Positions 1 to 40,897 of a DNA stretch of 40,897 nucleotides are shown here, piece after piece (the stretch's first letter is position 1; the number at the start of each line of letters is the position of its first letter). Position numbers and translations under genes: made by a program. Source of the stretch: Candidatus Falkowiibacteriota bacterium. Lineage in GTDB: Bacteria; Patescibacteriota; Patescibacteriia; Patescibacteriales; UBA12465. The stretch spans positions 20,055-60,951 of the forward strand of contig JAACPL010000006.1 in the NCBI GenBank assembly GCA_009995495.1, given 5' to 3'. The notes below the pieces were generated by a model. It searched no databases and was not told the origin of the DNA. It saw only the letters and a program-made list of their open reading frames with translations.

Positions 1-3000
1 AAGTGTCAGAACTAGTATTACTACAAGAAGTTCCCATCCCCGCTGGAGGATTAGCGCAATACTGTCCACATTCAGTTAAATTTTTATAAGTACCAATTTT
101 AAGAGGTGAATCAGAGGCGCAAGAATTATTATCAGCGCAATTATAATAAGCACAATAACCAATATCTTCTTGAGCACCGCTAGTAATAGCATCGCCTAAA
201 CCACAAGTATTAGTCTTCGCATCAAAACAACACTTACCACTACTCTCACTACTACAAGCTTCAAAATCGTCGCCAATCGACTCACAAGGATCGAGCTCAA
301 CACAAGACTCCTCACAAGTTGCTAATTTAGAATAAGAACCAATTTTTACTGGATAAGTTGAAGCGCAAATATTTTCATTGTCAGCGCAATTATAGTAAGC
401 ACAATAACCAAAATTAGGATTAGCCGGATCTTCACTAATTGTATCGCCAGCCCCACCGCGACAGACATCATCACTGGAATCAGCTGTTCCCTTTGAATCT
501 AAACAACAAAAAGCGGCGTGTTCTAAACATCCCTCAGGACTTAAACTTGAACAATCAGTACAAAAACCACTAGGAAATTTACTATCATTAGCTTCACAAT
601 ATTGACCAGAGCTACCAGTACAATTACAAGCCAAGTCTCTTTCTAAACTAGTATCTCCCGCGCCAGCACAACCGCCGCAACGACCAAAGCCAGCGCCATC
701 ATCACTTGAATCTGAACCACAAGTTCCACCACATTCAAGTTGAACTAAAGTTCCGTCTTTAGCTTCATAAGCACAACAATCACGAGCACTCTGACCAACA
801 GTACAACAGCAATCACAACTAGCATCATTAGTAGAAGCACATTTATAATCACCGGAACTAGAACCATTAACCGATTCGCAAACAGCTCCACTTGGGCAAA
901 TTTTTGGAGCCACACAACGACTAAGGCCTCCAAGCGCTTCACATTTTAAACCATAATCACAAGTAGAACAATCGGAGTTAAGATCAACGCATTTATCACC
1001 ATCACCTCGAGTAAAGCCTTCGGGACAAGAACTGGTGATAACTATTTCCCAATGATTATTAGAATTACAATAACCATTAGCAAGAACATTTTTACCTTCA
1101 ATTTCAAATTCAAAAGCTTGACCTAAACTACAAGAATTATCACCATTCTCCGAGACCATTAAACAACGATCGCTATTTGCGTCGTAATAACAAGAATTTT
1201 CACCGGGCCTACAACCAGGAACACTGGAACAATCCTGGCTACAGTCTTGAGAGAATATTTTTTGGCCGCCAGGATAAGGCGAACAAGAGCCGGGTTTGTT
1301 AGGACAACCGCCAGTAAAACAAGCCCCATAAATAGCCGCTAAGCCCGCACAACTTTCATTTTCATCAACAACTTCATTATTAAAATTGGTATTAAAATTC
1401 CATTCATAAACTGAACTGGGAACATCAATATAACACTGGTCTAAAGCATTTGAACACTCTCCTTCTTTATAAGTCCCTTTAGGACAACAAACCTGTGAGC
1501 CACAATCACTATCAGAAGAACAACTGCCAACGGAAAAATTTAACTCATTTCCATAAGCGCCTCCTTTTAAAACTCTAACTGGGCCAGTAATAGAATCTTG
1601 AGGAACTTCAGCTAAAACATAGTCTGCTCGACCATCCTTTTCTACTAAAGCACTAAAATTACTATTAGCCCCGTTAAATTTAACTGTGACTTCCGAGTTT
1701 AAAGCCCCAAAGTATTCACCCCATAAGCCAACTTCCGTTCCGGCTGGGCCTCTAATAGGATTCATTTTACAAAGACTTGTTTTTAAATCTAGATTTCTAT
1801 CGAAAGTAAAAGTTGAAGGATTAATACTATTAGTATTAATTGTTTCATCAGCTAAATTAATTGACAAAATATAGTTGCCATCATCTAGCCCGGCCGGAAC
1901 TTTTACTATCACTTGATCATCCTTCCAAACAGAGCCCAAGCATGGTTCAGGAAAAGCATAAACCGCTTCCGTGTTATTAAAATAAACTTTCGCGGTTCCT
2001 TTACTTGCACCAAAACCAGAACCAAAAATTGTAACATATTGACCAACATTGCCATTAAGAGGCCAGAAATAAGAAATAAAAGCGCCTTCATTAGCTTCCT
2101 TTTCCTTGGTAAATAATAGAGAATTACTATTTTCTTCAGCACCATTGCTTTGTGCTCTAACAAAAGTTCCAGATTTTCCGGCTTTGATATTTGGCGTTCT
2201 TGCTGTGCCGCTTAAGCCATTCATTGCTGTAAAATTTGAAGCAAGCCCAGCTACATTCATACTATAATTACCAAAATTAGCGGTGCCATTATAAAGATTA
2301 ATTCCTTGATAAGAAACTTCTGTACTTAAAAGACCCTGACTAGGACTAATTTGACAAAGACCAGGACGGATAATGCTATTAGAGCGAAAATCAGGAATTA
2401 CTGGACCATAAGAATCATTTGTTAAATCAAATAAACCATCACTTTCAACTTTAATTGGTCCTGTCCCCGCTCCGTTTGGGATGGCAATAATAATTTGGTC
2501 ATCCTGCCATGAGTTAACGCAGCTAGGATTAATACCAGCCGGATTAAGAGCCTCTCTTTCATTTCCTGAACCAATAAAAACAACACGACTAGAAGCTTGA
2601 TTATATTCACCAAAATTTTTACCGGAAATTGTTAAAAAATTTCCCGCCGCTCCGTTAGGAGCATTTAAATTGCAGGTTTCCCCACCGCAATCGCTATCAG
2701 TTTTACAGCTTTTATTTTGTTCACTTTGACAAAAACCACCAAGAGGACTAATTTCAGTGATAACTGGTGACCCCATACAAGTACAAGAATTAGGATCACA
2801 AACTAAATAAGAGCCACAAAAATTCTCATTAGGAGCGCAAATTCCATTATTATCAGTATTTAAATTACAAGCGTCTCCCGCCTGACCAGCCGGCTGACAT
2901 AAACAATTATTATCACAATAACTTCCTTCGGCGCAAATAATATCTAAAGGAGAGCAAATACCACCAAAAGGATTGCTATTACAACTAGTTGGCTCAGTGT

Positions 3001-3496
3001 CTCCCGGATAGCAAGCCCCGCCAATACAAGAACCCCAAGCTCCATTTCGAAAAACTGTATAACCATTACAACCACAGGTTTCAATATCGCCTTCATTATA
3101 AGTAATGTCTCCGCCATTATTAACTACCTGGCTAAAACGAGATAAAATAAAAGTTGCTAAAGCCCAAGAAGAAAGAATAATTATTAAACCGATGACACCA
3201 GCAACTAATATTTTCTTAGCAGCAGCAATCTTATCTTCACTTCCACCCGATGTCATCCATTTAAAGCCAGCGTAAATTATAATCAGCAAAGCAACTAATC
3301 CTAGAAAACCTAAAGCAAAGTTGATTATCCTTCCCGCTAGTTCCCGCGGGTCCGCTTGATCCTCGCCTAAAACTCCGCCGAGACCATCGCCAACAGCGTC
3401 AGTGCCAAAGTCCTGAGCTAAAACAACGCTCGAAAATATAAAGCCAAATAATAACAAGAAAATGAATAAGTATTTTTTCCAATTATTTTTAAACAT
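1..3496 (-). CDS. Giant secreted/surface protein, C-terminus beyond window: signal peptide plus VirB2/TrbC-like two-TM N-terminus, IPT/TIG-like domains, long Cys-rich tail
   Basis: Manual translation from ATG at 3496..3494 on the minus strand is open to the window edge (MFKNNWKKYLFIFLLLFGFIFSSVVLAQDFGTDAVGDGLGGVLGEDQADPRELAGRIINFALGFLGLVALLIIIYAGFKWMTSGGSEDKIAAAKKILVAGVIGLIIILSSWALATFILSRFSQVV...). TIG-like stretches include SPVITEISPLGGFC..GNFLTISGKNFGE and YFWPLNGNVGQYVTIFGSGFGASKGTAKVYFNN. No stop codon is in frame, so the ORF track probably skipped it as open-ended. Confidence 0.9.
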   Translation of the reverse strand, partial: MFKNNWKKYLFIFLLLFGFIFSSVVLAQDFGTDAVGDGLGGVLGEDQADPRELAGRIINFALGFLGLVALLIIIYAGFKWMTSGGSEDKIAAAKKILVAGVIGLIIILSSWALATFILSRFSQVVNNGGDITYNEGDIETCGCNGYTVFRNGAWGSCIGGACYPGDTEPTSCNSNPFGGICSPLDIICAEGSYCDNNCLCQPAGQAGDACNLNTDNNGICAPNENFCGSYLVCDPNSCTCMGSPVITEISPLGGFCQSEQNKSCKTDSDCGGETCNLNAPNGAAGNFLTISGKNFGEYNQASSRVVFIGSGNEREALNPAGINPSCVNSWQDDQIIIAIPNGAGTGPIKVESDGLFDLTNDSYGPVIPDFRSNSIIRPGLCQISPSQGLLSTEVSYQGINLYNGTANFGNYSMNVAGLASNFTAMNGLSGTARTPNIKAGKSGTFVRAQSNGAEENSNSLLFTKEKEANEGAFISYFWPLNGNVGQYVTIFGSGFGASKGTAKVYFNNTEAVYAFPEPCLGSVWKDDQVIVKVPAGLDDGNYILSINLADETINTNSINPSTFTFDRNLDLKTSLCKMNPIRGPAGTEVGLWGEYFGALNSEVTVKFNGANSNFSALVEKDGRADYVLAEVPQDSITGPVRVLKGGAYGNELNFSVGSCSSDSDCGSQVCCPKGTYKEGECSNALDQCYIDVPSSVYEWNFNTNFNNEVVDENESCAGLAAIYGACFTGGCPNKPGSCSPYPGGQKIFSQDCSQDCSSVPGCRPGENSCYYDANSDRCLMVSENGDNSCSLGQAFEFEIEGKNVLANGYCNSNNHWEIVITSSCPEGFTRGDGDKCVDLNSDCSTCDYGLKCEALGGLSRCVAPKICPSGAVCESVNGSSSGDYKCASTNDASCDCCCTVGQSARDCCAYEAKDGTLVQLECGGTCGSDSSDDGAGFGRCGGCAGAGDTSLERDLACNCTGSSGQYCEANDSKFPSGFCTDCSSLSPEGCLEHAAFCCLDSKGTADSSDDVCRGGAGDTISEDPANPNFGYCAYYNCADNENICASTYPVKIGSYSKLATCEESCVELDPCESIGDDFEACSSESSGKCCFDAKTNTCGLGDAITSGAQEDIGYCAYYNCADNNSCASDSPLKIGTYKNLTECGQYCANPPAGMGTSCSNTSSDT

Positions 3497-3513
3497 TTGT
3501 AAAAAATTAAAAA

Positions 3514-6222
3514 TTAAAAGACACAATTACCCTGACTATCAAGCTCGGTCGTTGCTACACCAAAACAACAGGAGGCTTCAGTGGTTGGGCAATCTGGCCC
3601 GACACTAGCCTTATAACAATTTTGATAAATATCTTTAACTCCAGAACCAACCTGAACTAAAAAAGTCATTGATTCAGCAAAAGGCGTATGATTAATAGTC
3701 GTAGTAGTTAAATCTAGTTCCAAGTCTAAAGGCGCAGTATCAACATTTTCTGATTTAATCCAAAAACCAAAAGGACTTGGAGATGAACTCTTTAAATTTA
3801 CTAATTTATGATTAAAAGTATCCTGACCATTAAAAATATTAACACTACCGCTTTTTAAAGTTTGACTTAACATTAATTTATCAAAATTAATATTAATTGG
3901 CTCACTAAAAGAAGTTTGAACTTGTCCTTGAGTTGGACTAATATAAGTTATTTTTGGTGGTGACAAGTTTATTTCATCACTAATAAAAAAGGACCAACTA
4001 TAATCATCACCACGATTTACGTCTTTATTATTTTCATAATAAAATGAGCGAGGGCCAGCCGAGAAACCGTCACGATTAGCATCAAAAGAATTGTTAGCTA
4101 AATCAATAACCCCATTCAAAGAACTTAAATTTGCTAAAGGATAATTCTTTCCATCCAAATTCTGACAAGTATTATAACCTAAGCCACTAGTAGCACAGCT
4201 AGTAAAAGGGCTAATCGCGACACATTCAACTGAGCTAGCGCAACTTTTTAAACCAGCTGCTTTAATTTCAACTTTTAAATTACTATTTACTGGTAAACAA
4301 TAAATTTTTTCCCCACAACCATTAATGCCACATTCTTCATTCGATAAAAATTCGACCGTTCTATAATTACTAGAAATTGAAAAATTACCATTTAAATAAT
4401 TACCACGGCAAATACCGTTATCACATTTGTAAGAGCGACAATCGGAATTATTTTCACAACTTGAATTTGCTGCTAAAGCAGCATCATTATTATTTACTAC
4501 TCTAACAACAGCAGAGACTTCATCAGCTGAGCCGGAAACAGTAATTGGATTAATTGGCTCATTAAAAGAAAATTGAATCCCTGAATTTCTAGCTTTATCT
4601 TTTTTATCTAAAGCCTGGCTTAAATTAGTCCGGTCAAGACCACCAGAAAATGGTTTAATCATTAAAAAGCTAGAGCCAACTGTACTAAGGGCAATATTAT
4701 TACCACCTGAGCCAGCTATTTTAGCAGTTAATCTAATCTTATTAGCCTCAAAATTGGAAGAAACTTCTTGATGGCCACTAATAACCGCTTGAATTAATTC
4801 GGCTTGAAGTGATAAATCTGCGGGTGAATTTGATGAACAATTAGTAACAGTTTTAATGTTATTATTAACCGAATTATCAGAAAAAATATAAACCGAATTA
4901 TTTATTCTCAAAGTATCCGCTGATGTTTCTGGTCTAATAACTATATCCCAAAGATTTCCCGCCTCATAACTAGTAGTTTCAAGCGTTAAATATCCAGGAA
5001 ACACTGCTTTATTTTCAAGATTCCAATCAGCTATACCAAGCAAAGCTCCGTTAGCAGCATTAAATAGTTGAGCTTTAGTGGCTCCGTCAGTCGGAACAGA
5101 AACTTTAAAACTATTAATTGCCCCCTTATAATCAAGGCTAACTGTCGCTGTTTCTGCTCCCTGACTAGGGCTAACTGAAATAACAGTTGCCGGTGAGAAA
5201 ACCAGAGGGCAAGCGACAATATCCATTTCCGCCGTCGCTGCTACAGCCGACGAAACGAGGCCAAGAACATCACGTTGATTATCAGGCGCTGGGAAAACTT
5301 TACCTGATTGAATTATTGGTGGTTCTAAATCCAAAATATCGCTAACAACAAAACTTGTTTCTAAATTTCTAATTGAACAACCCAAGAACATAGAAGTCCC
5401 ACCTTCTTTTCTTAAATCACCACTAATTTTAAAGCCATAGTTAGTATGTCCGCTCGAAGCACCTAAATAATTAAGTGGGGATAAGATTAAAGTCTTCTTA
5501 TCACTAGTGACAGAAGTTATAAGTTCCGTAATATTTGTATTGACTGAAGGACAGCTGCTAGTAGTACAAGCGTCCCCTAAATCACTTTTAAATAAACGGA
5601 AAACAAGAGGATTGATTTTATTGCAAGTTCCTGAATTATCACAAGCACAACTAGCTCCAGAATCATTAACGCAAACGGAATTAAGTTCAAGCTCTTCTTG
5701 AAAAGTTATTAAAATAGAAGTGTTTCTGGGAATATCTTTTTGACCATCTTCTGGATAAATATTTTCAACCGCACAATTACCAATAGCTCCGGCCCCGGGA
5801 TTAGTAAAACCGAGTGAGGGATTAGTAAAGACAGTTCCCCCTCCCCCATCACCAACAACATCGCTAAAACGATTTAAGATAAAAGTTGTCAGCGCCCAAG
5901 ATGATAAGATTATTATCAAACCAATAATACCATTAAACAAAATTTTCTTAGCCCTAGTAATTTTATCTTCACTCCCGCCAGAAGTCATCCAGAGAAAACC
6001 AGCATACATTATTAGAAGAACAACTAAAATACCTAGGAAACCTAAAGCAAATTGAATAAAGCGACCGACGACGATTCTCGGATCTTCGGCCCCGGCCAAA
6101 GAGCCATCTAAGCCAGTTGCAACTTCTTCGACGCCAAAGTCTTGAGCCAAGGTTAAGTTAACCGTTAAAAATAGGCCCAAAAATGCAAAAACAATGAATA
6201 AAATTCTAATTCTTTTTTTCAT
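3514..6222 (-). CDS. Large secreted/surface protein, paralogue of the neighbouring giant ORF: VirB2/TrbC-like N-terminus plus Big_5/SbsA-type Ig-like and Cys-rich regions
   Basis: 902 aa; N-terminus ...LAQDFGVEEVATGLDGSL..GRFIQFALGFLGILVVLLIMYAGFLWMTSGGSEDKITRAKKILFNGIIGLIIILSSWALTTFILNRFSDVV closely matches the other ORF. IYPEDGQKDIPRNTSILITFQEEL is Big_5-like. Confidence 0.88.
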   Translation of the reverse strand: MKKRIRILFIVFAFLGLFLTVNLTLAQDFGVEEVATGLDGSLAGAEDPRIVVGRFIQFALGFLGILVVLLIMYAGFLWMTSGGSEDKITRAKKILFNGIIGLIIILSSWALTTFILNRFSDVVGDGGGGTVFTNPSLGFTNPGAGAIGNCAVENIYPEDGQKDIPRNTSILITFQEELELNSVCVNDSGASCACDNSGTCNKINPLVFRLFKSDLGDACTTSSCPSVNTNITELITSVTSDKKTLILSPLNYLGASSGHTNYGFKISGDLRKEGGTSMFLGCSIRNLETSFVVSDILDLEPPIIQSGKVFPAPDNQRDVLGLVSSAVAATAEMDIVACPLVFSPATVISVSPSQGAETATVSLDYKGAINSFKVSVPTDGATKAQLFNAANGALLGIADWNLENKAVFPGYLTLETTSYEAGNLWDIVIRPETSADTLRINNSVYIFSDNSVNNNIKTVTNCSSNSPADLSLQAELIQAVISGHQEVSSNFEANKIRLTAKIAGSGGNNIALSTVGSSFLMIKPFSGGLDRTNLSQALDKKDKARNSGIQFSFNEPINPITVSGSADEVSAVVRVVNNNDAALAANSSCENNSDCRSYKCDNGICRGNYLNGNFSISSNYRTVEFLSNEECGINGCGEKIYCLPVNSNLKVEIKAAGLKSCASSVECVAISPFTSCATSGLGYNTCQNLDGKNYPLANLSSLNGVIDLANNSFDANRDGFSAGPRSFYYENNKDVNRGDDYSWSFFISDEINLSPPKITYISPTQGQVQTSFSEPININFDKLMLSQTLKSGSVNIFNGQDTFNHKLVNLKSSSPSPFGFWIKSENVDTAPLDLELDLTTTTINHTPFAESMTFLVQVGSGVKDIYQNCYKASVGPDCPTTEASCCFGVATTELDSQGNCVF

Positions 6223-6259
6223 TTAAATCAAATTATAAATTTTCAAATATATTTTTTTA

Positions 6260-6268
6260 TGCTATAAT
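6260..6268 (+). promoter_or_regulatory. Extended -10 (TGCTATAAT) upstream of spoT/relA
   Basis: TG-N-TATAAT, 45 nt upstream of ATG at 6313. Confidence 0.55.
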
Positions 6269-6279
6269 CTAGCTACTAT

Positions 6280-6288
6280 ATTATAACA
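6280..6288 (-). promoter_or_regulatory. Extended -10 (TGTTATAAT on minus strand) upstream of the surface-protein pair
   Basis: Plus-strand attataaca; 58 nt upstream of the minus-strand start at 6222. Confidence 0.5.
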
Positions 6289-6312
6289 CAAGAATAAAAA
6301 AAATAAAAAGTT

Positions 6313-7782
6313 ATGACCATAGAAAGGTTAATAAAAAAATTTGCAGAGAATCATCACGGCGCCGATACTGACATTTTACAAAAAGCTTATGATTTTGCTG
6401 TTGCCGCTCATGAAGGTCAATTAAGAAAAACTGGGGAACCTTATATTAACCATCCGCTTCACACCGCTTATTTATTAACTGAAATTAAGGCTGATCTTTC
6501 TACTGTTGCCGCTGGTTTACTTCATGATGTTCCAGAAGATACAGACCGAACTTTAGAAGAAGTTGAACGAGAGTTTGGACCAGAGATAGGAAACCTTGTT
6601 AAAGGCATCACAAAATTAGGTAAAATTAAATATCGTGGGATTGAAAGATATAGAGAAAATTTAAAAAAAATGTTTCTAGCGATGACTAACGACTTAAGAG
6701 TTATTTTTATTAAGTTTTGCGATAGATTAAATAATTTAAGAACAATAGAAAGTTTACCAGAAGAAAAACAAAAAAGAATTGCTAGAGAAACTTTAGAAAT
6801 TTATGTGCCAATTGCTGGACTATTAGGTATCAGTCGTTTAAAATGGCAAATGGAAGATATTTGTTTCAAAATACTTTATCCTGACGAATTTCACGACCTT
6901 GAATATAAATATGAAGTCGAAAAGAAAGTTGAGCGAAATCAATTTTTTCAAAGAGTTAAAAATGATTTAACACCAAAATTAAAAGAGACTGGAATTGATT
7001 ATGAGATAGAAATGCGTTTTAAACATCTTTATAGTATTTATAAAAAGATGCAAGAAAAAAATCGTAAATTCGATGAAATTTATGATGTGTTTGCCTTAAG
7101 AATAATCGTGCCGACGGTTAATGATTGTTATAAAGTTTTAGGTATAATTCACACGCTCTGGAAACCAAACTCTAGTCGCTTCAAAGACTATATCGCTGTT
7201 CCTAAACCAAATGGCTACAAATCATTACACACAACTATTTACGGCCCCGAAGAAAAAGCGACCGAATTCCAAATTAGAACTAAAGAAATGCACGAAGAAA
7301 ATGTTTATGGTTTAGCAGCTCATTGGTATTATAAACACGATGAAGACAAATTCGGTTATACTTCACCTAAATGGGTTAAAGAAATTATTGAAGTGCAAAA
7401 AGAAGTTTTGGATACTGATGAATTAGTTAAAAAAATAAAACTTGATGTCTTCCAAGATAGAATTTTTGTTTTCTCTCCTAAAGGTGATGTTTTTGAATTA
7501 CCAGAAAAATCAACGCCAATAGATTTTGCTTATGCCGTCCACTCTAATATCGGTAATAAAGCCGCCAGTGTTTTGATTAATAATAAATTAGGGAAACTTG
7601 ATCAAGAGCTGAAAAATGGCGATATGGTAAAAATAATTACTGAAAAAAATCGTGAATACCCAAATCAAGACTGGTTAAAATTTGTCAAAACAAGACGTGC
7701 CAAAGATAGAATAAAACAATATGCGAAAAAATCTTCTTTAACAAGAATTAAACGTTTTATTCCAGGGCTTAAAGGAAAATAA
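6313..7782 (+). CDS. RelA/SpoT family (p)ppGpp synthetase/hydrolase (HD, synthetase and TGS; no C-terminal ACT region)
   Basis: HD motif LLHDVPEDTD; synthetase RFKDYIAVPKPNGYKSLHTTIYGP and EFQIRTKEMHEENVYGLAAHW; TGS DRIFVFSPKGDVFELPEKSTPIDFAYAVHSNIG. Confidence 0.95.
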   Translation: MTIERLIKKFAENHHGADTDILQKAYDFAVAAHEGQLRKTGEPYINHPLHTAYLLTEIKADLSTVAAGLLHDVPEDTDRTLEEVEREFGPEIGNLVKGITKLGKIKYRGIERYRENLKKMFLAMTNDLRVIFIKFCDRLNNLRTIESLPEEKQKRIARETLEIYVPIAGLLGISRLKWQMEDICFKILYPDEFHDLEYKYEVEKKVERNQFFQRVKNDLTPKLKETGIDYEIEMRFKHLYSIYKKMQEKNRKFDEIYDVFALRIIVPTVNDCYKVLGIIHTLWKPNSSRFKDYIAVPKPNGYKSLHTTIYGPEEKATEFQIRTKEMHEENVYGLAAHWYYKHDEDKFGYTSPKWVKEIIEVQKEVLDTDELVKKIKLDVFQDRIFVFSPKGDVFELPEKSTPIDFAYAVHSNIGNKAASVLINNKLGKLDQELKNGDMVKIITEKNREYPNQDWLKFVKTRRAKDRIKQYAKKSSLTRIKRFIPGLKGK

Positions 7783-7824
7783 GTTTTTAGAATTAAGGCG
7801 AGGGAAAAAATTTCGTATTACTTG

Positions 7825-7908
7825 GTTCAAATGTATAAAGACATTTCTTCACTAGTTGTTTTCTCGCGAAACCAACAATCGTTCAGAAACGTCTTTACAC
7901 ATTTGAAC
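7825..7908 (-). ncRNA. Long imperfect hairpin (24-nt arms, 22/24 complementary) of unknown function
   Basis: Arms GTTCAAATGTATAAAGACATTTCT (7825-7848) and AGAAACGTCTTTACACATTTGAAC (7885-7908). The two mismatches become G-U on the minus-strand RNA, and an internal stem closes on a GCGA (GNRA) tetraloop on that strand. Confidence 0.5.
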
Positions 7909-7953
7909 TTAAGAAATAAATTTATATTAGTGCTAAATATTTTAGATAAAAAA

Positions 7954-7976
7954 AGACTCGGATTTTTTCCGAGTCT
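7954..7976 (-). terminator. Rho-independent terminator
   Basis: Minus strand AGACTCGGA-AAAAA-TCCGAGTCT followed by a T tract. Confidence 0.75.
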
Positions 7977-7990
7977 GTTGAATTCTGTGT

Positions 7991-8342
7991 TTAAAAAATA
8001 TCACGCAAACTAAGGCCCAAATCGCTCATTCCATTAATAGTGAATATTAATAAAAACACAAATAGCATTATTGTCCCGACTGCAAATCATTTCAAAAATT
8101 TGTTTGCATTTTCATTTTTCTTTTTGGGGATAATTTTCTTTTCTGGGTAAAAATAATCCCAAACAACAAATGATAGTGCAATAATGGCAACGACACTCAT
8201 CGCTACCATGTAATAAACCAATCCTCCAGCGAGGATTATTTTACAGATAAGCAAGGAGGCCTAAAATCTTCAGTAACGGAAACCCCACCAAACCAATAAT
8301 AAAACCCGAAACACTTGGCACTGAAATAATACTTTTCTTCAT
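7991..8342 (-). pseudogene. Small two-TM membrane protein gene disrupted by one frameshift (~8241-8246) and one in-frame TGA (8087-8089)
   Basis: Pieced translation: MKKSIISVPSVSGFIIGLVGFPLLKILGLLAYL / KIILAGGLVYYMVAMSVVAIIALSFVVWDYFYPEKKIIPKKKNENANKFLK*FAVGTIMLFVFLLIFTINGMSDLGLSLRDIF*. A promoter-like motif lies upstream and a terminator downstream. Confidence 0.6.
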
Positions 8343-8375
8343 GATACTAATTTTTAAAGATTTATATGATTTCGA

Positions 8376-8428
8376 CTAATTACTAAAATCACTTTTTAAT
8401 TATTTTAAAAAACGAACTTAGTAATTAG
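8376..8428. repeat. Perfect 11-bp inverted repeat (CTAATTACTAA...TTAGTAATTAG)
   Basis: 8376-8386 and 8418-8428, spacer 31 nt, in the predicted leader of the broken membrane gene. Confidence 0.6.
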
Positions 8429-8517
8429 CCAAATCAATCTTGTTTTTTAATGAACTTCTATCTTTTTCTAAATTTCAAATAAATTCTATTTTCTCAATTT
8501 TTCATACTAACAGCTGT

Positions 8518-8526
8518 ATTATAGCA
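8518..8526 (-). promoter_or_regulatory. Extended -10 (TGCTATAAT on minus strand)
   Basis: Plus-strand attatagca; same TATGCTATAAT string as at the 6260 and 31908 sites. Confidence 0.45.
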
Positions 8527-8597
8527 TATTTATTCAAAAAAGTCAATAACAAGCTACATTTTCTCTATTTTTTGTTTAATTTTAGCTTATTTAACAA

Positions 8598-8620
8598 AAA
8601 CCCCGCCAAAGGCGGAGTTT
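8598..8620 (-). terminator. Rho-independent terminator downstream of the bS21 gene
   Basis: aaaccccgccAAAggcggagttt; on the minus strand a 10-bp stem (one G-U) followed by a T tract. Confidence 0.75.
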
Positions 8621-8654
8621 CTATTTTGACACATATTAAAACTAACAACAAAGA

Positions 8655-8888
8655 CTAACGACGCATTGTACTTTCCGGTAATTTACCGATACGACGCAAA
8701 TATTCGTTCTTCTTTTTCAAATCCAAACCAATCAAGGCTTTTTTCTTCTGCGCTTGACGATTTTTCGTTGGTTCTACATGTTGTTTGGATCTAGCTTTTT
8801 CAAGTCTTTTACTGTTTTTCAAACCTCGTTTGAATTTTCGTAAAAACCCCTCAAAACTTTCTCCAGGTTTTCTTGTAAAGTCAGCCAT
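8655..8888 (-). CDS. rpsU: 30S ribosomal protein bS21
   Basis: 77 aa, basic: KPGESFEGFLRKFKRGLKNSKRLEKARSKQHVEPTKNRQAQKKKAL matches the bS21 pattern. Confidence 0.75.
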   Translation of the reverse strand: MADFTRKPGESFEGFLRKFKRGLKNSKRLEKARSKQHVEPTKNRQAQKKKALIGLDLKKKNEYLRRIGKLPESTMRR

Positions 8889-8890
8889 AG

Positions 8891-10276
8891 CTAATCCTCC
8901 TTTCTAATTTTAATTTTTTTCTCAACTATTTTATTAATCTTTTCCAATCTTTCTTTGATTTTCTTATAAATCACAGTTTCTTGAGCCCCAGAATCCATAT
9001 CACGCATTAAAACGGTTCCATCCATAATCTCTTTTTTTCCTAAAATAAGACAATTTTTAGCACCAATTGCGGCCGCTTCTTCGAGCTGAGCCTTGAGACT
9101 ATCAGATGATAAAGATTGCTTAACGCAGAAACCACTATGACGTAAATCCTCAAAAAGTTGTAAAGATTTTACCTTTGCTTGATCACCAAGCTGGGCGATA
9201 AATATAATATCATCATTTTTCTTATTAATCAAGGCTGATTTATCTTTAATTCTTGAGGCTGTTCTTTCGACCCCAATCGCCAAACCGACGGCTGGAGTAC
9301 TGACGCCACCAAAACTTTCAATTAAATAATCATAGCGACCACCGGCTGCTAAGGAATTTTTACCAATAATTTGTCCGTCATCTGAAATCGGCCAAAATTC
9401 AAAAACACTATCATTATAATAATTAAGGCCGCGAACCAAATAAGGGCTAAAGTTATAAGGCACTTCAAGTTCATCTAAGAATTCTAAAGTTCTTGTAAAA
9501 CGCTCTCTACTTTCAACTGACAAGAAATCTGCAATTTGTGGGGCCTCTTCTCTTAACTTAAGACAATTTTCATCTTTACAATCTAATAAACTTAAAATAT
9601 TTTTAGACAAATTATTTTTACAATGATTACAAAGTTTAGTTTTTTTACCACGCTCTTTAAAAAAGGCTGAAAGCTTTAAAGAATATTCACGACGACAAGC
9701 AGCGTCGCCAAGACTATTGATTTGAACTTGAACTTTAATATTTAATTCTTTAAATAAAGTAATGGCACTAGCAATTAAAATAGCTTCAGTTAAAGGCTTT
9801 TGGTCACCAATAATTTCAAAATCAGCTTGAATAAATTCTCGGTAATTTCCACCTTGTGGTTTTTCACGACGAAAAACTGGACCAAGGGAAAATAGTCTAG
9901 CCCCAACCGGACTCTCGGGACTAATATTTTCTAGATAAGCTCTAACCATGCCTTGAGTTAATTCTGGTCTCAAAGCTTGCTTTTCGCCTTTATCTCCTTC
10001 AACAAAATAAAATTCTTTATCATTATTTCTTCTACTTGATTTTTTATATAAATCAAAATTTTCTAAAACCGGAACTTTAATTTCCTTAAAACTATAAAGA
10101 TTAGCAAGCTCAACTACCTTATTTGTTATCAAACTAAAAACTTCCCCCTCTAAACCAAAAAAATCCTTAACACCGGCGACTCTAGTTGGAAGTTTAATAG
10201 TTTTTTTTTCAGTTTTTTTAAGTCCAGAACCTTCTTTTTTCTTAACGGGGCTAGTCTTTTTCGCTATTTTTGGCAT
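8891..10276 (-). CDS. hisS: Histidyl-tRNA synthetase
   Basis: GVKDFFG; ALRPELTQGMVRAYLEN; FSLGPVFRREKPQGGNYREFIQADFEIIG; GRYDYLIESFGG. Preferred start MPKIAKK (10276), because the track start at 10492 lies inside lepB. Confidence 0.93.
   Translation of the reverse strand: MPKIAKKTSPVKKKEGSGLKKTEKKTIKLPTRVAGVKDFFGLEGEVFSLITNKVVELANLYSFKEIKVPVLENFDLYKKSSRRNNDKEFYFVEGDKGEKQALRPELTQGMVRAYLENISPESPVGARLFSLGPVFRREKPQGGNYREFIQADFEIIGDQKPLTEAILIASAITLFKELNIKVQVQINSLGDAACRREYSLKLSAFFKERGKKTKLCNHCKNNLSKNILSLLDCKDENCLKLREEAPQIADFLSVESRERFTRTLEFLDELEVPYNFSPYLVRGLNYYNDSVFEFWPISDDGQIIGKNSLAAGGRYDYLIESFGGVSTPAVGLAIGVERTASRIKDKSALINKKNDDIIFIAQLGDQAKVKSLQLFEDLRHSGFCVKQSLSSDSLKAQLEEAAAIGAKNCLILGKKEIMDGTVLMRDMDSGAQETVIYKKIKERLEKINKIVEKKIKIRKED
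8896..8903 (-). promoter_or_regulatory. Strong Shine-Dalgarno (AAAGGAGG) for the bS21 gene, inside the hisS 3' end
   Basis: Minus strand AGAAAGGAGGATTAGCTATG; SD overlaps the hisS codons AGA AAG GAG GAT TAG, 7-nt spacer. Confidence 0.75.
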
Positions 10277-10286
10277 ATTATTTTTA

Positions 10287-10856
10287 TTAGTTTTCGTAAT
10301 TAGGCCAAGTATCCTTTCCGAAGAAAAAAATATTTGACAGTGGCCAGCCTCTAAATAAAACCTTACCAATGATAAAATTTTTATTAACAGGACCAAAACT
10401 TCTTGAATCTCTTGAAGATCCTCGATTATCCCCCATAACAAAATATTCATTTGGTCCGACCGCAATTTTTCCTTCGCCATCATTATAAGCAACTAATTTT
10501 TCATCCAAATAGCTTTCTGATAGAGTTAAGCCATCTGGATAACTTGCATTATAAATAATAATCTTAGCATTTTTAATTTGCAGCTCTTCTCCTGGTAAAG
10601 CAATTACTCTTTTAATAAAATATTCTTGAGGATTTTTTGGATAACGAAAAACTATGACCTGCCCCCTAACTGGCTCATTAAAACGATAAGAAAGCTCATC
10701 AATAATTAAATATTCATTATCATGAAAATTAGGCTCCATTGAGGCTCCTTTAACATAAAAAGGTTGAATTAAATAATAACGAACCGGCACGATAATTGCT
10801 AAAGAAATAACGGCAACTTTGACGATTTCCCAAACAAAAATAAAGAACTTCTTCAT
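10287..10856 (-). CDS. lepB: Signal peptidase I
   Basis: GASMEPNFHDNEYLII; YFIKRVIALPGE; NEYFVMGDNRGSSRDSRSFGPV. Confidence 0.95.
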   Translation of the reverse strand: MKKFFIFVWEIVKVAVISLAIIVPVRYYLIQPFYVKGASMEPNFHDNEYLIIDELSYRFNEPVRGQVIVFRYPKNPQEYFIKRVIALPGEELQIKNAKIIIYNASYPDGLTLSESYLDEKLVAYNDGEGKIAVGPNEYFVMGDNRGSSRDSRSFGPVNKNFIIGKVLFRGWPLSNIFFFGKDTWPNYEN

Positions 10857-10934
10857 ATAAAATAAAACTTATATTAAAAATATTTTCAAGAAATAATAAA
10901 CTAAAAATCAAATTAGACGCTAAGACTTAAAACC

Positions 10935-10943
10935 ATTATATCA
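10935..10943 (-). promoter_or_regulatory. Extended -10 (TGATATAAT on minus strand) upstream of lepB-hisS-rpsU
   Basis: Plus-strand attatatca, about 80 nt upstream of the lepB start. Confidence 0.4.
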
Positions 10944-11030
10944 CATAATTAAAAGAAAATCAAGCCTTAATTTACTCTAAAATTAGGTAAAATTAATTAT
11001 TTAGAAATTTTAAAAATCCTTAAACCTAAG

Positions 11031-12059
11031 CTAGGGTTTAAGCCCTAAGTGTTTAAAGCCGAGTTCTGTTAAAACTCTTCCTCTAGCTGAACGATCTAAA
11101 AAGCCAAGCTGCATTAAATAGGGCTCATAAACATTTTCAATTGTTTCTAACTCTTCTCCACTGGCCGCCGCTAAAGTATTTAATCCGACCGGGCCACCTT
11201 TGAATTTTTTCGCAATAATTTCCATTAATTCCCTATCAATATAATCTAACCCGAGCTCATCAACTTCTAAGACTTTAAAAGCTTCAAGGCAAATATCTAA
11301 AGAAACTTTGCCGTCACCTTCAACCTGACAATAATCACGAACTCGTTTAAGTAAACGATTAGCAACCCGCGGAGTTCTTCGGCTACGTTTAGCAATTTCT
11401 AAAGCCGCTGATTTTTCAATTTTCACTCCCAAGATCCCAGCGCTTCGTAAAACAATTTTTTCAATATCCTCAATTTGGTAAAAATTTAAATGATGAATTA
11501 TTCCGAAACGATCTCTTAAGGGAGCTGACAATAAACTCGCTAAAGTGGTAGCGCCAATAATTGTAAAACCTGGTAAATCTAAACGTAAAGTCCTAGCGGT
11601 CGGCCCCTTGCCCATAATAATATCAATTGCCCCATCTTCCATGGCGGGATATAAAATTTCCTCAACTGCCTTGCGTAAACGATGAATCTCATCAATAAAT
11701 AAAATATCTCCTTCTTCCAAATTACTTAAGATAGCCGCTAAATCCCCCCCCTTTTCAATTGCTGGGCCAGAAGTAACACGAATATTAGCTCCGGTTTCAT
11801 TAGCAATAACATGAGCCAAGGTAGTTTTGCCTAAACCAGGGGCACCATAAAACAGAACATGTTCAATATTTTCTCCACGATTTTTAGCGGCTTTGATTGT
11901 AATTGCCAAATTCTTTTTTATTTTTTCCTGACCAATATATTCAGTTAGAACCTTAGGCCTTAAAGTAAGTTCTAATTTATCGTCGCTAGGGCTTTCGATT
12001 GGACTAATCAAACGTTCTTCGTTCTTTTCTGATTCAGATTTTTGAATTTTCTTATTCAT
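11031..12059 (-). CDS. ruvB: Holliday junction branch migration ATPase RuvB
   Basis: [65 protein letters not shown]. Confidence 0.97.
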
Positions 12060-12104
12060 ATAAATTTATTAATTTAAAAGCATGGCTTCAATCTAAAAAA
12101 GGCC

Positions 12105-15100
12105 TTAGCGCTGACGAAATTCACAAATAGAATTAAAATCACAAAAACCACACATAATTGAAGGTTTAGGCGGGAACTCTCTTTTTTTAATCGCCGCTAT
12201 TTCTTGCATCACTTCAAGACGAAGTTTAGTTATATCTTTTTCATTAGCGCTAAAAGAAAATTTTTGACCGCTCTCTAAAAAATAGTAACTTAAACGACTA
12301 ACCTTTTTTCCCAAAAATTCTTCTAAAAATAATTGATATAAAATTAATTGTCGCTTTTCCTTGAATTCAAGTTTAGTTTTATCTTTGCCAGTTTTATAGT
12401 CAATAATTTCTAAAGTTCCATCCGCTAATCTATCAACTCTATCAATTGCTCCACGAATAATATCGCCCCCAATTTTAAAACTAAAATTTTTCTCAAGTAA
12501 TAATGTTTCAACCGGCTTTTCATTTTGATAATTATGCCAAAAAGCTTTTAAAGCCACTCTCCCTCTTTTTTTATAATCTTCTTTATCTTTTTGACTGCGA
12601 TAACCGTCTTCCTGCCAAAATTCTTGATAAATTTCTAATAAACGGGCTTCACTAAAAAGTTCCACCTCTATATTTTTTTTATTTTTCGTCGAACTTAATT
12701 GAGTAAATAATTCACCCTGCGCCAGACCACCGCTTAAAGTTGGCAATAAAAAATTATAAAGAGTGTTGTGTAAAACGCGACCAAAAATTAAAGACGATTT
12801 ATCACTGTCGGCCGGAATTTTTAAGATAAAAGCAAATTTATACTGCAAAGGACAAACTGAAAAAGCCGCTAATTGAGAAAAAGAGAATCTAGTTGGTAGT
12901 GGATATTTTTCTGCTGGTAATTTTTCTCGAAAAATCTCTAAGGGCCGAGAATTTAAATAATGTAAATCTCTTAAAAATTCATTTTTAGAGCTTAAGGAAA
13001 TCTCAGGCTTGATAATATTTTTTAATTTCAACTCAGAAATAAAACGAGATGGTTTTTTTTCTCTAGTGCCGCCGTAGTCTTTGGCTCCCGTTAAAAACAA
13101 CCTCTCCTTGGCACGAGTAATAGCAACATAAAAAAGTCGTCTTTCTTCTTCTAAATGGAAATCTCCACTAGGCAAAGCTTTTTCTTTAACTAAAGCATCA
13201 GGAATTGAAATTTTTTCTGAACGATTAATGGTTGGAAATTTTTTATCAACCAAATTAACTAAAAAAACATATTTAAACTCTAGTCCCTTAGCTCCGTGAA
13301 CAGTCATAATTTTAACACAGTCACTATCTAAGAAATCTAACTTCAAGGAACCGCTCTCTCCGGCTTCAAGCTCCATATCCATAACCTTCAAAAAATCCTG
13401 CAAACTTAAATCAGCTTCCCCCTCCTCAAGTTTTTTTATTTTTTGATAAAATTGATTTAAAAAAGAATATATTTCTAAATCTCTATCATGGTCAAGACCT
13501 TTTAAAAATCCAGACTCATAAGCAAAGCGTAAAAATATGCGACTTGGACTTGATTTAGAAATTAGAGTTGAATGTTCTTTAATTAAAGCTAAAAGCTTAT
13601 TAACCCTGTCAATATTTTCTTTCTTTAAATTAGAGACTAGTTTAATATTTTCCAAAGTTTCAAATAAAGACCAGTTTTTTCTATTAGCCATTTTATTAAT
13701 TTCGATAATATCAGCGTGAGAGACCGAAAAGACTTCCATATTCAAAACTCTAAACAAAGAAACTGAGTCGTGATAATTATTTAAAACTCGTAAATAGGCT
13801 AAACAGTCTAAAATAACTGGTTTATAATAAAGACCGCGCCAAGACATAAACTGATTAGGAATTTCTTGACGACTTAATTCCTTAACAAAAGGCATCGCCG
13901 TGTCATTAGCCCTAACTAAAATAGCAAAATCAGAAAAAGAGGCTTCTTTGTCTATTTCTTTTAACTCCGCTATTTTTGCAGAAACAAAAGCAATCTCTTC
14001 TTCTTGGTTAGAAAAATTATAAAAATCAATCGGTGAGAAACTGGGATTTTTTTTATAATCGAGATGACTTGCTTTTAACTCTTTAGAAATTTTTAATTTA
14101 TATTCAAGCGTATTGGGATTATTATTTTGAATAAAATCATAAGCTCGGTCTAAAATCTCCTGACGAGAACGATAATTTTCATTTAAGACAATTTCTTTTG
14201 CCTCCGGATAATCATCTTTAAAATGTAAAATATTAGATAAAGAGGCGCCGCGGAATTTATAAATTGATTGATTGTCGTCGCCAACAACAGTTAAATTATT
14301 TTCAGGCGCCGCTAAAAGTTTAACTAATTCATATTGAGCTAAATTAGTGTCCTGAAATTCATCAACCATCACATATTTAAATTGACGACGAAAAAAATTT
14401 AAAATTGCTGGACGTTCACGAAAAAGTTTAAGTAAATAAACAATTAAATCGCCAAAATCCATTAAACCCTCAACTAGTAACAATTCATTATATTTTTTAT
14501 AAGCCAAGGCTAGCTCCATAACTCTTTTTTCTTCATCAAGACTAGTATCTTCTTCTCCATAATCTTCGCCGTCACCACCGTCTTTGGGACTTTTTGCCTT
14601 AATCTCCCTGGTTTTGAATTTGTCCGCATAATCAAGGTATTCTTCCACAGAAATATTTTCATCCTTAAGGCGTGAAAAATGTTTGATTAATTCAGAAATA
14701 AACTTTGTCGGATTACCAAGAGGACGATAATAGTCAAGCTCAAAATCAGAAAAATTATTTCTAATTAAAAGCCACTGATCAGTTTGATTTAATAATCTAA
14801 AGCTAGGATTAAGGCCGATTTCTAAAGCATAGTCACGCAAAATTCGTTCACCAAAACCATGAAAAGTATTAATCCATAAATCCGTATAGCCATAAGGCAA
14901 AACTTTATCCGAGCGCTCCTCAAGTTCGCCAGCGGCCTTTTCGGTAAAAGTTAAAAGTAAAATTTCATCAGTCTTAACCTTTTTTTCTAAAATTAAATAA
15001 GCTAAACGATTAATTAAAACTGTTGTTTTTCCGGTTCCCGCTCCCGCAACTAAAAGCAGTGGTCCTGACCCATGCTTAACTGCATCTTTTTGCGCCTGAT

Positions 15101-15128
15101 TAAGTTTTTTTAATAATTCTTTCATCAT
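12105..15128 (-). CDS. UvrD/PcrA-type superfamily 1 helicase with C-terminal PD-(D/E)XK nuclease and Cys cluster
   Basis: Walker A LVAGAGTGKTTVLINRLAYL; DEFQDTN; VVGDDNQSIYKFRGA; RLFYVAITRAKERLFL; C-terminal EIIDYKTGK and CGFCDFNSIC. Confidence 0.93.
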   Translation of the reverse strand: MMKELLKKLNQAQKDAVKHGSGPLLLVAGAGTGKTTVLINRLAYLILEKKVKTDEILLLTFTEKAAGELEERSDKVLPYGYTDLWINTFHGFGERILRDYALEIGLNPSFRLLNQTDQWLLIRNNFSDFELDYYRPLGNPTKFISELIKHFSRLKDENISVEEYLDYADKFKTREIKAKSPKDGGDGEDYGEEDTSLDEEKRVMELALAYKKYNELLLVEGLMDFGDLIVYLLKLFRERPAILNFFRRQFKYVMVDEFQDTNLAQYELVKLLAAPENNLTVVGDDNQSIYKFRGASLSNILHFKDDYPEAKEIVLNENYRSRQEILDRAYDFIQNNNPNTLEYKLKISKELKASHLDYKKNPSFSPIDFYNFSNQEEEIAFVSAKIAELKEIDKEASFSDFAILVRANDTAMPFVKELSRQEIPNQFMSWRGLYYKPVILDCLAYLRVLNNYHDSVSLFRVLNMEVFSVSHADIIEINKMANRKNWSLFETLENIKLVSNLKKENIDRVNKLLALIKEHSTLISKSSPSRIFLRFAYESGFLKGLDHDRDLEIYSFLNQFYQKIKKLEEGEADLSLQDFLKVMDMELEAGESGSLKLDFLDSDCVKIMTVHGAKGLEFKYVFLVNLVDKKFPTINRSEKISIPDALVKEKALPSGDFHLEEERRLFYVAITRAKERLFLTGAKDYGGTREKKPSRFISELKLKNIIKPEISLSSKNEFLRDLHYLNSRPLEIFREKLPAEKYPLPTRFSFSQLAAFSVCPLQYKFAFILKIPADSDKSSLIFGRVLHNTLYNFLLPTLSGGLAQGELFTQLSSTKNKKNIEVELFSEARLLEIYQEFWQEDGYRSQKDKEDYKKRGRVALKAFWHNYQNEKPVETLLLEKNFSFKIGGDIIRGAIDRVDRLADGTLEIIDYKTGKDKTKLEFKEKRQLILYQLFLEEFLGKKVSRLSYYFLESGQKFSFSANEKDITKLRLEVMQEIAAIKKREFPPKPSIMCGFCDFNSICEFRQR

Positions 15129-15140
15129 AAATCTTAAGTC

Positions 15141-16409
15141 CTATCTAAAACTCAAAACTGTTTTAAAATCAGCTGCCTTAACTTTTCCCATTAAAGCTAA
15201 ATTTAAACTAGATTCAACAAAAAATTTCTTAGCCAGTTTTTGTAAATCAGTTGCCTTAATTTTTTTAATTTCTTTTAAAACTTCAGCCGGACTCAGAGCC
15301 TTGCCTCTTAAAACTGCCTGACGAGCATACCAAGAAGCGATTTCATCGGTTGCTTCAAGACGAAGGGCCATTTTCCCAGCCAGTAAATCTTTAGCTTTTT
15401 TAAGCTCAACTTCGGAAATTTTTTCTTGACTAATATTTTTATATTCTTCTAAAATTATTCTAACCGCCTCCTTTACCTTATCAATCGGAACGCCGGCCTG
15501 AGTTGTTAAATAGCCGCTATCGCTATAAAACTCAGTCATAGTTTTAACGAAATAGGCTAAACCATTCCTCTCTCTTAATCTAATAAATAAGCGAGAGCTC
15601 ATTGAGCCACCTAAAACTAAGGCCAACATTTTTAATTTTAGTTCATCTGGATGGCCAATGGCGACAGTTCTCACTCCAAGTGATAAAGCAATTTGATCAG
15701 TTGCCTTAAAAACACTTTTAATCGCTGGTTTAGTTTGGCTTTCTTTAACTTTTAATTTATCCCGCCAAACATTATCTTTAAACTCTAAAGCAATCTTTTC
15801 TAAAACACTAATATCAGCCGTCGAAATTTTTCCCGCTAAAATAATAGATAAACCTTTGGTCCCGTATTGAGCTTTAAAATAATCAATGAAGTCCTGACGC
15901 TTAAAACTACGAATAGTTTCTTTAGTTCCGATTGTATCCCAGCCAGCTGGAGTATCGCCGTAAAGACAACTCTCAAAAACATCTTCAATATGCATCAAGG
16001 GATTATCCTCATACATATTAAGCTCCTCAACAATAACTCCCTTTTCTCTTTCAATTTCTTTTTCATCAAAGAGAGAATTAAGTAACATATCACCCAAGAT
16101 TTTCATCGCCGGCCTAACCTTTGAAGCCACTGTTTTTACAAAATAACCAGTATATTCTTTGCCGGTAAAAGCATTAAATTCTGAACCAAGAGAATCTAAT
16201 TCCGAAGAAATAGTAGCAGTATCAGGTCGTTTTTTAGTGCCTTTAAAAAACATATGCTCTAAAAAGTGGGAAATTCCGCTATTTTTACGATTTTCATATT
16301 TAGAACCAGTCTTAAACATGAACATTATTGTGGCTGTTTTTGCCTCTTTAAGTGGAATTAGGTATAAAGGGATTCCATTTTTTAAGATTCTAACTTTAAA
16401 TTTATTCAT
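15141..16409 (-). CDS. M16 family zinc metallopeptidase
   Basis: HFLEHMFFKGTKKR (HxxEH) with a downstream E-rich segment (EREKGVIVEELNMYEDNP). Confidence 0.95.
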   Translation of the reverse strand: MNKFKVRILKNGIPLYLIPLKEAKTATIMFMFKTGSKYENRKNSGISHFLEHMFFKGTKKRPDTATISSELDSLGSEFNAFTGKEYTGYFVKTVASKVRPAMKILGDMLLNSLFDEKEIEREKGVIVEELNMYEDNPLMHIEDVFESCLYGDTPAGWDTIGTKETIRSFKRQDFIDYFKAQYGTKGLSIILAGKISTADISVLEKIALEFKDNVWRDKLKVKESQTKPAIKSVFKATDQIALSLGVRTVAIGHPDELKLKMLALVLGGSMSSRLFIRLRERNGLAYFVKTMTEFYSDSGYLTTQAGVPIDKVKEAVRIILEEYKNISQEKISEVELKKAKDLLAGKMALRLEATDEIASWYARQAVLRGKALSPAEVLKEIKKIKATDLQKLAKKFFVESSLNLALMGKVKAADFKTVLSFR

Positions 16410-16476
16410 ATAGTAAATTTTTAATAGAAATTTAGACGCAACCAGTAAAGGGCGCTTTTTAAATTTATCATAAATA

Positions 16477-16485
16477 TGATATAAT
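16477..16485 (+). promoter_or_regulatory. Extended -10 (TGATATAAT) upstream of radC
   Basis: TATGATATAAT, 60 nt upstream of ATG at 16545. Confidence 0.5.
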
Positions 16486-16502
16486 TTAAAGTAACGTAAG
16501 AA

Positions 16503-16524
16503 TTATCGCAAATTTAGGCGATAA
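16503..16524 (+). promoter_or_regulatory. Perfect 7-bp hairpin in the radC 5' leader
   Basis: TTATCGC-aaatttag-GCGATAA, lying between the predicted TSS and the ATG. Confidence 0.5.
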
Positions 16525-16544
16525 AGACGGTCAAAGCGAAAAAT

Positions 16545-17279
16545 ATGGCTTATAAAATTATTGAAAGAAACCTAATTTCCATAGACTCCGCTAAGGAGGA
16601 GAGTATTAAGAAATATTTAATTCCCCGAGTTAAAGATTTGCCAAATGACGAAAAACCAAGAGAAAAAATGATTCAAGAAGGTCTCAAGGTTTTAAGCGCC
16701 GCGGAATTACTAGCTATTGTTTTAGGAGTTGGCACAAAAAAAGAAGAAGTAATGGCCATGTCTATGCGTTTAATGCGCGAATATGGTGAAAAAGGAATCG
16801 CCTATCAACAAAACCCAGAAATAATTACTAAAGATTTAGGTGTCCCAATCGCTAAGGCCTGTCAAATTGTCGCTTGCTTTGAACTTGGTCGTCGTTTTTA
16901 CCAAAAAAAATCTGGAATTCATGTTAGTATTAGAAACGCAAAACAAGCTTTTGAATATCTAAAAGATATGGGTTTTTTAAAAAAAGAACAATTCCGTGGA
17001 CTCTATCTAAATACCCATTATCAATTAATTCATGAAGAGGTTATTTCTATCGGCACTCTTGATTCAGCCCTTGTTTCCCCTCGAGAAGTTTTCCGTCCCG
17101 CTCTTGAAAATTCTGCCGCCGCTATTATCGTTGCCCATAATCACCCTTCCGGAGTTCTAAAGGCGACAAAAAACGATGCCGAAATAACGGAAAAACTAAT
17201 TGAAGCCGGTAAAATTATTGGTATTGAAGTTTTAGATCATATAATTATCGGTGGTAATAAATATTCAAGCTTAATTTAA
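16545..17279 (+). CDS. radC: RadC-family (UPF0758) JAB-domain DNA repair protein
   Basis: VAHNHPSGVLKATKNDAEITEKLIEAGKIIGIEVLDHIIIG. Confidence 0.95.
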   Translation: MAYKIIERNLISIDSAKEESIKKYLIPRVKDLPNDEKPREKMIQEGLKVLSAAELLAIVLGVGTKKEEVMAMSMRLMREYGEKGIAYQQNPEIITKDLGVPIAKACQIVACFELGRRFYQKKSGIHVSIRNAKQAFEYLKDMGFLKKEQFRGLYLNTHYQLIHEEVISIGTLDSALVSPREVFRPALENSAAAIIVAHNHPSGVLKATKNDAEITEKLIEAGKIIGIEVLDHIIIGGNKYSSLI

Positions 17280-17298
17280 AATTTCCACTCTTTTTAAA

Positions 17299-17640
17299 AT
17301 GACTAAATTAAAAAAATTAGCTAATTTAAAACCAAGTAAAGAAAAGGGGTATCAAATCAAGCCCCTCTTTTCTGTGTTAAAAGATGAGGCGAGCGTTAAG
17401 TATCATGTAGAAAAGGATGATTATTTCGGAACCATCGCCACTATAATTAGCTTAATTTTTCAAAAATTAAAAAATGATGAGATTAAAGAAAATGGGGAAA
17501 AAGAAAAAAAACAACTACTTAAAACTCTAAAAAATTTAGAGCAAGATTTAATCTTCCTACAAAATAATTATCAAATCTATATTAAACCAAGGATAAAGAA
17601 TAAAAAGATTATGCCAAAAGGTAAACTTAAAAGCCAATGA
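17299..17640 (+). CDS. Hypothetical basic protein downstream of radC
   Basis: 113-aa ORF, 19 nt after radC, same strand. Confidence 0.6.
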   Translation: MTKLKKLANLKPSKEKGYQIKPLFSVLKDEASVKYHVEKDDYFGTIATIISLIFQKLKNDEIKENGEKEKKQLLKTLKNLEQDLIFLQNNYQIYIKPRIKNKKIMPKGKLKSQ

Positions 17641-18890
17641 TCAAAAAACATTAATAAGATTAAAGGTAACAGTAGCGACCAGACAAAAACTTCCTTAGAA
17701 GCTCGCCGCCAAAGAACGACGAAAAAAGTTAAGAAAAAAAATAAAGCTAATAAACCAGATTCAGCCCAAAGTAATAAAAAAGAATTATGAACCGGTTGGT
17801 AGCTCCAATCGGCTTTTTTAAAACCATTCTTCTCTAAATCTTGATTAGCTAAAAAAGTTGTATAATTACCAATTCCAGTACCAAAAAACCATTTATCTTT
17901 CAAGACTCCACCAACCTCAACTAGCTGTAGACGCCTCTCGCTAAAAGAAATTTCTTCAAGCCGCCCCTCGGCATTAACTCTAGTAATAAATAAATCTTGA
18001 TAAGAAAAATAGATTAGACTACTTAAGATCGCCGAAAAAAACAAGAGAGCAATAAGGCGACCGAGAGCCCACTTTTCTTTCTTAACTAAGAAAATAATAA
18101 ATAAAGCAATAAGTCCGACTATTAACGCCAGCCAGGCCGATCGAGAAAAACTAAAAATTAGAGCTAAAAGCGCAAAAAAATAAAAAAGAAAAAGAAAAAT
18201 TGACTCAGTAATCTCCCTCTTGGTTCTGATTAATTTCTTCTTAGCTAAAAGGTAAGAAGACAAAATAATAGCAATCGCTAAAACTCCGCCAAAAATATTA
18301 GGATGATCAAAGCCGCCATAAGCTCTAAGCCAGCGACCTGACAAGGTTTCAATTACCGATACCCCGAGGTCTTCCGGATGATGAGAAGCGAGACCAAAAT
18401 ATTTAAAAGCAAAGGCATTTTGATTTAAAAATTGATAAATACCTAAAGAAACATGAAGAAAAATAGAGCTTAAAAAAACAAAAATCACGCGACTTTTTTC
18501 TAATATTGCTTCGCCATAAGCTTGCCGTTTAAAGCCTTCTTGTAAAAGATAAAATAAACCCAAACCAAGCATGATAATAATATATTTATAAAAAGCCAGA
18601 ATTTTATCTGACGCAAAGAAAAAGGATAAAAAAATAAAAAAAGAAAAGCCAGCTAAACAATACCAATCAAGTTGAGCTTTTTCCTGATAATTTTTATTAG
18701 TAGCCCGATAAAAAAGAAAAAATAATAAAACAAAAATTAAAAGTATATGACTAATATAGAAACTTACCTCATTAAAATTACTAGCATCCGCCTTAATAAT
18801 TAATTTAGTTTGCCAAGGAAGCAAAAAAACAAATAAATAAAAAAACCATCTAATTATCATCTTAAATAAGTGTTGCCAATTTTTCTTCAT
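17577..18890 (-). CDS. O-antigen ligase/Wzy-like polytopic membrane protein
   Basis: Many TM segments; GGFDHPNIFGGVLAI, FSFSRSAWLALIVG, FFGTGIGNYT...PVHNSFLLLWAESGLLAL. Confidence 0.85.
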   Translation of the reverse strand: MKKNWQHLFKMIIRWFFYLFVFLLPWQTKLIIKADASNFNEVSFYISHILLIFVLLFFLFYRATNKNYQEKAQLDWYCLAGFSFFIFLSFFFASDKILAFYKYIIIMLGLGLFYLLQEGFKRQAYGEAILEKSRVIFVFLSSIFLHVSLGIYQFLNQNAFAFKYFGLASHHPEDLGVSVIETLSGRWLRAYGGFDHPNIFGGVLAIAIILSSYLLAKKKLIRTKREITESIFLFLFYFFALLALIFSFSRSAWLALIVGLIALFIIFLVKKEKWALGRLIALLFFSAILSSLIYFSYQDLFITRVNAEGRLEEISFSERRLQLVEVGGVLKDKWFFGTGIGNYTTFLANQDLEKNGFKKADWSYQPVHNSFLLLWAESGLLALFFFLTFFVVLWRRASKEVFVWSLLLPLILLMFFDHWLLSLPFGIIFLFFILGLI

Positions 18891-19782
18891 ATTTTTTCTT
18901 TATTTCTAAGCGTCTATCTTTTAAATATAGTTTAATTATATTGTCTGAAAAAACTACTCCGCTTGAATCATCTTTTATGTCCGCGGCCCGGCGTAATATG
19001 GGGGGCATAATTTTAACTTGAAACTTATAACTTATCTTCTCCAAATAATCCATTAGGTTGCTAGCTAAATCAGTTTTATTTTTAGATATGGAAACGTCTT
19101 CAATCTTATTTAAATCATAATTTGAATCATAATAAACTTCCAAATTATTGACCCGCAAAAATTTCTGGTGAATATTATTTTTATCTTCTAATAATAACAA
19201 ATTCCTTTCCCAAAAATCAAAATAAGGATCACCACTTTTTATCTTTAAACCTTGAAGATCTAAATTATCTTCACTTAAATAAAAACTTAAACAAATCTTA
19301 TCTTTTTTTGTTTTTTTATTTGGCCTCTTATTCAAAATCTTCATCAGACCAGCACAGAAAAATCGACTTAGCCAAATTCTTTTATTTTTAGTAATAATAA
19401 AAATATCAATATCACTTTCTTCGCGCAAATTATAAGAGCCGATAGAATTAACGAAATAAACCGCTAAAATAAAGGGTAATTTGGCAAATATCTTGGCAAA
19501 AAACTTCGCAGTTTTATTTTTTTTTAAGCTATAATTATAGCGTCTGTTACGAGAATTAATATTTTCCTCTCGTCCTCTTAAAAAATAAAAACCATTTTTA
19601 TTTTCAATCTTGGAGCCAAGAAAATCTTCTTCTAAAATCATTTCTAATTCACCTAAGGTAATAGTAAAAAATAATGATTTTTTTATTTCAAAAATTGTTA
19701 AGGGAAAGGAAAAAATATCATAAAAAGAAATTATTTTTAAAATTTCTTTTTGTTTTTTAATTTTATCTAAGTCGCTAGTCAT
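18862..19782 (-). CDS. Nucleotidyltransferase-fold protein with N-terminal helical/wHTH-like region
   Basis: GSYNLREESDIDIFIITK fits the GSx(n)DxD nucleotidyltransferase motif. Confidence 0.65.
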   Translation of the reverse strand: MTSDLDKIKKQKEILKIISFYDIFSFPLTIFEIKKSLFFTITLGELEMILEEDFLGSKIENKNGFYFLRGREENINSRNRRYNYSLKKNKTAKFFAKIFAKLPFILAVYFVNSIGSYNLREESDIDIFIITKNKRIWLSRFFCAGLMKILNKRPNKKTKKDKICLSFYLSEDNLDLQGLKIKSGDPYFDFWERNLLLLEDKNNIHQKFLRVNNLEVYYDSNYDLNKIEDVSISKNKTDLASNLMDYLEKISYKFQVKIMPPILRRAADIKDDSSGVVFSDNIIKLYLKDRRLEIKKKYEEKLATLI

Positions 19783-19801
19783 TTTTTTAAAAACTTAAGT
19801 T

Positions 19802-20935
19802 TTAATCAGTTTTTGGTTTTTCAATTTTTAAAATTTCAAGATCACTTTTTTTATCGGTAATTTTTGTCACATCTTTGTCAATTTTTTTAAATTCACTATA
19901 AGCATTATTATAATGATTAACAGTAGTTGACATCGAAAGCCCTAACTTTCTCATAAAATCATCATAACTTGCCATATGACGACCAAGTTTTTCAATATTA
20001 ACTTTTATTTCTTTCGCTTTTTCTTCAATTTGCATGGCTTTTAGGCCTTGTAAAACTGTTTGTAAATAAGCCAAAAAAGAAGTTGGTGAAACAATAATAA
20101 CTTTTTTATCTCTAAATGCATATTCTATTAAATCGCGAGTATTGATTTTTATCGCCCCAACTTTATTAATCAATAAATCATAATAAATTGCTTCCGAAGG
20201 AATAAACATAAAAGCAAATTCAAGTGTTCCTTTTCCAGGAAGCACATATTTTGCTGTTTCATCAATTCTATTTTTTAAATCCTGTTTAAATACTTGTTCC
20301 AATTTTTCTCGCTCCTCTTTATTAGTCGCATTTAAAATTCTTTCATAATTCTCTAAAGAAAATTTAGCATCAACTGGAATGACTTTATCTTTAACAAAAA
20401 CAACAGCATCAACAATTAGTTCTTTATCTGTTTTTTCATCTTTACCAAAACTATATTGCATTTGAAATGAGCCCGGCGGTAAAACATTCTTTAAAGTTTC
20501 TTCTAAAAAATATTCCCCTAAAACTCCGCGCTGTTTAGGATTTTTTAAAATATCTTGTAAATTTTGTAATTGAGAAGAAAAGTTAACCACCTGCTTATTA
20601 GTTTCATCAAGTTTAGTTAATTTTTCCGTGACATCCGCGATTAGGCGCGCCGATTGAGCAGAAATGCCTTGAACAATTTTCGCGGTTTGACCAAACTGTT
20701 CTTGATTACTGCGATAAGTTTCTGATAGTTTTTTATCAAGCTCCTGTCTTAATTCGGAGTTTTGTTGAGATAAATTAGTAAGCTTTTCTGATTGTTGAAT
20801 TAATTTTTCCGTTAAAATATCAAGCTTACTATTATTACTGCCCTCACCATCCTTCTTTTTTAACAATAAAAAAATAACAGCCGCTAGACCAGCAACAAGA
20901 ACTACTAATAAAATTATTAATAAAGCCTCATTCAT
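19802..20935 (-). CDS. rmuC: RmuC family protein
   Basis: N-terminal TM, coiled coil, then QRGVLGEYFLEETLKNVLPPGSFQMQYSF, PVDAKFSLENYERIL, IIVSPTSFLAYLQTVLQGLK. Confidence 0.92.
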   Translation of the reverse strand: MNEALLIILLVVLVAGLAAVIFLLLKKKDGEGSNNSKLDILTEKLIQQSEKLTNLSQQNSELRQELDKKLSETYRSNQEQFGQTAKIVQGISAQSARLIADVTEKLTKLDETNKQVVNFSSQLQNLQDILKNPKQRGVLGEYFLEETLKNVLPPGSFQMQYSFGKDEKTDKELIVDAVVFVKDKVIPVDAKFSLENYERILNATNKEEREKLEQVFKQDLKNRIDETAKYVLPGKGTLEFAFMFIPSEAIYYDLLINKVGAIKINTRDLIEYAFRDKKVIIVSPTSFLAYLQTVLQGLKAMQIEEKAKEIKVNIEKLGRHMASYDDFMRKLGLSMSTTVNHYNNAYSEFKKIDKDVTKITDKKSDLEILKIEKPKTD

Positions 20936-20939
20936 TTTA

Positions 20940-21443
20940 TTAATTTAAACTTTTATTTTGATTTTCCGGTTTTTTATTTTTAAGTAAATCACGAATCTCA
21001 ACTAATAATTCTTGATCTTTAGTTAATAGGATTGGCGACTCTTCCTTTTTAACATCCTCTTCAACTTCTTTCTCTGCCTTTTTTTTTACTAAAAAGTCCT
21101 GCGCTAATTTATTCTTAACACGGTTAAGAAATTTAACCATCAGAAAAACCGATAAAGCAATAACAAGGAAATCAAAAATATTTTGAATAAAATTCCCGGC
21201 GCTAAGTACAAGCTCTGGCTTTAAAATTTCTCCTTCCGGGCCAATTATAGCTGAACGTAAAACAATTTTCCAAACTGTAAAATCAAGTCCGCCAGCAATA
21301 AAACCAACTAAAGGCATAACTATGTCTGAGACTAAAGAGGAGACTATTTTACCAAAAGCGGCACCAATAATAACCGCAACGGCCAAATCAACAACATTAC
21401 CTTTAACAGCAAATTCTCTGAACTCTTGAAAATATTTTTTCAT
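20940..21443 (-). CDS. mscL: Large-conductance mechanosensitive channel
   Basis: MKKYFQEFREFAVKGNVVDLAVAVIIGAAFGKIVSSLVSDIVMPLVGFIAGGLDF. The track start at 21485 is probably too far upstream. Confidence 0.95.
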   Translation of the reverse strand: MKKYFQEFREFAVKGNVVDLAVAVIIGAAFGKIVSSLVSDIVMPLVGFIAGGLDFTVWKIVLRSAIIGPEGEILKPELVLSAGNFIQNIFDFLVIALSVFLMVKFLNRVKNKLAQDFLVKKKAEKEVEEDVKKEESPILLTKDQELLVEIRDLLKNKKPENQNKSLN

Positions 21444-21497
21444 ATTATTATCACTTAGTTTAAAAGATCTTAAAATGAAATTCAAAGAGTCTTAAAA

Positions 21498-24020
21498 TTA
21501 AATCCAAGTTGTTCCCGCAACTTTGTCATCATTTTCTTTAAAACGCATAATTCTAACTCCTTGAGTATCACGACCCAAAACACTAATTGATTTAAATGGA
21601 GTTCTAATAACTTGTCCATTTTCAGAAATAACAACAATATCTTTATCAGCCATGCTATCTGCATTAACCAAGAAGGCGTCGGTTATTACTCCAGTCTTGT
21701 CAGTTACCTTAGCAGTTTTGATGCCACTACCACCACGACCCTGAATTTTATAAGCATTAAAATCAGTTCGCTTACCACAACCTTTAGACATGATTGTTAA
21801 AATTTGATAATTTCTTTTTCTTTCTTTGTCAGTTTTAGCAACTCCCATACCAATAACCGTATCATCTTTATGAAGACGAATACCAATAACACCAGCGGCG
21901 CCGCGACCCATTTCTCTAACATCAGTTTCTTTGAATCTAATTGCTTGCCCCTTAGCGGTAACTAGTTGAATATGGTCAGAGCCTGAAGTTGGTTTAACCC
22001 AAGTTAAACGATCATCATCTTTAATCTTAATCGCAATCAAGCCACCCCGTCTAATATTCTTAAACAATTCTAAATCAACTTTTTTGACTAAACCTTTTTT
22101 AGTAGCAAAGAATAAATACTTACTGAACACGGCCTTTTCTAAAGGTAAAATTGAAGAAACTTGTTCACCACTTAAAAGTTGAAGAAAATTAACTACCGGA
22201 GTTCCTTTAGCAATTCTTGAAGATTGAGGAATTTCGTGAACTTTTAATTGGAAGGCTCGTCCTTTGGTGGTAAAGAATAAAATATCATTATGAGTCATGC
22301 TACTAAACATAAATTGGACCGTGTCCGCCTCTTTAGTTGTTAGACCCATAACCCCTTTACCGCCCCTGGCCTGAACTTTAAAATTGTCTGGTTCAAGTCT
22401 TTTAATATAACCATCACGCGTCATAAGAACAACAGTTTCTTCGTTAGGAACTAAGTCCTCAACGCTAAAATCTTTAATCCCGCCAGCAACAACTTGAGTT
22501 CTTCTTTCATCACCAAATTTTTCAACCAAGGCTTTAAGTTCTTCGCTTACAATTTTTCTCATCTTCGCAACTGATTTCAAAATTGCTTCCAAGTTTTTAA
22601 TAATTGCTAATTTTTCTTTAAGCTCATCTTCAATTTTCTTCTGCTCTAAGTTAGCTAAATTTTGCAAACGCATTTCCAAAATCGCAACTGCCTGCCTTTC
22701 TGATAATTTAAACTTTTTAATCAAACTAAGTTTAGCCACTTCCTTATCTTTTGAGGCCTTAATAGTTTTAATAACTTCATCAATATTTTTTAAAGCAATC
22801 ATCAAGCCCTCTAAAATATGAGCTCTATCTTTAGCTTTATCAAGTTCAAATTGAGTCCTTCGTTTAACAACTTCTTCACGATGTTTAATATATTCCTCTA
22901 AAATCATTTTCAAAGTTAAAACACGAGGTTGAATTCCATCAACTAAAGCTAACATGTTGAAGTGGAAAGTTGTCTGCAAATTTGTATTTTTATATAAACT
23001 ATTTAAAATCTTTTTTGGATAAGAATCTTTTTTAAGTTCAATTACAATTCTGACTCCGTCCTTATCAGATTCATCACGCAAAGCGCGAATACCATCAAGC
23101 TTTTTATCCTTAACTAAATTAGCAATTTTTTCTACTAAATCGGCTTTATTAACTTGATAAGGAATTTCACGCACAACAATTTTAAAACCACTCTTATCTT
23201 CTTCAATATCCGCTTTACCACGACAAACAACGCCGCCCTTACCAGTCGCATAGGCGGTTAAAATATCTTTTTTATCATAAATAATTCCGCCGGTCGGAAA
23301 GTCTGGTCCTTTAACAAATTGGGCTAAATCCTCAACACTAGCCTCAGGATTTTCTATTAAATGCTCAATTGCTGCCGCTAGTTCTCGTAAATTATGAGGC
23401 GGAATATTAGTGGCCATCCCAACCGCGATCCCCATCGTTCCGTTTAATAATAAATTCGGTAATTTAGCCGGAAGAACTCTCGGTTCTTTATGACTGCCGT
23501 CAAAGTTAGGAATAAAATCGATGGTATTTTTATCAATATCGTAAAGCATTTCCTCAGAAATCGCTGCTAATTTAGCCTCAGTATAACGCATCGCCGCGGC
23601 ATTATCGCCATCCATAGAACCAAAGTTTCCTTGACCACGAACAAGGGGGTAGCGCATCGAAAAGTCTTGAGCCATTCTTACCATCGAATCATAAACCGCA
23701 CTATCGCCGTGAGGATGATATTTACCCAAAACTTCTCCGACAACCGTAGCTGATTTCCTAAATTTTGTATTAGCGCGAAGCCCAACACTCCACATCGCGT
23801 AAAGAATACGACGATGAACTGGTTTTAGACCGTCACGAACATCAGGTAGAGCCCGAGAAACAATAACGCTCATCGCATAGTCTAAATAAGACTTAGACAT
23901 TTCGTCTACAATCGGTTGATCCTCAACTAGGCCATAAGGAGTTTTACGGCGATTGCCAATAACAACTTCTTCAACTTTTTTAGGCTCTTTTTCTGGTTCC
24001 TGGGCTTCGTTTTTTTTCAT
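21498..24020 (-). CDS. gyrA: DNA gyrase subunit A
   Basis: [74 protein letters not shown]-terminal beta-pinwheel repeats with QGRGGSGI. Confidence 0.97.
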
Positions 24021-24077
24021 AAAACAATAGTACTAAATAAGTTACAAAATAAATCTATTTTACTAAACAATATATTT

Positions 24078-24569
24078 TTACCAAACTACCTGCGTAATGC
24101 CCTCGCAGCCAGGAGGGATAGCACAACCTCTAGCATCCTCACCAACTGTCGGCATACAATTAATATATTCCGGACAATTTTTTAACGTTGGCTCTGTTTT
24201 AAATAAAGGATCTTCCGCTAAGGGCAGTAATTTTAATTCTTCCTCAACTCCCGTCTCTTGATCCGGACCCTGATTTAAACCATCTTCTTGATTTTCTTCG
24301 ATAATTTGACCAAGGCTATCCTTATCATCTTTTAATTTAGTGTTTAAATCCTCAACCACCTGATCTAAATCATCTTTAATTTCTGAAAATTCATCATTTT
24401 TTGGTACCAAAGTTAAATCTTCAACATTCTTGAAACGACTTCGTAGATTAAAAATCCAGGCTGCAAAAATTAAAACCGTAAAACTAAGAACTAAAATTTT
24501 TAATAGCAAAGCTTTTTCCTTCTGACTATTTTCTGTTTTAGTTTTTTCCGGCTTACTTTCAACAGCCAT
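24078..24569 (-). CDS. Single-TM anchored protein with acidic stalk and Cys-containing C-terminus
   Basis: TM ALLLKILVLSFTVLIFAAWIF; C-terminus CPEYINCMPTVGEDARGCAIPPGCEGITQVVW. Confidence 0.75.
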   Translation of the reverse strand: MAVESKPEKTKTENSQKEKALLLKILVLSFTVLIFAAWIFNLRSRFKNVEDLTLVPKNDEFSEIKDDLDQVVEDLNTKLKDDKDSLGQIIEENQEDGLNQGPDQETGVEEELKLLPLAEDPLFKTEPTLKNCPEYINCMPTVGEDARGCAIPPGCEGITQVVW

Positions 24570-24605
24570 ACTTTTATTAATAAATTTTAAAAATAAAACC
24601 AGAAC

Positions 24606-25208
24606 TTACTCCTTAATTGAATCAAGATTAACATCATATAAAATCTGCTCGGCAATTAGACGATAAGATAAAATTTCTTCTGGTTTAAACCAAATCGGAA
24701 TTTCTCTATCAGCATCTTCGGCTGGGTCAGAACAATGAATTAAATTTCTCACCGCTCTTTCGTCAACATTAGCCAAACCATAAGAGTCAATTGTATAATC
24801 ACCCCTTAAAGTTCCCGCATCCGAGCTTAAAGGTTCAGTTGAGCCAACTAATTTCTTCACAATTCCCGCTGCTTGATTACCCTCAAAAATCATCGGGACA
24901 ATCGGCCCGCAAGTCATAAACTTAACTAAGGCCCGCACAATATCTTTGCCATATTCAATTGCCTCTTTATCAACCGACATCCCTACCGCTTCTCTTTCCT
25001 TAATAGTCATTTCTCCTTTTTTCAAAAACCAAGCATCATCTTTATTATAATGAGCCCAAAGTTGATCTTCAGTTGCCATTATCATTTTTAAAGCAACCAA
25101 TTTCAAGCCAGTTTTCTCAATTCTATTTATTACTTCACCAATTAAACCCCTTTGCACCGCATCAGGTTTTAAAATAACCAAAGTTCTTTCTCTTTTAACA
25201 TTTGCCAT
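24606..25208 (-). CDS. ndk: Nucleoside diphosphate kinase, long form with internal insertion
   Basis: RTLVILKPDAVQRGLIGEVINRIE; GPIVPMIFEGNQA; GTLRGDYTIDSYG; RNLIHCSDPAEDADREIPIWF. Confidence 0.93.
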   Translation of the reverse strand: MANVKRERTLVILKPDAVQRGLIGEVINRIEKTGLKLVALKMIMATEDQLWAHYNKDDAWFLKKGEMTIKEREAVGMSVDKEAIEYGKDIVRALVKFMTCGPIVPMIFEGNQAAGIVKKLVGSTEPLSSDAGTLRGDYTIDSYGLANVDERAVRNLIHCSDPAEDADREIPIWFKPEEILSYRLIAEQILYDVNLDSIKE

Positions 25209-25242
25209 AAATTTTAAAACTTATTTAAATTTTTTTTTATTT

Positions 25243-25887
25243 TTATAAACTTAAAACGACTAGCTCCATATCTTCTTGGGGCAAGTCTTTTTTAGAAATT
25301 TTTAATTTTTCTTCGTAAGTCGGTTCAATCCCAAGTTCTTTAATAAACTTATCAAGGGAATCAAGTTCAATTTTTAAACCTTCAACCATATAATGCATCG
25401 GAATAACGATTCTTGGTTCAATTTGAGAAATTACTTCAACTGCTTTTTTCGCGTCTAAAGTATAGGTTCCGCCAACCGGAATTAATAAAATATCGGTTCC
25501 GGCTAGTTTTTCAAGTTGAGTGCTATCAAGTGCGTGACCGAGGTCACCTAAATGAGAAACAGATATATCATCAATTTCAAAACGATAAATTGTATTTTTT
25601 CCTCTTTCCGCGCCCTCTTTATCATCATGAAAAGAATCAATCCCCTCAATTAAAACATCTTTAAAATCATATTCCCCCGGACAGTCAACAATAAACGCCT
25701 TCCCTCTTAAAGAGTTAACGTTGCTGTGATCGTCATGATTGTGGGAAATTGTGACAATATCAGCTTCAAAATTAGGCACTTTTAAACCAATTTCCTTATT
25801 AAACGGGTCCGTAACCACAGTTATTCCATCTGAACCTTGTTTATCTTGAAGTTTAAAACAAGAATGACCTTGCCAAGTAATAATCAT
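25243..25887 (-). CDS. MBL-fold metal-dependent hydrolase
   Basis: MIITWQGHSCFKL...TISHNHDDHSNVNS...IPVGGTYTLDAKKAVEVISQIEPRIVIPMHYM. Confidence 0.88.
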   Translation of the reverse strand: MIITWQGHSCFKLQDKQGSDGITVVTDPFNKEIGLKVPNFEADIVTISHNHDDHSNVNSLRGKAFIVDCPGEYDFKDVLIEGIDSFHDDKEGAERGKNTIYRFEIDDISVSHLGDLGHALDSTQLEKLAGTDILLIPVGGTYTLDAKKAVEVISQIEPRIVIPMHYMVEGLKIELDSLDKFIKELGIEPTYEEKLKISKKDLPQEDMELVVLSL

Positions 25888-25996
25888 ATAAATTATAGAA
25901 AACAATAAAAATAGGCCTAAAAAACCTATGTTTATTGTAGCAAAGAAAAATGGTCGGGTCAATAAGTAAAAAATTGAAATTATGAAAAAAATAAAA

Positions 25997-26023
25997 AAAG
26001 GATAAGCCTTATAGCTATCCTTT
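25997..26023 (-). terminator. Rho-independent terminator (distal of two)
   Basis: Minus strand AAAGGATAGC..GCTTATCCTTT followed by a T tract. Confidence 0.6.
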
Positions 26024-26035
26024 AATGAAAAGAAA

Positions 26036-26062
26036 AAAGAGCGTCCTTAGGGCACGCTCTTT
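26036..26062 (-). terminator. Rho-independent terminator (proximal of two)
   Basis: aaagagcgt...acgctcttt; T tract on minus strand. Confidence 0.75.
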
Positions 26063-26077
26063 GAAAAGTGTCAGCTT

Positions 26078-27070
26078 TTACTTAGAATTTGAAAACACAA
26101 TTTCGTTCGGGTTAACTGAATCTAATTCAGCGTCCGAACGACGATTAATTACTATTGGTTTTTTTGAGGCATTAACCATTAACAGTAATATAGACCGTAC
26201 AGGAAGGCCCTCCTTAGTCATATATTCAACTGGAATATAATTCCAGCCGATGGCTAGGTCAAGCTGTGTCATTTTCCTTGCCGGAACAACTTCGCCAGCA
26301 TTATTGCCAGCCACGATTAAGAAATCTATATTAAAGTTGTTCTTAACAGCTTTTTTAATTTCTTCGCCGCTAGATACTTGGGTCAGATCGGTGTCAGTAA
26401 TATTGAGAGAGTCTTGACCCTCTACAATTATCTTGTTAATGACCGCCCAACGATGGTTACGACCAGAAGAAATTGAATCTTCCTCTGGGTCAAAGTAAAC
26501 AGAAAATGTTAGTTTTCCGGTTGGCACACTTCTGTTAATTCTGGAAACCTGTCCAGAGGCAAGCGCAGCGCCCTTAAATATTCCATCGAGAGCGGTTAGC
26601 CGGTAAGAACTCTGGTTACTAAGTACCATTCCTGACGCAGGTACAACCCCTTGCCGATTTTGAATTTCGGAACGCGCGGTTCCTGTATCAACAGTCCTGG
26701 CGGAGCCAAAAGTTTTAGACTCTTTTTTCAAGCCTAATATAGTCCGCGGTTTTTCATCTTCAACAGCTGATCCGTCGTCTAGCGATAAATCCTTTATGGC
26801 AATTTTGCCATTTTTTGCAACTCGCGTTGCTTCACCAATGTTAACTTTATTAAACCCCTCATATCGAGAGAGGTTAAATTTAGCCACACCATCGGACGGC
26901 AGAAAAGTGGCAACGGCCGAACCCCTCGAATTTATAACGACCTCTGTTAGGCCTTTTAAGTCAGAGACCACGAGCTTCTCGCTGGTCCCATTAAATACTC
27001 GGGCTTGTGCCCAAGACTGCTGAGCTCCGAAGAAACTCAAAAACATTACAAATAATAAAATTTTCTTCAT
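26078..27070 (-). CDS. Secreted hypothetical protein, visibly higher GC than neighbours
   Basis: Signal peptide MKKILLFVMFLSFFGAQQSWAQA; GAGGAGG upstream of ATG at 27070. No family recognised. Confidence 0.8.
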   Translation of the reverse strand: MKKILLFVMFLSFFGAQQSWAQARVFNGTSEKLVVSDLKGLTEVVINSRGSAVATFLPSDGVAKFNLSRYEGFNKVNIGEATRVAKNGKIAIKDLSLDDGSAVEDEKPRTILGLKKESKTFGSARTVDTGTARSEIQNRQGVVPASGMVLSNQSSYRLTALDGIFKGAALASGQVSRINRSVPTGKLTFSVYFDPEEDSISSGRNHRWAVINKIIVEGQDSLNITDTDLTQVSSGEEIKKAVKNNFNIDFLIVAGNNAGEVVPARKMTQLDLAIGWNYIPVEYMTKEGLPVRSILLLMVNASKKPIVINRRSDAELDSVNPNEIVFSNSK

Positions 27071-27164
27071 GATATATTCGGGCCTCCTCAACCCTTTTTT
27101 TTAATTTAATTTTTAAAATACAATTTATAATTCTAGCTGACTATTTAATGTATCATACTTAAGA

Positions 27165-28109
27165 TTAAAAGTCAATAGGAAAAACGATATCTCCATTAAT
27201 ATCAGTTCTTTTAATAGATAAACCCATCTCTTTAACTCTTTCTAATATTTCTTGAGCCGGATGATTAAAACGATTATTAAGTCCGACTGAAATCACAAAA
27301 ATCTTGGCGCTAATTAATTCTAAAAATTCATAACTATTAGAGGTCTTAGAACCGTGGTGCGAAGCCTTAAAAACATCAACTTGGAGCTCAACTCCTAAGC
27401 CTCTTAAAAGATCACTAGCCCCAAGCAAGGCTTTTTCTACTTCGATCTCATTATCACCAGAAAATAAAAAATCTAAATTAGGGCAATTAAGCTTTGTAAT
27501 TAAAGAATTGTTATCATTTTCTGGAATTTCTAAAAAACGAGGATTTAAAAAAAATAAATCACAAGATCCTAAGCTATATTCAGCCCAAGTATCAATATAA
27601 ATAACCCCTGTCTCAGCCCCTCTCTTCGTTTCAATCCCTCTCTTCACCTCAGTCCCTCGCTTACTTTCAGCTGATAGACTAAGTAATAAATCTTGAATCG
27701 CACCATTTTTTGCGCCTTGCGCTAAAATCAAAGTTCTTATTTTATAACGAACCATACTTTCAATTAAACCAAGGGCATGATCATCATGATAATGACTAAG
27801 GACAACGAGATCGAGGCGCCGAGAAAAATATGGTAAAAATTTTCCTAATTTTTTAATTACTAAATTATCCGGCCCGCCATCAATTAAAATATTTTTACCA
27901 CCGATATTTCGTAAAAGAATAGCATCGCCCTGACCGACATCAAAGAAGATTACTGCCGGAAAATTTTTATTAATTAAGAGGCTAGAAAAAAATAAAAAAG
28001 ATAAAATTAAAAAACCCAAAGCTAAAAAAAATAAAAATATCTTTAAAACAAATTTTTTAAAAAAACTTATTTGATTGTTTTTCTGTTTTTCATCTTTTAA
28101 TAATTTCAT
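27165..28109 (-). CDS. ComEC/Rec2-like MBL-fold hydrolase with N-terminal TM
   Basis: VIFFDVGQGDAILLRNIGGKNILIDGGP; VLSHYHDDHALGLIESM; FLFSGDNEIEVEKALL; FKASHHGSKTSNS. Confidence 0.92.
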   Translation of the reverse strand: MKLLKDEKQKNNQISFFKKFVLKIFLFFLALGFLILSFLFFSSLLINKNFPAVIFFDVGQGDAILLRNIGGKNILIDGGPDNLVIKKLGKFLPYFSRRLDLVVLSHYHDDHALGLIESMVRYKIRTLILAQGAKNGAIQDLLLSLSAESKRGTEVKRGIETKRGAETGVIYIDTWAEYSLGSCDLFFLNPRFLEIPENDNNSLITKLNCPNLDFLFSGDNEIEVEKALLGASDLLRGLGVELQVDVFKASHHGSKTSNSYEFLELISAKIFVISVGLNNRFNHPAQEILERVKEMGLSIKRTDINGDIVFPIDF

Positions 28110-28206
28110 AAAAATAGATCACTTATTTTTCCCGTCCCAACACAAAAAAATCATAACAAAACTGAGTTCAAGAAAAGATAAAATTTTAAAATCCCCAAAA
28201 ACAAAA

Positions 28207-28229
28207 ACTGCCCCGTCAAACGGCGCAGT
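28207..28229 (-). terminator. Rho-independent terminator of the H1-like gene
   Basis: Minus ACTGCGCCGT-TTG-ACGGGGCAGT (one mismatch) followed by TTTTTG. Confidence 0.7.
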
Positions 28230-28282
28230 CTTTGCATAATTTTCAAATTAATAAATTTGATTAATCAAGTTAACAAAATTTA

Positions 28283-28468
28283 TTATTTCTTTTTCTTAGC
28301 CACCTTTTTTACAGCCTTTTTAACGGCTTTCTTAGGAGCGGCCTTCTTAGGAGCGGCTTTTTTTACTACTTTTTTAACAGCCTTTTTCACAGTTTTCTTA
28401 GGAGCAGCTTTTTTTACTACTTTTTTAGCAGCCTTCTTAGGAGCAGCTTTTTTTGCGATTTTTTTCAT
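28283..28468 (-). CDS. Histone H1-like Lys/Ala/Pro-rich protein
   Basis: 61 aa of KAAPKKAxKK-type repeats; strong SD AGGAGGTGA upstream; terminator downstream. Confidence 0.75.
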   Translation of the reverse strand: MKKIAKKAAPKKAAKKVVKKAAPKKTVKKAVKKVVKKAAPKKAAPKKAVKKAVKKVAKKKK

Positions 28469-28713
28469 AGTTGTTTCACCTCCTCTCTTTAATCTTATTT
28501 TTCAAAGATTTATTTTAATTAAAATTTGTGCAACAAATTTATTTTTTTAAACCAAAATTTTTATAAAAAAGAAAATAAATTATCCACCTCTATATTATAC
28601 AACTAGTTAAAATTTATAGCAATAGTTTTTTTAAAAAAATCAATCTCAAATAAAATTGGAAGTGAAAAAAGAAAACCAATTTTTAATTTCAGTTTTAATT
28701 TTTAATTTTTAAT

Positions 28714-30132
28714 TTAATCGAGCTCTTGATGTAAGTAAGTTAATAAGTTTTCAAGAGAAAATTTCTTCTGCTCCATCGTCTCTCTGTCTCTTAAAGTTAT
28801 CTCTGAATTTTCAAGTGTATCAAAATCAATTGTTAAACAATATGGAGTTCCGATTTCATCTTGTCGACGATAGCGCTTACCAATATTTCCATTATCATCG
28901 AACTCACATTTCCATTTTTGTTTTAAAATATCAAAAATCTCTCTGGCTTTAGCAACTAATTCTGGTTTATTTTTTAACAAAGGAAAAACTGCAACTTTTA
29001 TCGGTGCTAAACTAGGTTTTAAACTTAAAACGACTCTTGGCTCCCCGCCCTCATTTACTTCCTCACGATAAGCATTACTTAAAGCGGCTAAAAAAATCCG
29101 ACCAACACCAGCAGAGGTTTCAACAATGTGAGGAACAAAGCGTTCGTTTGTTTGCGGGTCAAGATAATTTAAATCTTGACTAGAAAATTTTGCGTGCTGA
29201 CTTAAATCATAATCGCCGCGAGCATGAATTCCTTCCATCTCTTTAAAGCCAAAAGGGAAATTAAATTCTATATCATAAGCCGCCTTAGCGTAGAAAACTA
29301 AATTTTCATGTTGATGCCAGCGTAAATTTTCCGGAAGAAAACCGAGCTTTAAATAAAAATCATAACGCAACTGTTTCCACTCGTTAAAAAATTTCTCATC
29401 ATCTCCTGGTTTAATAAAATATTGCATCTCCATTTGTTCAAACTCACGAGTTCTAAAAATAAATTGGCGTGCCGTAATTTCATTTCTAAAAGCCTTGCCG
29501 ATTTGAGCCACACCAAAAGGAATTTTTACTCGGCTTGAATCAACAATATTTTTGTAGTTAACATAAATTCCTTGGCAAGTTTCGCCTCGTAAATAAGTCG
29601 GCTCCTTAGTCCAGTCACTAGTAAAATTTCCTAAATTTGATTGGACTAATAAATTAAATTTCTTACCAGGAGTAAAATCTTTGGCGCCGCAAGTCGGACA
29701 TTTAATTTTATCTTTATTATTTTCAAAAATTTTATTAATTTCGTCTTCAGTCATTTTTTCATCAGCAAAAATTCCAGCATCTTCTAACAAAGTATCAAGG
29801 CGCAAACGAGCATGACATTTTTTACACTCAGTTAAAGGGTCGGAAAAGCCTTTAACATGGCCGGAAGCCTCCCAAATTTTTGGACTCATAAAAATTGCTG
29901 AATCAAGACCAACGACATCATCTCTTAATTGAGTCATTTCTTTCCACCAAAGTTTTTTAATATTATTAGCCAGCTCAACGCCATAAGGGCCGTAGTCATA
30001 AACCGCGGTAAAGCCTTCGTAAATTTCCGAAGATGGAAAAACAAAACCCCTTCTTTTACATAAAGAAACTAATTTCGCAAATTTATCATCGCCATCTTTT
30101 TTTTGAGAGTTTTCTTTTTTATCTTTGGTCAT
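28714..30132 (-). CDS. glyS: Glycyl-tRNA synthetase (single-chain class II type)
   Basis: LCKRRGFVFPSSEIYEGFTAVYDYGPYGVELANNIK; AQIGKAFRNEITARQFIFRTREFEQMEMQYF; PHIVETSAGVGRIFLAAL. Confidence 0.95.
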   Translation of the reverse strand: MTKDKKENSQKKDGDDKFAKLVSLCKRRGFVFPSSEIYEGFTAVYDYGPYGVELANNIKKLWWKEMTQLRDDVVGLDSAIFMSPKIWEASGHVKGFSDPLTECKKCHARLRLDTLLEDAGIFADEKMTEDEINKIFENNKDKIKCPTCGAKDFTPGKKFNLLVQSNLGNFTSDWTKEPTYLRGETCQGIYVNYKNIVDSSRVKIPFGVAQIGKAFRNEITARQFIFRTREFEQMEMQYFIKPGDDEKFFNEWKQLRYDFYLKLGFLPENLRWHQHENLVFYAKAAYDIEFNFPFGFKEMEGIHARGDYDLSQHAKFSSQDLNYLDPQTNERFVPHIVETSAGVGRIFLAALSNAYREEVNEGGEPRVVLSLKPSLAPIKVAVFPLLKNKPELVAKAREIFDILKQKWKCEFDDNGNIGKRYRRQDEIGTPYCLTIDFDTLENSEITLRDRETMEQKKFSLENLLTYLHQELD

Positions 30133-30143
30133 AAAATTATAAA

Positions 30144-31841
30144 TTACATTTCTTCTAAAGGCTCAAGTCCAATAACCTTAAATCCATTAATTAAAACTTG
30201 TGATAAATGTTTTAAAAGACTCAAGCGCGCCAGTTTAAGATCTTTATCAGCCTTTAAAATATTGCAATTGTGATAATAATCATTAAACATCTGCACTAGT
30301 TCAAATAAATATTTAATTAAATCAGCGGGATTATATTTTTCCGTGGCCGTTTGCAAAAGTTCTGGGTATTTAGCAATTTTAAGTAAAATTTCTTTTTCTC
30401 TTGGATCATCTAAAAGTGAAAGTTTAGGCATGCTTAAAGAAAAACTAAAACCACTCTTCCTAATAATGCTACGCAACCGAGCATAACCATAAAGAACATA
30501 ACAGGCGGTAAAACCTTCTGATCTTGAAGCTTCATTAAGGTTAAAGGTTATTGTTTTTTCTGCCCCAACTTTTAACATTTCAAATTTAATAGTTGAAATA
30601 GCTAAAGACCTAGAAATTTTTTCCGTTCGTGACGGAGTCCAGTTTTTATGGCGACTAGTAGTTTCTGCTAAAAGTTTTTCAACTAATTTATTTTTTAAAT
30701 CCTCATAAGTTATAACATTTCCCGTTCTTGAGGCCATCATCCCCTCTGGTAAAGTCACAAAATCATAAGAAAGATGAATTAAAGGTTGCTTATAACCAGC
30801 TAATTCTAAAACTTTAAATAATTGTTTAAAATATTGACCCTGTCTAACATCAACCACATAAATAGAGGAGTTTAAATTATATTGCTTAAATTTCTCTGAA
30901 GCCAGGGCTAAATCGGCGACCGGATAAAGAGCTGTTCCATCAGACCTTATGATTGGTAAAACCCCTAAATCATAAGCATTTAAATCCGCAATTATTGCCC
31001 CTTGGCTTGGTTGTAAAATTCCCTGTTCTAGTAAACGCTCAACTATCTTCAACCCCTCAGCAATAACCTCGCTTTCGTAAAAAATTTTAGAAAATTTAAT
31101 ACCAAGCTCGGTGTAAATATCATTAAAATAATTTATACTCCAAGCTCTAGTTTTTTGCCATAATTCGTAGTCAGCCCCAGAACGCTTTTCAATATTTTTC
31201 ATCACTTCGGCGACTTCCTCTTTAAGTTCTGGTTTATCACTTAATTTTTTACTTGCTTCAGAATAACATTTTCCCAACAAAAAGCCTTTTGCTTCTGGGC
31301 GCTCCTCATAAACGGGATTAAGTCGCCAATTCCAAATAGTTTTAGCAACATGAATACCAAAATCATTAATATAGGAAACTGGGATAACTTTATTTCCTTG
31401 AGTAATTAATAAATTTTTAACCGCCTCACCATAACTAATGTTTCGTAGATGACCCACATGATATTCTTTATGAGTATTGCCATTAGAATATTCTATCATT
31501 ATTGTTTTGGCTTCAACTTTTTTTAAAAAACCATAATTATACTTTTCCTTTTTAATATCAGCTAGAACGAAAGGAGCTAAATAACTATTTTTAATAAAGA
31601 AATTTAAGTAAGGTCCGGCCGCTTCAATTTTTGAAAATATTTCCTTAAAACTTTCATTATTCTGAGCCCTTTGAGCTAAGCTAAGAGCAAGTTCTAAGGG
31701 CTTTACTTTTTTTTCTTGTGCTAAAATAAAACAAGGAAAACTTAAATCACCCAAATGACTTTCTTGGGGATAAATAAATAAATTTTCATTCAAATTAAGT
31801 TCTGAGGCAATATTATGTTTTAACTTCTCCAAAAATGTCAT
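30144..31841 (-). CDS. argS: Arginyl-tRNA synthetase
   Basis: MIEYSNGNTHKEYHVGHLRNISYGEAV; LPEGMMASRTGNVITYEDL; C-terminal anticodon-binding domain. Confidence 0.95.
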   Translation of the reverse strand: MTFLEKLKHNIASELNLNENLFIYPQESHLGDLSFPCFILAQEKKVKPLELALSLAQRAQNNESFKEIFSKIEAAGPYLNFFIKNSYLAPFVLADIKKEKYNYGFLKKVEAKTIMIEYSNGNTHKEYHVGHLRNISYGEAVKNLLITQGNKVIPVSYINDFGIHVAKTIWNWRLNPVYEERPEAKGFLLGKCYSEASKKLSDKPELKEEVAEVMKNIEKRSGADYELWQKTRAWSINYFNDIYTELGIKFSKIFYESEVIAEGLKIVERLLEQGILQPSQGAIIADLNAYDLGVLPIIRSDGTALYPVADLALASEKFKQYNLNSSIYVVDVRQGQYFKQLFKVLELAGYKQPLIHLSYDFVTLPEGMMASRTGNVITYEDLKNKLVEKLLAETTSRHKNWTPSRTEKISRSLAISTIKFEMLKVGAEKTITFNLNEASRSEGFTACYVLYGYARLRSIIRKSGFSFSLSMPKLSLLDDPREKEILLKIAKYPELLQTATEKYNPADLIKYLFELVQMFNDYYHNCNILKADKDLKLARLSLLKHLSQVLINGFKVIGLEPLEEM

Positions 31842-31880
31842 AAAAAAACAAGAAAAAACCAAAGAAACAAGAAAACCCCC

Positions 31881-31922
31881 GTTATCAGTGGCAAGCTAAA
31901 TTATTTATGCTATAATGATAAC
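31881..31922. repeat. 7-bp inverted repeat (GTTATCA...TGATAAC) flanking a -10 element
   Basis: Arms 31881-31887 and 31916-31922. Confidence 0.45.
31908..31916 (+). promoter_or_regulatory. Extended -10 (TGCTATAAT) upstream of membrane protein and tandem PilB
   Basis: TATGCTATAAT, 53 nt upstream of ATG at 31969. Confidence 0.55.
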
Positions 31923-31968
31923 AGACTTTTAAATATTTTTCAATTTATAAATATAATTTTTAAAAACT

Positions 31969-32946
31969 ATGTTTTCTTATCGTGTTATTTTAAAACAGGC
32001 CCTGAAAATTACACTAAAGTATAAATATCTTTGGCTATTTGGCTTGTTTGCTGCCCTAACTGCTGCTGGTGGTTCTTGGGAATATAATCTCTTAAGCCAA
32101 GGTTTTGGCAAAAATTTAATTGACAGTTCTTACCTCCAGCTTGAAAAAATTCTAGCCGTCTTAGAGCTAATGGTTAATTTTGCTAATGGCTTAATCACTT
32201 TAATTACAAGTGATATTTGGAATATCTTAAATGCTTTAACCTTAATATTACTAACAGGCTTATTATTTTTCTGTTTTATCTGGTTAAGCATTAGTTCTCA
32301 GGGAGCTTTAATCAATGCTTTAAAAAAGATTTTAAAAGGTAAGCAAAAAACCAAATCAATTAGCTACCGTGAAAATTTGACTGTTGGCCATAAAAATTTC
32401 TGGCAAGTCTTAGTGATGAATATCTTAATCAAATTTACAATAATCTTTTCATTCTTTATCATTAGCATTCCTCTTTTACTATTAGCAATTAAAGATTTTT
32501 CCGGCTTAGCCCTTATCTATATTATCCTTTTTGTTCTATTTGTCCCTTTTGTCACTGGTTTCTCTTTGATGATGAAATACGCAATTAATTATCAAATATT
32601 TGAAGGACTCGGAGTTTTTAAATCAATAGAAAAGGCTTATGAATTATTTAGAAAAAATTGGTTAATTAGCTTGGAAATGGCAGTAATTCTTTTCCTTATT
32701 TCGTTTGTCGCGGCTTTAGCTTTTGCTCTTAGTGCTTCAATTATTCTTTTACCATTATTTATTACCGGTCTAGTAATTAATGCTCTTTGGCTAACCTGGA
32801 CGATAACTTATATAGGCATTGCTTTAACAATTTTCTTCGGTGCAGTGCTTTCAACTTTTCAAATTAGTGCTTGGACTGGATTATTTTTCCACTTAAAAGA
32901 AAAGGGTGGAGCTCTAGCAAAATTAGAAAGATTGCTTAAGAAATAG
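31969..32946 (+). CDS. Polytopic membrane protein of unknown function
   Basis: 325 aa with several TM segments; MFSYRVILKQALKITLKYKYLWLFGLFAAL. Confidence 0.8.
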   Translation: MFSYRVILKQALKITLKYKYLWLFGLFAALTAAGGSWEYNLLSQGFGKNLIDSSYLQLEKILAVLELMVNFANGLITLITSDIWNILNALTLILLTGLLFFCFIWLSISSQGALINALKKILKGKQKTKSISYRENLTVGHKNFWQVLVMNILIKFTIIFSFFIISIPLLLLAIKDFSGLALIYIILFVLFVPFVTGFSLMMKYAINYQIFEGLGVFKSIEKAYELFRKNWLISLEMAVILFLISFVAALAFALSASIILLPLFITGLVINALWLTWTITYIGIALTIFFGAVLSTFQISAWTGLFFHLKEKGGALAKLERLLKK

Positions 32947-32984
32947 TTTTTCCTGATGAAAAATGATAAATATTAAATTAGCTT

Positions 32985-35900
32985 ATGAGTGATTTGGCTT
33001 CAATCCAGAACTTAATAAACCCAAATAACGACGAAGAAAGCGTTACTGGTCTTTTTGCGAGCAAACAAAAAGAAATTAAGCTTAAAGAAATTGAGAAAAA
33101 AGCCAAACAAAAGGCTGACGATCTTAATCTTAGCTATATAAGTCTTAATAACTTTCCTATTAGTCCCGAAGCTCTATCATTAATTGAAGAAGAAGAAGCT
33201 CGAAAAATAGAAGGGCTCTGTTTCTTTTATGATGGAGACAATATTCGACTTGCCTGCCTGCAACCAAGTGAAAAAATAAGAGAAGTTGTGGCTCGCTTAG
33301 AAAAACAGTATTTTTGCCAATCACGAATTTATATAATTTCCCCAACGAGCTTAAATATTGGTCTTGAAGCCTATAAAACTTTACCAAAAATAAAAAAATA
33401 TAGTAGTGGCGTAGAAATAAGTGAAAAAAATCTAGAAAAATTTAAAGAAACTATTTCTAGTTACAAAAGTTTAAATGAAACAATAAATAATGTTAACATC
33501 AGTGATGTTATTACTTTAATTTTGGCAACAGCCTTAAAGCTTCGGGCCAGTGATGTTCATATTGAAGCCGAAGAAAATACTGTTAATGTTCGTTTGCGTC
33601 TTGATGGCGTTTTACAAGACGCGGCTACAATTAAAAAAGATGAATGGGAAAAAATAATTTCTCGTTTAAAGATTCTTTCGGAGGTTAAAATAAATGTTAA
33701 TGATAAACCCCAAGAAGGAAGATTTTCAATCTATCTTAAAGATAAACATCTCGATGTTCGCGCTTCCTTTTTACCAACCGCTTACGGCGAAAGCGTTGTT
33801 ATGCGTGTTCTCGATTCTGAAGCAACAACCATGGACTTTGAAGCTCTTGGTTTGCGCCCTGAATTGCAACCAATTTTAAAAAGAGAAATAGAAAAACCAA
33901 ATGGTTTGATTTTAACGACCGGACCAACTGGTAGCGGTAAAACCACGACTTTATATACAATTTTAAGTAAATTAAATCAGCCAGGAAAAAAAATTGTCAC
34001 CCTTGAAGATCCAATTGAATATCAACTTAAAGGAATTAATCAAAGTCAAGTTGATGAAAAAAATGGTTATAGTTTTTCTGACGGTTTGCGTTCAATTTTA
34101 CGACAAGACCCAAACATTGTTATGGTTGGCGAAATTCGTGATTTAGAAACCGCTGAAATTGCTATTCGCGCTTCTTTAACTGGTCATCTAGTTTTATCAA
34201 CTCTACATACAAATGATGCTGCCGGTGTAATTCCCCGTTTAACCGATATTGGGGTTAAGCCGTATTTTCTCGTTCCCGCAATTAATATTGTTATCGGACA
34301 ACGTCTAATAAGAAAGCTTTGTCCTAATTGTCGTAAAGAGCATGTGCTCTTAAGCGATGAAAGTGAACAAATAAATAAAATTTTAGCAGTCATCTCACCA
34401 AAATCAAACATTAGCCTTCCCGCCCATCTGCCAACAATTTATAAAGTCGGCGAAGGTTGTGAAGCTTGCGGTTTCATCGGTTATAAAGGACGTACCGGAA
34501 TTTACGAAGTTTTTACAATGAATGAAAAAATAAAACAATTAACAATTGATACTGTCCCAGCTTTTAAAATTCTACAACAAGCGATTGAAGATGGAATGAT
34601 TACCATGCTTCAAGACGGAATGTTAAAAGTTTTAGACGGAATAACTTCCTTAGAAGAAGTTTATCGGGTAACTGGTAATTTTGATTATATTAATGAATTA
34701 TACGATATAGTTATTTCACAGACCATGGGTCGCGGCGTTAAATTAAGTGCCGAAGAAATGTTGATGGCTAAAGAAATGGTCACTGATATTACAAAAATAG
34801 CCGCTATAGCAAAAGACACCCCGAGTGATAAATTAATAAACTTAGTTTTGTCATTAGGTCTCACTTCTTTAGCTGGAGATATACATATCGAGCCCACGGA
34901 AAGTTCAGTGAAAATAAGGTTTAGAATTGACGGAGTCTTACACGACATATTTGATTTACCAAAAACAAGTTATCTCCCTCTTTTAGCAGAGGTTAAAATT
35001 TTAGCTGGAGCTGAAACTAATGTTAAAAAAGCAACTTTTGATGGTCGTTTTAGAATTTATACGCCAGAAGAAAAAATTGATTGTCGTTTATCAATTATCT
35101 CTGGCGGTTTTGGTGAAACTATTGTTATCCGTTTACTTTCAAGTTCTGCCGCTAACCTTGAGACAGCCAAACTTGGTATAACTTCGGTTGCCGCCGAAGC
35201 AATGGAACGAGCTCTGAAAAAAACTAAAGGCATCATTATAACAACTGGTCCAACTGGTAGTGGAAAAACGACAACCTTATATGCGATGCTAAATCGTTTA
35301 AACAAACCTGACGTTAAAATTATTACTGTTGAAGATCCAATCGAATATCAATTGCCAGGCATAATGCAAACGCAAATTGATGAAGCTAAAGGTTATACTT
35401 TTATTTCCGCTATGCGATCACTGCTGCGTCAGAATCCAAACATCATGATGATTGGCGAAATTCGTGATTCGGAAACGGCAAAAATTTCAATTGAAGCCGC
35501 CTTAACCGGCCACCTGGTTCTTTCAACTATTCACGCTAATAGTGCCGCCGGAGCAATTTCTCGTTTCGCTGGTTTAGGGCTAGAAAGACAAGCTCTTGCA
35601 AACTCAATTGAATTCGCTATTGGACAACGTTTAGTCCGTCGGCTTTGTCCCCACTGCAAAAAGAAAAGAGCATCTAATCTAGAAGAAGAAACAAAAATTC
35701 GTGACTTATTTAAAACTATAAAAAACAAAGCAATTAGCTTACCAGAAGAAATGATTTTTTATGAAGCTGTTGGTTGTAATGAATGCGGACAAATTGGTTA
35801 TAAGGGACGACTTGGATTATATGAGGCAATAGAAATGACGGCTAATGTAAAGAAAGTTATACAACAAGTCGGTATTACTGATTTTGAAATAGAGGCGGCG

Positions 35901-35996
35901 GCGATTGAAGACGGAACCGTTCCGATGCTTCAAGACGGAATTCTTAAAGCGCTAAACGGAGAAACAAGTTTAGAGGAAATTTTTAGAGTTGTTTAG
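32985..35996 (+). CDS. Tandem type IV pilus/type II secretion ATPase (two PilB/GspE modules in one chain)
   Basis: Walker A twice (GLILTTGPTGSGKTTTLYTIL, GIIITTGPTGSGKTTTLYAML), Walker B region twice (GEIRDLETAE, GEIRDSETAK), Cys4 motif twice (CPNC..CEAC; CPHC..CNEC); N-terminal MshEN-like region. Confidence 0.95.
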   Translation: MSDLASIQNLINPNNDEESVTGLFASKQKEIKLKEIEKKAKQKADDLNLSYISLNNFPISPEALSLIEEEEARKIEGLCFFYDGDNIRLACLQPSEKIREVVARLEKQYFCQSRIYIISPTSLNIGLEAYKTLPKIKKYSSGVEISEKNLEKFKETISSYKSLNETINNVNISDVITLILATALKLRASDVHIEAEENTVNVRLRLDGVLQDAATIKKDEWEKIISRLKILSEVKINVNDKPQEGRFSIYLKDKHLDVRASFLPTAYGESVVMRVLDSEATTMDFEALGLRPELQPILKREIEKPNGLILTTGPTGSGKTTTLYTILSKLNQPGKKIVTLEDPIEYQLKGINQSQVDEKNGYSFSDGLRSILRQDPNIVMVGEIRDLETAEIAIRASLTGHLVLSTLHTNDAAGVIPRLTDIGVKPYFLVPAINIVIGQRLIRKLCPNCRKEHVLLSDESEQINKILAVISPKSNISLPAHLPTIYKVGEGCEACGFIGYKGRTGIYEVFTMNEKIKQLTIDTVPAFKILQQAIEDGMITMLQDGMLKVLDGITSLEEVYRVTGNFDYINELYDIVISQTMGRGVKLSAEEMLMAKEMVTDITKIAAIAKDTPSDKLINLVLSLGLTSLAGDIHIEPTESSVKIRFRIDGVLHDIFDLPKTSYLPLLAEVKILAGAETNVKKATFDGRFRIYTPEEKIDCRLSIISGGFGETIVIRLLSSSAANLETAKLGITSVAAEAMERALKKTKGIIITTGPTGSGKTTTLYAMLNRLNKPDVKIITVEDPIEYQLPGIMQTQIDEAKGYTFISAMRSLLRQNPNIMMIGEIRDSETAKISIEAALTGHLVLSTIHANSAAGAISRFAGLGLERQALANSIEFAIGQRLVRRLCPHCKKKRASNLEEETKIRDLFKTIKNKAISLPEEMIFYEAVGCNECGQIGYKGRLGLYEAIEMTANVKKVIQQVGITDFEIEAAAIEDGTVPMLQDGILKALNGETSLEEIFRVV

Positions 35997-36014
35997 GTTT
36001 AGGTTTAGGTTTAG
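35991..36014 (+). repeat. Hexanucleotide tandem repeat (GTTTAG)x4
   Basis: gtttaggtttaggtttaggtttag followed by a degenerate unit gcttaa; the first unit includes the ATPase stop codon. Confidence 0.85.
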
Positions 36015-36048
36015 GCTTAAAATTTTATAGAAAATTAAAAATAAAAAA

Positions 36049-36624
36049 ATGTTTAATCAAAAATTTCTGGCTGGATTAAAAACTTCTTACCAAGAAGCTA
36101 ATTCCGAAAGACGTCAAATAATTAGTGCTTCTAATAATATTTTGTTTGAGGCTAAGAAAACAATTTTTGCGCTCCAAAAATCTGATTTCAAAAAAGCGGA
36201 AAGCAATTTAAAAGAAATGGAAGCAGATTTTTTGGCGCTAGAAAAAAAATTTAGCCCTAATCGCTTAAATAAAGAAGGAGCTTTTAAAGCAGCAGCTGAG
36301 GAATATATGGAGGCAAAAACTTTTTTCTTAATTATCAAGGATAAAAAAATTGAGGAAGTTAAAGGTTTAAATTTTGACTATGAGGCCTATCTTGGCGGAG
36401 TTTGTGATATGATTGGCGAACTTGTTCGCTATGCGACCAATCAAGCGGCCCAAGGAAGATTTGCCGTTGTTGCTAAGGTTAAGAAAAAAGCCGAAGTAAT
36501 TATGGAAGATTTAGCTGACTTTGATATGACTAGCTATTTACGAACAAAATACGACCAAGCCAGGGGACATTTACGCAAGCTTGAACAAATGGCTTATGAA
36601 ATAAAGTTGAGAGGGAGAAAATAA
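36049..36624 (+). CDS. Translin-family protein
   Basis: 191 aa; LNFDYEAYLGGVCDMIGELVRYATNQAAQGRF...YLRTKYDQARGHLRKLEQMAYEIKLRGRK resembles translin DVEDYLSGVL..ELSRLSVNSVTAGDY...LRKRYDGLKYDVKKVEEVVYDLSIRG. Confidence 0.8.
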   Translation: MFNQKFLAGLKTSYQEANSERRQIISASNNILFEAKKTIFALQKSDFKKAESNLKEMEADFLALEKKFSPNRLNKEGAFKAAAEEYMEAKTFFLIIKDKKIEEVKGLNFDYEAYLGGVCDMIGELVRYATNQAAQGRFAVVAKVKKKAEVIMEDLADFDMTSYLRTKYDQARGHLRKLEQMAYEIKLRGRK

Positions 36625-36639
36625 ATTAGAAAATAGAAA

Positions 36640-37128
36640 ATGTTAATCGCAATAATTTCCGACAGCCACGACAATTTAGATAATCTAAAAAAATTTATCA
36701 ACTGGAGCCTGGAAAATAAAATAGAAAAAATAATTTGTCTGGGTGATGTTTGTAAAATTGAAACGATAAAATATCTCGCCCTTAGTTTTTTGGGAGAGAT
36801 TTTTTTAGTTAGAGGTAATGCTTGTTTATACGAGGCAAGCGAGTTAAAAAAATATCAAAATATTAAATATTACGGGGAAATTGGCCAAGAAATTATCGAC
36901 GGCTTAAAAATCGCCTTCGTTCATGAACCGGAAAAAATTAAGAAATTAATTGAGTATAATCTGGATTTCGTCTTCTATGGACACACTCACAAGCCTTGGC
37001 TTGAAAAGAATGGCGAGACTTTAGTTGCTAATCCGGGAACACTGGGCGGAGTTTATTATCAAGCGACTTTTGCCCTACTTAATACGGAAACAAAGAAGCT
37101 TGAACTTAAGTTGTTGGGGAGTTTGTGA
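36640..37128 (+). CDS. YfcE/MJ0936-type calcineurin-like phosphoesterase
   Basis: MLIAIISDSHDNLDNL; CLGDVCK; VRGNAC; FYGHTHKPWLEKNG; NPGTLGG. Confidence 0.9.
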   Translation: MLIAIISDSHDNLDNLKKFINWSLENKIEKIICLGDVCKIETIKYLALSFLGEIFLVRGNACLYEASELKKYQNIKYYGEIGQEIIDGLKIAFVHEPEKIKKLIEYNLDFVFYGHTHKPWLEKNGETLVANPGTLGGVYYQATFALLNTETKKLELKLLGSL

Positions 37129-37170
37129 AGGAATATGTTAAACTTAGAATAAAATTATTAAATTAATTGT

Positions 37171-37737
37171 ATGAAGTATCTAATTATGACCGTTGGCAAA
37201 ACTCATTCTGGTAAAACAACTTTTGGAAAGAGCTTGGCTAAAAAAATAAAAACCAATTGTTTAATAGACACCGATGAAATTGCGGAATTTTTAAAAGATA
37301 ATTATGGCAATCTATATAATGGAGATTTTTTAAATAATTCTAACGAGCTAGCCCCCGCTTTCTTTTTAAAAAAACAAATTGCTCATACTATTTTTGAAGC
37401 CGCTTTCAAAACAAATTTATTAATCATTTCTACAAGTGCAAACTCTACTAAAAACCTAAGAAAAGGCTTGGTTACTTTATCTAAAAAAAATAAACGCAGA
37501 GTAATAATGGTTTATTTTAATTTAGCGGAAAAAACTTTATTAGAGAGAATAGAAAACAGTAAAAGATCTAAAAAATGTCTATATCATTCTAAAAATTTTA
37601 AAGATTTACTTTTAAACAAACAATCAATTAGGTTTGAGGAGCCAAATAAAAATGAAGCTGATTATTTTTTTGAAATAAATAAAGCTGCTGACGATAAAAA
37701 AGTTTTCAAAGAAATATTAAAATTAATTTCTTGTTAA
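37171..37737 (+). CDS. P-loop kinase (AAA_33-like)
   Basis: MTVGKTHSGKTTFGKSLAKKIKTNCLIDTDEIAEFL. Confidence 0.7.
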   Translation: MKYLIMTVGKTHSGKTTFGKSLAKKIKTNCLIDTDEIAEFLKDNYGNLYNGDFLNNSNELAPAFFLKKQIAHTIFEAAFKTNLLIISTSANSTKNLRKGLVTLSKKNKRRVIMVYFNLAEKTLLERIENSKRSKKCLYHSKNFKDLLLNKQSIRFEEPNKNEADYFFEINKAADDKKVFKEILKLISC

Positions 37738-37796
37738 TTTTGTGTAAATAAAAAGACCAATTCCCAAAACTTTTATCTCCCTTATCCTGATTCGGA

Positions 37797-37899
37797 CAGG
37801 GGTCTTATTTCTCTTGACCTGCTCACGAACGAAGTGAGCTGAGAAGGTCCGCTAGGGATTTTTATGAAAAAATCCCATTCGCTCAGAAATAAACCCCTG
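37797..37899. other. Three-way-junction-like inverted-repeat element
   Basis: Outer stem CAGGGGTcTTATTTCT / AGAAATAAACCCCTG enclosing GACCT-GCTCAC..GTGAGC..AGGTC and GGGATTTTT-ATGA-AAAAATCCC. Confidence 0.65.
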
Positions 37900-37922
37900 C
37901 TCCTCATTAACTAAGTAAGATA

Positions 37923-37948
37923 TCCGCCTTCGCTAAAGCTACGGCGGA
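37923..37948. repeat. GC-rich palindromic element TCCGCC...GGCGGA
   Basis: tccgccttcgctaaagctacggcgga in an AT-rich intergenic region. Confidence 0.55.
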
Positions 37949-38087
37949 CAAGTTGGCTGGCGACTAAAAGCTTAACTTTTCTAAAGATCTCGCTTGCTAA
38001 TATAGAATGAAATAAGTGAAAAAATTTTATGCCTTGTCTAAAACTTATTTTTTGTTAAAATTAATTAAGATTTGGAATAGAATTTAA

Positions 38088-38315
38088 GAAACAAAGTTTG
38101 GCGAGTATTCTCAGTACTGTCACTTGGCAAAAAATTCTGTAGCCAATAAAGGCCTAAAGCTTTATGATTTTGTTAAGAAAGGACAACCAATCGCCCTCGT
38201 TGGTAAAACTGGATACACCGATCGTGACCACTTACATTTTGTGGTCTTGCGCTTTGAAAGATTACTCAATATGCCCTGGGACTATCATAGTCTTGAAGTA
38301 AAATTTGAGGAATAA
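38088..38315 (+). pseudogene. C-terminal fragment of an M23 (LytM-type) peptidase
   Basis: After an in-frame TAA at 38085: ETKFGEYSQYCHLAKNSVANKGLKLYDFVKKGQPIALVGKTGYTDRDHLHFVVLRFE; YxHL, VKKGQPIxxVGxTG and HLHF are M23 features, but the N-terminal catalytic part is absent. Confidence 0.65.
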
Positions 38316-38325
38316 TAAAAAAGTA

Positions 38326-38344
38326 GGAAGTCAAAACGACTTCC
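38326..38344. terminator. Bidirectional Rho-independent terminator
   Basis: GGAAGTC-aaaac-GACTTCC with A-rich and T-rich flanks. Confidence 0.75.
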
Positions 38345-38379
38345 TTTTTTATTACTTTTTTTTACTTTAAACATCCCCA

Positions 38380-40897
38380 CTAAACCATCTCCCTTAAATA
38401 CTTCCCCGTAAAACTTTTCTTTTCCCGAGCGACTTCCTTGGGATTGCCGACGGCAACAATTTCTCCGCCCCCTTCTCCGCCATCTGGCCCTAAATCAATA
38501 ATCCAATCAACCGAGCGAATAACTTCTAAATTATGTTCAATAATCAAAACTGTATTACCACAATCAACTAGCATATTTAAAACTTTAAGCAAGCGTTCAA
38601 TATCTTCAAAATGCAAACCAGTGGTTGGCTCGTCAAGAATGTACAAAGTTTTTCCAGTTGAGCGTCTTGATAATTCGGTCGCTAATTTTATTCTTTGAGC
38701 CTCACCACCAGAAAAAGTTGTGGCGCTCTGACCAAGCTTAATATAACCAAGACCAACTTCGTTTAAAGTTTTTAATTTTTGACTTATTTGCGGATGATCG
38801 TTAAAGAAAAGTTCCGCCTCGCTCACCGTCATCTCTAAAACTTCAAAAATATTTTTTTCCTTGTATTTTATCGCTAAAATTTCTGGTTTAAATTTTTGAC
38901 CATCACAAAGTTCACACTTTAAATAAACATCAGCTAAAAATTGCATCTCAACTTTAATTGAACCGTCCCCCGAACAATTTTCACAACGACCTCCCGGCAC
39001 ATTAAAAGAAAAATGACCCGGACCAAAACCCTTAACCCTTGCTTCCGGTAAAGAAGCATAAAGATCACGAACAAAAGAAAAAATTCCAGTATAGGTCGCT
39101 GGATTTGAGCGCGGTGTGCGCCCTATTGGGCTTTGATCGATGTCGATCACTTTGTCACACAGCTCCAAACCCGTGATCTCACGCAGTTTTCCATTGATCT
39201 GCAAACTGGCACGATTGAGTTTATTGGCCGCCATGGGATACAGCGTGTCATTGATAAGGCTAGATTTACCCGAACCCGAAACACCGGTGATGCAGGTCGT
39301 TAAACCTAGAGGAATGCGAACGTCAACGTTTTGCAAATTATTACAAGTGACTCCTTTTAGATGAATAACCCGCGCATCATCGAAGGGTATACGCGTTTTA
39401 GGCACGGCAATGGATTGCTTCCCCGATAGATACTGGCCAGTAAGAGAATCTTCATTGTCAATAATCGCCTGCGGGGAGCCAAAGGCGACAATCTCACCAC
39501 CATGGACTCCCGCCCCCGGCCCGATATCAAGCACATAATCCGCCATGCGAATGGCTTCCTCATCATGTTCAACCACGATAACGGTGTTGCCTAAATCACG
39601 CAAATGCAGCAATGTTTTCAACAAGCGATCATTATCACGCTGATGCAAACCAATGGACGGCTCATCAAGAATATACATCACCCCCACGAGTCCTGAGCCA
39701 ATCTGGCTGGCAAGCCGAATGCGTTGTGCCTCGCCGCCTGATAAGGTTTCAGCACTGCGGGTCAGTGATAAATAATCCAAACCCACATTCACCAGAAAGC
39801 CCAAACGCTCGACAATTTCCTTGTTAATCTTTTCGGCAATCTCGCCGCGATAACCTGTTAACTTTAGTTGTTTAAAAAAGGCGTATGATTGATCGATAGA
39901 GTAGGCCGCGATTTCAGGCAAATTTTTGCCATCAATAAAGACGTGACGTGCGGCTTCACGCAAACGCGCGCCATGGCAAGACTGACAAGGACGCGTAGCC
40001 AAATATTTTGCCAACTCTTCGCGAACCGTAGCCGAATCAGACTCACGATACCGTCGCTGCATATTGGGGATGATGCCCTCAAACGGATGTTTTTTTAACA
40101 ACATGCCACCATGGGGACGCTGGTAGTGAAACTCAATGACGTCCTGACCGCTGCCATAAAGCACCCGCTCGCGAACATCTTCCGGTAAGTCGCAAAAAGC
40201 GTCATCAATAGAAAAGTGATAATGGCTGGCTAAAGATTCCAACAAGGTATAATAATAATTTGTTCGCCTATCCCAACCACGAATAGCGCCATCAGCAAGA
40301 CTCAGCGTCTCATCATGCACGACGCGTGCAGGATCGAAAAACTGATCCACCCCCAGACCATCACATTCAGGACAGGCACCGACCGGATTATTAAACGAAA
40401 ACAGACGTGGCTCGAGTTCACTCAAACTATAACCACATTTGGCACAAGCAAATTTGGACGAAAACACGGTATCAGGAAACGCACCATCTACTGCCGCCAC
40501 GACCACCAAACCATCGGCGAGATTGAGCGCGTTCTCAAACGATTCACTAAGGCGCGGCGCCAAATCCGCACGTACTTTAAAGCGGTCAACCACCACGTCT
40601 ATCGTATGTTTTTGCCGAAGATTTAATTTAGGGGGATCATCGAGCTCATATATTTCACCATCAATTCGGGCGCGCACATAGCCGCGCGCCTGTAATTGTT
40701 GCAGCAACTGCACATGTTCGCCTTTGCGATCCCTCACCACCGGCGCCAGGATCATCGCCTTACTCTCCGCCGGCAATGCCAACACTTGATCCACCATCTG
40801 GCTAATCGTTTGCGCATGCAAACTGACACCATGCTGCGGGCAACGTGGCTCCCCTACGCGGGCGAATAACAACCGCAAATAGTCATAAATTTCCGTG
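38380..40897 (-). CDS. uvrA: Excinuclease ABC subunit A, N-terminus beyond window; composition is mosaic
   Basis: [76 protein letters not shown]. The frame stays open upstream of the track start ([23 protein letters not shown]) to the window edge. Confidence 0.95.

Follow-up and report, generated by a model that had tools for sequence, protein, structure and literature searches.

The left edge of the stretch analysed here (the window, 40,897 nucleotides, positions 20055-60951 of contig C15 of a 0.94-Mb genome) raises two questions: whether a very long open frame that runs off it is a gene, and what a pilin-like N-terminus would be doing on a giant cysteine-rich protein. The first-pass annotation had described a minus-strand frame of at least 1165 codons without a stop that the ORF track had missed, and so it proved: the frame (gene B) begins with an ATG at window position 3496 on the minus strand and, with no stop in its 1,165 codons, runs off the window, which is why it is missing from the ORF lists. 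The C-terminus that the annotation had sought beyond the edge lies at a stop at C15:17689, which makes B a pilin-headed, Cys-rich surface protein of 1,953 aa counted from the ATG, with residues 1-1165 in the window (1-3496, minus strand). A gap of 15 N lies inside the gene, immediately before window base 1, and in relatives some of the very long frames come from masked N, for example one of 26,099 aa in genome G299; a chance or assembly product is nonetheless extremely improbable. Orthologues from 20 genomes align with B over its full length (25-53% identity), with Cys arranged as in B. The gap agrees with them exactly: they have about five residues there, and the homology is in frame on either side. 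We therefore rejected a chimeric or chance frame. (The 26,099-aa frame, on G299:C8, and another of 14,266 aa, on G101:C1, were left out of the homologues.) Gene B is a real, conserved gene, since the pair that it forms with its neighbor, gene A, is found in almost every sampled genome of the class.

Gene A (window 3514-6222, minus strand), which the first-pass annotation did not mention, is a second pilin-headed gene directly upstream of B on the same strand. It encodes a paralogue of 902 aa with Big_5 domains and 26 Cys, and its T4SS_pilin head maps by Pfam to 5878-6054 (minus strand); A and B have the same head and different exodomains. Six bases after B, gene C (L004:4518-7628) encodes a protein of 1,036 aa with a signal peptide only and with no Pfam family above cut-off. 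The N-terminal region of C is strongly conserved (AIGVRVLPNPNHYS...), and its residues ~200-330 resemble, by eye, the globular part of a type IV pilin. Two neighbors were named by sequence and synteny: a RelA/SpoT-like gene (6313-7782, plus strand), divergent from the cassette and conserved in the family and order, and hisS, encoding His-tRNA synthetase (8891-10492, minus strand), which adjoins the A-B pair across the class. Further along the window, the protein encoded at 32985-35996 (plus strand) combines two ATPase domains of the T2SSE (PilB/GspE) type in a single chain of 1,003 aa. At the contig end (38380-40897, minus strand) lies uvrA, in which GC rises within the gene from ~32-36% to 46-49%, from position ~39000; because of this rise, the 5' part of uvrA may have been acquired horizontally, or the contig end may be chimeric.

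At the N-terminus of B, a signal peptide and two hydrophobic helices had been proposed, and both are present. A Sec-type signal peptide (residues 1-28, window 3413-3496, minus strand; hydrophobic segment 9-27) would be cleaved between SVVLAQ and DFG. It is followed by a T4SS_pilin head (PF18895, residues 52-117, window 3146-3343, minus strand) consisting of two membrane helices joined by a short basic loop that is presumably cytoplasmic, with hydrophobic segments at 57-75 and 96-114 around YAGFKWMTSGGSEDKIAAAKK. A hydrophobicity scan of the whole protein found no further membrane segment, and the head is the sole membrane anchor of B. AlphaFold, run on 16 sequences, gave a confident helical hairpin (helices 50-81 and 87-127, mostly pLDDT >90). 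The proposed VirB2/TrbC-type identity fared unevenly: the head of B matched T4SS_pilin (PF18895) above cut-off (E=4e-9, 36.8 bits; cut-off 26.6), as did that of A (30.1 bits), and relatives' heads lie at or above this cut-off, whereas TrbC/VirB2 itself (PF04956) remained below cut-off on B (20.4 vs 27.9 bits) and exceeded it only in an outside-class relative in L103. The best that NCBIfam offered was a pilin-like conjugal protein of Mycoplasma type, with a score below its cut-off. Foldseek returned no match for the head in the PDB at E≤0.001, as expected for a plain hairpin, and the top match of the head profile among solved structures, VirB2 (8cue), was weak (E=0.24); because of these two results, we take the head's family assignment to stand on sequence and not on fold.

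The heads of A and B share invariant residues, including a loop and helix signature, with small pilins, and they are the best conserved part of both proteins in the family alignment. At 902 and 1,953 aa, A and B are themselves not small single-domain pilins (~100-200 aa), and the sizes of PF18895 frames in the family of the source genome fall into two groups. Our best single reading, to which we give somewhat less than an even chance, is that A and B are modular pilins of the T4SS type. The main rival, a serious one that we hold to be only a little less probable, is that the head is a mere membrane anchor drawn from the pilin family. On that view A and B would take no part in a pilus and would be surface proteins, single or paired, of an adhesin or surface-layer-like kind. 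The head being the only anchor of B fits that alternative, but neither a conserved loop and helix signature nor a head that is better conserved than the rest of the protein is needed for anchoring alone.

Beyond the head, the first-pass annotation had predicted several IPT/TIG-like domains and then a long Cys-rich stretch, and the exodomain of B has both. A first Cys cluster (residues 141-240, window 2777-3076, minus strand; 16 Cys within residues 140-250) precedes an IPT/TIG-type Ig region (residues 250-655, window 1532-2749, minus strand). This region contains a single TIG domain above cut-off in Pfam (residues 473-562, window 1811-2080; 49.1 bits vs a cut-off of 20.9), and at several positions a class-wide profile of the region (A2) finds TIG-type domains of known structure. 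A Cys-rich block follows (residues 656-1165 in the window at 2-1531, minus strand, and on to ~1257), with 77 Cys in the 602 residues from 656 to 1257. Pfam also places a Big_5 domain above cut-off at residues 1259-1305 and an fn3-like stretch below cut-off. The cysteines are constrained: 110 of 121 in B are kept in ≥80% of 21 sequences, and 21 of 26 in A in ≥80% of 16. Their number is even in 14 of 16 A and 17 of 21 B sequences, a hint that they are nearly all paired, and only a hint because the genomes are related. No VKOR, for disulfide formation, was found in the source genome. Neither A nor B has a Pfam match to PrgB/antigen I-II type domains, and B lacks the C-terminal hydrophobic segment of a wall-anchor motif. 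We discarded an AlphaFold model of the exodomain, which was built from three sequences (pLDDT 46).

The class to which the source genome belongs consists of tiny, probably host-dependent bacteria, and the fusion of head and exodomain is widespread in it. PF18895 proteins were present in all 39 family genomes searched; at least 30 of the 39 have a frame of ~600 aa or more among the matches listed, and A-sized (~900 aa) and B-sized (1,500-2,800 aa) frames often stand in tandem. In 19 further genomes of the family, A has ~890 aa and mostly 26 Cys, and B mostly ~1,950 aa and 118-126 Cys; C is also present in many of these, and the cassette is divergent from a relA/spoT-like gene. Across the class, a first profile of the B exodomain (A1) matched 230 of 288 genomes at E≤1e-5, the weak matches among which may be generic TIG, and at E≤1e-15 profile A2 matched 31 of the 34 class genomes sampled but only 4 of 350 genomes beyond the class, and those weakly. 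Among 20 class members from different families, all 20 have giants with a signal peptide and a T4SS-pilin-like head, with A directly upstream of B in most and hisS as the common neighbor. Thus, in the search of Patescibacteria genomes that the first-pass annotation had suggested, homologues retain the fusion. An origin in a mobile element was rejected, as phages and plasmids gave no match. Class genome G285 has a 3,997-aa frame in common with the Magasanikbacteria genome behind L011, and we take Magasanikbacteria to rank within ABY1. This shared frame, together with the T4SS genes that PMC12102498 describes next to recG and radA in ABY1, makes ABY1 the probable identity of the class.

The heads of A and B also track each other within genomes. 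Head identity is 70% between A and B of the same genome, compared to 55% between A heads and 54% between B heads across genomes (68, 55 and 53% with an earlier cut of the head; permutation 0/10,000). For 12 of the 17 genomes from other families, no A-A or B-B pair is as close as the genome's own A-B pair, and in a tree that includes small pilins the mate is the nearest neighbor for 36 of 66 heads. The exodomains, unlike the heads, differ within genomes. A mere anchor would not call for such tracking. It would fit a further explanation, which we regard as unlikely, that A and B assemble with each other into a heteromeric membrane platform that belongs to neither pilus nor T4SS, with C as a secreted partner and the heads matched through A-B pairing: the two genes are adjacent and co-oriented, their exodomains differ while their heads agree, and C, a few bases after B, is conserved in many genomes of the source family. 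However, C did not turn up in most class members from other families, and gene conversion alone may explain the likeness of heads within a genome, since A and B heads share 876 identical codons where 710 are expected overall. Codon sharing is close to expectation in most genomes and clearly above it in a few, such as L042, L045, L067 and L076; because of this excess, we conclude that gene conversion between the heads takes place in at least some cases. Selection may also favor heads that match.

The reading of A and B as modular pilins presupposes a pilus. The source genome has VirB4 on contig C26 (NF045971, 368 bits vs a cut-off of 325), beside PrgI (above cut-off), a TrsD-like protein, recG and radA, and these assignments (VirB4, PrgI, TrsD-like) indicate a monoderm T4SS. 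An 865-aa polytopic protein beside PrgI was called VirB6-like by position and hydrophobicity only; PF19590 gave no VirB6 match in the source genome, and this profile matched nowhere else either. Next to the VirB6-like gene lies that of a secreted protein of 2,820 aa with 90 Cys and without a pilin head (L062:1482-9944), for which a CBM_4_9 match was sub-threshold. A small-pilin array is located on C20 and includes a 254-aa protein with two T4SS_pilin units (L020:1923-2687). According to reviews (PMC12857230, PMC10633639), VirB2-like pilins are unusual for a monoderm T4SS and essential in one Saccharibacterium; PMC12102498 is a further source for the essential pilin arrays there.

The A-B cassette, on C15, lies apart from both virB4 and the array, at hisS throughout the class, as would suit a simple anchor. 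Moreover, 10 of 11 class genomes without a detectable B exodomain keep VirB4, and G169, a single contig that is 96% complete, has B with no VirB4 detected, which a simple anchor would also allow; thus, a coupling of B with VirB4 is not supported. Other pilin-headed proteins bear on both readings. A small-pilin array in G350, a genome outside the class, includes a 1,239-aa protein that has CARDB and in which T4SS_pilin and TrbC both exceed their cut-offs; its place in the array speaks against a mere anchor. In G367, also outside the class, tandem pilin-headed proteins lie beside recG-radA (L105:7921-10029 and 4825-6645), and one of 702 aa carries lytic transglycosylase (SLT) and GDSL domains. 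The source genome itself encodes, on C48, a pilin-headed wall hydrolase of 392 aa with T4SS_pilin and NlpC/P60 (L059:703-1881). Both hydrolase-type fusions would also fit a general anchor.

We prefer modular pilins because PF18895 is above cut-off in both A and B, with invariant residues common to small pilins; because the pair recurs in family and class with heads that are best conserved and tracking; because the source genome has a monoderm T4SS and a small-pilin array; and because, outside the class, the 1,239-aa member sits in such an array and the 702-aa member by recG-radA. The NlpC/P60 fusion and the reported essential arrays of the Saccharibacterium lend further support. On the other side stand the separate cassette, the lack of VirB4 coupling, the sub-threshold TrbC score of B, an uninformative Foldseek search and an unusable exodomain model (pLDDT 46); in addition, if every subunit carried 80-200 kDa of exodomain, packing would be difficult anywhere but at the tip or base.

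If A and B are modular pilins, they would be exported by Sec and lose their signal peptide, leaving the hairpin in the cytoplasmic membrane with both ends predicted outside. Because of this topology, the Ig-like, presumably disulfide-rich exodomain would be displayed at the surface of the monoderm cell. The heads would probably be drawn, like small VirB2-like pilins, into a pilus or its base or tip, making A and B candidates for specialised subunits, or for the tip, of a VirB2-like pilus, and their large exodomains may be contact or adhesion modules; secreted C may associate with them in the way that CofJ does with CofB on a type IVb pilus. That they grip a host is a guess. The wider proposal, a class-wide modular pilin pair at the tip or base of a monoderm T4SS pilus that replaces VirB5 or PrgB for host contact, is one we make quite tentatively.

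The head family, Sec-type signal peptide and hairpin of A and B are those of T4SS_pilin (PF18895) and the VirB2-like pilin arrays of Patescibacteria (PMC12102498). The known members are small and treated as pilus subunits, whereas A and B lie at hisS, away from virB4 and the pilin array, and their exodomains range from several hundred residues to almost 4,000; the passages of PMC12102498 that were searched make no mention of A/B-type proteins. In design, A and B are similar to modular type IV pilins (PilB of Streptococcus sanguinis, CofB and TcpB; PMC8179133), but the carrier differs: type IV pilins have a single helix, a class III leader and a prepilin peptidase, and A and B an unrelated two-helix T4SS pilin, with no Pfam match to a type IV pilin/methylation domain at their N-terminus, where the head is PF18895. 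Their modules are also far larger, the most domain-rich case in PMC8179133 having 860 residues. With the VirB5 tip protein and the PrgB adhesin, A and B would have in common a proposed role in partner-cell contact; we found no sequence relation to either, and A and B would carry their own pilin head. According to PMC12102498, no PrgB occurs in the Patescibacteria set of that study. Surface proteins with IPT/TIG and Big_5 domains share the Ig-like domains of the exodomain, to which A and B add the pilin-type head, large Cys-rich blocks and a class-wide paired order. We found no description of a giant pilin-headed architecture in the open-licence full-text literature, which does not prove its absence elsewhere.

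One consequence of these observations is that T4SS_pilin matches cannot all be counted as small pilins. We know of no adhesin or tip protein for the T4SS of Patescibacteria, and to our knowledge the host contact of most of these bacteria is unexplained. As a near-universal pair in one class, anchored only by a head of the T4SS-pilin family and with a highly constrained exodomain, A and B are concrete proteins to localise. If they are indeed modular pilins, the principle of a pilin with a grafted module would carry over from type IV pili to the pili of T4SS.
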